Source: Chlamydoabsidia padenii (lineage: Eukaryota; Mucoromycota; Mucoromycetes; Mucorales; Cunninghamellaceae). From it: a stretch of DNA of 64,000 bases. This document shows positions 1 through 64,000 of this stretch, in pieces. Position 1 is the stretch's first letter. Each line of letters begins with the position of its first letter. Under the pieces are notes generated by a model, which was not told the origin of the DNA, made no database searches, and saw only the letters and a program-made list of their open reading frames with translations. Position numbers and translations under genes: made by a program. The stretch spans positions 164,924 to 228,923 of the forward strand of contig JAIWND010000039.1 in the NCBI GenBank assembly GCA_025330725.1. The letters are read 5' to 3'.

Positions 1-527
1 AATCTCATTCCCTTCTTTTATAAGTAGACGACGGTTGCTCGCTTCGGCTTCTCAATTCAATCACATAAGTGCTCTTTTTTCTGAACGGCTTAAATACATG
101 ATTCGTTTACATCGAAATATTTTAGCAGTATCATTTGAATTGTTAGTTCCGAATTCCTTTATTGTGGATCAACCGAGAATTCAGGGGTAATTTGTTACTC
201 GGCAAGATTAGTTTGACTCCGACTACCCCGCATTTTCCCACTACTGCATCTTTTCTTAACGCACTTAGAGCTAAAAAATAAAGGTCAAGGTCAACTTTTT
301 TAATACTTACTGGCCCCTACAAAGATAGTCCCACTTTACTTTATTGTAATCAGGCCCCCTGGTGTGTATAGTAGCTCTGAATCAAGACTTAATTAAACAT
401 GTTCCCCGCTTTTTTTTTCACATGCTGATGAATAAAACCCAATTATTAAAACAGCGCCGGTAACGTTAATCTCTCAAACTTCTTTTATCCCCTTTTTATT
501 CCTCATCCTTTTTTTTCAATACTCACA
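1..527. other. Intergenic / 5' flank of ACADM
   Basis: I see no gene here. The stretch is AT-rich and presumably holds the promoter and 5' UTR of the acyl-CoA dehydrogenase gene. CCCGC-type words occur near 228 and 406. The last ~45 bases before the ATG are pyrimidine-rich and end in an ACTCACAATG start context. Confidence 0.5.
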
Positions 528-1987
528 ATGCTTCGTACTCTTCTCCATTCTTCTATTCCAAAGTCCAAACATGGTCTTGCTGTGATGACTCGACCATTCT
601 CGTCTGGTCCTAGCGATGGGTTGTCCTTTGGTTTATCGGAAGAACAACGGTCCATTCAAGAACTGGCTCGCAAGTTTGCTAAAGAAGAAATCATTCCTGT
701 GGCAGCTGAACATGATCGTACTGGTGAATACCCAACTGGTAAGCATGACAACGAAGAGGGAGGAAAAGTCATCTAATTAATTCTTTCTTGTATATAGAGG
801 TGATCAAGAAAGCGTGGGAATTGGGACTTGTCAACACTCATATCGAATCGAAATATGGTGGCAATGAACTCGGTGTATTGGATAGTGCTCTTATTACTGA
901 AGAACTAGCCTTTGGTTGTACAGGTAAGTAAAACTTCACCTATTATTATTAATAATACTCATTACTAACCATACTGTTTAGGTATTCAAACTGCCATTGA
1001 AGCCAACAATTTAGCCGAAGCCCCCTTGGTAGTAGCCGGCAACGATGAGCAAAAACAAAAGTACCTGGGCAGAATGACCGAAGCACCTCTGATGGCATCG
1101 TATGCCGTCACTGAACCAGGCTCCGGCTCAGACGTAGCAGGACTCTCCACACGGGCGGTACGTAAAGGCGACGACTGGGTGTTGAACGGACAAAAAATGT
1201 GGATCACCAACTCAGGCCATGCCAACTGGTTCTTTGTCCTTGCCCGCACAGATATGGAAGCCAGTACGGGCAAAGCCTTCTCGGGCTTTATTGTCGATGC
1301 AGATACACCCGGGATCCAATTGGGACGTAAAGAAATCAATATGGGACAACGGGCTTCGGATACACGTGGTGTGACGTTTGAAGAGGTCGTGGTGCCTCAT
1401 GCTAATCTTTTAGGTGAACCTGGTCAAGGATTCAAGATTGCCATGAATGCATTTGATGTCACTCGACCATTGATTGGTGCGGCGGCGGTGGGGTTGGCTC
1501 GTCGGGCGATGGAAGAAGCTACACAGTATGCTTTGGAACGCAAAACCATGGGAACGGAAATATTTAATCATCAAGCTGTGGCATTCATGTTGGCGGATAT
1601 GGCGTAAGTATCAAGTGTAGGAGGGGGATGATACAGAAAACTCATTTTATCTTTTTTTTTTTTTTTTATGATGATAGGATTGGGATTGAAAGTGCACGCA
1701 TGATGGTGTACCGATCTGCCTGGCTACGTGATCACAATATTCAAAATACTTGGCATGCTTCTATTGCTAAATCATTAGCAAGTGATGTGGCCAATAAATC
1801 AGCAGCAGATGCGGTCCAGATCTTTGGAGGAAATGGATTCAATACAGAATACCCTGTGGAAAAACTCATGCGTGATGCTAAAATCTTCCAAATTTATGAA
1901 GGTACTTCTCAAATCCAACGTTTGATTGTCTCTCGTGGTTTGGCTACTATGGCGAAATCTGGTGCTAGCGCTTTGGGTGGATTGTAG
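528..1987 (+). CDS. ACADM: Medium-chain acyl-CoA dehydrogenase, mitochondrial
   Basis: FAD flavoprotein for the first step of mitochondrial beta-oxidation, oxidising acyl-CoA to trans-2-enoyl-CoA. Four exons read as 528-738, 798-923, 982-1603 and 1678-1987 join in frame to about 422 aa. The N-terminus (MLRTLLHSS, then TRPFSSG) is a basic, serine-rich mitochondrial presequence. Family signatures are present: [14 protein letters not shown] and [10 protein letters not shown] around the flavin and substrate site, the C-terminal [16 protein letters not shown], and [12 protein letters not shown], which carries the catalytic glutamate. Similarity to animal MCAD is high over the whole length, so it was assigned to the medium-chain class over short-chain or isovaleryl. 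Exact chain-length preference cannot be read from sequence. Confidence 0.93.
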
Positions 1988-2292
1988 ATTAGATTTAGTC
2001 TAGTAATAAATGTAATACCTGTTAACTCGTTCAAATAAAATGGACATATAAAGATGGATAATAGACAATTTATTGGATGATCAATGTAAAAGGATGTATT
2101 CTAGTGTATGTACTGTATATATGTATGTATAAATGTTGTATGACAAAGTGTGATTTAATAAACAATGAATTTGGAGTGGGGGGGGTATGGCTAATGGCTA
2201 ATGGCGTCGTAGTCTTCTATCACAATGGCAGGTCCAGTATATCCCTTCTATTCAAAATATAAAAATAAAAAAAAGAGATAGAAGTGGGTTAG
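1988..2292. other. Convergent 3' intergenic region
   Basis: This lies between two convergent genes. AATAAA-type words follow the ACADM stop (near 2007 and 2035). Short open frames here have no splice or family support. No further gene is seen. Confidence 0.5.
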
Positions 2293-3550
2293 TTAAAAAT
2301 GCTCTGATTTGCACTTTTTCTTTTCTTTTACCTTTTGAGCCACCACCGAGTACCATGCCATATAAGTTTCATTGGCTTCTATTTCTGTCAACATATCCAA
2401 ATGTAAACCATCCAATTCCTTCTCCGTTGTTGCTTTTGATAGAATCCATTCCTGACTGCATGCTTTAATCGTCCGTTCCCAGTATTGTACCATGAGTGAA
2501 CCCAAAGCCCCACCGTATTTTCCTATTGGTGTATGAGTATGATGAATCCGCATGTCTTGTAAAGTATTCAATGGTGCCAGACGATTCGGCCATGGATTAT
2601 AGGCTGCTGGTTGTTGTTGGTTCAAAAGAGATGCCGATATTCTTTTACTTGATGATGTATCGATCACTATGAGAGAGAGAAAGAATGAGTTGTTGTTGTT
2701 GTTTTTTTCCAATAAAAAGATCCCTTCTGTACTTACATCCCAAGATGGTAGACATGGCAGGACCTGTATCAAATAGATTGGCATAAGGTTCCACACATTC
2801 CAAATGAGCCCCTCTTTTCATCACCCTGACAATCTCTTGTAGTACATTGTCCCACCCATCGTCAGGCAATGTGTCCAGCATTGATCGTATAAAGACATAG
2901 TCAAATGTGTCGTTTTCGTAAGGTAGTGGTGCCGTCATAATATCAACACGTTGAAAGACAAGGTTTTTCTGCATTGTTCTAGATAGAAGAAAGGTGAGTC
3001 TCTTTTGGATGACTGGGTTTCCAACTTACATGTTGGGAAATACGTTCTTATCGACATCAATGCCAATAAAGTATGAGAGAGGGTATTTCGTTGCCATGTC
3101 CTACGTATCATAGTTGTGTAAGTCATCTTGTCGAGCCCTTTACTACTTTTTTTTTTATTTTTTTTATTACCATTGACCAAAAGCCTGCTCCACAGCTTTC
3201 AAAGAGAGAGAGAGAGAAGGTGTTAGAAGGTCGAGTCGTTTTCAAGTGGTTTCACTTACCCAATGTCCAGTACTTCACATCCACCTGATAATAAAGATTG
3301 TGCTACTGGTGCCATAAAGTCACTATAACATACGAGTTAGTTCGCCATTTGGTTTATTGTTTTACATTTACCCGTCAAAAGCCATTTGTAAAGCATTGTG
3401 TTGTACCCAAGACTTTTCAATATAATCCTTTGTATTCGGTATTGGTTTCCAAGGTTTAAGTATTTTGGTCGTGCTAGATCGCCATTTCGATTTGAGATAG
3501 TTGGTCAAAGTAGTCGGTGTTGTTGGAGTGGAAGAAGCTGTGGTAGTCAT
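2293..3550 (-). CDS. SAM-dependent class I methyltransferase
   Basis: Probable small-molecule or protein methyltransferase; the substrate is unknown. Six exons (3372-3550, 3260-3322, 3171-3195, 3030-3100, 2737-2978, 2293-2666) join in frame to about 317 aa. The joined exons rebuild SAM motif I, EVLDIGCGAGFWSMDMA, split over three exons, followed by the acidic strand-2 end IGIDVDKN and a post-motif FDYVFIRSMLDTLPDDGW. One exon is only 25 nt, and without it the glycine loop is lost, which supports the model. The ACADM gene is convergent and TAM41 is divergent. It resembles generic fungal methyltransferases, but I cannot name an orthologue. Confidence 0.8.
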
Positions 3551-4153
3551 ACTTGTAAAAAGATGTAGGCAGTAGAAGAACGGGGTAACACTTCTTGTGA
3601 TAACAAACCTAGAGTTTAGTAGTGAGTAATAAAAAAAAAGTAGAGGGGAAGAGTAGTAGTTTAATGAGAAACTATCATTCTTATATAAAGAAAAAAAAAG
3701 TAGGGGGGGGGGAGAAGAAGGAGAATGTTTTATACTGTGAAAGAAGAAAGAAAGTGAATATTGTCGGAGATTATATTAGGCTGAGCATTCTCGTTGCCAT
3801 AGGACACCTCATTTTCTTTTCTCGTACCCCTGAACGCCATCATTTGAAAGAAAAGGAATCATAATGTGGGGTTTTTATTCTCTATAGTAGCTTGAATTCA
3901 ATATGATCAGAGTATAGTAAGGATTATTGTTAGAGGTCTACGTTTTGATCTCTTTGGGTGTTGCATTTGAGCAAGTCGAAGCGGGGCATCAAAACAAGGA
4001 GACACTATCGAGGCCTCTGATTGGCTGGCCAGTGTCAGCCTTTTAGATATAAATTAAAGAGGCAAATATGAAAAAAACCCCACTCTTTTCTCAATCACTT
4101 TCATCTTTTTTTTTTTACTTTCCATCTATACGAACAACTATACAACACTCAAC
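3551..4153. promoter_or_regulatory. Divergent promoter region (methyltransferase / TAM41)
   Basis: About 600 bases separate two divergent start codons. A reversed CCAAT box (GATTGGCTGG) at about 4019-4028 is followed by a TATA-like GATATAAATT near 4046 and a pyrimidine-rich stretch leading to the TAM41 ATG. A GCGGGG word lies near 3980. No gene was found. The open frame at 3622-3864 is low-complexity A/G sequence. Confidence 0.5.
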
Positions 4154-5789
4154 ATGTTAAAGGTAAGAGAAAAAAACAATATGAATGACATTGACTGTAT
4201 CTTGTGATTGTACTAACAATACACTTCATGGTACAATCAAGTGTAGTTTATTCCCCACACCATTCGACACACTGCTCCCAAACTGTCTCCTCATCTAGGT
4301 GTTATCCAATTCTACAGCACTGTACAAGACACTCACTCTAGTCATTCTCCTTCTTCTCCACCACCGACTACGTTTTCCTTTGACCAACATGGAAAACCAC
4401 CGGTGAAACAAAATCAACTATTCAACGATGAAACACGGCTTCACCTTGAACGGTTACGACAACATCACTTTCATGCAACCAATCTACCAGACTCACCCGA
4501 CTTTGGCACCAATCAATACTTGAATATTAATGAAGAACTGCGTGAACAATTAAAGGCGATTGTTGCTCAATTCAATGCACCTATTCGATATGCGTTTGCT
4601 TATGGTAGTGGAGTCTTCCGACAAGACGGTTATGATGAAAAAGTAATAATTAAAAAAACATATCAACAAGTATGGCAGACAACTCATTAATTTTTATATT
4701 TATTGTATAGAAGAAACCTATGATGGACTTTATCTTTGGTGTGAGCCATCCTGGTCATTGGCATGATTTGAATATGCAACAACACCCTCATCATTACTCT
4801 GGTTTACGTCTATTGGGATCTAATACTATATCAAAGTTACAAGATCATGTAGGTGCCGGTGTCTATTTCAACCCCTATGTTGAAGTCAATGGCATGGTAA
4901 GCACACTAGGTGAATCATCGTACCGTATTTTAAACACTTTTTTTAATTGAATAGATGATCAAATATGGTGTAGTATCTATTGATAAACTGTGTAGGGATC
5001 TCATCGATTGGGAAACTTTGTATTTGGCAGGTCGGATGCATAAACCAGTCAAGATTCTTCGTGATGATCCACGTGTACGACTCGCTAACCAAGTCAATCT
5101 CACTGAAGCTGTCCGGGTGGCCTTGTTGACTCTGCCTGAAAAATTCAACGAGGAACAATTGTTTGAAAAGATTGCGGGTATTAGCTATGTGGGCGATTTT
5201 AGGATGATTGTAGGCGAAAATCCAAACAAGGTCAAAAATATCGTCCATGCTCAACTGGATCACTTTAATCGACTCTATTATAGTCTTTTGGATGATTTAC
5301 CAAATGTCACTGTCCTCAACAATGGTCAATTCCAGGTAACAAAATTAAAATAATGGGAACATGGATGGTAGGATAGGATACTTATTTATCTCTTTAGCAA
5401 AACTTGAATCCCAAATACCGTGGTCTCATGATTCAAAAACTGCCAAGGACTTTATATGATCAAGTCTTGAGTCAACATCGAACCTATGCCTCTCGGAACA
5501 AACTGGATTTACCTTACAACAAGTCGGAAATGTATCAACAAATTGCAGGATCATCGGATTTACAAAGTTATATGGATCAAGGCAAGTGATGATTAACATC
5601 ATATGATAGCTTACTAACCAGGAGGGACTTTTTTTTTATGTGCATAAATTATATATAGCTCTGCGCTCTATTATAGCCAAACCTGCAATGACACAAAGTG
5701 TTAAGGGCATCTTTACTGCTGGAATCACAAAATCAACTCGCTACGCTGGGGCGAAACTAGGCAAATGGATTAGCAATAGAAAAACTTGA
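4154..5789 (+). CDS. TAM41: Mitochondrial phosphatidate cytidylyltransferase TAM41
   Basis: Makes CDP-diacylglycerol from phosphatidic acid and CTP at the matrix face of the inner membrane, the committed step toward cardiolipin. Six exons (4154-4162, 4247-4642, 4711-4896, 4955-5335, 5398-5581, 5659-5789) give about 428 aa. Family signatures are the nucleotidyltransferase-like YAFAYGSGVF and MMDFIFGVSHPGHWH, then LYLAGRMHKPV and the GDFRMIVGENPNKV region. The first exon encodes only three codons, and the N-terminus is basic and serine/threonine-rich, as expected for import. The fifth intron uses a GC donor (G|GCAAGT), because no GT fits the frame. Length and order match yeast Tam41. Confidence 0.9.
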
Positions 5790-6017
5790 TTGTTTGTAAA
5801 AAAAAATAAAAATGAGAATAATGATGTATATGCACTATATGAATGTGAATGATATGTCTGTGTGGGTACTGTGATTGGCTGTCCATTTTGCACTCAAAAA
5901 TTTTTTACCCGCTTCGGTGGCTTTGCCCTTTCTTTTTTTTTTTTATATTTGTGTTGTGCTTTTTTTTTTGTCTCTCTCTCTCTCTTTCTTCTTCTCTTCC
6001 ATTAAATCTATATCAAT

Positions 6018-6226
6018 ATGGCTCACGCTAACGTTTGGAACTCTCGCCCCAAGACCTATGGCAAGGGCTCTCGTCAATGGTAATTAGTTAGACAACAAAA
6101 TAAAGGATATACAGAACGAACCTATTTCGACACATTCATCATATACACCACTCACATGTATACACCACTACCAACATCTCTCACTTGATTCACCACCGGA
6201 TATATGACACTATATACTAACCTCAT

Positions 6227-6259
<33 letters not shown>

Positions 6260-6470
6260 TTATAATTTATATATCATTTATTGACGTATTTAGCCGTGTC
6301 TGTGCTCATCAAGCTGGTTTGATCCGCAAGTACAACCTCAACATCTGCCGTCAATGTTTCCGTGAATACGCCAACGATATCGGTTTCCACAAGGTAAGGG
6401 AAAAAGAAAAACTGCTTAAGAAGCTCAACTGTATTAACTCGATACCACTTTTTGTCACTAGTACCGTTAA
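6018..6470 (+). CDS. RPS29: 40S ribosomal protein uS14 (S29)
   Basis: Small-subunit zinc-binding ribosomal protein. Three exons (6018-6079, 6294-6393, 6462-6470) encode 56 aa, the normal size. The product starts [19 protein letters not shown] and carries the two CxxC pairs, CRVC and CRQC, of the uS14 zinc site. The last exon is nine bases (Tyr-Arg-stop), preceded by a TTAAC branch sequence and CTAG acceptor, and gives the expected GFHKYR end. The first intron is long for this region (about 214 nt) and pyrimidine-rich. A reversed CCAAT box (GATTGG) lies about 145 bases upstream of the ATG. Confidence 0.93.
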
Positions 6471-6736
6471 AAGCATAGTTTACTTGTTATCCTTATCATC
6501 TCAAATAAATACATCCATTGTTATTTATTGCCTCTACTTGTCGTTGCCGTTTTATATGTGTGTCTGGTGTGATATCTTTTGTGCAGTGCCAATTTAGTAT
6601 AGGGTGTGCTGCTTGATGCAGACGGGATTTGAAAAACAGAATAAATGGGCATCTTTTTTTTTTACATCATACTCTTCTCTTTCTTCTCTTCATCCTTTTC
6701 TTTTTTTTTATATATACATATATACTATCACATCCA

Positions 6737-7618
6737 ATGACCATTCCTGACTATTATAGTATCCTCGAAGTACCAGTAACGGCCACTCAAGACCAAATAC
6801 GTCAAGGTAAGTTGGGGGGGAAGAAACTGGCTTTATTGGAACACACTCACCTCTTTCTCTCTTTTATAGCTTACAAAAAACAAGCCTTACTCCATCATCC
6901 TGACCGACTTCAGTCCACTGCTACTCCAGCCGAACGAGAAGAAGCAACCAAACGATTCCAACAGATTGCCGATGCACTTTATATCTTGGGAAACGAACAA
7001 AGACGAAAAGACTATGATGCATCTAGACAACGACAAGGTACCTCGACTCATTCCGAACCTCATACCACGGCCAGTCAAGCTCATCATGTCTTTGGCAATG
7101 TATTTGAAGATTTGTTGAAACCTGAAGGTATAGTATGTATCACATCACATCATAGAAGCTAACTCCGCTTGGTTTAGTGGATCGACCTGGTTATATCTGG
7201 AGAATCTTGGGTGCAGGTGCAGGTAAGGAAGGATCATGATAAAAAAAAAAAGGAATATGGCTCTCACATTACCCAATCATGCGTATAGGTGCTGCTCTTG
7301 GGTTTATCATTGGCAATGTGGGTGGTGCTGCTGTCGTAAGTAAAAATGGATGTCTCCCAAGGAGTCAAATGATTCATTTTTCTCATCTTCTTTTAGGGCG
7401 CACTGGCTGGGAAAACCCTTGGGCAAATCAGGGATCATAAAGGTAAGGAAAAGATCCACACAAAAAAGAGAGAGACATTAACCAGTTTTTTTTATTGTTT
7501 ACCAGGCGTATCCGTTTACACAGCCTTCCAACGCTTGAACCTGGACCAACGAAGGGATATCTTGACCACTCTGCTCACAAGGTTTTTGATGAGCGGGTCA
7601 GCTGGTGTGATGAAATAA
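6737..7618 (+). CDS. J-domain (Hsp40-type) co-chaperone with glycine-rich C-terminus
   Basis: Likely stimulates an Hsp70 ATPase. Six exons (6737-6806, 6870-7127, 7178-7222, 7289-7335, 7397-7442, 7506-7618) give about 192 aa. Residues ~4-70 form a J domain beginning DYYSILEVPVTATQDQIRQ, with the essential HPD in LLHHPDRL. It has no G/F-rich region or zinc-finger domain, so it is class III. After a polar linker, residues ~120-165 are rich in glycine and alanine (GAGAGAALGFIIGNVGGAAV, then GALAGKTLG). This looks like a glycine-zipper or membrane-inserting segment. Cellular location is not certain. Confidence 0.8.
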
Positions 7619-7798
7619 TCAACAATCACTTTTTTTTTTTTATAAAAACACCCTACATAGTATAGTTCCCCCCCTTTTTTTTTAAAAAAAAAAATAGTGC
7701 TTTATTATTTATTTGTTGGTAAATGACGTATCTTAAATAAATAAACTATACAACTTTTTTTAAAAAAAAGAAACTAGATATATACTAGAGGGGTGCTA

Positions 7799-8552
<754 letters not shown>

Positions 8553-8729
8553 TGTAGAAAAAAAGGGGGAAGGGGAAGAAAGGAAACCTGGGAAAAAGAA
8601 AAAACCGAGCAGTTTTAAACTTTTTAGTCGGCGTTTGAAAATCGATAATGTGTCATCTATGCAGGGTTCACAATCTTCGTTCCCTCTTTCACCACTTTTT
8701 ATATCTTTCATCCACTCAATTATTTTCAC

Positions 8730-9378
8730 ATGGCTTCATTTTACCAACTCCCAAACGAATTACTCCCTTTGGCCGTGACCCATCTGGATTCAACTAAAGA
8801 TCTGTATGAATGTGTCCCCCCGTAAGTCAGCTGGTACAAAATGACAATCAAGAAACTCTGGTTTGCACCCCAAAAAATGGATCCACAGGGACAAGTCCAT
8901 GTGGTTATGGCTCGTTCTGTATCTATTAGTCCATCTCATTGTCATCCATTGGCATTCGCTTGTTTCCCCCGGTTTTTATATTCGCAAACTTGTATTCAAA
9001 TCGGTGATCTGATCAAACACATTATATTGTCTTATACCCCTCGGGTGGAAGATTTGACGTTTTTGTATCACAAGGTAACCTGTATAGGCTTTAAATGTAT
9101 TATTCACCTTTGTCCCCACCTGACCAAAACTTGGTAGACATTTCTTGTTAGACTTGGGCAGGCGTTGTTTTCATCTACAACATGTCCAGCTTGTAGGTTT
9201 ACACATCATTGGTACCAACAGTATCATCCATATGATGTCGTATTGTCTTGAATTATCAATGGTGGATCTCTCGAATTGTGGCATTGCCTTTGATAGGCAC
9301 CTTCTTCAAAGTGAATGTCTGAATAAAAGTAATTTGGAGTATCTTAAACAAATCGTCTCACCTGGTGCTCGTAATTGA
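8730..9378 (+). pseudogene. F-box / leucine-rich-repeat protein, probably broken
   Basis: Residues from the ATG at 8730 read as an F-box (LPNELLPLAVTHLDSTKDLY) and continue after an in-frame TAA (8822-8824) with WYKMTIKKLWFAP, a typical F-box end. The downstream frame shows LRR-like text (RVEDLTFLYHKV, HLCPHLTK), then needs a one-base shift near 9121-9131 to continue as LGRRCFHLQHVQLVG and ELSMVDLSNCGI. The candidate introns at the lesions would be only about 9 and 14 nt, too short for this genome. The intact gene would be a substrate receptor for SCF ubiquitin ligase. A sequencing error is an alternative to true decay. Confidence 0.55.
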
Positions 9379-9579
9379 TTACTCTCCTATTGTATTTGAG
9401 GTGACCTGCCCAGTTGGATGACAATCTATCATTTGCAGTTTACCCTGTATTATCATTATTAGTTTTATTAATTAAATAAAATCAACAATAAAATATACAA
9501 TGTTTAAAAGTAGGTGAAAGAAATGATCAAAAGCAATCGTACATAGGAAAAGAAATCAAATAGTCAGTTAGTACTGTGA

Positions 9580-9817
9580 TCAGCACCTTTTGTCTATGGA
9601 AATGATAAAAAGTACCACCAAAGTGCAGTGTGTGTGGGTTGCGATAACTTCCCAGAAAAAATTGAACTTGATAAGGAAAGGAGACAAATGGAAAGAGAGA
9701 GAGAGAGCAAATTCATACCAAGCGGCCAGCGTTACTACACAAATTGTTTGATTGTATAACCGTTGCAGCCTGAATGACCACATTGACAGTGGCAGAAGGA
9801 GAGCGGAAAGAAGACAT
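9580..9817 (-). CDS. Small hypothetical protein (61 aa, two exons)
   Basis: I do not recognise a family. An ATG at 9817 opens a 33-codon exon (MSSFRSPSATVNVVIQAATV...) ending before a GTATGA donor. An acceptor after TTATCAAG joins in frame to FNFFWEVIATHTH... and a hydrophobic LVVLFII segment near the C-terminus. The N-terminus is free of acidic residues and rich in serine, so a small mitochondrial membrane protein is conceivable. Evidence is only the open frame and plausible splice sites. Confidence 0.3.
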
Positions 9818-9885
9818 AATGGATGAGGAAAGAAAAAAAAAGTTAAAGCACAGTAGAGCCTTCTTATAGGATATATGTAGGTTAA

Positions 9886-9945
9886 AAGCCAAGCACCAAG
9901 TCCCTTGTTTCAGTTTGTTTGAACTTGTGTTGACTTTTACCTGTC

Positions 9946-10014
<69 letters not shown>

Positions 10015-10530
10015 GTTGAAGAGGAAACCCACATCGTATTCAAACCCCGCTTTCCTTGATTCCCTACCAAGATTTGGATGGGCTCTCCTCGCTCCATTGT
10101 TAAAGGATGCTAATGATTAAAGTGGCGATGTGAATACTATAACTCATTTCCAACATACTTTACCACAAAATTCAAGCGCCAAGATTCTTGTGTCAGTCTG
10201 TCCAAGCTTGTAATGAGTTTTACCTGTCTTTTGCAGAAGACTTTTTTTACAGATAGAAGCTAAAATCATATTCAAATACCACCAGTTCCTAGTCAGAATT
10301 GGAAGGAGCTTTACCGCTCCATTGTCATTGGATGCTAATGACTAAAGTGGCCATGTGGACACTATAATCCATTTCTAATATACTTTACTTCAAATTCAAG
10401 TACCAAGGCCCTTGTGTTAGTATGTTTAGACTTGCAATGACTTTTACCTTTCTTTGCGACGAAAGATATATTTTTTTCTAGACGAAAGAAAACTTCATTT
10501 TCAAACGCGGTTTATAGGATCAGATGTTCT
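9886..10530 (+). repeat. Degenerate tandem repeat, three units of ~225 bp
   Basis: Three imperfect copies start near 9886, 10172 and 10394. Each opens with a CAAG(T/C)xCCAAGxxxCTTGTGT-like phrase, followed by TTTTACCT, a segment reading ATGCTAATGA(T/C)TAAAGTGG, and CATTTC(C/T)AA(C/T)ATACTTTAC. The first unit is longer by about 60 bases because it holds the poly(A) tract at 9952-10011. No coding potential is seen. The repeats stop just before the promoter of the first secreted-protein gene. Confidence 0.65.
9952..10011 (+). repeat. Poly(A) tract, about 60 bases
   Basis: An uninterrupted run of about 60 A residues lies inside the first unit of the degenerate repeat. The other two units have a short T-rich stretch at the matching position. 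It could be a replication-slippage expansion or the tail of an old retroposed transcript. Confidence 0.85.
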
Positions 10531-10656
10531 TCATCTATTACCATTTATGTTTCATATTACCAATACACACCGGTTTACGGACCTTGAACCTTTCAGTACA
10601 TCTTTTCGCCATTCCTAATGCCGTTTTCAAAAAAAAAAAAAAAAAAATCTTGAAGG

Positions 10657-10664
10657 TATAAATA
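10657..10664 (+). promoter_or_regulatory. TATA box of secreted gene copy A
   Basis: TATAAATA followed by GGGTGATTAAAAGTTTAC lies 50 bases before the ATG of copy A. The same block precedes copies B (11761-11768) and C (12749-12756). Copy D has the altered form TACAAATA (14016-14023). Confidence 0.7.
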
Positions 10665-10706
10665 GGGTGATTAAAAGTTTACTTTTTTCCTGCCTTTACA
10701 GACAAA

Positions 10707-11015
10707 ATGAAGTTTTCTGGTTTGAGTTTGCTTGCAGTACCTTTCTTATTAGCTGGTGTGGCCTCGGCAGAAGATCAATTCACGCTTGTTTATGCGGATG
10801 GACCGGAAATGGTTGATTATGGAGCATGTAGCCCTATTACAAAACCAGATGGCACCCCATTGAGAATAATCGAACTCTCGGATTTTTCATTGTGCACTGT
10901 TTCAAGTGACCAATTCTGCCACTTGAAAGATATTAAGGACCGTATTATGCTGCCCCCAGGGAGATATCCAGCCCCAGCGGCTCCCCATGGCTATATCTCA
11001 TGCAAAATGCATTAG
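10707..11015 (+). CDS. Small secreted cysteine protein, tandem copy A
   Basis: Single-exon gene for a 102-aa protein of unknown function. Residues 1-21 (MKFSGLSLLAVPFLLAGVASA) are a clear signal peptide with a cleavage site near Ala21. The mature part holds four cysteines spaced C-x21-C-x7-C-x27-C, suggesting two disulfides, and a basic C-terminal end (SCKMH). It is the first of four tandem units of about 1 kb, with a TATA box 50 bases upstream and an AATAAAG near 11102. No known family could be named. The spacing around CTVSSDQFC and a later G-x-Y recalls beta/gamma-crystallin-like or killer-toxin-like secreted folds, but this is a guess. It is likely extracellular or bound to the cell wall. 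Confidence 0.8.
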   Translation: MKFSGLSLLAVPFLLAGVASAEDQFTLVYADGPEMVDYGACSPITKPDGTPLRIIELSDFSLCTVSSDQFCHLKDIKDRIMLPPGRYPAPAAPHGYISCKMH

Positions 11016-11812
11016 AAAAGGCTCCATGTTGGTTTTCTTTCTCTCTTAACCTATTAAGTTACTCTTGAATCCATTCTTTCTTTTGATGACGATAGTGCGA
11101 TAATAAAGAGGATGATGATAATTAAATAGAGGTATTGGTGTATTTCCAAATGATGAAAAACCCTTATCATCAATAAAGAAACCCCATGGAGGTTTACATG
11201 GCACTTTTACCGTTAGCCCGTATGATATGCCGCTCTTTTACATTATGTATCGATTTTTTACATTGATCGGGGCTGGAATATATTTCAGTCCCGCGAGGGG
11301 GTCATTATATGCCGGAGTAATAACTTTACAATGTTGATGTATCCAAGCATTTTGTTGGGATGAGATATCTTGTACAAATTAAAAACTATAAGCGTTTCAA
11401 AACAGCGTCTAATCTTTGCATGAACCTTTCAAATAAAGCAATATTGCCATTGACATTCAAACACCGACATTCATGCAAAAAAAAATCAAGTTGATTTCCC
11501 GCTTTCTCGCCGTCCTTCCCCTTTTTCGATAAAGTTACAGTTTTCAGGTAAAATAAAAACATAAAAAAATGCTTTCAGTTTATAGGATTGAGTGAGGTGG
11601 ATGAGAATGGAGGAACCGAAATCTAAGTATGTCTCTTTTTTGTTCCAGTTCTTGAGCTACCGACATGCGCTCCGAATACATACCGGTTTACCGACCTTGA
11701 ACCTTTCAGTACATCTTTTCGCCATTCCTAATGCCGTTTTCAAAAAAAAAATCTTGAAGGTATAAATAGGGTGATTAAAAGTTTACTTTTTTTTTCTGCC
11801 TTTACAGACAAA
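11016..11812. other. Intergenic spacer of tandem unit A to B
   Basis: Holds the 3' region of copy A (AATAAAG words), then the promoter of copy B. The part from 11016 to about 11500 repeats almost exactly at 12125-12610. A TTCATGCAA word (about 11471) and a CCCGC word about 20 bases later lie ~330 bases upstream of copy B. No further gene is seen. Confidence 0.6.
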
Positions 11813-12124
11813 ATGAAGTTTTCTGGTTTGAGTTTGCTTGCAGTACCTTTCTTATTAGCTGGTGTGGCCTTGGCAGAAGATCAATTCACGCTTATTTATG
11901 CGAATGGACCGGAAATGGTTGATTATGGAGCATGTAGCCCTATTACAAAACCAAATGGCCTCCCATTGAGACTACTCGATCTCCCGAATTTTTCATTGTG
12001 CACTGTTTCAAGTGACCCATCCTGTCACTTGGGAGATATTAGGGACCATATTATGCTGCCCCCAGGGAAATATCCAGCCCCAGAGGCTCCCCATGGCTTT
12101 ATCTCATGCAAAAAATTGCATTAG
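11813..12124 (+). CDS. Small secreted cysteine protein, tandem copy B
   Basis: 103-aa paralogue of copy A with the same signal peptide (one change, Ser to Leu, next to the cleavage site) and the same four-cysteine spacing (C-x21-C-x7-C-x27 or 28-C). Compared by eye with copy A, I count about 21 base substitutions in the coding region. About 20 of these change an amino acid; only a TGC/TGT cysteine codon is silent. The final codons also differ by a small insertion. The several hundred bases after the stop codon are nearly identical to those after copy A. I chose the ATG at 11813 because it matches copy A and lies 52 bases after TATAAATA; an upstream in-frame ATG at 11771 is not conserved. Confidence 0.8.
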   Translation: MKFSGLSLLAVPFLLAGVALAEDQFTLIYANGPEMVDYGACSPITKPNGLPLRLLDLPNFSLCTVSSDPSCHLGDIRDHIMLPPGKYPAPEAPHGFISCKKLH

Positions 12125-12799
12125 AAAAGGCTCCATGTTGGTTTTCTTTCTCTCTTAACCTATTAAGTTACTCTTGAATCCATTCTTTCTTTTGATGACG
12201 ATAGTGCGATAATAAAGAGGATGATGATAATTAAATAGAGGTATTGGTGTATTTCCAAATGATGAAAAACCCTTATCATCAATAAAGAAACCCCATGGAG
12301 GTTTACATGGCACTTTTACCGTTAGCCCGTATGATATGCCGCTCTTTTACATTATGTATCGATTTTTTACATTGATCGGGGCTGGAATATATTTCAGTCC
12401 CGCGAGGGGGTCATTATATGCCGGAGTAATAACTTTACAATGTTGATGGATCCAAGCATTTTGTTGGGATGAGATATCTTGTACAAATTAAAAACCAGAA
12501 GCGTTTCAAAACAGCGTCTAATCTTTGCATGAACCTTTCAAATAAAGTAATATTGCCATCGACATTCAAACACCGCCATTCATGCAAAAAAATCAAGTTG
12601 ATTTCCCGCTTTCTCGCCGTCCTTCCCCTTTTTTGTTCCGGCTCTTGAGCTACCGACATGCGCTCCGAATACATACCGGTTTACCGACCTTGAACCTTTC
12701 AGTACATTTCCACCCCTTCCTAATGCCGCTTCCAAAAGGCCTTGAAGGTATAAATAGGGTGATTAAAAGTTTACTTTTTTTCCTGCCTTTACAGACAAA
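12125..12799. other. Intergenic spacer of tandem unit B to C
   Basis: The first ~480 bases are the near-identical duplicate of the region after copy A. The TTCATGCAA...CCCGCTTTC pair is repeated near 12580-12612, about 200 bases upstream of copy C, followed by TATAAATA at 12749. No additional gene is seen. Confidence 0.6.
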
Positions 12800-13114
12800 A
12801 TGAAGTTTTCTGGTTTAAGTTTGCTTGCAGTGCCTCTCTTGTTAGCTGGTGTGGCCTCGGCAGAAGATCAAATAAGACTTTTTTACTGGCATGGGCAGGA
12901 AATGGTTGATTATGGAGCATGTAGTCCTCTCACAAAACCAGATGGTTCCCAATTAGTCCTAATCGAACTCTCAGTTGATGGGGTGTGCTCTGTTTCAAGT
13001 GACTCATCCTGTTCCTTGGGAGATATTAGCCCACCTGCTAAAGAATCTGCAGGACTAGTTCCTCCCCCACAAGATACCCATACCGGTTATTTTACATGCA
13101 AAACAATTCCTTAG
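12800..13114 (+). CDS. Small secreted cysteine protein, tandem copy C
   Basis: 104-aa paralogue with an almost unchanged signal peptide (MKFSGLSLLAVPLLLAGVAS) and cysteine spacing C-x21-C-x7-C-x28-C. The mature region is more diverged than A is from B, especially after the third cysteine (proline-rich PPPQDTHTG), while the DYGACSP and VSSDxxC blocks are kept. A TATA box lies at 12749. The 3' flank belongs to a different subtype, shared with copy D and not with A and B. Function unknown; secretion is the only confident inference. Confidence 0.78.
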   Translation: MKFSGLSLLAVPLLLAGVASAEDQIRLFYWHGQEMVDYGACSPLTKPDGSQLVLIELSVDGVCSVSSDSSCSLGDISPPAKESAGLVPPPQDTHTGYFTCKTIP

Positions 13115-13732
13115 AAGAAAAAAAGCATGTCCACTTTCGTTCTCTTCACCATGAGATAAGTCTATCACTCTTGCTTTTACTGTATTGATGATCATATGAT
13201 AATAAAGGGAATGTTTATCAATTAATGATACTAGCATTTTATATGGATATGAGCGGTGAATCAAAAATGCTGGAATAATCATTCGCTTAAATATATTATT
13301 ATGTAGCCATGTTTATATAAGTATTGACAAGGGTGGTTGTGTGCGGGAATTGAAATGAGATTGGCTGCATAAACTGCTGGATGTGAAAAAGTTCCAAATC
13401 TGTTACAAAGGATGAGAAGAGAGCTAAAAAGAAACACTCTTTACTGTTAAAGTAATCCAAATGTATCTGATGTTGTTTCTCATTTCATCAATCCATCAAT
13501 GTTTTGCATTTACCATGACCATCCCCTACTCCCGACAGAGCATACACTGGTTCGATAATGGTACATTAGGTTCCAAAGTCGGGATCCTACATTCAACGTC
13601 TTGATATTCATTAAAGGTTTCCCCTTCTGAATGGGTCAACTTTATTTCCTACTGGTAGAATTATGAATTAGTAAACGCCGACATTCATGCAAGTAATAAA
13701 ATTGACCACCCGCTCTCTCGCTCTTTCTCTCT

Positions 13733-13776
<44 letters not shown>

Positions 13777-14067
13777 CCTTTTCGAAGAGGTTAAGGTTTG
13801 AATGGAGCCGAAATCCAAGTATGCTTTTTTTCAGATGTTTACATACCAGCTACCTCCTACTTTTGAATGCATACAGGTTTATTGATCCCTCCTCCCGTCA
13901 GTGCCTCTTTCCCATGCCTCATATTTTCGAATACATAACGCTATGCGGATTCCTTTTGAAAACCTTCGGTACTTCTTTCCCATTTCTCAAAGCCGTCTTC
14001 TAAAAAGTTTGAATGTACAAATAGGGTGATTACAAGTTGTTGTTGTTTTTCCCCGACACAAACACAA
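13115..14067. other. Intergenic spacer of tandem unit C to D with T tract
   Basis: The 3' flank of copy C includes AATAAAGGG near 13200 and a GCGGGAATTGAAA variant near 13342, both with counterparts after copy D. A TTCATGCAA word (about 13683), CCCGC, and then a T run of about 41 bases (13736-13776) precede copy D. The 60-codon open frame at 13821 has no support. Confidence 0.5.
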
Positions 14068-14380
14068 TGAAGTTTTCTGGTTCAACTATTCTAGCAGTAT
14101 CTCTCATATTAGCTGGTGTGACCTCGGCAAAAATGAAGTGATACTCGGTTACGAAAATGGACAAACGCCTGTCGATTTTGGTGCATGTGCACCTGTTATG
14201 AAACTAAATGGCGCTGAATTGATCACCTTCTCTCTCACAGCTGATGCGCAGTGTTCTATTTCAAGCGACGATTCCTGTTCACCGGGAGCTATTAATCCTT
14301 ATACTAAACCGTTCAAAGGACAATATTCTGCTATAAAGTATTCTCCATATAGCTACAGGACATTTAAAAAAGATACTTAG
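14068..14380 (+). pseudogene. Small secreted cysteine protein, tandem copy D (frameshifted)
   Basis: The signal-peptide part is recognisable from ATG 14068 (MKFSGSTILAVSLILAG). The frame then breaks at the run of A after the cleavage site: one base appears missing relative to copies A-C, so a TGA follows within four codons. The homologous reading resumes in another frame through DFGACAPV, QCSISSDDSC and a G-x-Y, giving C-x21-C-x7-C. The fourth cysteine is replaced by Phe and the TATA box is TACAAATA. The several independent lesions favour real decay over a sequencing error, although the frameshift lies in a homopolymer. Confidence 0.7.
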
Positions 14381-15277
14381 AAAAGATTCATGTCCGTTTT
14401 CTCACTCTTTAAACCATTGAACCCATTCTTCTTTTACTCATGGTATTATGATAATATAGTAAAGCACATGTTTATCAATTAAAGATACTCATGTTTTTGT
14501 ATGGACGGAGGATTATAAAGTGGTAATAATCATATACCTATATACCTTACTATGTAGCATCCTTACCTATGGTAAAAGAAATGGGAGTTTAGTGAGCGGG
14601 ATTTGAAACATGATGGGTCGCATAAACGGGGGGATGTGAAAAAGTAGCACATAACAAAAAGAGATAGAGAACGACACTCTTTATTGTTTAAGTGCACTAA
14701 AATGTATCTAATGCTTTTTCTCATTTAATCATTTCAACGATATTTGACATTTACCATAACCAAAGCTTTTTCATTTATGGTTGATAGTATGTTAATAAAG
14801 GGAATGATGATAATCAAATAGAGGTGCTAATGTATTAACGAACGAGGGGAAACATTTAGAAACTCATAATGGTTTACGTGGCGTTTATTTCATTGTCACC
14901 TATTACAGGCCTCTAAGTCTTCATTTTTGTCTAGTCCGCCGAGCGCAAAAGTTGCCTTTTTTTTAGAACGACGTATTTACAGCCTTTCCCTTTTTTTTTT
15001 TTTTTTTTTTTTTTTTAATGTTCGCCATCTTGCACCTTTTTACAATGCCCCCCCCCCCGCTATAGCTCCTTGAAGGATTAACTTGTGATATTCATAAAGA
15101 CTTAATTTAACATCAAGTCGTAAAATAAAAGTTACAAAAGGTGCTTTTATTTAAATGTACTTAAAAAGGCAAACAAACAAAGAGAGGGTATAAATAACCA
15201 GATAAAAATCGACTATGCTAAAAAGTAATTGTTGCTTTTTTCGGTTTTAGGGAGGTAAAAATCATCTAAGCTAATGT
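14381..15277. other. Intergenic region with relics of the tandem array
   Basis: Bases ~14580-14765 resemble ~13338-13517 (3' flank of copy C), including GAGCGGGATTTGAAACA at about 14594. Bases ~14793-14890 resemble the 3' flank of copies A/B (TAATAAAG...GATGATGATAAT, then GGTTTACRTGGC), but no coding part goes with them, so this looks like a remnant of a lost unit. A T run occurs near 14992-15016. No gene is seen. Confidence 0.5.
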
Positions 15278-17268
15278 CTAGTCATCCGTTTGGTCACTGG
15301 TATCATCGTCCGTCTTTTCACTATCGTCCGTATTGTCACCTTTATCCTCTGTAGTCAATTTGTCGTGCAACTTGGCTTGTTCCCGGTCCAGTCGAATACG
15401 TTCCAAAAATTCAGGCACCCGTTCAAACAGTCGTTTCAGCAAATCCTGTTCGCTGACTTTATCACCGGATCCTCCAATCTCCAAAAACAAGGCGACAAAA
15501 AAGCTTTGCATTTCGGCGGTGGTAACATGTCGTTCAGGGATCAAGGTCAATAGTTTTTTAATGGCTGCGTTCAAGTGTGTGATCCGGTCTTTGTCTTCAT
15601 CTTCACTGACTGGAGTTGGTAAATCATTGTTGATGATGACTGGTTGATCTTCCTCTTCCACCACGTTGATGTCATCGTTGTCGTCACCGAAATCGGGAGT
15701 AGCAAAGAATCGCCAAAACATGGCTTCGATTTGTTCGTGTACAGCATATCCCAGTTCCAATTTGACGTCCATTCGACCAGGTCTTAACAAGGCAGGTGTG
15801 ATTTTATTCATATCATTACAGGTCATGAATACCACTAATATAGTAAAAAAAAAAAAATAGGGAATGAGTTTGATCATGTTTCGTCATTTCCATTTTAATT
15901 TTCCTTCACTTACTTGATCCATCATTTCCGTCAATACCATCTAAAGCATTCAACAAACCAGACTTTGTAACAGAATCGGCGAGTTCATCATAGTGGTCCA
16001 CATCTTCGATGATCAAAAGAGTATTCTTTGGTGTTGCCGAGATACAATTTGAGAATTCGGTATCGCTGTCCAATTCACCTAGTTTAATCAACGCCAAATT
16101 ATAGTGTAGTTTTGCCTATTATCAAATCAACTTTAGTCATGGTATGTAGTGTGGAGGAGGGAGGGAGACTAGACTTACCGCGCACAACGTAATCAAGGAT
16201 GTTTTACCAGTTCCAGGAGGACCATATAATAGATAACCACGTCGATAGGGTAGACCTTTGCTTTTATACCAGTTTTGTCGTTTGATAAATCGTTTCATGT
16301 CACATAATAGATTTTCCTTGATACCAGTAGGTAAATTGACAGAATCATATCCACGAGGCTCGACGCTATTCTTTTGATACCAACTATCATAACCGTTCCA
16401 TTGTAAGATTTTGATCTACACAGTTTCAGAATACAACTAGTTAGTATTCCCCGTTTTATTCCCCCTCATTTGTTTTACTTACATTGTTGTCTTCATTGTC
16501 GTTGTAATTGTCGCACCATTCTTGTAAAATGTCCCGCAGAGTATCAATAGTTTCAGTGGGTGATGTGGTCATTGAGATGTTAATATAATCGGGTCCATGA
16601 CTAGTAGCCTTTTCTTCGTCTTCTTTGCAGAAGGACACAGTCAATACGTGACCTTTGTATACAATTTCATTATCGGTGTTATTACCTTTTCAATGTTAAA
16701 AAAAAGGTAGGTTAGAGTAAAAAAGGAAGAAAGAAGAAGGGGGGGGGACACTTACGAGGGTAAACGCCGACTGTGGGATTTTCATCCTCATCTGAATTTT
16801 CATTCGCCGCTCCTGGCTTTGATTCTTCATAAAGGGCAATAGCGTCGATCAGTTCAGGAAGTTGTTCAGTGTACTTCTTTATATAATATTGAATGGCATT
16901 GAAGGAATCGTCCTGATAGTAAACGCGCGCATTAACGGTTTTGGTTTGCTTGCCTAATCGATCCATCAAGTGTTCAACAAGTTTTTCCCATGACGTTCTA
17001 AGAATAGCTGGGGAGCCAAGAAAAAAAGAAGGCGGTATTTGAATTTCCATACACCCTAACTTCAGCCTTACAACTTACGAGCAATGTAAAAGAGAATCCC
17101 AAGCATGACGAAATCGTTTCCAAAGTACCGTTGAGCCAGTTTTGTTAATCGTTCTCCAAAAATACCATGCCAAAAAGTTTCCTCAGTAATGTTCTCGAGG
17201 AAATAGAGAATCTTCTCTACAATATAGATAAATCGCATGGATCGGACTTTGCTCAGTGCTAAAGGCAT
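15278..17268 (-). CDS. BCS1-like AAA ATPase
   Basis: AAA ATPase of the Bcs1 group. Family members sit in the mitochondrial inner membrane or elsewhere and move folded substrates such as the Rieske protein; this copy may be a paralogue. About six exons give roughly 550 aa. An N-terminal region (ATG 17268, MPLALSKVRS) is followed by the Bcs1-specific segment (VTGV-type YYIKKYTEQLP), then SVNLPTGIKENLLCDMKRF, Walker A GPPGTGKTS, Walker B TLLIIEDVDHYD, sensor FMTCNDMNKI and the LLRPGRMD arginine-finger region. Two acidic insertions (after the NDxDD stretch near 15690 and at the C-terminus, DDSEKTDDDTSDQTDD) are unusual. I see no strong N-terminal membrane helix, so true Bcs1 function is uncertain. 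Confidence 0.8.
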
Positions 17269-17283
17269 TGTGTGTATCAAATG

Positions 17284-17320
<37 letters not shown>

Positions 17321-17321
17321 A
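17284..17321 (+). repeat. (GAT)n microsatellite
   Basis: About twelve GAT units lie just upstream of the BCS1-like ATG (17268). On that gene's strand it is (ATC)n in the 5' leader. An in-frame upstream ATG at 17346 would read it as poly-serine, so the start at 17268 is preferred. Confidence 0.85.
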
Positions 17322-17675
17322 AAGAAGAAAAAGGAATCTTCTGCATTGCATTTTATAGTCGAATTAAAATGTTTTCAGCCACGCCAATGACACATACCCA
17401 TATAACCATGGCGCAGCGGACTACGCTGCTCCTACCCCCATAATTTAACTCATTCATCACCGCAGTCATATGGCTTGTCCTTTTTCAAGTGATACAACAA
17501 CTTGTCAACTTTTTTTTTTTTTTTTTTTTGCATAAACCAAATCTCGATTGTCGTGACAATTTCGCATGATTGTGACGGCGGGAGCTGGAAATCAATTTTA
17601 CTTCTTTTTTTATTTTTTTGTTCTATTTCTTCTCTTTAGATCTCTTTCTTTTTTAGAACCTTCATCTTTTACAAC
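17322..17675. other. Divergent promoter region (BCS1-like / PP2A B56)
   Basis: About 400 bases between two divergent start codons. It contains a T run near 17511-17529 and a GGCGGGAGCTGGAAATC sequence near 17576, which only partly resembles the recurring CGGGATTTGAAA motif. No gene is seen. Confidence 0.4.
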
Positions 17676-20147
17676 ATGATGAAAGGTATAAAGGGTGTGG
17701 TAAGTCATAAAAAGATAAACAAAGTGATATAACAAAGTATTGACTTGGAAGGAGTAACGACATTTGCTTATCGGATCTTTTTTACATTAGCTCACTAGAA
17801 AAAACTCCTCACCAGATACTACACTAGAACATACTCATGATGGACTCTTTAACAAGCCGAAAAGTAAAGCGAAACAAGTAGCTCCTCCTTCTCCTGAACC
17901 TATTCATCCAACTGAGCTTGATGTCAAACCAGCTCGATCCACCAACAAATTTGGCACCACTACCACCAAACTCAAGCACAAGAAATCAAAGAAACGAAAG
18001 GGACAGAAGAAACAGCAACAAGAGCAGCAACAACAAAAGGAACAGGATCAACAAAACCAAAAACAGTATTTGAACGTGGACTTGACCGATCTGGTAAGGG
18101 AAAAAAAAAAAAGGACATATGGGAACACATGGACTAGAACCTTTGTAAATGAAATCATTTTTTAGATCACCCAACCGATTTCACCACCACCACCGGCTTC
18201 AACAAGGACAGCTTCTAATACGATTGCCGCCGCAACAGCAAAACCACATAAATCACATAACTCCGGTTTAGCCAACACGATCCGACATGACTTTGGACTC
18301 CACATGAAACCGACGATGAATAAACTGAAAGCGACAATGACACCAAAAGACCCGATCATTCCTATTGGCAGATCTCCCCGAAGAAGAAAATCCTCACGAT
18401 TCCACATTGACGTCCAAAACAATCAAGAACTGGAAAAGTATCCTGGATTCAATGGTAAGGCTTTTGGTGGTATGATTGAACACGCTTGTATCTAACTTGA
18501 ATTATTATATTATAGAGGTACTACCGGCTCAACGTCAAGATCTCTTTTGTCGGAAACTCGCTCAATGTACGGTCTTGTTTGATTTTGAAGATCCCAACTC
18601 GAATCTGAAAAGTAAAGATATCAAACGTCAAGCTTTACAAGAAATGGTGGATTATGTGTCTACAAATCGTGGTGTTATTACTGAAACTATATATCCAAAG
18701 GTGATCAGATTGGTAAGAACAGATCTGCATGAATTGAGATCCCACTTGATTAATTTTATGTTTGTTTGTTTGTTTGTCTAGTTCTCTGTCAACCTATTCA
18801 GGACAATTCCACCACCTTTGAATCCAACTAATGCTGAAGGATACGAAGAAGATGAAGAAGAACCTGTTTTTGAAACTGCTTGGCCACACTTGCAACTGAT
18901 CTACGAACTCTTTTTGCGCTTCTTGGAATCTCCTGACTTTAATGTATCTATAGCAAAAAACTATATCGATGAACGGTTTGTCTTGCAGGTAAAAAATATA
19001 CGGAAGAGAACCCATGATGTATGGAAACTGATCTTTCTCTTTTATATATAAATACAATAGCTATTGGAATTGTTTGATAGTGAAGATCCACGAGAACGCG
19101 ACCTTCTCAAGACAGCTCTACATCGTATCTACGGCAAGTTTTTGGGTCTACGAGCCTTTATACGGAAATCCATCAACCACATCTTCTTCCAGTTTATCTA
19201 TGAAACTGAACAATTTAATGGTGCTGCTGAATTACTGGAAATTCTCGGAAGGTAATCAGAAAAAAAAAAAAAAAAAAAAAAAAAAAAGTGGGGCACAACC
19301 AGGAATAAACTAACTCTCTTATTTAGCATCATTAATGGGTTTGCATTGCCATTAAAACAGGAACACCGAACATTCTTATTCAAGGTCCTGGTACCATTAC
19401 ACAAACCCTCATCTCTTGGCAGCTACTACCCACAATTGGTGTATTGTATCATCCAGTTTTTAGAGAAGGATGCGTCGGTCACCAAGGATGTCATACTACA
19501 CTTACTCAAGTTCTGGCCAAAGGTGAACAGCGCAAAACAAGTCATGTTTTTAAACGAAATCGAAGAAATCTTGGACATTACTGATTCAGCTACCTTTGTG
19601 GATTTTATGATCCCTCTCTTCCGGCGGCTGGCGACTTGTATTGGTAGCGATCACTTTCAGGTGGCGGAACGAACGCTTCTCTTTTGGAACAATGACTACT
19701 TTATCAGTCTCCTCAATGAACAGATTAACACCTTATTGCCTATCTTGTACCCTGTATTATATACAAACTCAATATCACATTGGAACAGGTAAGAAAAGGG
19801 TTAAATAATGAATCGCGCGCTAACCTTTTTTGCTTGTTCTAGAACAATACATGGACTGATCTACAATGCATTGAAACTATGCATGGAAATGGACTATGAT
19901 TTGTTTGAACAATGCGCTAAAGATTACACCAACAGTCAACAAAAGTAAGTAAACAAAACAGAATTAAGGGTATGCATTGACCTGTTCCTTTCTAGGAAAC
20001 GACGACCTGAAGATCGGCAACAAGAGTTATGGACAAGGTTGGCTTCGATGGCAATAGAAAATAACACTCAAGCAACAGGTACGGATCACAAAAAAGATGT
20101 ATAACGTGCCCTAACTCTTGGTTTATTATTCAATATTAGATCACTGA
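17676..20147 (+). CDS. PP2A regulatory subunit B56/B' (Rts1/Par1 type)
   Basis: Substrate-targeting subunit of protein phosphatase 2A. About nine exons give a product of roughly 600 aa. The variable N-terminus is basic and glutamine-rich ([16 protein letters not shown]...), then proline- and serine-rich. The B56 core begins with [18 protein letters not shown] and [21 protein letters not shown]. It continues through the HEAT-like repeats with [74 protein letters not shown] and [15 protein letters not shown], all strong family signatures. The first exon encodes only eight residues (MMKGIKGV). The end (20145-20147, Asp-His-stop) comes from a short last exon. Confidence 0.92.
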
Positions 20148-20329
20148 CCGGATGTGTGGTCATCATCATTTTAGACATAGTCATTATATCTACTTCCTCC
20201 CTCTTATTTAGCAATACTACCTTTTAACATTATTACTGTATGAATCTTCCCTCTCTCCCTCTCTCTCTATTTAAACATCTTGATTACTTTTATACCCTTT
20301 TGATTCCAAAGAAAAATCAGGACAAAGTC

Positions 20330-20628
20330 TTAATAAAAATAAACTAAATAGGAACATGATCCACCAATGTCTTTATCACGTGTAGTCATCCATCCAGCAA
20401 GTGGATCGGCTCCATTGTAGGGCACATTAGGAAAATCCATCATACCCTTGTCAGGGACTGTTGCACACACCAAAAAAAAAAACTTTAATCCCCGATGATT
20501 CTTAAATGGTTTTTTTCTTCTTACGACTTTCTCTTTCCTTTTCCCTCAATTCAAAAAAAATAAAAACATAATCAAACGGTAAGTCATACCTGTTCAATGT
20601 CAACCCCTTGCTTATCCCAGGCACTCAT
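20330..20628 (-). CDS. Small hypothetical protein (51 aa, two exons)
   Basis: No family recognised. Exon 1 (20590-20628) encodes MSAWDKQGVDIEQ and ends at a GTATGA donor. An AAG acceptor at 20447-20448 joins in frame to exon 2 (20330-20446), reading MMDFPNVPYNGADPLAGWMT and ending in SYLVYFY-stop. Proline, glycine and aromatic residues and the absence of low complexity suggest a real small protein. An acceptor nine bases earlier would put a stop after five codons, so the chosen one is a reading-frame argument. It is convergent with the PP2A gene and divergent from the porin gene 25 bases away. Confidence 0.5.
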
Positions 20629-20653
20629 TTTATTGTTTTTTTTTATAAAATAG

Positions 20654-21828
20654 ATGTCTGTTCCTGGTAAGAATCACCTTCCACCATTAACGAAACTTAT
20701 TGTTACTGACACACGTCTTTTTTTCCCTAGTTGCTTTCAATGATATTGGCAAATCCGCCAAGGATCTCTTGTCCAAGGACTATCCCGTCGGTGGTGTCAA
20801 GCTCGAAGTCAAGACCACTGCTCCTAATGGTGTGGTAAGTATCCTCAAAAAAGGGGGTTGGGTTGGGAAAGAGATAGATGCTTAACCTGCTTTGGTGTAT
20901 ATAGACCTTCAAGGTGAATGGCCACCGTGATAACAAGACTGGTGTCATCATTGGTGATCTCGAAACCAAGTATGCTGACAAGGTCAATGGTATCTCCTTC
21001 ACTGAAGCCTGGACTACCTCCAACCATCTCAATGGCAAGATTGAACTTGAAAACAACTTGGCCAGTAAGTACATACACTTGGATCCTTATAAAAAGTCAT
21101 GTACTCACCTTGATCATTATAGAGGGTCTCAAACTCGAATTAATGACATCCCTTCTTCCTGCTCTCAATGACAAGACTGCCAAGGTGAATGCTATCTACA
21201 AGAAACCCAATGTCCATACTGTTGCCACTCTTGATGTGTTCAAGGTAAAATTAAAAAAAAAAAAAAAGCCGTTACATGATGATGTGTGTCACTAACCACA
21301 TTTTTATAATAGACCAACTTTAGCGTCAACTCCGTGGTCGGTCAACAAGGATTCCTCGTTGGTGGTGAAGTCGCCTACAATGTCTTGGATGGAAAGGTAA
21401 TAAAACTGGGAACAAAAGAGGGATGACGAGTGGCGCTAACATCTCTTTTGATGATATAGATCAGCCGTTATAATGCTGCTGCCGGATACAACACTGCTGA
21501 ATACTCTGTTGCTCTTCTTGCCACCAACAATCTCAACAACTTTGCTGCTTCTTACTACCATCGTGTCAACTCTGATCTCGAAGCCTCTGGTAAGGCTGCG
21601 TGGGATGCCAAGGGTAGCAATGCGGTTGCTCTCGAAGTCGGTGCCAAACTCAAGTTGGATAACTCTACCTTTGTCAAGAGTAAGATCTCCAACTCTGGTG
21701 TCCTCGGTCTTGCCTATACTCAAGCTCTCCGCCCTGGTGTCAAGGTCAACCTCGGTGCTGCTATTGATACTACTCGTTTGAACGAAAACGCTCACAAGAT
21801 TGGTGTCTCCTTCACTTTGGAAAACTAG
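20654..21828 (+). CDS. POR1: Mitochondrial outer-membrane porin (VDAC)
   Basis: Voltage-dependent anion channel, a 19-stranded beta-barrel passing metabolites across the outer membrane. About seven exons give about 283 aa, the usual length. The N-terminal helix and first strands are seen as VPVAFNDIGKSAKDLLSKDY. Typical porin text follows: VKLEVKTTAPNGVTFKVNG, TKYADKVNGISFTEAWTTSN and LKLELMTSLLP. The end reads GAAIDTTRLNENAHKIGVSF, carrying the conserved NAHKIG strand and a final FTLEN. The first exon is 13 nt after the ATG (MSVP plus one base). A strong preference for C-ending codons suggests high expression. Confidence 0.93.
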
Positions 21829-22357
21829 ATTAGATAGAACGTTGTATGCCTTAATCATTTAATCCATTAATAAATAAAAACTGCTCTGTGGATGGAACGT
21901 CTGTCACTTTGGGATTAGATTCTTTTTTTTTTCTTTACTCTAATAGAACCTCAAATACATCATCAATGCCTTTAAGAACAGTTAACAGCGCGAGTCGAAA
22001 ACTGTTCCTGAATTTCCTTTCTTTTTTTTTTTTTTTTGGAGAGGTGCGTAAACGTCTGCAACTTGAACATGGCAGCCGTAACAACATTAGTTTATGTCAA
22101 ACATACAAATATATACTAATCCAACTACTTGACAGAATAATATCAGAGTTAGCATGTATGTTATTTTTGGAATTAAAAACAATGATCTACAAATGATAAA
22201 CATCTGGAACAGAAAAGTGGTCGGTCAGTTCACACCAACCCGGCGTGGGTGACATCGAATGTCAACCACATCTTGCATAGGCTGCTTCGAAAAGGTGGCT
22301 TAAATGGTAAGGAGAAGAACAAACGCATTCATACTTCTTTACTTGACCTTTTTTTAA

Positions 22358-22420
<63 letters not shown>

Positions 22421-22538
22421 GCAGTAGATATGTATGTACCAAATCATGACCATGTAGAAAATGTCACCAGCTCGACATATATACTCTCACTACTTAACTC
22501 GAATCAACTTTTTTCTTTCTTTCTGTTTTTAATCAATT
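21829..22538. other. Intergenic region with 60-base poly(A)
   Basis: The 3' end of the porin gene (AATAAATAAA near 21868) is followed by unremarkable AT-rich sequence. A GC-richer patch at about 22215-22320 contains CACCAACCCGGCGTGGGTG. It precedes the poly(A) run at 22360-22419 by about 40 bases. A TATATATAC lies near 22477, upstream of the next small gene. No gene is seen. Confidence 0.45.
22360..22419 (+). repeat. Poly(A) tract, about 60 bases
   Basis: The second run of about 60 A residues in this window, again a short distance upstream of a secreted-family gene. The sequence just upstream is not obviously a processed gene copy. Confidence 0.85.
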
Positions 22539-22871
22539 ATGAATTTCTTCTTGGCTCAATTAAGTCAAGCTCAGCCCGTCGCGTTGGATATCGCCACTCA
22601 AAACAAACCAGAACCAATGTTTTATATACTTGTTCACTACAGTGGAGATTCACCTTTTGAACACATTCCCCCAGGACAGTGTTTTCCAGGCACCCGTGAC
22701 AGTGCACCAATCGATGACTTGTTCTTCAAGTATGACAATAAATGCTACCTCTACCAAGACGCCAACTGTCAAACTCTTGTCCAACCAGATTCCGTTAACT
22801 TCAAGTCCGGAAAGTATCAACGAACTGTTTTGGAAAATAGTTTTAACCGTTGCCTAGTTACACTCACATAA
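22539..22871 (+). CDS. Small cysteine protein, diverged secreted-family member E
   Basis: 110-aa product with cysteine spacing C-x20-C-x7-C-x27-C, essentially that of the tandem copies at 10.7-14.4 kb, including the G-x-Y before the last cysteine (SGKYQRT). The middle block reads CYLYQDANC, which recalls beta/gamma-crystallin-type secreted proteins. The N-terminus from the ATG at 22539 (MNFFLAQLSQAQP) is short for a signal peptide and follows an in-frame TAA. Either the signal sequence is reduced, or the true start uses an upstream exon or was lost. The TATA-like sequence near 22477 and AATAAATAAA near 22950 suggest it is transcribed. Confidence 0.65.
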   Translation: MNFFLAQLSQAQPVALDIATQNKPEPMFYILVHYSGDSPFEHIPPGQCFPGTRDSAPIDDLFFKYDNKCYLYQDANCQTLVQPDSVNFKSGKYQRTVLENSFNRCLVTLT

Positions 22872-23181
22872 GAAACACGATTCAGAAGGCGCTTCTTTAT
22901 GATGATTCAAGCCAGCTTTTTTTTTCTTGTCCTACATTTTTTTTTTACAATAAATAAACAACCCATTTTTTCTCTTCATTTCTCTTTCTATTTCTTTTCC
23001 CATCATGTTTTAAGCTTCCATCATCATGCCCACACTTCCCTGAGTATTTAAATCCCGCTTTCATGCAAACATGATAATTTCATACCCCGCTGAGATCCCT
23101 TTACGCCTATGATATATGTTTATGCATGAATCCCTATTGCTAGCAATACCCTCGAGCCCATATAAAAGTTCTCATCAAACG
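22872..23181. other. Intergenic region with paired CCCGC / CATGCAA motifs
   Basis: Contains AATAAATAAA after gene E, then at about 23045-23095 TTTAAATCCCGCTTTCATGC and, ~30 bases on, ATACCCCGCTGAG. A TATAAAAG sequence lies at about 23161, 20 bases before the ATG of the possible micropeptide. No other gene is seen. Confidence 0.5.
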
Positions 23182-23298
23182 ATGATTTTCTCTCTCTCTT
23201 TTTGTTCTTTTCTTCTGCTCATCTACATCATCTCGGTGATTCCTCTCGGATGTATGTATCCTTTTCGCTCTAACATGCTCAGATTCGGACCAAGATAA
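23182..23298 (+). CDS. Possible secreted or membrane micropeptide (38 aa)
   Basis: An ATG 20 bases after TATAAAAG opens a 38-codon frame whose first ~24 residues (MIFSLSFCSFLLLIYIISV) are strongly hydrophobic and look like a signal peptide or single membrane helix. They are followed by PLGCMYPFRSNMLRFGPR. The upstream region carries the same CCCGC and CATGCAA words that precede the secreted-family genes. A GTATGT at 23252 and a CTAACATGCTCAG 20-30 bases on could form an unusually short intron, so the end is uncertain. No homologue recognised. Confidence 0.3.
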   Translation: MIFSLSFCSFLLLIYIISVIPLGCMYPFRSNMLRFGPR

Positions 23299-23920
23299 GA
23301 TGGTCTCGGATGACATGGTGAAACTTTTTTTATCCAGGAGCATGTGTATTATGATGAGACTTTTTTTTTCGTGTAGATTACTGTTTTCAAACTGCATCAA
23401 GGGGACAGATAATTGGGAGTTTTTGGTCTTCATTCACACAATCATGATTTACAATAATGTTTATAGAACAAGGAGGGGCTTTTGTTGACAAGCACAGGCA
23501 TGTACCATAAGTCTACTTTTCAAATCATCTCCTCCTGGAAGAGAAAGTTTTTTTCTTCCCTGATTCATGCAAGCGGGTCATGAATATCGAATCCCCGCTT
23601 CCTTCGTTGCTATCGTCCATAGATGATTATAAGAAGATGTACTCTTTTGAAACTTGAAATTTAGAGCGAGAGTTGAATGTTAGGTAAGTGAAACATTGAT
23701 TTTTCAAAAAAAAAAAGTATGCTGAGCCATTCACGCATCGATTCTTCAAAAGAAAACGAGCAAGTATATATACAAGCGCCCTTTTCCTGACATGAAACAG
23801 CACTACAGCATTTCGCTGTTGTACCTCAATTGTATCGAGCTATTATCCTCAAAAATATACTAAAAGTTATCAACTCACCTCAACTCAATTCTACACACAC
23901 ATATACATATACCCTCTTCT
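23299..23920. other. Intergenic region
   Basis: Holds ATTCATGCAAGCGGGT near 23566 and ATATCGAATCCCCGC near 23590, the motif pair seen upstream of the secreted genes. A TATATATAC follows at about 23767, and the presumed 5' leader of pseudogene F comes after that. No intact gene is seen. Confidence 0.45.
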
Positions 23921-23938
23921 ATACTCTTCCATCATAAA

Positions 23939-24305
23939 ATTCCTTTCCTTGTCTTTGATGCTTATTGGATGTCTTTTCTTTGACCCACTTGACTCAAGCT
24001 GAGCCCACCCCGACTGATATAATCGACGAAAACAAAGCAAGCGGACCAGGTGATATGACTATTCGTTATAAAGGAGAAAGATCTTTTGAAAATGTCTGCT
24101 TGGGAGAGTGTGTGAAAGTCATTCGTGATGGTAAATATTTGGATCTTGTGGGCTTCTCGCAATACACTTGATGTTACGTCTACAAGGACTCGGACTGTAA
24201 AGACATTATCCACCGTCTTCCCCTTGATTATCATCCTGGCTATTTCCCACCAGTTGTAACATCTGGTCCCGGTCGCTGCCACGCTTTTCACGGTCAAGTG
24301 TCGTG
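23939..24305 (+). pseudogene. Diverged secreted-family member F, broken
   Basis: A signal-peptide-like reading (KFLSLSLMLIGCLFF) starts at ATAAAATTC, where an ATG would be expected, and ends in a frameshift. The mature part continues in another frame as THLTQAEPTPTDIIDENK, matching the QLSQAQP region of gene E. The cysteine spacing is C-x20-C-x7-C-x26-C, but a TGA codon sits immediately before the second cysteine (QYT-stop-CYVYKDSDC). The final block GPGRCHAFHG is intact. Three independent lesions (lost start, frameshift, nonsense) argue for a decayed paralogue of E. Confidence 0.65.
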
Positions 24306-24640
24306 ATCTAGCAAATGGTTTTTTAGTCGAGCACGTCTCTTCGTACCTTTTTTTTTTTTTCTTTGTTTGTCACAATGAATAATTTTTTTTTCTTTCTACG
24401 TACTGTATTGTCTGATGTAATTTGAAACTCTGGTACACCAATACAATACACACCCAGCCAAGATTAGGTATTATTCCGTTTTGCATAATTGCATCCAGTC
24501 CAGTTGCACCATACCATCCTATTGGTAGGAGCGTGTCCATTCATGTACCAAACCAAATGCATATCATAAATCCACCTTCTTTATTAAATGTAATATAATA
24601 ACAAGTAACAGCATGGCATTTCTATGACTCTAAATCTATA
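24306..24640. other. Intergenic region
   Basis: Sequence between the secreted-family pseudogene and the 3' end of COQ4. It has T-rich tracts and, near 24575-24595, a reversed AATAAA-type signal for COQ4. No gene is seen. Confidence 0.4.
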
Positions 24641-25620
24641 CTAAGGGGAAGGGGGAAGGAAGATACCAAGTTGTTGACGGAATTGATCCAACGGGGTGTA
24701 AAAGTGATGCTCATAGTCGACACTCATCAGGGGCGCACAGGATGCACCACACTGGAGTGCCCAAGGTACATAGGTGCCATACAATCGAGCGCGTTCAGAC
24801 CAAGATAACTGCAAAGGACCAAATAATGAGGATAACATTGTCATGGGTAAACCTGTATGGGTCCATTCAAACCATTTCAGTGCCAATTCTTCTTCCACCG
24901 TCACCCCTAGACCTGTCAATGTATGGAAAAAGTCATGGATTTCCCGGTAGCGTTGCATCACATAAGCCAGTTCTTCATCATCCACAAAATGTACCTGCCA
25001 TAGAGAAAGTTAGATACCTCTTTTTTTTATACATATATGTACTTACCGGAAGTCGAGTGTCAGGGGTCACACCTTGATCATCCAACCAAGAGATATATGC
25101 ATGTCCAAAAGTGCCTGGTGCACATTCTTGTCGTAATCGATCAAAGTCGAGTGTCGTGGTATTAATGGTAGGTCGATCTTTTAGAATCCTTCGTCCAGTC
25201 GTATTTGATAACATGCTATCCCGCATGCGTTTCAAAAACAAAGAGCCGGTTGTTTCGCCCAATGTCGCCACCATATCTACAGGAAGAAGAGGAACAATGT
25301 CACTGATTGGGATTCCCCCTCCCACTTTTTTCTTCTTCTTTACTTACCTCCACGTAAAGGATTCTGTAAAGCTGTTATGGCAGAACCGACAGTCAAGACA
25401 GTTCGTTCAATACCAGAGATTGGAATATGACTAGGGTAATGGCGAGAGTCGGTATCTAAACAAAAAGGCATCGTTTTAGTCCAAGTTTGGTGATTGTTGT
25501 CAAGTCATTACCTAAAGTGTGTGGCTCATTGATTGTGGACAAGGTTCTTTTGTGCTGGCCTAGGAATCGTAAGGACGTTCCATTGGAACGACGTGGCAAG
25601 TTGATGAGGAATCTTGACAT
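24641..25620 (-). CDS. COQ4: Ubiquinone biosynthesis protein COQ4
   Basis: Component of the matrix-side coenzyme Q synthesis complex on the mitochondrial inner membrane; recent work assigns family members a role in C1 processing of the ring. Four exons give about 275 aa. The N-terminus (MSRFLINLPRRSNGTSLRFL) is a typical presequence. The signature HDxxH-x11-E is intact in REIHDFFHTLTGLGVTVEEE. Also typical are the preceding GETTG, the MRDSMLSNTTGRRILKDRP helix region and the WFEWTHTGLPM segment. The start at 25620 is chosen because the presequence begins there. Confidence 0.92.
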
Positions 25621-25817
25621 TAAAGTAAAAAGTGAGTGTAGTCGCCCGATTTTTTTTTTCCAACTTACTAGATAAATGTTCAAATGCCGGTTTTTCAAAT
25701 ACCGCCGTGCATTGGATTCTTTGAGTGATAGTTGTTTGTTGCACCGCACTTTAAGCGTCTTTCTCTACAATAAAACAACCCCGAGCAAAATAAAGAATTG
25801 AATAAAACAAAAAAACC

Positions 25818-25934
25818 ATGCCTTCTCTATTGGCAAAGCGTTATGCCAGTGAGACTATCCAACCACTCACCCTCGGTCTTGCGGGATTTGAATTGGCCCG
25901 TGACAAGTTTTTTAAGGCAGCCCTGCCCAAATAA
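25818..25934 (+). CDS. Small hypothetical protein (38 aa), possibly mitochondrial
   Basis: A short uninterrupted frame, MPSLLAKRYASETIQPLTLG followed by LAGFELARDKFFKAALPK, in an AAAACCATG start context, ending ~60 bases before the ATG of ATP synthase subunit f. The basic, acid-poor first 10 residues and a central helix suggest a tiny mitochondrial membrane subunit. I do not recognise it as any known ATP-synthase, COX, QCR or TOM small subunit. The codons for AGFE coincide with a perfect copy of the recurring GCGGGATTTGAA motif, so the region could instead be promoter. Confidence 0.4.
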   Translation: MPSLLAKRYASETIQPLTLGLAGFELARDKFFKAALPK

Positions 25935-25994
25935 TAAAAAAAAAAGTGGAGGGGGACTCACATCCTTTTCTTTCGCTATTTTATTTTATCCATC

Positions 25995-26465
25995 ATGAAC
26001 GCCATGTCCAACGTCTTCCGTCGTGCCTACAGCACCAAGTCTTTGGTTCCTCCTAACATTGCTGCTGCCACCAAGGTCGGTAGTGGTGCTGCCAAGGATG
26101 GTCAAATGACCGAATTGGTATCCTTTTACAAGGTAAAAACATTAACCAATCGAAAAACGATCTTGACTCACCACATGTTTATGCATTTTGTGTAGAACTT
26201 GCCCAAGGGTGCTGCTAACGTGGCCAAGCCCTCTGGTCCCTGGGGTCGTTACAAGGCTCGTTACATTGACGGTGACAATGCCTCCATCACTCCCTTCCTC
26301 CATCTCTTGGGTTTGATCTTTGTCACTGGTTACTCCATCGACTACCACTTCCACTTGAGTAAGTATATAGGGGGCAAATATTATTAAGGGGGTAACCTAT
26401 TGTTACTCACATTCTTTTTGTTTATTATTATAATAGAGCACCACAAGAACGTCGAACACCACTAA
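25995..26465 (+). CDS. ATP17: Mitochondrial ATP synthase subunit f
   Basis: Fo-sector subunit of the inner-membrane F1Fo ATP synthase, near the dimer interface. Three exons give about 100 aa. The presequence is MNAMSNVFRRAYSTKSLVPP. The mature text closely follows yeast Atp17: VSFYKNLPKG, RYKARYIDGDNASITPFLH, one membrane helix (LLGLIFVTGYSIDY) and the end HFHLKHHKNVEHH. C-rich codon choice suggests strong expression. Confidence 0.92.
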
Positions 26466-26637
26466 ATTGTATCCGTCCCTATTTTGTATGGCCCCTAGTT
26501 TTATAGGTGTATAAATAATAAAAACGACATTTTTAAATAAAATAAAAAAAGGATCTTTGTGTACAATGTTGGGTTTTTATATATATATAAAGTAGTGTAT
26601 AGTGTAAAAATAGGTGATATGTTATGTATAAGGGGTG

Positions 26638-28552
26638 CTAATCATCATCTAAAAGAATCACTGTATGTTGGGATTGTGATGTATTGATTGGAGGATGATC
26701 GGTTGGACTGGATCGTTGAGGTTGGGTGTTATCATCATCACTGTCATCTGTAGTATCGTCAATGATCACATTACTGCTATGTTCGTCGTCCCCGCTGTCA
26801 TCCGTGGTTGCGTCGTCATCCGTGTCGTCTTTTTCTTTGCCCAGTTGTCCATCGTCTTCATTTTCTTCTTCATCCGCCGATAAAGGATCGTTCCAGTCCA
26901 GAGGATGGACACAGCTACCAAAAGATGCACTTTTGGACATGATCATTTTCGCTTCTTGGTCAATCTTGGGGTGGTATCGCTTTGTCGGGTCCTTGTTGAT
27001 CAGATCTTCGCGTATCAGCCGGAATCCAACTTCAGGTATAAGCACTTGTTGTAAATATTCTATTGGTGTTTGTGGTGCTGTGACGCTGTGCAAAAGTTTG
27101 CCCTTGTGGAGATAAAGTGTAGCAAGATGATCTTGAATAACCGAGGCCCCTTTTGTTCCATAATACCCGGGCTAATTTAAAAGTGGTGATTAGTATTTAC
27201 TTTTTTGATATATATATATATATATGCATTTAGACTTACTAGTACAGTTTCAAACCGAGACATCATACCCATCGTACTTCGTGCCTTGTTCTTCCCGAGT
27301 TCTTCATACGCTTTCAAGGCCATGTCACGGTATGTGCTGTGCAAGTGTTTGGAGATAACCATGTCAAGTTCCTTTCTGAGCCTATAAATCCGTTTCTTTA
27401 GTTTGTCAAAATCAATGTGTGTGGGCCATCCATTTTCACTGCCATTCGGTTTGACCACCAATTCAAGCGTATGGAGTTGACAGAATGCAAATTGGTCAAT
27501 GTTGGAGACTGGGCGGCGGAATTTTCGTTTGGTGTGCAATCGACTTTGGTTATGGCCGATTTCTTCATCCAATTGTTCATTTTCATAGTCATTGTCCTTG
27601 AGTTTGATGTCATCATAGGCCATGGCTAGTAGCTCGGATTTGCCAAGGTCGATTTCAGCATGGCAATAAGGACATTCCACTATATTACAGTCATGGATAA
27701 AACAAAATGAGTGAATCTAACTAATTGGTTCCCTATTGTCTTAATATTATTACCTGTATCATTAAAGTCATACAATGATTTTGTATCCGTCAGAGCAGGT
27801 AAAGGTGTAAAAGATGGATTGTTTGCCTTTTTGATCTGGTGTTTCCCTGGAAGTACAAATCCGTCTATCGCTGGTATATTGGTGTCCGTTTTTGATTTCC
27901 GCTTTCCAGGAAGGACAAGTTCGTTTGATAGCTGTTGATGGCTATGCTTGCTGTTGATGGTGAGGATATCATGTGATGTCTGTCGGAGTCGATGTTTCTT
28001 GTGAGTGATGAGATTATTGTCCTGATTCTTGTTGATGTCTTGTCCAAGGTGTTTCAACGCTTCAGAAGACTTTTGTCGAGTCGGTATAATCAAACGCTGT
28101 CCTCCTTCTTGTTTTGTTGAATGTTGCCTTGTTGATTGTCTTGCCATAGACGCACGTGGTGAAGATAGGGATAAAGGGCCATGCTGATTTTCATTGGACC
28201 TAGAGTAGAAGCGAGCAATTTTACTATCCATAGTACGTTTTTTCGGAGGATGGGTGGATGTACGGATATGTTGAAAGTCGCTCTTGTTATGAGGATCTGG
28301 GGTATAGTCTGTCTCTGTTGTTGCTAAAGATGTGTTCCAATTGCGTTTCCTAATCCTTGGTCCTTGATCAATAAAATCGTCGTCGTCGTCGATAAGATTA
28401 TGTGTGCTTTTGTTGTTGTTCCAGTTGGAGGTTGTACGATCTCGTTCCTGTCGAAAGCCCGTGCGTAGAGGTAGTTTCTTGGATAACAAGACACCATTAG
28501 TCACATCATTATTCCTACTCTTTTCAATAGATGTCAACTTGTTGCGATGCAT
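26638..28552 (-). CDS. RTC4-domain protein with C-terminal SUMO-interacting-like motifs
   Basis: Related to yeast Rtc4 (restriction of telomere capping); biochemical role unknown, probably nuclear. Three exons (27754-28552, 27240-27679, 26638-27171) give about 590 aa. The N-terminal ~265 residues are basic and disordered with two VLPGK repeats. Then comes a putative zinc pair, VECPYCHAEIDL, paired with FAFCQLHTLEL. A charged helical domain is followed by the conserved end (YLQQVLIPEVGFRLIREDL and a KIDQEAKMIMSKSASFG stretch). The acidic tail carries NVIIDD and ends in TVILLDDD, both with the hydrophobic-plus-acid form of SUMO-interacting motifs. An in-frame upstream ATG at 28621 is an alternative start. 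Confidence 0.78.
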
Positions 28553-28652
28553 TGAAATTGATAATTTGGTTGAGTGAAGAGGGTCGGGAAGAAAAATAAA
28601 AAAAGAGGAACGGGAATACAAAAATAGAGTTCTTCAAACGCGTCCAGTCAAA

Positions 28653-28669
28653 AGAGCGGGATTTGAATA
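28653..28669 (+). promoter_or_regulatory. Recurrent motif GCGGGATTTGAA upstream of RTC4-like gene
   Basis: AGAGCGGGATTTGAATA lies about 100 bases upstream of the chosen start of the RTC4-domain gene (read as TTCAAATCCCGC on the gene strand). It is one of about a dozen similar sites between genes in this window. Confidence 0.5.
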
Positions 28670-28883
28670 TAGTATGCAGTCAGTGTATGTAAGATAGTAT
28701 AAAAACTCATTGATTTTATTATGTAGGTAAATGTAATCAAAACAATAAAGTGAATGAAGATCTAAGGTTAAAATGTGATAATATATTTTTTAATAAAACC
28801 TAATAATACTAATACTAAATAAAAGATGTGATGTGGGGGGGGGGAATAATCAAGTATTTTTTTTTTTTTTACTTGAGGAAGAA

Positions 28884-31697
28884 TCATACAATAGATAGCA
28901 TCCAATAGGGAGACACACTTGGCCGACCTTTTGATTGATCATCCAAGATGGCTTGCATAATATCATTCATGACGGGATCCTGATGATTAAAATGTACAGG
29001 TTCTTGATCCACCGTATAGACGTTCCCAAACAATTGGCGGTCCACCGCGTCTTCCACCCATTGTCGATCCTCCGTTACTGTCTGCGCATGCTGGAATGCC
29101 GCCTTGGCCATCATCAACAAGGGTCGCAGTTTCGAATGTGCCCATGTCCGTTCCTGATCGTTCCATTCAGTCACCGCCGCATACTTTTGCAAATGTCGAG
29201 TTACCGCATGAGAAATCGACGCCTGGTTCTTGGCCGTGTAATGCCAAATGTCCTTGACCACCCCGGTGTTTTGCAGTCCACGAGTCAAAGAGGTCCAGTA
29301 TTGTAAGTTGAGACTTTCATAGTGCAATCGAGCTTGCCATGAAGGAGATGTCCCTCCCATGGATTGTAGTCGTAATTGCTGATAAGGTTGTTCGCCATCC
29401 GGTTGGAATTGTTTTCCAATACGCATGCGGCACCGATTCGCTACCCGTAGTAATAATCGCACATCGTTCGTAAATGCCGCCAAGGACGTTACTTGCAAGT
29501 CGTACAGTACACCCCGATGATCCGTCATTTGCGCGAGATGAATACCAGCAGGAGACGTCACCAGATATTCCAAGAAATCTGCAGTCATCGCTTGCATGTA
29601 GATGTATTCCTTGTGAGTCAAGAGCTGCATACGTCGGAGTAATCGTACACAATCCAACAAGGAAGACAAGTCGGTTTTGGTGAGATCAGAGGTGTTGAGT
29701 AATCGATTGGTGCCAGAGGAAGAGGAGGAAGAAGAGGTATGGTGGTGTTTCGGTGTTGCTGACCCCGTGGCTAATCGGCCCAAACTCGGAAAAGAATACC
29801 CTTGATCCGATAAAAAGTCCAAGAGATGACTATCATCTGGTATCCGTCTTGCCGAGCTATATTGATCTTCATCCGCCATCGCCTTTTCTTCCAACAAGTG
29901 CACCCTGATCATATTAGCCGCCATTTTCCCATAACTATCATTGCCGACAAAATAATGAGCCAGAGTGAGGATGGTGACGTTTTGAGAAAGTGGTCCTAGT
30001 CGTTCTGGTCCAATGGGTTGTTGTGTGTCGCCTTGCTGAGCTGATCCCACGACCGAGGGATAAAACGTATACAGATCGTTGATGATGGTATCCGCTCGAG
30101 CTACCAGTGTTTTCACCACCGCCGTGATACCTTGGTCCTTGTTCCAATACCCATATCGAATCGTCGTCATTGCCTTGTTATTATACAAAAACATCTTGTC
30201 CTGTCGATAATCACGTCGTGCGATGCTTTCGTCTAGACTGTCCAGGGATGACTGGATGGCCAAGAGTCGATTGAATGCTCGGATCGAGGATGCTTCTTTT
30301 TTGTTTTCTTCTTGTTGAGGATTACCACTAAACAGTCGAAACACCCAGCCGATGCTACGAAAATTGCCTTTGTCTTTACTGTATGGACGTTCGCTAGGTT
30401 CCCAGGGCACAGTAGGTCGAGAGAGTCGTCGATTTTCCAAAGCGCCTAATGTCCACAAGAGTTCGAGCTAAGCCGGAAAGAGAGTTAGTGATGGGCTTAA
30501 TGTCAGTAAGTTTTCTATTTTCTTTTTACCTTGCTTCGTCGACCATATCGCATGTTTAGGTTGTATTCTTCAGTGGCATCATGTCGAAAGATAATTTGAG
30601 GTTCTTCAGGAGCTTTAGGTCGTTCGTCCAAATTGTTGAGAAGGACAGAGTTATTCAATAATCGAGTCATAGGGACGATAAAGTATTTTATTGCTGAGCC
30701 ATGATTATCTAACTGATTCTTGATTTCTTGGAATCCATTGTTGCTAAGGTAACAGTTTCCATCAAAAGGCATGATCCATTTTGCATTTTTGATTGATTTT
30801 GCATGTTCAATAGCCGTATTCCGTCCACCATTCTAAGTTGTATCAAATAAAGAGTCAGGGATATATAAAATAATGGGGAGGGGGGGGATGAGTACTTACG
30901 TTATTCATAGCATAGAGATTCTTGTCATGATAAGTATAATCCAAGGCACGTAGCTTGGTCACTTTACTAAATCGTCTATAGTCATCCGAGTGCAAAAAGT
31001 CAGGTTCCGTAAAATCCTCCAATCTAAAGTCCAGTTGTTTATACACCTCTTCTTCAAAAGGCAGTCGAATGTATTCCTTGTTGTGTCGATCCAATAATCG
31101 GATGATGGTCGCTTCATTGGCCGAGTTGGAGATACGGTTGAGTAGAAAGATTTTCCTAGTGTTGGGGAAATCAGGTTCGTGTTCGAGGATGAATTGTAAG
31201 TTGGAGAGTGTTTGGCCTTCTTTGTGTCTGGGTGGCAAGTCATTGCCAATGATGCGATAAAGGATGATTTGATCACGAATAATATTATCAGGGTATGCCA
31301 CAGGTTGTTGTTGTTGTTTGTTGGTGGTATTATCGTCTAGTATACGTGGAGGAGTGGGATCAGTAGGTGGATCCTTGACAAAATTGAAGAAAGGTACGTA
31401 GCCAAACATAAGCATCAGACCCACCAATAATAACAATAGTTTAAGCCACCTTGGTTGTTGTCTATATTTTCTTGCTGTCCGTGCTGGTAGATAGAGGAAG
31501 CGAGAGGTGGGTGCTTTGTCTTTGTAGTATCGTTTGTTCATGTTACTAATGTTGTTTTGTCCTACATCCACAGAGATCATGTCGGAGGCTGATAAATGGA
31601 GTCGACGAAACGTTCTGTTGTGTTCAATAGTAGGTGAGGATGGTAAAGGTGGTGATGATGATGTTGTATGGTTTTCGTGACTAAAGGGTGGCATCAT
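28884..31697 (-). CDS. Type II membrane protein: glycosyltransferase-like region fused to alginate-lyase domain
   Basis: Three exons (30900-31697, 30530-30832, 28884-30467) join in frame to about 894 aa. A cytosolic N-terminus is followed at residues ~85-105 by one membrane helix (WLKLLLLLVGLMLMFGYVPF), so the bulk is luminal or extracellular. Residues ~145-380 have a glycosyltransferase-like look (IILYRIIGNDLPPRHKEGQT, then WIMPFDGNCYLSNNGF). Residues ~390-870 match the alginate-lyase/uronate-lyase alpha/alpha-toroid family (PF05426 type): DHRGVLYDLQVTSLAAF, IGKQFQPDGEQPYQQLR, RLHYESLNLQYWTSL and DIWHYT. In bacterial family members the active site is Asn-His, Arg and Tyr; here the Asn position appears to be Asp while the His and the HY are kept. 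A role in cell-wall uronic-acid polymers, which Mucoromycota are known to make, is an inference. Confidence 0.72.
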
Positions 31698-32582
31698 TCA
31701 TCAAGAATGAGAAGAAGAAGAAGAAGAAAAGGAAGAAAGCGAAAAAAGTCAATTTTATGAAAAAAGTAGAGAGATCTCTCAGCTGCGTCTAAAAATACAT
31801 CACCAGCCATAAAAAAAAAAGTGTCGAGACCAAAACATGGATGAGCCCGCTGCCAGTAAGGGTTCTCTTCTTCTCTCCTCTTTTTTTTTCCCAACAAAAA
31901 GGCATTATCATCTTCAGATTATAACTACCTATCTTTGATTATGTATCTCATCCTCCTGTTGTCTATCCCCTAAGCATTTGGAAATTGTCTGGATTCTTTA
32001 TGCTTATGGGCGGTGTGTGGCGGTGTTTCAAATCCCAAGAAAAAAAAAAGATTTCTTTTATTTCCAACTCGGCCTTGTACTTTCCCTGGTTGTGTTTCTG
32101 CCACTGGTTACTACTATATGTGTGTAACTATAGTAATTCTTTTTTCATTCTACATCGTCCTACCTAGTTAATCATGTCAATAGTCTTTTTGATATGAAGG
32201 TCAAGGGGAGAAAAAAAAAAGAGTGGGATCGATGCATGTCGTCAAGTGAAATTGTAATTGCCCTCCCTATTTTATTTCTATAACTCCTTGATGATAAACT
32301 GATAGTAATGATATCCTACACAGACCTACCGGAGACATCATCCGTTCGTTGATCACTTGAGGCTATACCAGAATATCATGGTCTATAAATAGATTCCGCA
32401 TATATTGACAACATGGTAACATAATGATGAAGAGACAGTATTTTGAAACACATACACAGTTTGGTTGAAACTGTTATTATTATTTTTTATTAAATCTATA
32501 AAGTCTAATCTAACACAAAAAAAAAGGGGGGGAGGGAGGGGGGTATAACTAGATATATAAAGACTGATATCTATTACTACTA
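31698..32582. other. Intergenic region
   Basis: The 5' flank of the lyase-fusion gene and 3' flank of the transporter gene. TGTTTCAAATCCCAAG at about 32025 is a variant of the recurring motif, about 330 bases upstream of the lyase-fusion start. A purine-rich GGGGGGAGGGAGGGGGG stretch lies near 32525. Open frames here are pyrimidine- or purine-rich without splice support. No gene is seen. Confidence 0.45.
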
Positions 32583-34348
32583 CTATTGGGGAGCACCAGT
32601 ACCTTGGAAATCGGCAATAAGAGACCTTACAGCAGAGATGGTACCAAAGATCAAACCTAAATCATATAAAGAAGTGATTAGAATCTGATATCGTTTGTTA
32701 ATTGTTGTTGGACTTACCGACGATCCCAAGGATGATGATCAAAGCAGACATGGCCAATTCATACAAAGGTTTGTTCCTGATACCCGTCAATTTGAGATAA
32801 AACGCCACCGGGAAGATCAACACCAACCCACAATTAGAAAAGGCACCCAGTAAACTGAGAAAGTCACCAAAGAAAGGCACTTCAATAGCCACAGCAGCCA
32901 CAATCACAATCATCACAATACGAAGACTCATACGCAATCCAGTTTCAACCCATCGAGAATGATGGAACGACGAGATATTAAACATCTTTTCCAGATCCAA
33001 AGATAAGGCAGTCAATAGGATGGGACAAGCAAGAATGACATGAAGAGTGATGATGATTTGGGCAGCAATCTTGGACGCGCCTTCGGGAATACTGTCATAA
33101 GCAGGGGAGGCTACTTGATTACCATAGATAGCATAACCAGGTACCGCGATCAAAAGATACATAAAGACACACGTGGTGAGTCCCGCAAATACCACCTTGT
33201 TCCAATCCTGAGGTCGTCGCATTCCCGCTTCCACATGTGCATAGACTGGATTACCACCTATTAAAAGTAATTTTTTAAAAAGTGAGTTAATAGACACCTC
33301 TCTTGTGTGTGTATACTTACCAAAAGAAAACACAATAGAACTGAGAGCAATAGGGAACTGATCCCAAATTACAGAATCAGTATGAATATCAGGATGATTC
33401 TTCTTGTCCTTTACAGATTCCACCAAGACAATGAGGATAGTAATCACTGTAGCCAAAGCACCAAACGCACTAAGTACACCTACTTCCTTCATGGACCGGA
33501 AAAAGACAAAGGGAAGAGCAACAGCAGCACAACAAATAATAGTCCACACAGGTTGAGTCAATTCAGCCGAGGTGCCTTTACAAATCGAATAGAGATTGCC
33601 ACCTGATAACATCATGAAGAGTACCGATACACCCAGCAAGATGACCACAGTGAAGAAGAAGGACACCCAACTACCAATCACACCAAAGGAATCGTTGGCG
33701 ATTTCTTGATACGAAGATAAACGTGTACGACCATTGTGGTAAAGACATTTAATAAGAATGATACCCGTATCTAAATATGAATGGAATGAGTGAGAATGAA
33801 GAGAGAGAGAGGGACTTACAGGTCGAAAAAATCCAAGAGAGGAAAAGAATCAAAAGGCCTGAGTTTAAAAAAAATAAAAAAGTGAGTTCATCGGCCGATT
33901 ACCCATGGGTCCTATCCATATTACCTATCCATCCACCTTGTCGTAGAGCATAACTATATAAATAGATAATGTCAATATGTATTGGTCAAAAATACACATT
34001 TGTTTGTTTCATGCCACTTACGGAAGTGATAATGCACCAGTACCAGCAACTACAGATTGAGAGAAATTCAGTAAAGAGATCAATCAGGCGGAGGATAATT
34101 CTAACTTTACCAACACAGACAACATTAAAGTAGGCTAGAAAACTTGATCCTTGTTTTGATCGATCAATACCATGATCAAAGTTGACCGAAGCTTGATCTT
34201 CAACCACATCTATTGTCATAATAAAAAGAAGGTTCATCATTTCCAGATCCACTATTGCTTAATAAGGGAGGTTACCTTCATCGGCAGCGTAATCCTTGAT
34301 AGAGGCTTCCGGTGATGGTGATTTCTTTTCTTTTGATCCGAATAACAT
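32583..34348 (-). CDS. Amino-acid transporter, AVT/SLC32 type (AAAP family)
   Basis: Multi-pass vacuolar or vesicular amino-acid/proton transporter of the amino acid/auxin permease family. About ten short exons give roughly 430 aa. After a hydrophilic N-terminus (MLFGSKEKKSPSPEASIKD), the family start is rebuilt across small exons: SSFLAYFNVVCVVAGTGALS and LPYALRQGGWIGLLILF. Further matches are YTGIILIKCLY, the helices around VILLGVSVLFMMLSG and SAFGALATVITILIV, FSFGGNPVYAHVEAGM and VPGYAIYGNQV. Around ten hydrophobic helices are visible. The substrate cannot be read from sequence. Confidence 0.87.
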
Positions 34349-34619
34349 TGCTTTTTATTTTATAAGCAGATAGATTATAAACGAAATGATTTAATTATGT
34401 AAAAGAAAAGAGAAAAAGAGTTTTTTAACATTGACTTTTAAAATGACAGAAAAAGTCTGGTACAGCTGAATTTAAATTATGGTTCGACTTTATTAGCGGC
34501 GATTGAATATCCCGGTGGCTTTTCTAACTAAACCCGTTGGAGCGAGCCATCCCCCACTTTTGATTTTTTTTTTTTTTTTCTTCCCTTGTTATTCAGTTAC
34601 AGCCTCACCTACATACATT

Positions 34620-35273
34620 ATGCTCCGTTGTCACCGATTAATTCGCTCTAATGGTAAAGATTCCCCCAACGTTTTCCCCCAAAGTTGACCAGTACCCTTT
34701 TTATTATTATTCTATAGTGCGATGGATGAGCACCTTCAACGCCAAAGAAGCAGCTGCGTCCAAATTACACATTGACTTTGTCACCCCCGGCATTCTGCAA
34801 CAAGCCTTGACCCATCGATCCTATTTACAAGGCACCGTACCTACCAACGACCGCCTACAACGCCTCGGTAATCAAGTTATTCGTTTGACTGTGTGTGAAT
34901 CAGGTGTAAAGTCTCTCGGCAACCAAGCACAAAAGAACGAATTACGCACCTACCTTCACAAACATACCGACACGGCATTTTTAGCGAACCAATTTGATAC
35001 TCTTGGATTAAACGACGGATTACGTTTCACAGTGGTAAGTAAAAGTGAGGTTGATGAGATGTTGATGACTGACAGGTGGTTTTATATAGCGCTCTGACGG
35101 GACACCATCACTGATCAAGGCCAAGGCATTCGAATCTATTGTGGGTGCCATCTGTCACGACAAGGTAACCAAATTAGTCAAATGATACCATATAAATTCC
35201 CATTTAACCGCTTGTCTTTATTTAGGGAACCAAGGCTGCTCAAGAATTTGTATCTTCCCATTTACTTAAATAG
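34620..35273 (+). CDS. Mitoribosomal large-subunit protein mL57-like (RNase III fold)
   Basis: Short protein with a single degenerate RNase III domain. Four exons give about 185 aa; the first encodes MLRCHRLIRSN, a mitochondrial-type N-terminus. Visible family blocks are GILQQALTHRSYLQGT, then DRLQRLGNQVIRL in place of the catalytic ERLEFLGDAVL motif, so the metal-binding Asp/Glu pattern is lost, and KAKAFESIVGAICHD. There is no double-stranded-RNA-binding domain. Inactive RNase III folds of this size are mL57 (yeast Mrpl15), while mL44 is longer. A non-ribosomal RNase III remnant is less likely. Confidence 0.7.
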
Positions 35274-35759
35274 ACTCTCTCCTTCTCTCTCTCACTCTCT
35301 TACCCTAGTTTAGATCATATGCTATTTAATAAAACTGTCTTTTTTTTTTAACCCCTCCCCCTATGAAATGATAGATAATCAATGTAGTATTCAACTATTA
35401 TGCATCAATGTGGAGTGGACTCTCGTTCGTCGGGGTTTTTGTTTCAGTAACGCCGAACACCAAAACACACACATACTATGGATGACCCCTACAAGAATTA
35501 TTTAGTTAAGCTTTTTTTTTTGCCCCCCCCCTCCTTTGTTTATCCAATAACCTGTTGATCATTTATCATTCATTATTACTTGATAATCAATTGTATCACC
35601 GTCTAGTCCAAATAAAAATAAAAGGGTGATATATGCTTTTTTTATTATTCAAATGCTTTATATAGTATAATGGAATAAAGAAGTGAAGGGGAAGGGGGAG
35701 GAGGTATTAATAAAGTATACTACTGGGATTGATTGATTGGGGGTAAAAGGGGATTATCA
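35274..35759. other. Convergent intergenic region
   Basis: Three-prime flanks of two convergent genes, with AATAAAA near 35326 for the mL57-like gene and reversed poly(A)-type words near 35660-35715 for the Q-rich gene. No gene is seen. Confidence 0.45.
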
Positions 35760-37093
35760 CTATTTATTCATACCCATAGGACTACCTGTTCGAGGAGGTT
35801 GAGGAGGATAAGGCACGGTGTTATAAGGGTATCCATACATATTATAAGCGCCCATCATCATTGGCATATACCCTTGTTGTTGCTGCTGTTGTTGAGGCAT
35901 CATCATGATATGAGAAGATCGACCGTGATGTCTACCATTATGTCGATTATTATAATGTTGTTGTTGTTGCTGTTGGAAACTAATATTGTGAGCACCAGGT
36001 TCGGGTAACTTGGCCAATAATCCTTCAATCTTTGCATTAGTAGGATTCAATTTTGGTTTTTGTCGTTTTGCTTCAGCCTTGTCTTGTTCTAATTGAGCCA
36101 TCAGTTCCATTCCCGATAATGCATGTTGTTGTTGTTGTTGATATTGATGTCGTAAATGTGAAGAAGAATGTGATTTCATAGGATGAGGTTGTTGTTGATG
36201 AAATTGTGCCATTTGTGCTTGATGATATTGTTGCATATATTGCCATTGTTGAAGTTGACTACCATCTGTCAAAAACATCCCACTGTTTGTATTATTTCTA
36301 GTATCATGGTATTGTTGTTGTTGAGCAAGTACACAGTCATCATCATCATCATCATTGGGAGGCATTAACGAGTTTGATTCACCTGCAGAATGTCGTTGAC
36401 CAATCATCGTCGTTTTCTTTACTGGATAGTTGCCTAATTGACTGGTAGATTGCACCCCTTGCAGTCTATACAGACTTTTATCCAAAGGCGTCAGTCCAAT
36501 CTTGTTAGCTTGATCATCATCATCGTCTAAAAAATTGGGTTTAGTATCATTTGGTTTTAGTGTATGTGGGAGGTTCTTTTAGTGTCTTACCATCCGAGTC
36601 ATCGAGTTCATCGTCATCCTCGTCTTCATCATCACTTGGTAAGGGAGTCACTTTTTTGTGTGGTTTGCCAGTAGAAGTGGTTGAGGTGGAAGGAGAGGGA
36701 TGCTGACCAGTAGGAAGGTTCATTGTCGTCGTCGTTGCCCCGGCAATAGTCTTCTTGACAGCATAAAACTCATCATCAGAGCCAACATCTTCATCGTCGT
36801 CTTCGTCATCTTCATCATCGCTTGGTACATATTGTCTGTTTCTAGTTTTACGAGACCGCGGAGGTTCTATGTAATGAGGAATAAAAAGAGCATTATTAAA
36901 GAGAGAGAGAGAAGAATTTATTTATTTATTTTTAAAAAAAAAAAAAAAAGAGAGAACCGGGGTTTAAATAAATCCATCCACCCCCCCTTTTTTTCTAAAG
37001 AGTTGAGGACTTACCTTTGGTCAAAGTAATAGAAGGTGTAGAGGAAGTTGGGTTCAAGGACAAGTGTTGAAAAGAAAGGTTTTCTACAGACAT
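35760..37093 (-). CDS. Acidic, glutamine-rich low-complexity protein
   Basis: No known family recognised. Three exons give about 365 aa, starting MSVENLSFQHLSLNPTSSTP at 37093. Exons 1-2 carry several acidic runs (SDDEDDEDDDEDVGSDDE, SDDEDEDDDELDDSD). Exon 3 has many glutamine runs encoded by CAA/CAG repeats, histidine-rich parts and a proline/tyrosine/methionine-rich end (MYGYPYNTVPYPPQPP). One region is not low-complexity, KPKLNPTNAKIEGLLAKLPE, and may be a short conserved interaction motif. Composition resembles fungal RNA-binding or P-body scaffold proteins, but that is only by look. Confidence 0.65.
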
Positions 37094-37657
37094 GATGAAA
37101 ATGATAAAGAGAAGAAAGAAAAAGAAAAAAAAAAAAAAAGAAAGGGGGACCATTTATAAATAAGTATTTTTGACATTTTGCACCCGCACATACTGAGGTT
37201 GAATTGAATGTTGATTTAAAGTGAAAATTACTTGCCTCCCTTTTTTGATAAATGTACAGTTAAAAATAGGTCAAGATCCAATAAGGAAATAAAAGCGGTG
37301 GCGTTGGTGATTTACCCTCTGTGGGTCACTTTACACTCAGGAGATGTATCATGGAGTCCAGAACTTTTATGCTACCAAAATAACCCGACCCTCAAATCAC
37401 CCTTTGGGTTCTTTAATTGTGTTCCTTCCTCGTTTTTTTCCTATTCCTACGTATTGATTGATAATATAGATTATTGATAAAGACATAAAGAAGATGTTTA
37501 TTACAATCAAACATACATACATGTCATTTTGTTATATTTAAAAGAGAGAGAGAGAGAGACTATAATCATAACAAGATATACAAAGAGAGAGATGTTAACA
37601 GGGTAAACTAGTTTTTATCGTATCAATATGAGGGATGTAGGGGTTAAGATGCTATTC
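37094..37657. other. Intergenic region
   Basis: Promoter side of the Q-rich gene and 3' side of the V-ATPase gene. A GA repeat of about 16 bases lies near 37543-37558. No gene is seen. Confidence 0.4.
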
Positions 37658-38564
37658 CTAGTTGCACACGTTTTCACCACCAGAAGCCTTGGTGTTTAAG
37701 ATCAAGGCGACAATAAGACCATAAAGACCCAACACTTCGGCGAAAATCAAAATCAAGATCTATATAAAGAAAAAAAAATCATTTAATATCTATTATGCGG
37801 ATGATGATGATTTTATCTTACCATGCCAACAAACATTCTGGGTTGTTGAGCAGTAGCACGGACACCAGCATCACCAGTAATACCAATAGCAATACCAGCA
37901 GCCAACTGTATATATATATAAGAGAGATTGAGTTAGTACCAAAGAGAGAATGGGTTGAAAAGAGTTACTTACACAAGAGAGCCCAACACTTAAACCAGCA
38001 CCAAATTGAATAAAACCACTGAACAAGGTTTGCTTCATGGCCACTATAATAATAAAAAAAGAGAGTCAGTTCAACATGCCCATTTTTTTTTAAATCATTT
38101 CATTGACTTACAGCCACCAGATAACAACACAGAGACGACGACACCGTAAATACCCAAGATACCAGCCATGACCACTGGCACAATACACTTCAATACAAGG
38201 TCGGGACGAAGGACACCCATGGCAGAAAGACCAACACCTGATTTAGCAGTACCGTAAGCAGCACCAAGACCTATCAGAAGAAAAAAAGATAAAGTCGTTG
38301 TTTTCGTTCGTGTCACAAATCCCCCTGTGACGTTTCCGCATACAAAGGCGAAACAACACAACAACAAGCTTTCCAACCCACGCGTTTTCACCATCCCTGA
38401 TGATAATTGTTACTTACAGCTGAAGACAATGGCAGCGGTGCAACCCATGGAGCCAAAGAAAGGAGCATAGACAGGACTATATGTTTCAGATAGACATCAT
38501 GTTCAAATAGGTTAAAAAGACAAGGTTAACCATGGTAACCCTCAACTTACCAATAATCAGCCAT
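37658..38564 (-). CDS. VMA3: V-type ATPase proteolipid subunit c
   Basis: Rotor-ring proteolipid of the vacuolar proton pump. About five exons give roughly 163 aa with four membrane helices. Exon 1 has only 14 coding bases (MADYW). Signatures are [40 protein letters not shown], the lumenal/second-helix segment [19 protein letters not shown], and the fourth helix [20 protein letters not shown] containing the essential proton-carrying Glu. Residues after this ([12 protein letters not shown]) are ordinary. It was assigned to subunit c over c' or c'' on length and lack of an extra N-terminal helix. Confidence 0.92.
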
Positions 38565-38745
38565 TTTATATAACCTATTATAAAAGACATCATCTTTAGT
38601 TTTCAATACATACAGTAATATGTATGATAATGTACTTACTTTGTAGTGTTGTTTTTGAACTGAAGGGTGAAGGGTAAAAAGTAAAAAGAGTTGGGAAGAA
38701 GAGAGAGAAATGGGCGACCAAGAAAAAACAAAAAAATTAATAGGG

Positions 38746-38764
38746 CAGACGGGATTTGAATTGA
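38746..38764 (+). promoter_or_regulatory. Recurrent motif ACGGGATTTGAAT upstream of VMA3
   Basis: CAGACGGGATTTGAATTGA lies about 180 bases upstream of the VMA3 start codon, reading TTCAAATCCCGT on the gene strand. A repeat of TAC/TAT triplets follows at about 38842-38878. Confidence 0.45.
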
Positions 38765-38950
38765 CTATGGTCAACGTTTCATTTCTACTGGTAACTTGTG
38801 ACAAATACGGAGTGTAACTTTATTCAATGTAAAAAAAAAAATACTACTACTATTATTACTACTACTATTACTACTACAATTACAATATTATGGAGGGGGT
38901 AAAAGGATATTAAACTTAAGAGTAATGACACTATGCTATGGTAAATTCAA

Positions 38951-40014
38951 TCAAAGATTTGGATTTCGATCTACGGAAGACATCTGTTAGTGAGATTCCA
39001 ACCCCGCTAAGCTGAGCGCCCTCATACTTACAAATAAGAAGGCAGTTTTGACTGGATTGCATATTGACAACCGTTGTTTTTGATATACTTGGGTGTTTTC
39101 TTGATCAATGAAATGTAATAACTTGTGAATGGTCTATAAATATAAAGACATGAGATTTCCAAGTTAATATTAATTGCTTTTACCTTGTGATAATGTGAGG
39201 AGAAGAAGAGGGGCCAAATATAAATGGTGAGTATTTCCATCATATTATAAAAAACGCCAGACCAAGATAATCGCTCCGCACTTTCCAACATGGCATTAAT
39301 AGTAGTGATGGTATGTTTAAATTGGTCAGAAGTGATCTATATATCATAAAATAAATCATGTGAGCGAGTCGCCATCATCTTGCATCCTTACCTTTCCTTC
39401 CAGTGATGTTGGCAAGTCCGTACAAAACTTGGTGATGCCGTCCCCTTTAGAGTAATCCCTTTCTATCCGTATGGCTTTGGAAGAAACTTGGCGAGTGAGA
39501 TCGATGGATGTATGGGCCATAGTGTTGTTCAAGGGAAATGATTTGATGGCTGTCGAGGTCATGGCATGCTGTTGACCACTGTTGTTAGTAGAGTCGGTCA
39601 CGTCAATAGAAGAATCCACCTTTAAAAAAAATGCTATAGCAAAACAAGGAATAGAATGAGTATCAATATAAAAATAAAAAAAAGTGGAAGAATGTGCAAA
39701 TGAGGAAAGAGAAAGAGTGGGAAAGGTGGGGTTTTAAAAAGAAGGGGAATTATATTGTCAGCAGCAGGGCCCATAACCCCGCCAGCCAATCAAAATCGAA
39801 GGATGTCCCTCTCCAAGGGTTGGTACAATCCCAACTTACCCTCTTGAAGACGCCCCTCTTGAAGCACATGCTGTAGAATACTACCATCCAATGATAAGGC
39901 GCGATAATGACGGGAAGAAGGCAAGGTACAGGATAATCGATCCCTCGTGGTAGGGGGTGTCATGTAAAGGCATGTATCAGTATATCGTCGTTGGTCCACA
40001 GCTGTTGATGGCAT
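38951..40014 (-). CDS. ERF4: Palmitoyltransferase subunit ERF4 (GOLGA7/GCP16 family)
   Basis: Regulatory partner of the DHHC enzyme Erf2, which palmitoylates Ras at the ER/Golgi. About five exons give ~230 aa. The N-terminal ~135 residues are polar and variable. The ERF4 domain follows: RIERDYSKGDGITKFCTDLP, SLEGKITSDQFKHTITTIN, LESAERLSWSGVFYNMMEIL and HKLLHFIDQENTQVYQKQ, closely following the human GOLGA7 order. The first intron (~215 nt) is long and contains a CCAAT box near 39786. The last short exon (MSSVDRNPNL) is less certain than the rest. Confidence 0.82.
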
Positions 40015-40393
40015 TTAGTATCAATGTGAGGGGAGGAAAGAAAAAGAAGAGAAAAAAAAAAAAAAAGGGCTCGGAGGTAGGGTTCTTTTTATATACTTTG
40101 CAATTATCCCTCGTGTCGCCCGAGATTTATCTGTCTATTTAAACCCTCTGGACTGTATCTAACTAGACAAATGAAAATGATAGGTAATAGACATGTACTA
40201 TCACACTGTAATGTATGTTTTATCAGCAACGCATTGGTTTCTATGCTATGAATCAAAGGGGGGTCAGGGCAGATGGGACAAATTTACATTCCGACTGTCG
40301 AACGGGGATTGAATATATTTTCGGCTTTCTATCCTAAAGGCTGGTCGCTTTCATTTTCTTTTTTGTTTCTTCTTCCTCTAATCCTTGTCAAAG
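40015..40393. other. Divergent promoter region (ERF4 / ubiquitin-L40)
   Basis: Between divergent genes. ACGGGGATTGAATATA near 40303 is a variant of the recurring motif, about 90 bases before the presumed 5' UTR intron of the ubiquitin-L40 gene. No gene is seen. Confidence 0.4.
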
Positions 40394-40578
40394 GTAAGAA
40401 GATGTACATCCATCCATCCATCCATCCATCCTACTGTCTATGTATCCATTGTCTTTCTTTAGCATCATCATTGGAAATATTATTCAGTTGGTTTGTATAA
40501 ATGGATGCAAAAAAAAAAAAGAAGAAAAAGTCAATTGGAACTAATGTACTCTCTCTCTCTCTCTTTCTCTCTCTTTAG
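40394..40578 (+). other. Probable 5' UTR intron of ubiquitin-L40 gene
   Basis: A good donor (CAAAG|GTAAGA) at 40394 and a pyrimidine-rich acceptor CTCTTTAG at 40578 leave a 7-base leader (AATCACG) before the ATG. The intron contains a (CATC)n repeat at 40407-40431. This is inferred from splice-site quality only. Confidence 0.55.
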
Positions 40579-40585
40579 AATCACG

Positions 40586-41111
<526 letters not shown>

Positions 41112-41424
41112 GCGTATCGCATACTGGTTATACTATTTGTTTTGTCTTTTGTCTATGTAGTCGATGGATTTAATAAAATAAACCACTTTCTTTTTTTTAT
41201 AAACGTCTTGCCTCTGTTTTTTTATAATGATGATGGGGGGTGCGGAAACGGAAGTGGCGGGGTTTCGGTACATGTTTTTCATATGCCGATCTGTTCTCAC
41301 TATCAGGTAAACGGATCGTATCACAAAAAAACAAACATGTGTGATGTTTACGTAGTTGTTACAGATGTGTACATGAAACAACTAGAGACAAATTATTCAA
41401 ATCAACAAGTTTTTTTATATTTAT

Positions 41425-41460
<36 letters not shown>

Positions 41461-41547
41461 TAAGCGATGAATACATGTATGGGGGATCAACATTTTTTTA
41501 TTATAAAAGGGGGGTTTTAAAGGGCATCAAGAAGACCATCGTTTGTT

Positions 41548-41581
<34 letters not shown>
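41112..41581. other. Convergent intergenic region with A and T tracts
   Basis: Three-prime flanks of ubiquitin-L40 and Ran. An A run of ~27 bases at 41430-41456 and a T run of ~32 bases at 41551-41583 account for the apparent 209-codon open frame here, which I do not accept as a gene. Confidence 0.5.
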
Positions 41582-42689
<1,108 letters not shown>

Positions 42690-43272
42690 GACTAGAATGA
42701 TGCAAAAAGAGACAGATAGTTAGTTAGTTTTCCGCCTACAGATTTAAAAAATGGCTATTTATAATCCAACATCCATCATGACACGTTGGATACCAAATGG
42801 ATGCCGATGATATTGTTAATGGATGGATGTATTCCTTACCTGTATATGAGAGATGAAGAGTAAAAAAGGGAAAGAGAAGAGAAGGAAAATGAAAAAAAGG
42901 GATTCAATCGACCTAGTGGGCGGACAGTCGCACCGGTTTTATATCCCGCTCTGTGTGGCGGGATTTGAAACTAGATGTAAGGGGGAGGAGGTCTCTTCAT
43001 TATGACGATAGACGCCTCCCCCCCCGTCCATGCGACCTGAGAAAAAAAAGAAACAATCCACATCCCAAGTATTATTTCATACACAAATAAATAAAAAGGA
43101 ATCAACAAGTGAATTTAGTGACCATACTAAAAAGAAGGGTATTTATCTGAATTATCGGTTCATGCAGATCAGACTGATAATAGGAGACTGAACAAGAAGA
43201 TTCAAAGTCAGATTGTGTGATTTTTTATCCTCACCAGGTGATTACACCCCATTCATTTTTCTTTCTTTCTTA

Positions 43273-43304
<32 letters not shown>

Positions 43305-43318
43305 CTTGTCTCTTTACA
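42690..43318. promoter_or_regulatory. Divergent promoter region (Ran / acidic LIR protein) with recurrent motif
   Basis: Contains TATCCCGCTCTG at about 42942 and GTGGCGGGATTTGAAACT at about 42955-42972, roughly 270 bases upstream of the Ran start. A T run of about 28 bases (43276-43304) lies just before the ATG of the next gene. A possible 5' UTR intron of Ran ends near 42700. No gene is seen. Confidence 0.5.
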
Positions 43319-44283
43319 ATGGCATTTGCTCAACAACAAATTCGACCACGACATCGCTCACAACCTTTAATAACTACAGAAGATGGACTGTTATCACCCT
43401 CACCTCCACCCACTCTACGTTCACATGTCCCATCAACCTCTTCAGATTCGGAAACAGATTGGCATGTTATCAGCACTGCCCTACGATCCAACTCTTCCTC
43501 AGACACTTCCTCACTACCACCACCACCTCAAGACTCGTCTGAACCCGAATCCTTCTCTTCCTCTTTCCGACCGTCTGATACTGAATCCTTTTCCGACCTT
43601 GATTTTGCCTTTGATGTCCTTCCTTCTCATGATGGTACGGGGGCTTTTATTGAAGATGAAACGGAAGAGGAAGGAGGGTTAGTGTTACGAAACATGACAG
43701 ACTTTGAACCCAATTCACCAAGTATGCCAAATATTTTATTACCTTATGGTGGTATCCATCGACCTTCTTTTGTTACCAATCGATCATTATACCAACAACC
43801 GACTTTCCAACCTACTGTAAATGATGACATGGTATCATCCGATGCCTCCTACTCAAATCAAGAAGAATACAATAGTGGGACTACTAATTCATCAGCTGAT
43901 GATCAAATTCAATTCACTCGTAAACGACCAATAAATCTCGATAGGTAATAACAATAATAATAATAATAATAATAATAATATGCTAGTGATTCACTTTTAA
44001 TTCTTTTTTTTTTTTTTGAAATAGTATTCCTACTCATCATCCTTCCTTCCCTGGCACAATCACCTCATTTACTATCTTATCGGCAATATGGAGTAATTTA
44101 CGGCGTCTGACAAATCATCTGATAGAAAACGATACTTACACTGCAGATGCATTCACAACCCTTGTTTCTGAAGCCACTCTTGAAGGTTGTCTCCCTTTTG
44201 GATCACATTTGCATATGGAACTGGCTGCGGGTATACGACCTAATTATACTAATCAAGGATATGAAGGTTTACCTGGAATGTAA
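43319..44283 (+). CDS. Acidic serine/proline-rich protein with putative LIR motifs
   Basis: No known family recognised. Two exons (43319-43944, 44025-44283) join in frame to 294 aa. Residues 1-205 are predicted disordered and rich in Ser, Pro, Asp and Glu. Within it DSETDWHVISTAL has the form of a strong Atg8-interacting (LIR) motif: acidic residues then W-x-x-I. SDLDFAFDVLP is a second candidate (F-D-V-L). The C-terminal ~85 residues look folded and hydrophobic (FTILSAIWSNLRRLTNHLIE, then TLVSEATLEGCLPFG) and may be an amphipathic or membrane-binding helix pair. A selective-autophagy receptor role is a guess from motifs alone. Confidence 0.65.
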
Positions 44284-45646
44284 TCAAGGAAAATTCTCTA
44301 GTATATTATATTATATTATATAGTCTCATTTAATAAACAATGGAGGAAGGTGGGGGGGGCTGTAATATGATCTTTATTAGATTCCAACAAAGGGAGGGGG
44401 TTATTGACAAAATAGTACACACCTGAAATTCGGGTAAATAAAAAGTAAAAATAGAATGGGTTGAATAAAAATTGGACGGTGGAAAAATCAAATTGAGGCA
44501 GACCGTAGTGAAGATAATGGCAATTGACAGGAACCGTTAAGGACATATAAGAAATAGTTAGTCTAAATGGAGTACCATACTTTTTTTTTTCTGTCAACTT
44601 ACGCGGTAAACATCAACGCATATTTGATATACGGACTATTGAAGAGGAAGTGGTCTTGCCAAGAGCCCAGATCGTCGTCCAGTCGTCACCATCTTCATGA
44701 AGAGGGCACGCATGTTCGGGAGGCGTTCACATCACATTGCCACACAGTATTACAGCGATTACACACTAATACTGAGTACAGGTAAATTTTTATATCAAAT
44801 TTGATATATATATATATATATATATATGTTATTATCATGTTAAAGCTTTTTTATGATTATGATTAATATTTTTTTTTGGCTACTATGGATGTCATTAAAG
44901 CCAAAGGTAAGCTTAACCCATTGATTAAGATCATTCCTAATGGTGTCACTATCACTATCATAGCACAAAAAATTCTTTAGGTGTGTATCACGTGCCGGGG
45001 TTTAAATCAGACAAGGGGGCCAACGTCGACACAAATCAAATGACATTCTTTCTTTTTTTTTAAAAAAAAAAAAAGGTACAACCCCTACATAAACATCTTG
45101 TTTGGTTAGGGCACAAGATGATTCCATAAAGCAGGGGATTGATTCGAGTGGCTATGACGTTACCTCATACAGTGTGAAAAGAGGCGGGATTTACAATAAA
45201 TCCGCATGAATATCGGGATTTGAAATTAATTGATCGTATGCCTACCACCCACTTTTTGATTGAATCCTTTTTTACAATAGGTTTGTTACGGATAATTACT
45301 TTTATGATAAAAGAAGCAACATTGGATGAATGATGATGATGATTTCCCGTTTGGGTCCTCATGTACTGTATTACATAAAGGAGCACCTATAATCATCATT
45401 TCTTGTTTCAATGGATCCTTGATCCCAGCATTATACGTTTATCCTTTAATTGATCAAGTGATATTCAAATTAAGATAGACTCATATTATAAATGATTTCT
45501 TTACATCTCAAGTAGATCAGTGGGAATAGCATCAGTCAATCAAAGCGATGAGTCGGGGTGTGAACTTTTCAGTTGTGGCTTACTACTTCCTGTCGGCAGG
45601 ACCAATTTTTTTTTTTTCCTTCTTTTTTTTTTTCTCACTTAAAGTA
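44284..45646. other. Gene-poor region with possible gene remnants
   Basis: I found no intact gene. On the minus strand, a reading near 44640-44600 (SWQDHFLFNSPYIKYALMFT) can splice at GTAAGT into a hydrophobic frame (MSLTVPVNCHYLHYGLPQF) down to about 44316, with AATAAAG nearby, but stops lie upstream and no start is visible. Plus-strand readings near 44880 are also fragmentary. A (TA)n repeat is at ~44804-44827. Recurrent-motif copies occur at about 45183 (GGCGGGATTTACAA) and 45212 (TATCGGGATTTGAAAT), and GCCGGGGTTTAAATC near 44993. Confidence 0.4.
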
Positions 45647-47999
45647 ATGCCTCCTCAAAAGAAACAGCAACCTACAGCAAACCGATCTGACGAAAAGATC
45701 AACGATCCTCGGTTTAAAAAAGTACACAATGATCCTCGTTTCCTGCGCCCCAAGAAGAAGGACACCAAGGTGACGATCGACAAACGATTCAAGTCCATGT
45801 TAACTTCAAAGGATTTTGGCACTGGTGCTGGACGTAAGTACTAATCAAGATGTACTTTATATCAAACTAAGCTTTTATTATTATTATAGCCAAGGTGGAC
45901 AAGTATGGTCGTAAATTAGAAGCCGATTCTGCTGAAAAGGAACTGAAGCGGTTTTATCATATTGAAGAAGACGAAGACGACGATAGCGACAGTGATGATA
46001 ACAAATCGTTGACTGAACTCGAAAAGGAACTAATGGCTGACGAAGGTAATTTAGAAGACGAAGACTCTTCTGATGAAGAAGAAAACTCTCCTTTGGCTTT
46101 TGGACAAAAAGGGTATGATCCTATGCGTGGTAAAGGTGTAATCGATGACTCGGATACCTCTGATGAAGATATTGAAGAAGAAGTATCTGAATCTGAACAA
46201 GAAGATGAAATTCCTGTAAGTGATAATGGAAACCATGGTTATTAAAAATCAGTCAACTCACACCTTTATATAGCAAATTCAACAAGGTGAAGAAACTCGA
46301 CGACTGGCATTGGTTAATTTAGATTGGGACAAGGTCAAATCGATGGACATTTATCAAGTATTGAATGGATTCAAGCCCAAGACTGGTGTTATTGAACGTG
46401 TATCTATTTATCCCTCTGAATTCGGCAAGGAACGTATTGAAAAGGAAGAACGTGAAGGACCACCCAAGGAAATCTTCAAGGCTACTACTGAAATCAACAA
46501 GGACGATGACAGTAGTGATGAAGAAGTGACTGAAAAGACTATCATTCGGGATCAAGTGGAAGAAGGTATGGGTGAAGACTTTGATCAAGAAGCACTACGC
46601 AAATACCAATTGGATCGGTTAAAGTAAGTTGTCAATGATGATGAACCTCACTAGATTGATTAACTTTTTATATATAATAGGTACTATTATGCTGTAGTGG
46701 AATGTGATGCTCCTTTCACTGCCAAGATCCTCTACCAATCCTGTGACGGCAATGAATACGAAAACAGTGCCAATTTCTTCGATATGCGATATATACCCGA
46801 TGATATGGAATTCGATGACACTCCTCGTGATACTTGCACTCAAGTTCCTGATGGCTACAAACCTTTGAAATTCCAAACCGAAGCACTCCAACATACTCGG
46901 GTCAAGTTAACATGGGATCAAGATCTGCCTGAACGTGTCCAGTTGACTCGTCGTGAATTCACTGAAGCCGATTTGAAAAACTTGGACTTTGATGCTTATT
47001 TGGCTTCCTCTGATGAGGATGGGGATGATTCTGATGATGAACAAGATGTGGAAGCGATGCGTGCAAAGTACCGGAAACTCTTGGCCAATGGTGACTCTAA
47101 TGTATACGATGACAAGACCAATGATGATGATGATGATGATGATGGCGATATGGAAATCACATTTACTCCTGGTCTTAGTGAAAAAACTGGTGGTCTTGGT
47201 GCGGATGATGACGATGAAGAACCCAAGGAAGAAACCAGTATTGAAACTTATATGCGGAAACAAAAGGAAAAACGAATGGCCAAGAAGGAACGACGTGAAT
47301 TGGAAAATAAGGGAGACGATGATGGTAAATTCAACAAGAAGAAGAGTGGTCGAAAAGCTCAAACCTTTGGTGAATCGGACAATGATGAAGAATTGGAAGG
47401 TGATGCTTTCTTTAAAGAAGCTCGTGCTGAAATGGAAAAGGAAGGTGCAGTTGGTAAGTCTATTTCTCTACTGAATACAAAATAGATACTGTTTGACTCA
47501 TCTCTCTCTCTCTCTCTCTCTCTTTGTTAGTGAAAGACCCCAAGGAAAAGAAGAAGAACAAGAAGAAGAAACTGTCAAAGGAAGAACGCATGGAACAAAA
47601 ACGACAAAAGGCGGAATTGGAACTACTCATGGGCGACGATCAAACCAAGGGTGAAGGATTCGATATGAAACAAGTACTGAAACGAGAAAAACTGGAAAAG
47701 AAAAAGGGCAAGACAAGTCGAAAGGAAAAGGAACTATTACAATCGACTACCGATGACTTTGAAATCAACGTCCAGGATCCTCGTTTTGCTGCTTTACAAG
47801 ACTCTCATCACTTTGCTATTGATCCTACCAATCCTCAATTCAAAAAGACCAAGAACATGAAGAAACTGATGGAGGCAAGACAATCGAAATTAAGCAAGGA
47901 ATGGGGTCAAGGTGAAGAATGGAAGAAGAATGTCACAACAAAGGTAATAAAAATAAAAATAAATCGAGTCATAACAATGGTAGGAATCGATGGACTGAT

Positions 48000-48033
<34 letters not shown>

Positions 48034-48157
48034 TACACAACCTACTGAAGACAAACAATCAACTACCAAATCTGGATCATTATCACAATTGGTGGATGCT
48101 GTCAAACGTAAAGGTGCTCTGACTCAACCAAAACTTGGAAAACGTCAAAAACAATAG
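45647..48157 (+). CDS. ESF1: Pre-rRNA processing protein ESF1
   Basis: Nucleolar factor for early 18S rRNA processing in the small-subunit processome. About seven exons give roughly 690 aa. N-terminal blocks DEKINDPRFKKVHNDPRF and IDKRFKSMLTSKDF are followed by long acidic stretches. The RRM-like core then reads RLALVNLDWDKVKSMDIYQV with YPSEFGKERIEKEEREGPP, YYYAVVECDAPFTAKILYQS, and DMRYIPDDMEFDDTPRDTC. Lysine-rich coiled parts follow, then the conserved C-terminal DFEINVQDPRFAALQDSHHF and FAIDPTNPQFKKTKNMKKL. The last intron carries a (TA)n repeat (~48003-48030). Confidence 0.93.
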
Positions 48158-48369
48158 AATCCCCTCATCATTTAACAATAGATTACTTCATATACATCCC
48201 CAATCATCCATTAAATAAATAAATGTTATTGTCATAAACGGTTTGCATGATCAATGTATTTTAACCCCCGCACCTATTTTATATTCCCTCCTCCCTAAAT
48301 AAAGTATCAACATCCAATTTTTTATTATTACATTAAAGCATATAAAAGAGTGAAAGAGAGGTAGGATGT

Positions 48370-48819
48370 CTATTTTTGGGCCTTGAGGACACGCTTGACG
48401 ATCTTTTGTTCTTCGATCAAGAAGGCACGGACGATACGGCTACGGACACAGTGACCGCAGCGAGAACCACCATAAGCACGGTTCACGGTCTTTTGGGTCT
48501 TGGACACATTGTGGAATTGACGAGCACGGAGAGCCTTGATCTATTGTAGGAAAATGAAAAAGTCAGTCATCATTGTCGTGTGGATCTCATAGTGTACTTA
48601 CCCCAGCCAAATTGTTACCACAGTCACCACAACGAGGAGCCTTGACGGGCTTCTTTTGATATTGGTAGACGAGCTTGGCACCTAATGTGAAGAAGAAAAG
48701 AATGAGTGACGGGAAGGGAAGGTTTTAATGTATCATTTACCAGGAGTCTTGACGATCTTGACTCGGTTGGAGCGGGTGTTGTATGAGAGGCGACGTCTGT
48801 AAGTAACACGTTGAACCAT
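48370..48819 (-). CDS. RPL34: 60S ribosomal protein eL34
   Basis: Large-subunit zinc-ribbon ribosomal protein. Three exons give ~112 aa. It begins [20 protein letters not shown] and has the zinc cysteines in RCGDCGNNL and RCGHCVRSR, with the eL34 stretch [20 protein letters not shown] between them. The end reads [18 protein letters not shown] and KAQK. The leader holds a (CATC)n repeat (48891-48931). Confidence 0.94.
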
Positions 48820-48890
48820 GGTGACAAATTCTATACCATTCCAGATTGACAATGACAAAAAATAAAAACAAGAGTGTGAGTACAAGACTA

Positions 48891-48931
48891 TCCATCCATC
48901 CATACATCCATCCATCCATCCATCCATCCAT
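48891..48931 (+). repeat. (CATC)n tetranucleotide repeat by eL34
   Basis: About ten CATC units with one interruption, ~70 bases upstream of the eL34 start codon. Similar repeats occur at 40407-40431, 56760-56790 and 58003-58029, each in the leader or first intron of a ribosomal-protein gene. Confidence 0.8.
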
Positions 48932-50080
48932 GTAAATCGTACAATCCTGTTGATTCATCCTGTCAAATCCATATTGTTGTTGTTTTTTATCATCCTATTT
49001 TTTTATTACCTTTGTGAAAGGAGGAAGCTTTATTTCATCAAGCCGAAAAGGGGAGTTTTTCAATCCCTCCGTCGGAAATTGAATTCATTTTTGATTGGAC
49101 AGGGCTGGTCCTTTCTTTCCAACAGTATCTACTTGTTCCCTCTCACACCAGACAGCTTTATCTTGACTCTACAAGACAAAATGTATGAAATACTTGATGG
49201 GTAACTGCATATAAAGTAATGAAAAAAGTCTGTATGATCCCTTTTTACTGTATAGGGGACAAACCCTATGGAATGACACCATTACCACGTAAGCAAACAG
49301 ATAGTACCTTTCTCTCTCTCTCTCTTGGCTTTTACTCCTCATTTTAACTAACCTTCCTCTTGATACATTATGGTTTAGATAACGAATGAATTAGAATTAA
49401 CCAAGAATCACATTCCCCCTTCCTCACAATGGATCGCAACATTGGGATCTTGTCAATCAAAAAAAAAAAAAAAAAAACCTAGGTATGCCTGCAAAACATA
49501 CACGACCTTAGGTCGAATGGATACAACTAATAAACTAGGGGCTCATACAACAAGAACAATGGCTTTGACGTGGAAAAACAATGATACACTTACCTTTATA
49601 TATATCATCCTCACTCATCCTCATATCAGTAGAATAGCCTTTTATCACCGCTCTTCTCTTATTTATCTTTATTTGCGCAATCAAAAAAATCCATCATTTG
49701 ATCTATGCCCATGAATGTCTTCTTTGCTTTGTTTCTTGCATTGATCGGAGTGTACATTTGCTTCCAGATTTCAAGTCCAGATTAATGGGGGGTGGAAATA
49801 GGTAGGCACGATTATCATATCCAAGATCGTTCGTTTTACGACACCATTTTGGAAATACAATTAATTATTGTCGAATGTGAAGGAAAGTGTGTCTGATCCC
49901 AACCCTTTATTTTGCTTCATTACTTGTGGTATACAATAGAAGCTGGTTGACGATCTACATGTCGCTATCGGGATTTGAAATGATGGGTGATAAAGTAAAT
50001 AAGGTAAGGACCCGATTCATTTTTTTTCCCTCTTCTCTTCTCTCTTTCCCATCCCCCCCCCTACAACAAACAACCATTCA
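48932..50080. other. Gene-poor region upstream of VAMP7-like gene
   Basis: No confident gene. A possible short exon series begins with an ATG at 49181 (MYEILDG), with plausible introns at 49201-49255 and 49291-49380. The frame does not stay open after the third exon, although a different frame then reads ITNELELTKNHIPPSSQWIA. It may be a decayed gene. An A run lies near 49459. The recurring motif TATCGGGATTTGAAATG is at about 49969-49985, about 100 bases before the next start. Confidence 0.35.
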
Positions 50081-50171
50081 ATGTCACTTATTTATGGATT
50101 AGTAGCTCATGGCTCTACTGTTTTAGCAGAACATACCAATAGCTCAGGCAACTTTGCTACAGGTAAAGGAA

Positions 50172-50202
<31 letters not shown>

Positions 50203-51169
50203 AGTGCCTTTCTTTATCACAGTTACCCAGGCCATATTGGAAAAGATCCCACCCAATAACTCCAAACTCACTTATGTCTATGATAGGCAAGTGACATTAA
50301 CAACGTTGGTTTATGATTAATGAACTTGTGCTCTTTGTTTAGGTATCTTTTCCATTATATCTGTGAAGATGGCATCACTTACATGTGTATGGCTGACGAT
50401 TCCTTTGGCCGACGTGTCCCCTTTGCCTTTTTACAAGACTTGAAAGACAAGTTTTTATCCAACTATGGTAAAGACCGAGCACTTCATTCACCACCTTATG
50501 GACTGAACGAATTCTCGCGAGTGATTGCCAAGCAAATGGTAAGCTGGACTAAAAAGGATGGAGGAGAGTTTTATATATACTCACTCTTATACGATAGGAA
50601 TACTTCTCCACCAATCCAGGATCTGATCGATTAAAACAGGTACATGGTGAAATTGAACAAGTCAAGGATGTGATGGTACACAATATTGGTAAGTATTGAT
50701 TCGAGAGAGATAAAATAGAGGAAAAAAAAACTCATTCTTGTTGTTTATAGAACGTGTGTTGGAACGTGGGGAACGGATCGAATTACTTGTGGACAAGACC
50801 GATAGTCTGAATCAACAAGCATTTGCATTCAAGAAACGAAGCACTCAACTCAAGGTAAATGATAAACAAACAAGTAGTAGAAAACAAACAAATAAACAAA
50901 CAAGAAAATGATTCTTTTTAGAGAGCCATGTGGTGGAAGAATACAAAGCTTATGATCATGATTGTATTGGCTTGCTTTGTAAGTCTTGAATGGCGAGTAC
51001 TTTATTTAATACTCACGCTCTCTTATTTATCTAGTTGATCACATACTTTGTCAGTGCATCGATTTGTGGCTTTCCAGGTATTAGAAGATCATGCATGAAT
51101 CCCCCTCCCCATTCTCATCATTCTTTTTTTTTTTTTTATCCTTTAGCATTCGATTCCTGCCGTGCGTAA
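50081..51169 (+). CDS. R-SNARE with longin domain (VAMP7/Nyv1 type)
   Basis: Vesicle-fusion SNARE of endosome/vacuole traffic. About seven exons give ~225 aa. The longin domain runs from MSLIYGLVAHGSTVLAEHT to about residue 115 (YLFHYICEDGITYMCMADD, VPFAFLQDLKDKFLSNYG). The SNARE helix reads LKQVHGEIEQVKDVMVHNIE followed by RVLERGERIELLVDKTDSL, with the zero-layer Arg in VLERG, then the KRAMWW basic-aromatic juxtamembrane motif. One C-terminal membrane anchor follows (LMIMIVLACFLITYFVSAS). The short lumenal tail ends FDSCRA. VAMP7 is preferred over Ykt6 because of the membrane helix, and over Sec22 because of the core sequence. Confidence 0.88.
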
Positions 51170-51667
51170 AACACCCCTTCTTCTTTAAAACTATAGTATC
51201 CTTTTACCACACATATTATTCTTTTATATCTATCCCATGTTATAAATAAATAAATATCATCTATAAACATAAATAAATATGATGCTAGTACGGGATTACA
51301 ACAAGTCCACGGTAGTCGGGATTTAAAATCGGTTTACTTGTTCTTGACCTGACTGACACCAGGGTCTGAGCGTTTGATCTCCTAGTAATGGTCTGACTGG
51401 TAATCGCAAGTGAAGGCTATGCAAATATAGTATATATTAAACTAGTTTTGCATCATTAATGTACATAGACATGTTTGATAAAAGTAGAATTGTTTTATTA
51501 GTTTAAATGAATACCACTTTTTTCTTGGGGTGGTGGTTATGACTGGATGTAGGAGGACTGCATAAATAACTTTTTGTGTGTAGAAGGGGAAAGTAATAAA
51601 CAGATAAAACAATAAATCAAGTATGTGTACACTATATCTAACTATATGTGTTGTTAGATGTTCCAAA
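51170..51667. other. Convergent intergenic region
   Basis: Three-prime flanks of two convergent genes with AATAAATAAA near 51245. Despite the lack of a nearby start codon, it contains GTCGGGATTTAAAATC at about 51314 and TACGGGATTACAA near 51289, variants of the recurring motif. No gene is seen. Confidence 0.45.
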
Positions 51668-53257
51668 TTAGTAAGTAGGCCGCACCAATGAAGTAAAAGA
51701 AGGGAACCCAAGGGTCTGATTCTGTGTATTATTATCTTGTCGTTGTTGGTCGGGAGTAGGTCCATCCTCCTCTTCCGTATCTTCCATAAAAAACGGTGCA
51801 TCGGTTTCGTCGTGAGTCGAGTGTCTTGGTCTTTGACGATCCTCGGTAAATGGTGAGATAAAAGAGGATGGTTCAGGTGTATTGGAAGGTGGTTGATAAT
51901 AAGACGGTTGTTGTTGTTGTTGTTGTTGATAGAGTGGACGACGACGAAGGGCGACATCTTCGGATGGTACTTGCAGAATGGATGAATTCATACCAGGAAT
52001 GTTGATGGCATTGGCAGAAGACGTGTCGAATCGTTCATTGAAGCCCATAGGGTGGGACCATATGTCGCTTATATCCGTATGGCTGCCTGCATTGGTCGAT
52101 GTTCCTAATAATGTGTCGGTTCCCAGTCGATCAAAAGAGCCTTGTAAAGAGGAGGGATTTTGTGCTAGTAAAGAAAAAAATAAATAAAAGTAAGCCAACT
52201 ACATAGAATGATTTTATTTTATTTTTTACCTTGGAAGGAATACGAGTGTATGTTGGAAGCAGTGCTAGTTTGAGAAGAGCCATGATGATCAAGAGGACTT
52301 GCAAAGAATCGAGAAGAATGTCTTGTCCATGGGTCGTACGATTTTGATAAATTACCAAGACTGGAAGAAGATTGATAACCACCATCGTATAATTGTCGAA
52401 AGCCATCATATCTCTCAGTCTCTGGAATCCGCTGCAAATACCCATTGGTGTCGATAAAGCTGTTTTTGTTGTTGTTAAGGCTTGAGTTTGTTGTCGCCGG
52501 ATCCCATACCGAGGGTGTTGTCCGTAAACTACTAATACCAGGATGCTTGATCGAATTACCTTGTGGTGGACGATATTGATAAAGTGGATTATTGGAAGGA
52601 ATAGAAGTGGATAAACCCTGTATATGTTGCTGTTGTTGTTGTTGTTGTTGTTGTATTGCTGCTGTCAATTGACTGAATCCATTATTATTCGTTTGTCGGG
52701 TAGAATGTGGATCGGATAGAGTATGATGATTTTGCTGCTGATACTGTTGTTGTAAATGGGAAGGAGAGCTCCAACTGGATATGTATTTCCGGTTGTCGCC
52801 ATAAGGAGACATGGTGTGGAGCAAAGCACATTTGGTTCCAAATTTACAGTTGCCCTTGATAAAGTACTTGCACACAGAGGATTCGGAGTTTGGAGTCAAA
52901 TTGTGTGAGAAGGTACAATTGGTGCCAGCAGTACAGGTTCCTTGTTTGAAAAACTTGCAAGGTACGTGAGATAAATTGGAGGCTAAAAAGTTCAAAAGCA
53001 AATTAAAAAAGAAAAAGTGTAAAATGAGTGAGTATTTCCAAAGGAAAATCTGTTGTCTACTTACTTTTGTTGGATACATTATTGCTTTTGGAAGGTACAG
53101 GAGGTGAAGGAATGCTTTGTAAGCCCAAAGAAGTTCCAGGTTGGTGACACGACCCATTAGAGGTGGAGGACTTTAATGGTGTGCTTTTAGACATCAAGTT
53201 TAAACCTGACCGGCCAGCACCATTAGTAAGTTCCAAAGAGATGGTAAGGTCGGACAT
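51668..53257 (-). CDS. Tandem CCCH zinc-finger protein (Lee1-like)
   Basis: Probable RNA-binding regulator. Three exons give about 480 aa, starting MSDLTISLELTNGAGRSGLN at 53257. Two adjacent CCCH fingers lie near residues 70-115: CKFFKQGTCTAGTNCTFSH and CKYFIKGNCKFGTKCALLH, spaced C-x7-C-x5-C-x3-H. The rest is low-complexity: glutamine runs from CAA/CAG repeats, Ser/Asn-rich parts, and an acidic end (FFMEDTEEEDGPTPD). The pair of fingers with a long disordered tail resembles fungal Lee1-type proteins. Targets are unknown. Confidence 0.78.
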
Positions 53258-53755
53258 TGTGTTGTAGAGTTCAGATGATATAGTATGGGGGGGGGGGAAG
53301 GGAATAGTTAAATAAATATGGTCAAGATGAGCAAAAGGGAGTATAAACAAGCAAGTGGTAAAGTAATAAGGTCAATGGTAGACACAGAAATGTACAGGAT
53401 GGGGTATATATATTAACGCATATAAAGTAAAAGCCAAAAGTAAAAAAGGAGAAAGAAGAGAGAGAGAGAGAGGAGTAAAGGGGGGGGAAGAGACAAAAAA
53501 GCGAAGCATGACGAGTATATTCAAATTCCGATCATCGTCACCCACTACATTAATACAACAACAAGAGTACACGCAGTAGATAAACAACACATGCATAAAA
53601 GCAATCACAGAAGGCATCCCTTTATTCCCTATAAATAAACAATAATGAGATATAAAACGAAACCTAAAACACAAAAAGATAAAAAAGATAAAAAAAGTAA
53701 ATAAGCTATACTAGGGTTAAAAGATCCAAAGCATAGAGAGAGAGAGAGAGTGATT
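53258..53755. other. Intergenic region
   Basis: Between the CCCH gene promoter and the 3' end of the SR-protein gene. TATTCAAATTCCGATC near 53518 is a weak match to the recurring motif. GA-rich microsatellites are at ~53457-53475 and ~53735-53750. No gene is seen. Confidence 0.4.
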
Positions 53756-55220
53756 TTAACGAGACCAAGATCGGCTTCGGCTTCTTCTGCGACGACGAGG
53801 AGGAGAGCGACTATATCGACGGGATCTTTCATAACCACGACCATTATCAGGACGTTTTTCACCCATATATTCACCAGGAGTAGGACTATGAGCACGATGA
53901 GTCACAGAAAAGTCCACGCGCACCGTTCTACCATCAAGATCCTAATAATAATAAAAAAAGATCAGTATCTTTGATATTAAACATCAATATCACTTTACCA
54001 TGCCATTTGTTTCTTCACGAGCACGAGTAGCATCTTCTTGCTTGACAAAGTAGACAAATCCAAATCCTCGAGAGCGTTTAGCCTACCACCCAAAAAAAAA
54101 AAAAAAAAATGGTGAGTGGGTGGTTTCCAATCCAGTTTTTTCTGTTCTTTACCCGATGATCATAAACAACAGTGACTGCATCCAAAGCACCAAACTTGGA
54201 GAATACATCTTCCAAATCTCGTTCACGAGTATGCATGTTCAAGCCAAAGATACCAAGGACCTTGGATGGTTCAGGTGCTTCCTAGATAGTTAAAAGTGGA
54301 TGATTAATATGGATTTCGTCCCCCCCCCTTTTAATCCCCCCCCTCCTTCACCATGCATCACTTACTCTGGTACCATGAAGATCCTTCTTTTGCTGTGGTC
54401 GTCGGCTATAAAGAGAGTTTAGTACACATACATACACGTTTATTTATCCTAGTTACCTTCTACGATCACGAGAGGGAGATCGAGAGTATCGGCTACGACG
54501 AGAATCGCGTCTACTACGATAAGATGACCGACGAGGAGACACACTAGATAAACCAAAAGACAGGATAAGACACCGATGACTTGCGCGAGATATTATTCTT
54601 CCATGGTTGCTTCATTCATTTCTTTTTTTTTTTTTTTCCCTCTTGAATACTACAGATTTGTCTGTACTTGATTTGTTTCTTGTTTCCAAAACCCTTCTTC
54701 ACACTTCTTTTTTTACAATAATATAAAAAAAAAGCATCAGAAGAGCCTTTCCTCTTTTTTTTTTTTTTATGTTTTTTTTTTGTTTTTTTATTTCCCACCC
54801 CCCATATAAAGGAATAATAAACAAAGCAACCATAGAGAAATGCCACAATCAAACTTTTTTTTTTCAACTTACCTTCGACTTCTTGACCGAGATGGGGTTC
54901 GACGTCGACGACGACGCACGGGTGAGCGTGACAAGGAGCGAGAAGGACTGGTACTTCTACCACGACGACGACGACTGGGGCTTCTTGACCTTGAGACAGA
55001 CCGATAGGCAGGAGACCGAGAGCGAGAGCCATTAGAAGCACCACCATCCTTCATTTCAACAGAAGGGCTACGAGACCGTCCAACCTACGTATGAGATCAA
55101 TAAAGTAAACAATAAAGTAAGCATCATTTAGTATTAATAACGCCAAAACAAGATTAGTAAACCCAAGTGAACTCAATGGTTCACTGTATTTACCTCTTCA
55201 GTTGTGGGATTGTCGACCAT
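53756..55220 (-). CDS. Transformer-2-like SR splicing factor
   Basis: Splicing regulator with an RNA-recognition motif flanked by arginine/serine domains on both sides, the Tra2 architecture. About seven exons. RS1 includes [20 protein letters not shown] and [20 protein letters not shown]. The RRM has RNP2 KVLGIFGLN, then [19 protein letters not shown] and RNP1 [11 protein letters not shown], with [20 protein letters not shown] at its end, very like Tra2-beta. RS2 ends [16 protein letters not shown]. The start at 55220 encodes MVDNPTTEE in a short first exon. A ~270-nt T-rich intron separates two RS exons. Confidence 0.85.
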
Positions 55221-55328
55221 TGTTTTTGGTGTGAGAAGGAAAAAATAAAATAAAAATAAAAAATGAAGAGAAAAGGGAGAACAAAAGGAAAAGAAAAAAG
55301 TCAACTACGTACAAAAAATTTTACTTTG

Positions 55329-55343
55329 TTTTCAAATCCCGAC
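55329..55343 (-). promoter_or_regulatory. Recurrent motif upstream of Tra2-like gene
   Basis: TTTTCAAATCCCGAC on the plus strand (GTCGGGATTTGAAAA on the gene strand) lies about 110 bases upstream of the Tra2-like start codon. Confidence 0.5.
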
Positions 55344-55454
55344 ATTAGGCTTGATCCTAAAGCGGTTCCCATTGGCATGACCTGAATCAATCCAGTGCAT
55401 TTTGTTTGTTAAAAGAATTATATGATAAAACCTTTTACTATTACTAAACACCAA

Positions 55455-55757
55455 CTATGCCCCTGCAAGATCATCACCGTAGACTGGGTGGCCAATGGGA
55501 GACAGTACCCACATCATGGCACTTGGTAAATGATCCAAATCGAGACAAATCACGCTTTGGTTGGATGTCTTGACCTACAATAAAAAAAACAAGTTTCTAA
55601 TTTGTCCTTGTTGCTTCTTCCTTTGATGTCTTACCTTGGGAGGTCTTTTCCATAAAGAGGGTTGATGATATTGTGTCTTCTTGTTAGAGCAGGGACCACA
55701 TGCTTTACCGGTACCAGTGTTGGGTTCTTTAAAGAAAATTGTCATAAGAGTCGACAT
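55455..55757 (-). CDS. Small hypothetical protein (80 aa, two exons)
   Basis: No family recognised. Exon 1 encodes MSTLMTIFFKEPNTGTGKAC and continues GPCSNKKTQYHQPSLWKRPP. A canonical GTAAGA donor and TTGTAG acceptor (intron ~60 nt) join in frame to VKTSNQSVICLDLDHLPSAM and an end at GHPVYGDDLAGA. It has a CGPC motif, little low complexity and normal intron signals, so it is likely a real gene. The recurring motif lies ~210 bases upstream of its start (about 55967). Confidence 0.6.
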
Positions 55758-56079
55758 TATAAAGAATGATCAGACGCCAATCCGTCCCGTATGCCTAACA
55801 TGTCATTCTCGCTTTTCATGATGAATGATGCTTCCTTTTGTCCAATACAGGTATGAGGATATGTATCATTGACATTCATCTTTTTTTTTTTTTACCATAT
55901 ATCCCCCCTACCACGATGAATTAAAGACTTCTCTCCAAATCATGCAAGCGGGGTTTCGACAATCGATATCGGGATTTAAAAACGACCACAGTTTTACTTG
56001 TTCCTACATGACAGACCTGTGTTTAACAGACAAAAAGTTTCTTTATTTAATCAAAGGAGGAGACTACAAGTGATCTAAT
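55758..56079. promoter_or_regulatory. Promoter region with CATGCAAGCGGGG and TATCGGGATTTAAAA
   Basis: Upstream of the small 80-aa gene. ATCATGCAAGCGGGGTTTCG at about 55939 is followed by ATATCGGGATTTAAAAAC at about 55967. Both words occur elsewhere in this window near other start codons. No gene is seen. Confidence 0.45.
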
Positions 56080-56837
56080 CTATTTGTTAAGGACAATACC
56101 GTCAAACTACATATAAAAAAAAATTCATCGTTAGTAAAATAAATCCATTGTCATCAACTTGAGAGATACTTACGCGAGACTTGAACCATTCGACAGATTC
56201 AGACTTTTTGATCTTGTGGTTGACACCAACGGAAGATTGAGCGCGCTTACGACGAGCGACACGGAAACCAGGGCGACCCATGACAACATAGTAATCCATA
56301 CCGTAAATACCAATGGAAGGATCATACTTGATACCCAAATCAATATGTTCATCAATACCAAAGCCAAAGTTACCAGTGGCAGAAAAGTTGCGATCACGCA
56401 ATTCGTATTCCTTGACCTTGAGACCACGTTCCAAGATTTCTTCGGCCTTGGGACCACGCACAGTCACATGGACAGAGATCTTTTCGTTACGACGGATACC
56501 AAAAGTACGCACAGTGTAACGGGCCTTGGAGTACACAGGGGTTTGACCAGTCAATTGTTCGAGCACCTTGGCAGCACGGGTCAAACGATCACCAGATTCA
56601 CCAACAGAGATGTTCAACACGAGCTTTTCAATGTGAAGAGACTTCATGGGGTTGGCCTTGTTGACCTTTTGTTCTTCGGCGCTCTATTTCATTTTATAGT
56701 AAAAGAAAAAAAAAAAAAAAGAGAGATTAGTTTGTCGTTCATTAACCCATCTGTGTGCCTCCATCCATCCATCCATCCATCCATCCATCCTATTCATCCA
56801 TCTATCACTTCTTCTTCTTCTTGCCGTGCCGTACCAT
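56080..56837 (-). CDS. RPL11: 60S ribosomal protein uL5 (L11)
   Basis: Large-subunit protein contacting 5S rRNA. The main exon (~56173-56689) reads [80 protein letters not shown] and [16 protein letters not shown], an unmistakable uL5. The last exon adds FDGIVLNK. For phase 0 the start codon must be separate: an ATG at 56837 followed directly by a GTAC donor fits and gives MSAEEQ, making a first coding exon of only three bases. That start is inferred. The intron contains a (CATC)n repeat at 56760-56790. Confidence 0.88.
56760..56790 (+). repeat. (CATC)n repeat in uL5 first intron
   Basis: About seven to eight CATC units inside the inferred first intron of the uL5 gene. Confidence 0.8.
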
Positions 56838-57092
56838 TATTTGACGATATCGAAGCTGAAAGAGGGAGGAAGTAATCGATTTTGCCCCTTCTGGCTCTTT
56901 TTCTTCTCCCGCCTGTCTGTCGGCATTTCAAATAAATATCCCCCTGAATTCCCTTTTGCCACCCACAAAGACAAACCATTAACACAATAAAAGACACAGT
57001 ATAAGATGACATAATATACACAAATAAATCAATGACTTTATTAAAAGATAAGCATAAACAATAAAAGAATTTTATCAAGTAAAGGGCTAATT

Positions 57093-58051
57093 CTAATGCT
57101 TCTTGGACTAGATAAAAAAAAAAAAAAAGGGAGGGGGAACATGTTAGTAAAAAAAAAAACAATCACCATCACATTGACTTACCTTGATCTTCTTGACGTA
57201 GAATTCAAGTTCCTTGCCTTCCAAGATATAACCATCACAACGACCAGATTGACCAGGACGAGAAGCAATGATAGCATAAAGACGACCAGCAGCAAATTGA
57301 TCATCCAAGAGAGGATCGACAGCAGCAGTAGCTTGACGAGCAGCAATCTTCTTTTGGACAGCGTTGGATTTCTTGTCAGCAGCATGTTCGACTTCTTCGG
57401 TCTTGGCAGCAGCAGCCTTCTTCTTGCCCAAGACTTGAGCATAGTGAGATTCGTACCATTGACGGAAAGGAGTAGCATCGATTTGGATCACGGCACCCTT
57501 GACCAAAGTGTTAGTACGAACCAATTCGTTGTTGGAAGCGTTGTAGACCACAGTCAAGACACGGGTCTTGCGAGATACACCTTCAGAGCCCCATGAGAAG
57601 TTACCCGCTTCAAGACGGAGCGCACGATGTTTGTAGTTACCACCACGGACACGGACAAGATGGATACGTTTGGCTCCCAACTTGGTGTTGGCAGATTGGC
57701 GACCCAATTCGAACCTATCATGTAAAAAAAGATCAGTTCATCGTTCTCCCCAATAGATCTTGATCCTTACTTTCTCTTCTTTCTGTATTGAGAGCGTCTA
57801 GCACCTGTAGCGCTGCGCTTATGACGAGAATCGCGACTGATACCTATATACCATTAACATAAAAAGCTGAATTAGTTTACTGATCATTAATGCTTTCATC
57901 CTATCTACCCATCCATCAGTTATGATATTCAAAAAGTGTTGTCAAAGTTGTTATACCGCACGATATTGTTGTAGTGTTGTTTCCTTTTATGATACACATA
58001 GATAGATGGATGGATGGATGGATGGATGCATGTTATGTATGCCTTACCCAT
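57093..58051 (-). CDS. RPS8: 40S ribosomal protein eS8
   Basis: Small-subunit ribosomal protein. Four exons give ~205 aa. The first coding exon is four bases (ATGG), and the next restores [20 protein letters not shown]. The large exon has [60 protein letters not shown] and the end [20 protein letters not shown], all eS8. The last exon encodes SKKH. The first intron (~195 nt) holds a (GATG)n repeat at 58003-58029. The gene is tandem with uL5 on the same strand, ~260 bases apart. Confidence 0.94.
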
Positions 58052-58116
58052 ATTGTTTCGTAAGAGAAAGAGCTTGATTCATGGCCCAAAATTGAATTCC
58101 CTTTTGACAGGAGTTA

Positions 58117-58133
58117 CATTTCAAATCCCGGTC
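58117..58133 (-). promoter_or_regulatory. Recurrent motif upstream of eS8
   Basis: ATTTCAAATCCCGGTC on the plus strand (CCGGGATTTGAAAT on the gene strand) lies about 70 bases upstream of the eS8 start codon, the closest of the motif copies to a start. Confidence 0.5.
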
Positions 58134-58278
58134 AGTCCGGCACTAAAAAAAAAAAAAGTTTTGCATTGCCAAGGCCTGCATGGAGTTTTAAAAGACATGT
58201 TTTTTTTTTATTATTTCAAACCAACACAATATCTAGTTTATCTATACTATACCATGAGAGAGTCAAACCACCATTTTA

Positions 58279-59627
58279 TCATTCTTGATCACTAGTCGCC
58301 TGCTCCATTCCTATATCAATATCGCTGGTGCTGCTGTTATTGTCCTGTGGATCGTTATTCCCATTCAATCTTCTACTTGATCGAACAGGTCGTCTTGTCG
58401 GCATGACTGGTGGTGGCGTCGGTTCCTTATACGTTTCATCGTCCTGATCATCTGTTGAGTCTTCATTAAAACTATACCGTGTTGGTTTTCTTCGTTCCCT
58501 TGGTGGTAATCGTCGTGGTAATTCCTCCAGGGCCAGCTGTGCTGCTATTTTTCGTGCTTCTGATCGATCCTTCCGTGCCTGTTCACGTGCCTGTATTGCT
58601 TGTTTTTCCTCAAGATCAGGGATTAATGTGTGTTTGATCTTTTTCGCAAGGTGTTTTTCATTCTGACTTTTGCTGTGTTCCAGTATATCGTCGGCAAACT
58701 GTTGTAATTCATCCAAATCACGACATACTAAGAAGAAGAAAAGGTTAATATACACATCCCAATGATCGTCATGTTCCTACTTGCCTATTTCCCATTCACA
58801 CCCAGATTTCAGATTGATCCTTTCTCGCCACATATAGGGTGAGTCTATTAAGAAGGAATCATCAGTCTTTGTCTTGCCGTTTTGTTTTTGTTTTTACCTC
58901 CAAATTGCCAGTAGGCTCGTTTTTGACTGTCAGAGCCAATAGGTATTGGTGCCAAAGGATTGATATCTGATTTCTTGGTGTTGTTATATACTGTTTCCAC
59001 AATCGTTCGAATAGCAGTGCTGTCTTGTAATTGCCACTCCACCAGCGCGTGTAATAGTTTAAGCTATCATATAAAATATATTTATAAGAGTGAGTAGAGA
59101 GTGACATTATATTATTTTTTTACCTTTAGATCAGGTGTCAAAGCATCAAAACCGTCTTGACGAGAAAGTGGATTGTAGCCAAGATCAAAGTCGGATGCTT
59201 GTACTTTGGCGGAAATGTAACTTGACAAGTGACGTGAAGCAATATCTGGTCTACACATATAACAAAATGAATCAATGACAACCATTCCTCTCTTTTTTTT
59301 TTTTTTCTCCTTTACTTACGTTATAGGCTTCTTGCGATTCAATGCATTACTGAGGAAGGCATACATGATATTGCTTAATAGACCTTGTGAGTCATTGACC
59401 AGTGCATCTTCCAGCATCTATGAATATAAAAAAAAAAAGGTTAGTTGTAGCCCTTACGTGCTCTCCCTCTTTTTTTTTTTTTTTTTTTTGCTTACCTTGG
59501 GTGTAAAAAATGGTGTGGGGAAGATAGTGGCAAGATCAGGACGATCAAAGGTGACAGTAAAAGCATATATAAAAGCGATTTCCCAATAAGAGTATGCTGT
59601 CAAGATCAATGCCTCGTCCACATCCAT
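58279..59627 (-). CDS. DDT/WHIM-domain chromatin-remodelling accessory protein
   Basis: Likely nuclear partner of an ISWI-type remodeller. About six exons give ~380 aa. The N-terminal ~90 residues look like a DDT domain: SYWEIAFIYAFTVTFDRPDL, PFFTPKMLEDALVNDSQGLL and SNIMYAFLSNAL. A WHIM-like region follows: LKLLHALVEWQLQDS and then PIGSDSQKRAYWQFGDSPYM before WRER. The C-terminus is charged and coiled (EEKQAIQAREQARKDRSEAR), then basic-proline and acidic (NNSSTSDIDIGMEQATSDQE). It resembles the RSF1/CECR2/Itc1 group but is much shorter, so the exact complex is unknown. Confidence 0.68.
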
Positions 59628-59699
59628 GATAGTGATAAACAAGCAAAAGAAGAGAAGAAAAAAATGCCGGGGGTTAAAATGTAAAAACTTTATTGCCAA

Positions 59700-59723
59700 A
59701 AAAAAAAAAAAAAAAAAAAAAAA
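59700..59723 (+). repeat. Poly(A) tract
   Basis: A run of about 24 A residues lies 3' of the orphan gene and upstream of the DDT/WHIM gene. Confidence 0.8.
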
Positions 59724-59766
59724 TTAGACATTTATACAAGGTGATAGCTATTAATCAAATAACAGG

Positions 59767-61377
59767 TTATGATTTTCGACGCCTAGCAAGCCACCAACGT
59801 TTCAATCGCTTAGAAAAGCAAGGAGGATCATAACAAGGTGTACTAAAAGCAATAGGTAAAGAGCAAGTCGAGGTGATCCTGGATGTCCTGTGTTCCTTAT
59901 GAATCCGTTGCCTGTCAAATGCCAATAACCGCCCTGTCCATCCCTTCATGTCCTTGTCTTGATAAAACAATGCGGATGTGACCGGAGCAGCACACACCGA
60001 TCGTCGTTTGGTGGGTCGTTTGGTGATATCTGTCGTGGTGTTGTTCAGTAAATCCGACATGGACACATGATGTTGAGGTTGACGTCGAGGTGAATCCAAG
60101 GACGCGGCGCTAAAGTACATTTTATCTTGATGCAAGGTTCGAAAGACATGGTAAGGATAAAAGTCAAAGTTGGGCTGGACTGGGAAATCAGGGGTAATGC
60201 ATAAGGGTTTGACGATCACCAACATTCGGACATGTACCGGTCGATTCCATCCATGTTGAGTTTGTAATTGTCCATAGGTGAACATGTCTGTGATGGATAA
60301 TGTCTTTTTTTTCAATGTTTTGGTGGTATCGTCAGGTACCTTGGTTTCATCGACATCATCATCATACATCATGCATAAACTATCTTCAGAGAAAAGATCC
60401 TTGAGCTGAATAGGTACACCGGCCATGGCTTGTAATTGATTCCGTCCTTGTCGTAATGCCTGTTGGAAGGGAGCTAATTGTTGTTGAATAGCCAATTGGT
60501 GTTCTTGTTGTTTTTGTTGCATTTCCTTGGTTAAAAAGTCATAGGTTTCCGAGAATCCCATTGTCGGGGTTTTAATACCATGTTGCCCCTTTTCGTCGTC
60601 GTCGTCGTCGTAGCCAGGTTGAGCCAATGTTTGTAACCATTCCCATTCCACATTGGTAATTCGAGTATCGAGTCGAAGAGGCACACAAGGCAATCGGTGT
60701 TCATGATGTTTTTCCAAAAAGATTTGAAGACCTCGTTGATTGTTGGGAGGAGAGGACTGGCAGTAAAAAAGAGCAAGGTACAGTCCCCTTGGTAACCGGG
60801 ACGTTTGCGCATAATGCACCGATTGAGGTTGACGCCAAAGTGTGGTAGGTCGAGTGACATGCTGCGATGATAAGAATGATAAATGCTCTAATCCTTTGGA
60901 AGGATACCAATGAAGTCGTGAGGTGCGTGAGAGTGGTGGTTGGGTCAAGGTGAGTTGGTGAAAAGGATAGAGCATCAGTAGGAGTTTGAAATTAGGTCGC
61001 TGGAATTCCAATACATGTCGATAAAAGGACCCTTGTTGTGGATCACAACCAATATATTGCATGAGTTTGCCATGAGTATAAGCAAAGTGACTGATAAAGT
61101 TGCGTTGTTGTAAGGACAAGTGGTCAGTGGACGATGTGTTGGTCATTTGAGACCACTGGACGATAGCATGAAAATTGGGGCTGTTTAATGTCAATGAATG
61201 GTAAGCAAGTCGATCCCGAGTGAAGAGTGGTAATGTTGGAAGTTGTTGGCTGGGTGATAGGAGTACTTGTTGTTTATGATTAAATACAACAATGCCAAGG
61301 TAGACACTGTTAGGTTTTGGTTTAAAAGAAACCACATCGGAGATAGCAGAGTCCGGTGAGAGTTTTTTTATAGGCAT
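59767..61377 (-). CDS. Orphan 536-aa protein, single exon
   Basis: No known family recognised. One uninterrupted frame of 536 codons from MPIKKLSPDSAISDVVSFKP to WWLARRRKS, notable because nearly every long neighbour has several introns. The N-terminal VYLGIVVFNHKQQVLLSP looks like the first strand of a Nudix or similar alpha/beta fold, but no Nudix box is seen. Tryptophan- and histidine-containing blocks (FHAIVQWSQM, PRGLYLALFYCQSSPP, NVEWEWLQTL) suggest a folded protein. A middle Q-rich coiled stretch and an acidic loop (YDDDDDEKG) are insertions. The C-terminus is basic (FSKRLKRWWLARRRKS). Confidence 0.65.
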   Translation of the reverse strand: MPIKKLSPDSAISDVVSFKPKPNSVYLGIVVFNHKQQVLLSPSQQLPTLPLFTRDRLAYHSLTLNSPNFHAIVQWSQMTNTSSTDHLSLQQRNFISHFAYTHGKLMQYIGCDPQQGSFYRHVLEFQRPNFKLLLMLYPFHQLTLTQPPLSRTSRLHWYPSKGLEHLSFLSSQHVTRPTTLWRQPQSVHYAQTSRLPRGLYLALFYCQSSPPNNQRGLQIFLEKHHEHRLPCVPLRLDTRITNVEWEWLQTLAQPGYDDDDDEKGQHGIKTPTMGFSETYDFLTKEMQQKQQEHQLAIQQQLAPFQQALRQGRNQLQAMAGVPIQLKDLFSEDSLCMMYDDDVDETKVPDDTTKTLKKKTLSITDMFTYGQLQTQHGWNRPVHVRMLVIVKPLCITPDFPVQPNFDFYPYHVFRTLHQDKMYFSAASLDSPRRQPQHHVSMSDLLNNTTTDITKRPTKRRSVCAAPVTSALFYQDKDMKGWTGRLLAFDRQRIHKEHRTSRITSTCSLPIAFSTPCYDPPCFSKRLKRWWLARRRKS

Positions 61378-61670
61378 GAATTACAAAAAAAAAAAGAAGA
61401 GAGAAGACAAGACATCAGAATTATTAAAAAAAGTAAGAATTTATTCTGAAAGAGACGCCCCCCCTATTTCATGATATAAAACACGAAGGACAATTCTCCT
61501 TAAAGAATAGTGTCAATCATCCACATTTATATATTTATACAATTGTACTACAAAATACTATATAAAAGGGGGGGGTGGGTGGGTGTATGTGAAGGAGAGA
61601 AGGGATAAGGGGTAGAAGTTAAATAAACTATATACAAGGTAAAGTCAATTATACAAAGGTCTTGAAAGAA

Positions 61671-63935
61671 TCACCAATGTTCACCAGAAGATACCAGATG
61701 AGTAAAGCATTCGTCCCTCTTGATAACATTTTCAAAAGAGAGTACCTAATAAATAAAAAATAAAAAGGGGGGGGAAGAGGGAGATGAGTCACTTTGCATA
61801 TATAAAAACATGACATATACTTACTTGACCATCTGACAGGTGAATATCCAATCCATTAGTATGGAAGATCAAGGCATCCATAGACTTGGTTTTCCGGACA
61901 CTGACCAAATCCTGCCAAGCATAATCCACAAATACCTTTGCACCAGTCATTCGAGAGCTTCTAAATTGGAATCCATCTTCAAGGATCACAAGTCGACCAG
62001 GGATGCTGCCTTGATACATACATCCATAAGCTATTGATAAAAGAAAATGATCTTTAGACCTTCTTACTCCCTTCCTCTTTTTTTCTTTTTCTTTTTCATA
62101 GCAACTTACAGGGGCAATTCTTGTCCTTCAAAACAGGTATTGATTTCTTGTCACCACCATTCTTGTCCAACTTGTCGTCTATTAATTGTTTAAATTGACC
62201 CACCGCCGTAGATGCCATCATGGTTGCTAATGTCGTTGTTGTCGATATCGCTTTGCCATACTTTTTCTTACCTTCACCAGAATCGATGCTTTTGTTTTCG
62301 TCACTGTCGTTGCTACCATCACTTGTCAATGGCAATTCCGGTAAAGAGACCGACCGATCTCCTGTTAATGATTGGTGTGATCCATGCCGACGTGGAGGTA
62401 ATGACAAGGTATCTGATGTTGATTGATGATCTATTGATTCAAAAGATAACAAGGAAGTCGATGATGATGATGATGATTGGACTGGTGCTGTTACTGGGGA
62501 CGATATCACTGGTTTATGTTTTCCTTTGTATGGTTCGTGGCGGCTGAGACGGATGACTTCCATGGCATATTGAGCATCGTTAGGTACACCCCAAAGGACC
62601 CAATCAATGACGTTAAAGAGACGACGATATCGAGGATAAAAGGTTCGCATGTATTGCAAGACAAAGAATTCAATACCGAGCCAAAAGAATAATGATTTGG
62701 TGATATATCCATAGGGAATGTAAAAAAGACCAATAGCACCGGCCACCAATAAAACCAACAAGGCACGAGTTTTTGCAGGTCGTTTCCATGTAACAAGACT
62801 TTAATCAACAGGAAAAGTAGGTTTAGTATCAATGCTTTATTATACAACAACCCGACGATACTTACTTTTTCAGTCTTTCGAGTTTGTCCACGATATCCAG
62901 CACCTACAATAGAAAAAAAAGGAGATGATGAATTAGAAGCTTTTTTTTTTTTTTTTTATTACCAAAAGTTGCGCTGTCGGACCATAATTAGTAGTAATAT
63001 CGGTACGCCACTCGTTTACAGATTTCGATTCAGGAGCAAGTTTACCCGAAGCTTCACACCCCGTATAAGACAAGGTGAACAAATCACTAGCCCGACCTAA
63101 TCGTTTACGCCAATTCTTTTGCTGCTTGGCCTTGTTATCATCCGGTTCATCCTCACTTGGTTCATCATCACCTTGAATATCCATGGCTTCTATCCCAAGT
63201 GCTGCAAACGATTCCAGTCGTACTGTGATCACAAACAAAGCCAAACCAAGACAGCCACACACGGCAAGTAAATCCATCCACCATAAAAATAAATAAGCCT
63301 AGAGTTAAAACTAAAAAGTGAGTGGGGATTTAAAGTTAGTTGTGCAACTTACGCTAAAAAGACCACCCGTCAGTGGAACGTTTTGCCATTCATAAATTCC
63401 CACCATGTTTTGCATTGGTGCCATCAATGGCATCCCCAGTCGATACAGTCGATCACAACCACTTTTCATAATGTCGTAAGAGAAGGGTTCCAATTGGTCA
63501 TCAATACGATCACTTGCTGCTGACTGAATAATATAATCAATCCACTATAGTAGTAATAAGACTATTAGTTTAGTGTTATCTTTGCCCTTTTGTTCTTACC
63601 GCTTTCAAGTATTCCACCCAGTTTGTGGATTTTGTCCCATTAGCCAAAGTGGTTTCATAATCACCTAGAGCTGGCATTGGCAAATACCTTGGACTTTTTC
63701 GTTTGACCACACGGACATGTTTTTGTAAATGAGAATAATACACGTCCAATGGAGAAGAATGATGGGTTGGTGGTGGGTTGTTGTTGAGTAGAGAAGAAGT
63801 TGATGCTGAAGTTGCACCTTGAGCCGTGAATGTAACACCACGATCACGACTAGGAAGAGGAGGTGGTAAAGAAGACGTTGGAGTGGTCATATTATCATTA
63901 TCAAGGGTACTAGTGGAATGGGTCGAAGTGGGCAT
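61671..63935 (-). CDS. GRAM-domain membrane protein (GRAMD4-like)
   Basis: About seven exons give ~610 aa, starting MPTSTHSTSTLDNDNMTTPT at 63935. The middle has two or three hydrophobic helices: WWMDLLAVCGCLGLALFVIT, and then RALLVLLVAGAIGLFYIPYG with SLFFWLGIEFFVLQYMR. Before the C-terminus is a serine-rich disordered stretch. The GRAM domain reads YQGSIPGRLVILEDGFQFRS, DYAWQDLVSVRKTKSMDALI and TNGLDIHLSDG, and the gene ends HLVSSGEHW. Order and spacing match GRAMD4-type proteins, which bind lipids at ER contact sites or act at mitochondria. Cellular role here is not established. Confidence 0.75.
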
Positions 63936-64000
63936 CAATATATATAAAAAGTGAGAATGGGGAAAGGGGAAGAAAGACGGGAGAATAATGACGGGGGTGG

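Follow-up and report, generated by a model that had tools for sequence, protein, structure and literature searches.

The window analysed here is a 64,000-nucleotide stretch of the Chlamydoabsidia padenii genome assembly (C33:164924-228923), and all unprefixed positions below are window positions. C. padenii, a mould of the Mucorales, falls within Absidia in an LSU tree (PMC8371387). The array under study consists of four head-to-tail copies, A, B, C and D, starting at 10707, 11813, 12800 and 14067. The original prediction had placed A and B, and their ~1.1-kb units, correctly. Two more distant relatives lie elsewhere in the window. The genes are:

10707..11015, + strand: gene A, an uninterrupted ORF of 102 aa encoding a four-cysteine protein, secreted as judged by eye
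10707..10769, + strand: likely signal peptide of A, codons 1-21 (by eye); a single base of the 63 is different in B
11813..12124, + strand: gene B, an ORF of 103 aa, sister of A and 82% identical to it
12800..13114, + strand: gene C, an ORF of 104 aa, an older paralogue that serves as outgroup
14067..14380, + strand: D, a degenerate copy (by alignment; ORF piece 14138-14380, family match 14132-14359)
22539..22871, + strand: distant family member of 110 aa (E 2.9e-4 from the C64 query), with a short, signal-like N-terminus
23974..24264, + strand: remnant of a distant family member, interrupted by a TGA (E 0.018, and 8e-11 with the 22539..22871 protein as query)

D has a frame break near the signal-peptide border and lacks the last family cysteine. 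Minus-strand ORFs at 15278-17050 adjoin the array and by eye resemble parts of a BCS1-like AAA ATPase. Upstream of A, at 9890-10480, are three diverged direct repeats of ~60 bases (near 9890, 10178 and 10401), with a common text like TGACTTTTACCTGTC. Runs of A or T, 41-64 bases long, occur at 9952-10011, 13736-13776 and 22356-22419.

In a codon alignment, A and B differed by 22 substitutions, 21 replacement and one silent, and by a 3-nt indel close to the 3' end; ~21 coding differences had been predicted, ~20 of them replacements and one a silent change in a cysteine codon. Twenty codons were affected, 19 with an altered amino acid and one silently (TGC/TGT, Cys71). Signal codons 1-21 held a single replacement and the mature part the other 20; the DNA alignment sets the indel elsewhere and gave 21 substitutions (1/63 in signal codons, 20/246 in mature codons plus stop). 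All four mature cysteines were kept in both copies, as the prediction had it. Between A and C, dN was 0.022 in the signal peptide (assigned by eye) and 0.355 in the mature part, and dN/dS for the signal codons of A against C was 0.10. Eleven of the 19 A-B replacements were conservative by BLOSUM62, and enrichment of replacements in loops was not significant (12/40 vs 6/41, p=0.08). Polarised with C as outgroup, nine changes were B-derived and eight A-derived, with five undecided.

A mutation hotspot local to the coding part, or mutagenesis targeted at it, would fit the sharp thinning of A-B changes at the coding borders and the involvement of adenine on the coding strand in 17 of the 22 substitutions. 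It would not explain why silent sites inside the coding part are nearly unchanged (1/69.5), nor the mixed spectrum (A/G 9, C/T 5, A/C 5 and A/T 2 over the first 297 bases), and we consider it scarcely credible. G/C and G/T changes were both absent.

The flanks and promoters of the copies were aligned in the same way:

10655..10679, + strand: core promoter element with TATA box, copy A; same in A, B and C
11016..11531, + strand: 3' flank of A, its first 324 bases the same as B's; two genome copies found
11532..11637, + strand: ~105 bases private to the A-B spacer and absent from the B-C spacer (alignment by eye; ends ambiguous in T runs)
11635..11714, + strand: left part of the B promoter, 98% identical to C promoter 12628-12707
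11693..11714, + strand: putative crossover interval, between C-like base 11692 and A-like base 11715 (three-way comparison)
11759..11783, + strand: core promoter element, copy B; same in A, B and C
12125..12631, + strand: 3' flank of B (alignment; genome copy count)
12747..12771, + strand: core promoter element, copy C; same in A, B and C
14014..14038, + strand: core promoter element, copy D; 3 mismatches

Past the stop codons, A and B showed no difference over 324 bases (11016-11339) and then six substitutions within the next 128 (11340 to 11467), close to the ~330 identical bases and ~six differences in ~130 predicted. Overall the A-B and B-C spacers have 507 aligned bases in common with 6 substitutions, a stretch found only twice in the genome. 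The proximal 3' flank was cleaner than the distal (0/324 vs 6/183, p=0.002, with the boundary set post hoc). In the 5' flank, 129 aligned bases held 2 substitutions, along with A and T runs of altered length; the promoter A run is one that differs in length between A and B. The 25-base core promoter was identical in A, B and C, where shuffles gave an expectation of 0.

The B promoter is a mosaic, C-like up to 11692 and A-like from 11715; an unequal crossover would therefore be placed within the 22 identical bases between. The mosaic strongly indicates an origin of the A/B copy in an unequal crossover that joined the promoter of C to that of the gene ancestral to A and B. Such an origin would make most of the 1.1-kb unit of one age, an expectation that is uncertain for the whole unit because the near 3' flank may owe its uniformity to gene conversion. 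The same 22-base identical stretch, in which the A-to-C promoter join falls, could also be the site of a false join, with A and B being two alleles misplaced in tandem by the assembler and the array partly artificial. We regard this as very improbable: 34.2 Mb in 95 contigs suggests a long-read assembly able to span 3.5 kb, and the replacement excess would stand for alleles too.

A and B are a tandem duplicate in which mature-protein replacements outrun silent and flanking changes. Replacement sites differed at 21/237 (8.9%) and silent sites plus 3' flank at 7/576 (1.2%; Fisher p=4e-7). Against the distal 3' flank alone (6/183), the least favourable choice, the difference held at p=0.015, and at p=0.003 with silent sites added. 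Silent divergence was about that of the flank (1/69.5 vs 6/507, p=0.59). The prediction had called the pattern the opposite of purifying selection, and the dN/dS analysis it proposed bears this out, with 6.5 by counting and an omega of 8.9 by likelihood (GY94; likelihood ratio p=0.0035), both under models blind to recombination, a process described as able to mimic positive selection (PMC3820680). In simulations placing 22 random substitutions on A under four assumed transition biases, the mean number of silent changes was 5.2-6.8, and 0 or 1 silent changes arose in 0.15-1.4% of runs. The A-B p-values rest on a small number of events (one pair, 22 substitutions) and are flattering because the pair was picked by an earlier reader for its striking look.

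Relaxed constraint, in which the new copy drifted without function, has in its favour that at least five loci of the wider family are broken (D, the window 24 kb remnant, C24:63575, C24:158718 and C42) and that omega is 0.6-1 in older pairs (by GY94, 0.73 for A-C and 0.86 for B-C). It predicts an omega near 1, however, not 6-9, and it accounts neither for replacement change above the flank rate nor for two copies that changed alike, with frames open and four cysteines kept; we think it improbable. Somewhat less so, though still unlikely, is an old coding divergence after which gene conversion evened out flanks and promoter while leaving the mature coding part alone. The cleaner proximal flank, and a promoter and signal peptide near-identical in A and B, are as this would have them. 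Old divergence, though, predicts many silent changes, of which A-C has ~23 in 71 sites and A-B only one in 69.5, so conversion alone is insufficient; it would also have to bypass the mature part, which itself calls for selection. The prediction's alternative of conversion sparing the coding part may thus hold for the proximal 3' flank, where its likely role would be that of an extra process, and fails as the sole cause. Its other proposal, a recent duplication and then diversifying selection, accounts best for the data, given omega above 1, silent divergence about equal to that of the flank, and change in both copies. Positive selection for protein change on both copies after duplication is strongly indicated by these alignments.

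A second pair, C51:106079 and C42:62362, belongs to another family branch and was taken from the family search, not for its divergence pattern. The duplicated segment around it spans at least 2.4 kb at 93% identity, and the pair repeats the coding-over-flank divergence of A/B: differences were 29/287 (10.1%) in coding sequence, 64/1447 upstream and 22/672 downstream (flanks 3.3-4.4%). Replacement sites (24/208) exceeded the flank (86/2119; p=2e-5), and silent sites (4/59) were no different from it (p=0.31). Among 100-base windows, the two highest inner ones (13 and 12 differences) were coding, and one flank window at the edge had 14. Omega was 2.1 (GY94), or 1.85 by counting, not significantly above 1 (p=0.21); part of the change in C42 may be decay, since a frame break lies in its signal peptide. 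The C51 branch has five further pairs, all older, for which counting gave dN/dS of 0.64-0.96.

Genome searches with single-protein queries (A, C and seven others) brought the family to ~22 distinct loci, some links being weak and resting on cysteine pattern. They are:

In the window, six: A, B, C, D, 22539 and 23974
On C24, eight: 63575, 66873, 86307, 118140, 134560, 158718, 176399 and 177513
Remaining: C64, C34, C51, C42, C60, C2 (two) and C15

Seventeen members were aligned, 16 sequences of the C. padenii genome and the metagenome protein P0003; four cysteines were kept in 17/17, with seven residues between the middle two. No convincing match of the family was found in Pfam, NCBIfam or PDB sequences. 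From alignment column 46 onward, P0003 and C24:176399 had the same residue at 58 of 87 positions, so the family probably extends beyond the C. padenii genome. C24:176399 thus has a recognisable metagenomic relative, unlike the fast A/B pair.

AlphaFold models of A and of the C64 member were most like single beta-gamma-crystallin domains, with moderate scores: Foldseek E-values were 0.045 or worse for both, and structural-comparison Z was near 6, a level deemed common, and GH29 domains scored equal to crystallins. Plain Foldseek with model A put a GH29 fucosidase on top, and the 50 matches listed included few crystallins and many ribosomal and viral chains. The beta-gamma-crystallin fold packs two Greek keys into ~80-90 residues, with the motif aromatic-x4-aromatic-x-Gly. 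An aromatic residue stood five residues before Cys3 in 14/17 members (13 by script, plus C24_177, added by hand as the script had picked its signal-peptide Cys) and was missing in A, B and C; Cys occupied the position of the second aromatic, and Gly was present in 4/17. Pfam crystallin models matched none of the 17 members at E up to 1, so by sequence the family is not filed as crystallin. The models point to a secreted protein made of one beta-gamma-crystallin-like domain with four cysteines.

Among microbial beta-gamma-crystallins, 1hdf (spherulin 3a) and Neurospora APP (5z6e) resemble the family models in how large the domain is and how its strands are arranged (Foldseek probability 0.99, model C64). 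The family proteins differ from them in being apparently secreted, with four invariant cysteines and no Pfam crystallin match. The fold that the models most resemble is also that of the HM-1 (WmKT) killer toxin of Williopsis/Cyberlindnera mrakii (PDB 1wkt), which kills sensitive fungi by disturbing cell-wall synthesis; identity in the alignments was 7% and 13%, with no sequence match. The HM-1 precursor has 125 residues, against 102-104 aa in A, B and C (PMC12715866). Two small antimicrobials also appeared, with sequence unlike the family's: the plant protein MiAMP1 (1c01), recurrent among the structural matches of the family models, and AFP1 of Streptomyces tendae (1g6e), low in one match list (E 0.47).

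Diversifying secreted families are known in venoms, where the mature coding part of phospholipase A2 and conotoxin families outpaces untranslated and signal parts; A/B is likewise quick in the mature part, but those are animal venoms. They are well known in plant pathogens, an example being Phytophthora SCR74, a small secreted cysteine-rich family under positive selection with its cysteines kept (PMC7327169). SCR74 copies have highly similar 2-kb flanks, and one is a pseudogene (PMC7327169). Organism and sequence are unrelated, and SCR74 has a known plant host. A narrow search of open-access literature (titles and abstract starts, that of the secretome comparison PMC4161775 among them) gave no diversifying secreted family reported in Mucorales among the matches listed.

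Our overall account, to which we give an even chance, is of an unequal-crossover duplicate under diversifying selection, within a birth-and-death family of secreted crystallin-like proteins of binding or antagonism. Unequal crossing-over between promoters would make a new copy, and positive selection would then alter the mature protein of both; duplication would supply spare copies to vary while promoter and signal peptide stay fixed. Loops on the cysteine-braced beta scaffold would touch an extracellular partner that keeps changing and most likely belongs to a competing or parasitising microbe, in killer-toxin-like or inhibitor-like antagonism. Secretion as judged by eye, cysteine bracing, tandem birth and death, and replacement-driven change all fit a protein at a contested interface. 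We favour antagonism towards other microbes over inhibitor, recognition or mating roles. A wider reading, which we hold as doubtful, is that a lineage-restricted, apparently mostly unannotated family of ~22 secreted crystallin-like members arms the mould against rival or parasitic microbes or marks self and non-self at hyphal contact, diversifying through unequal crossing-over between shared promoters, homogenisation of flanks, and positive selection on the mature domain only.

We do not know of C. padenii as a pathogen, and the near-identical surroundings combined with protein-altering changes suggest an arms race with something outside the cell. If the account is true, C. padenii would carry a molecular arms race whose partner could be sought directly with the small proteins, and the two duplicate pairs would be natural near-identical variants to compare.
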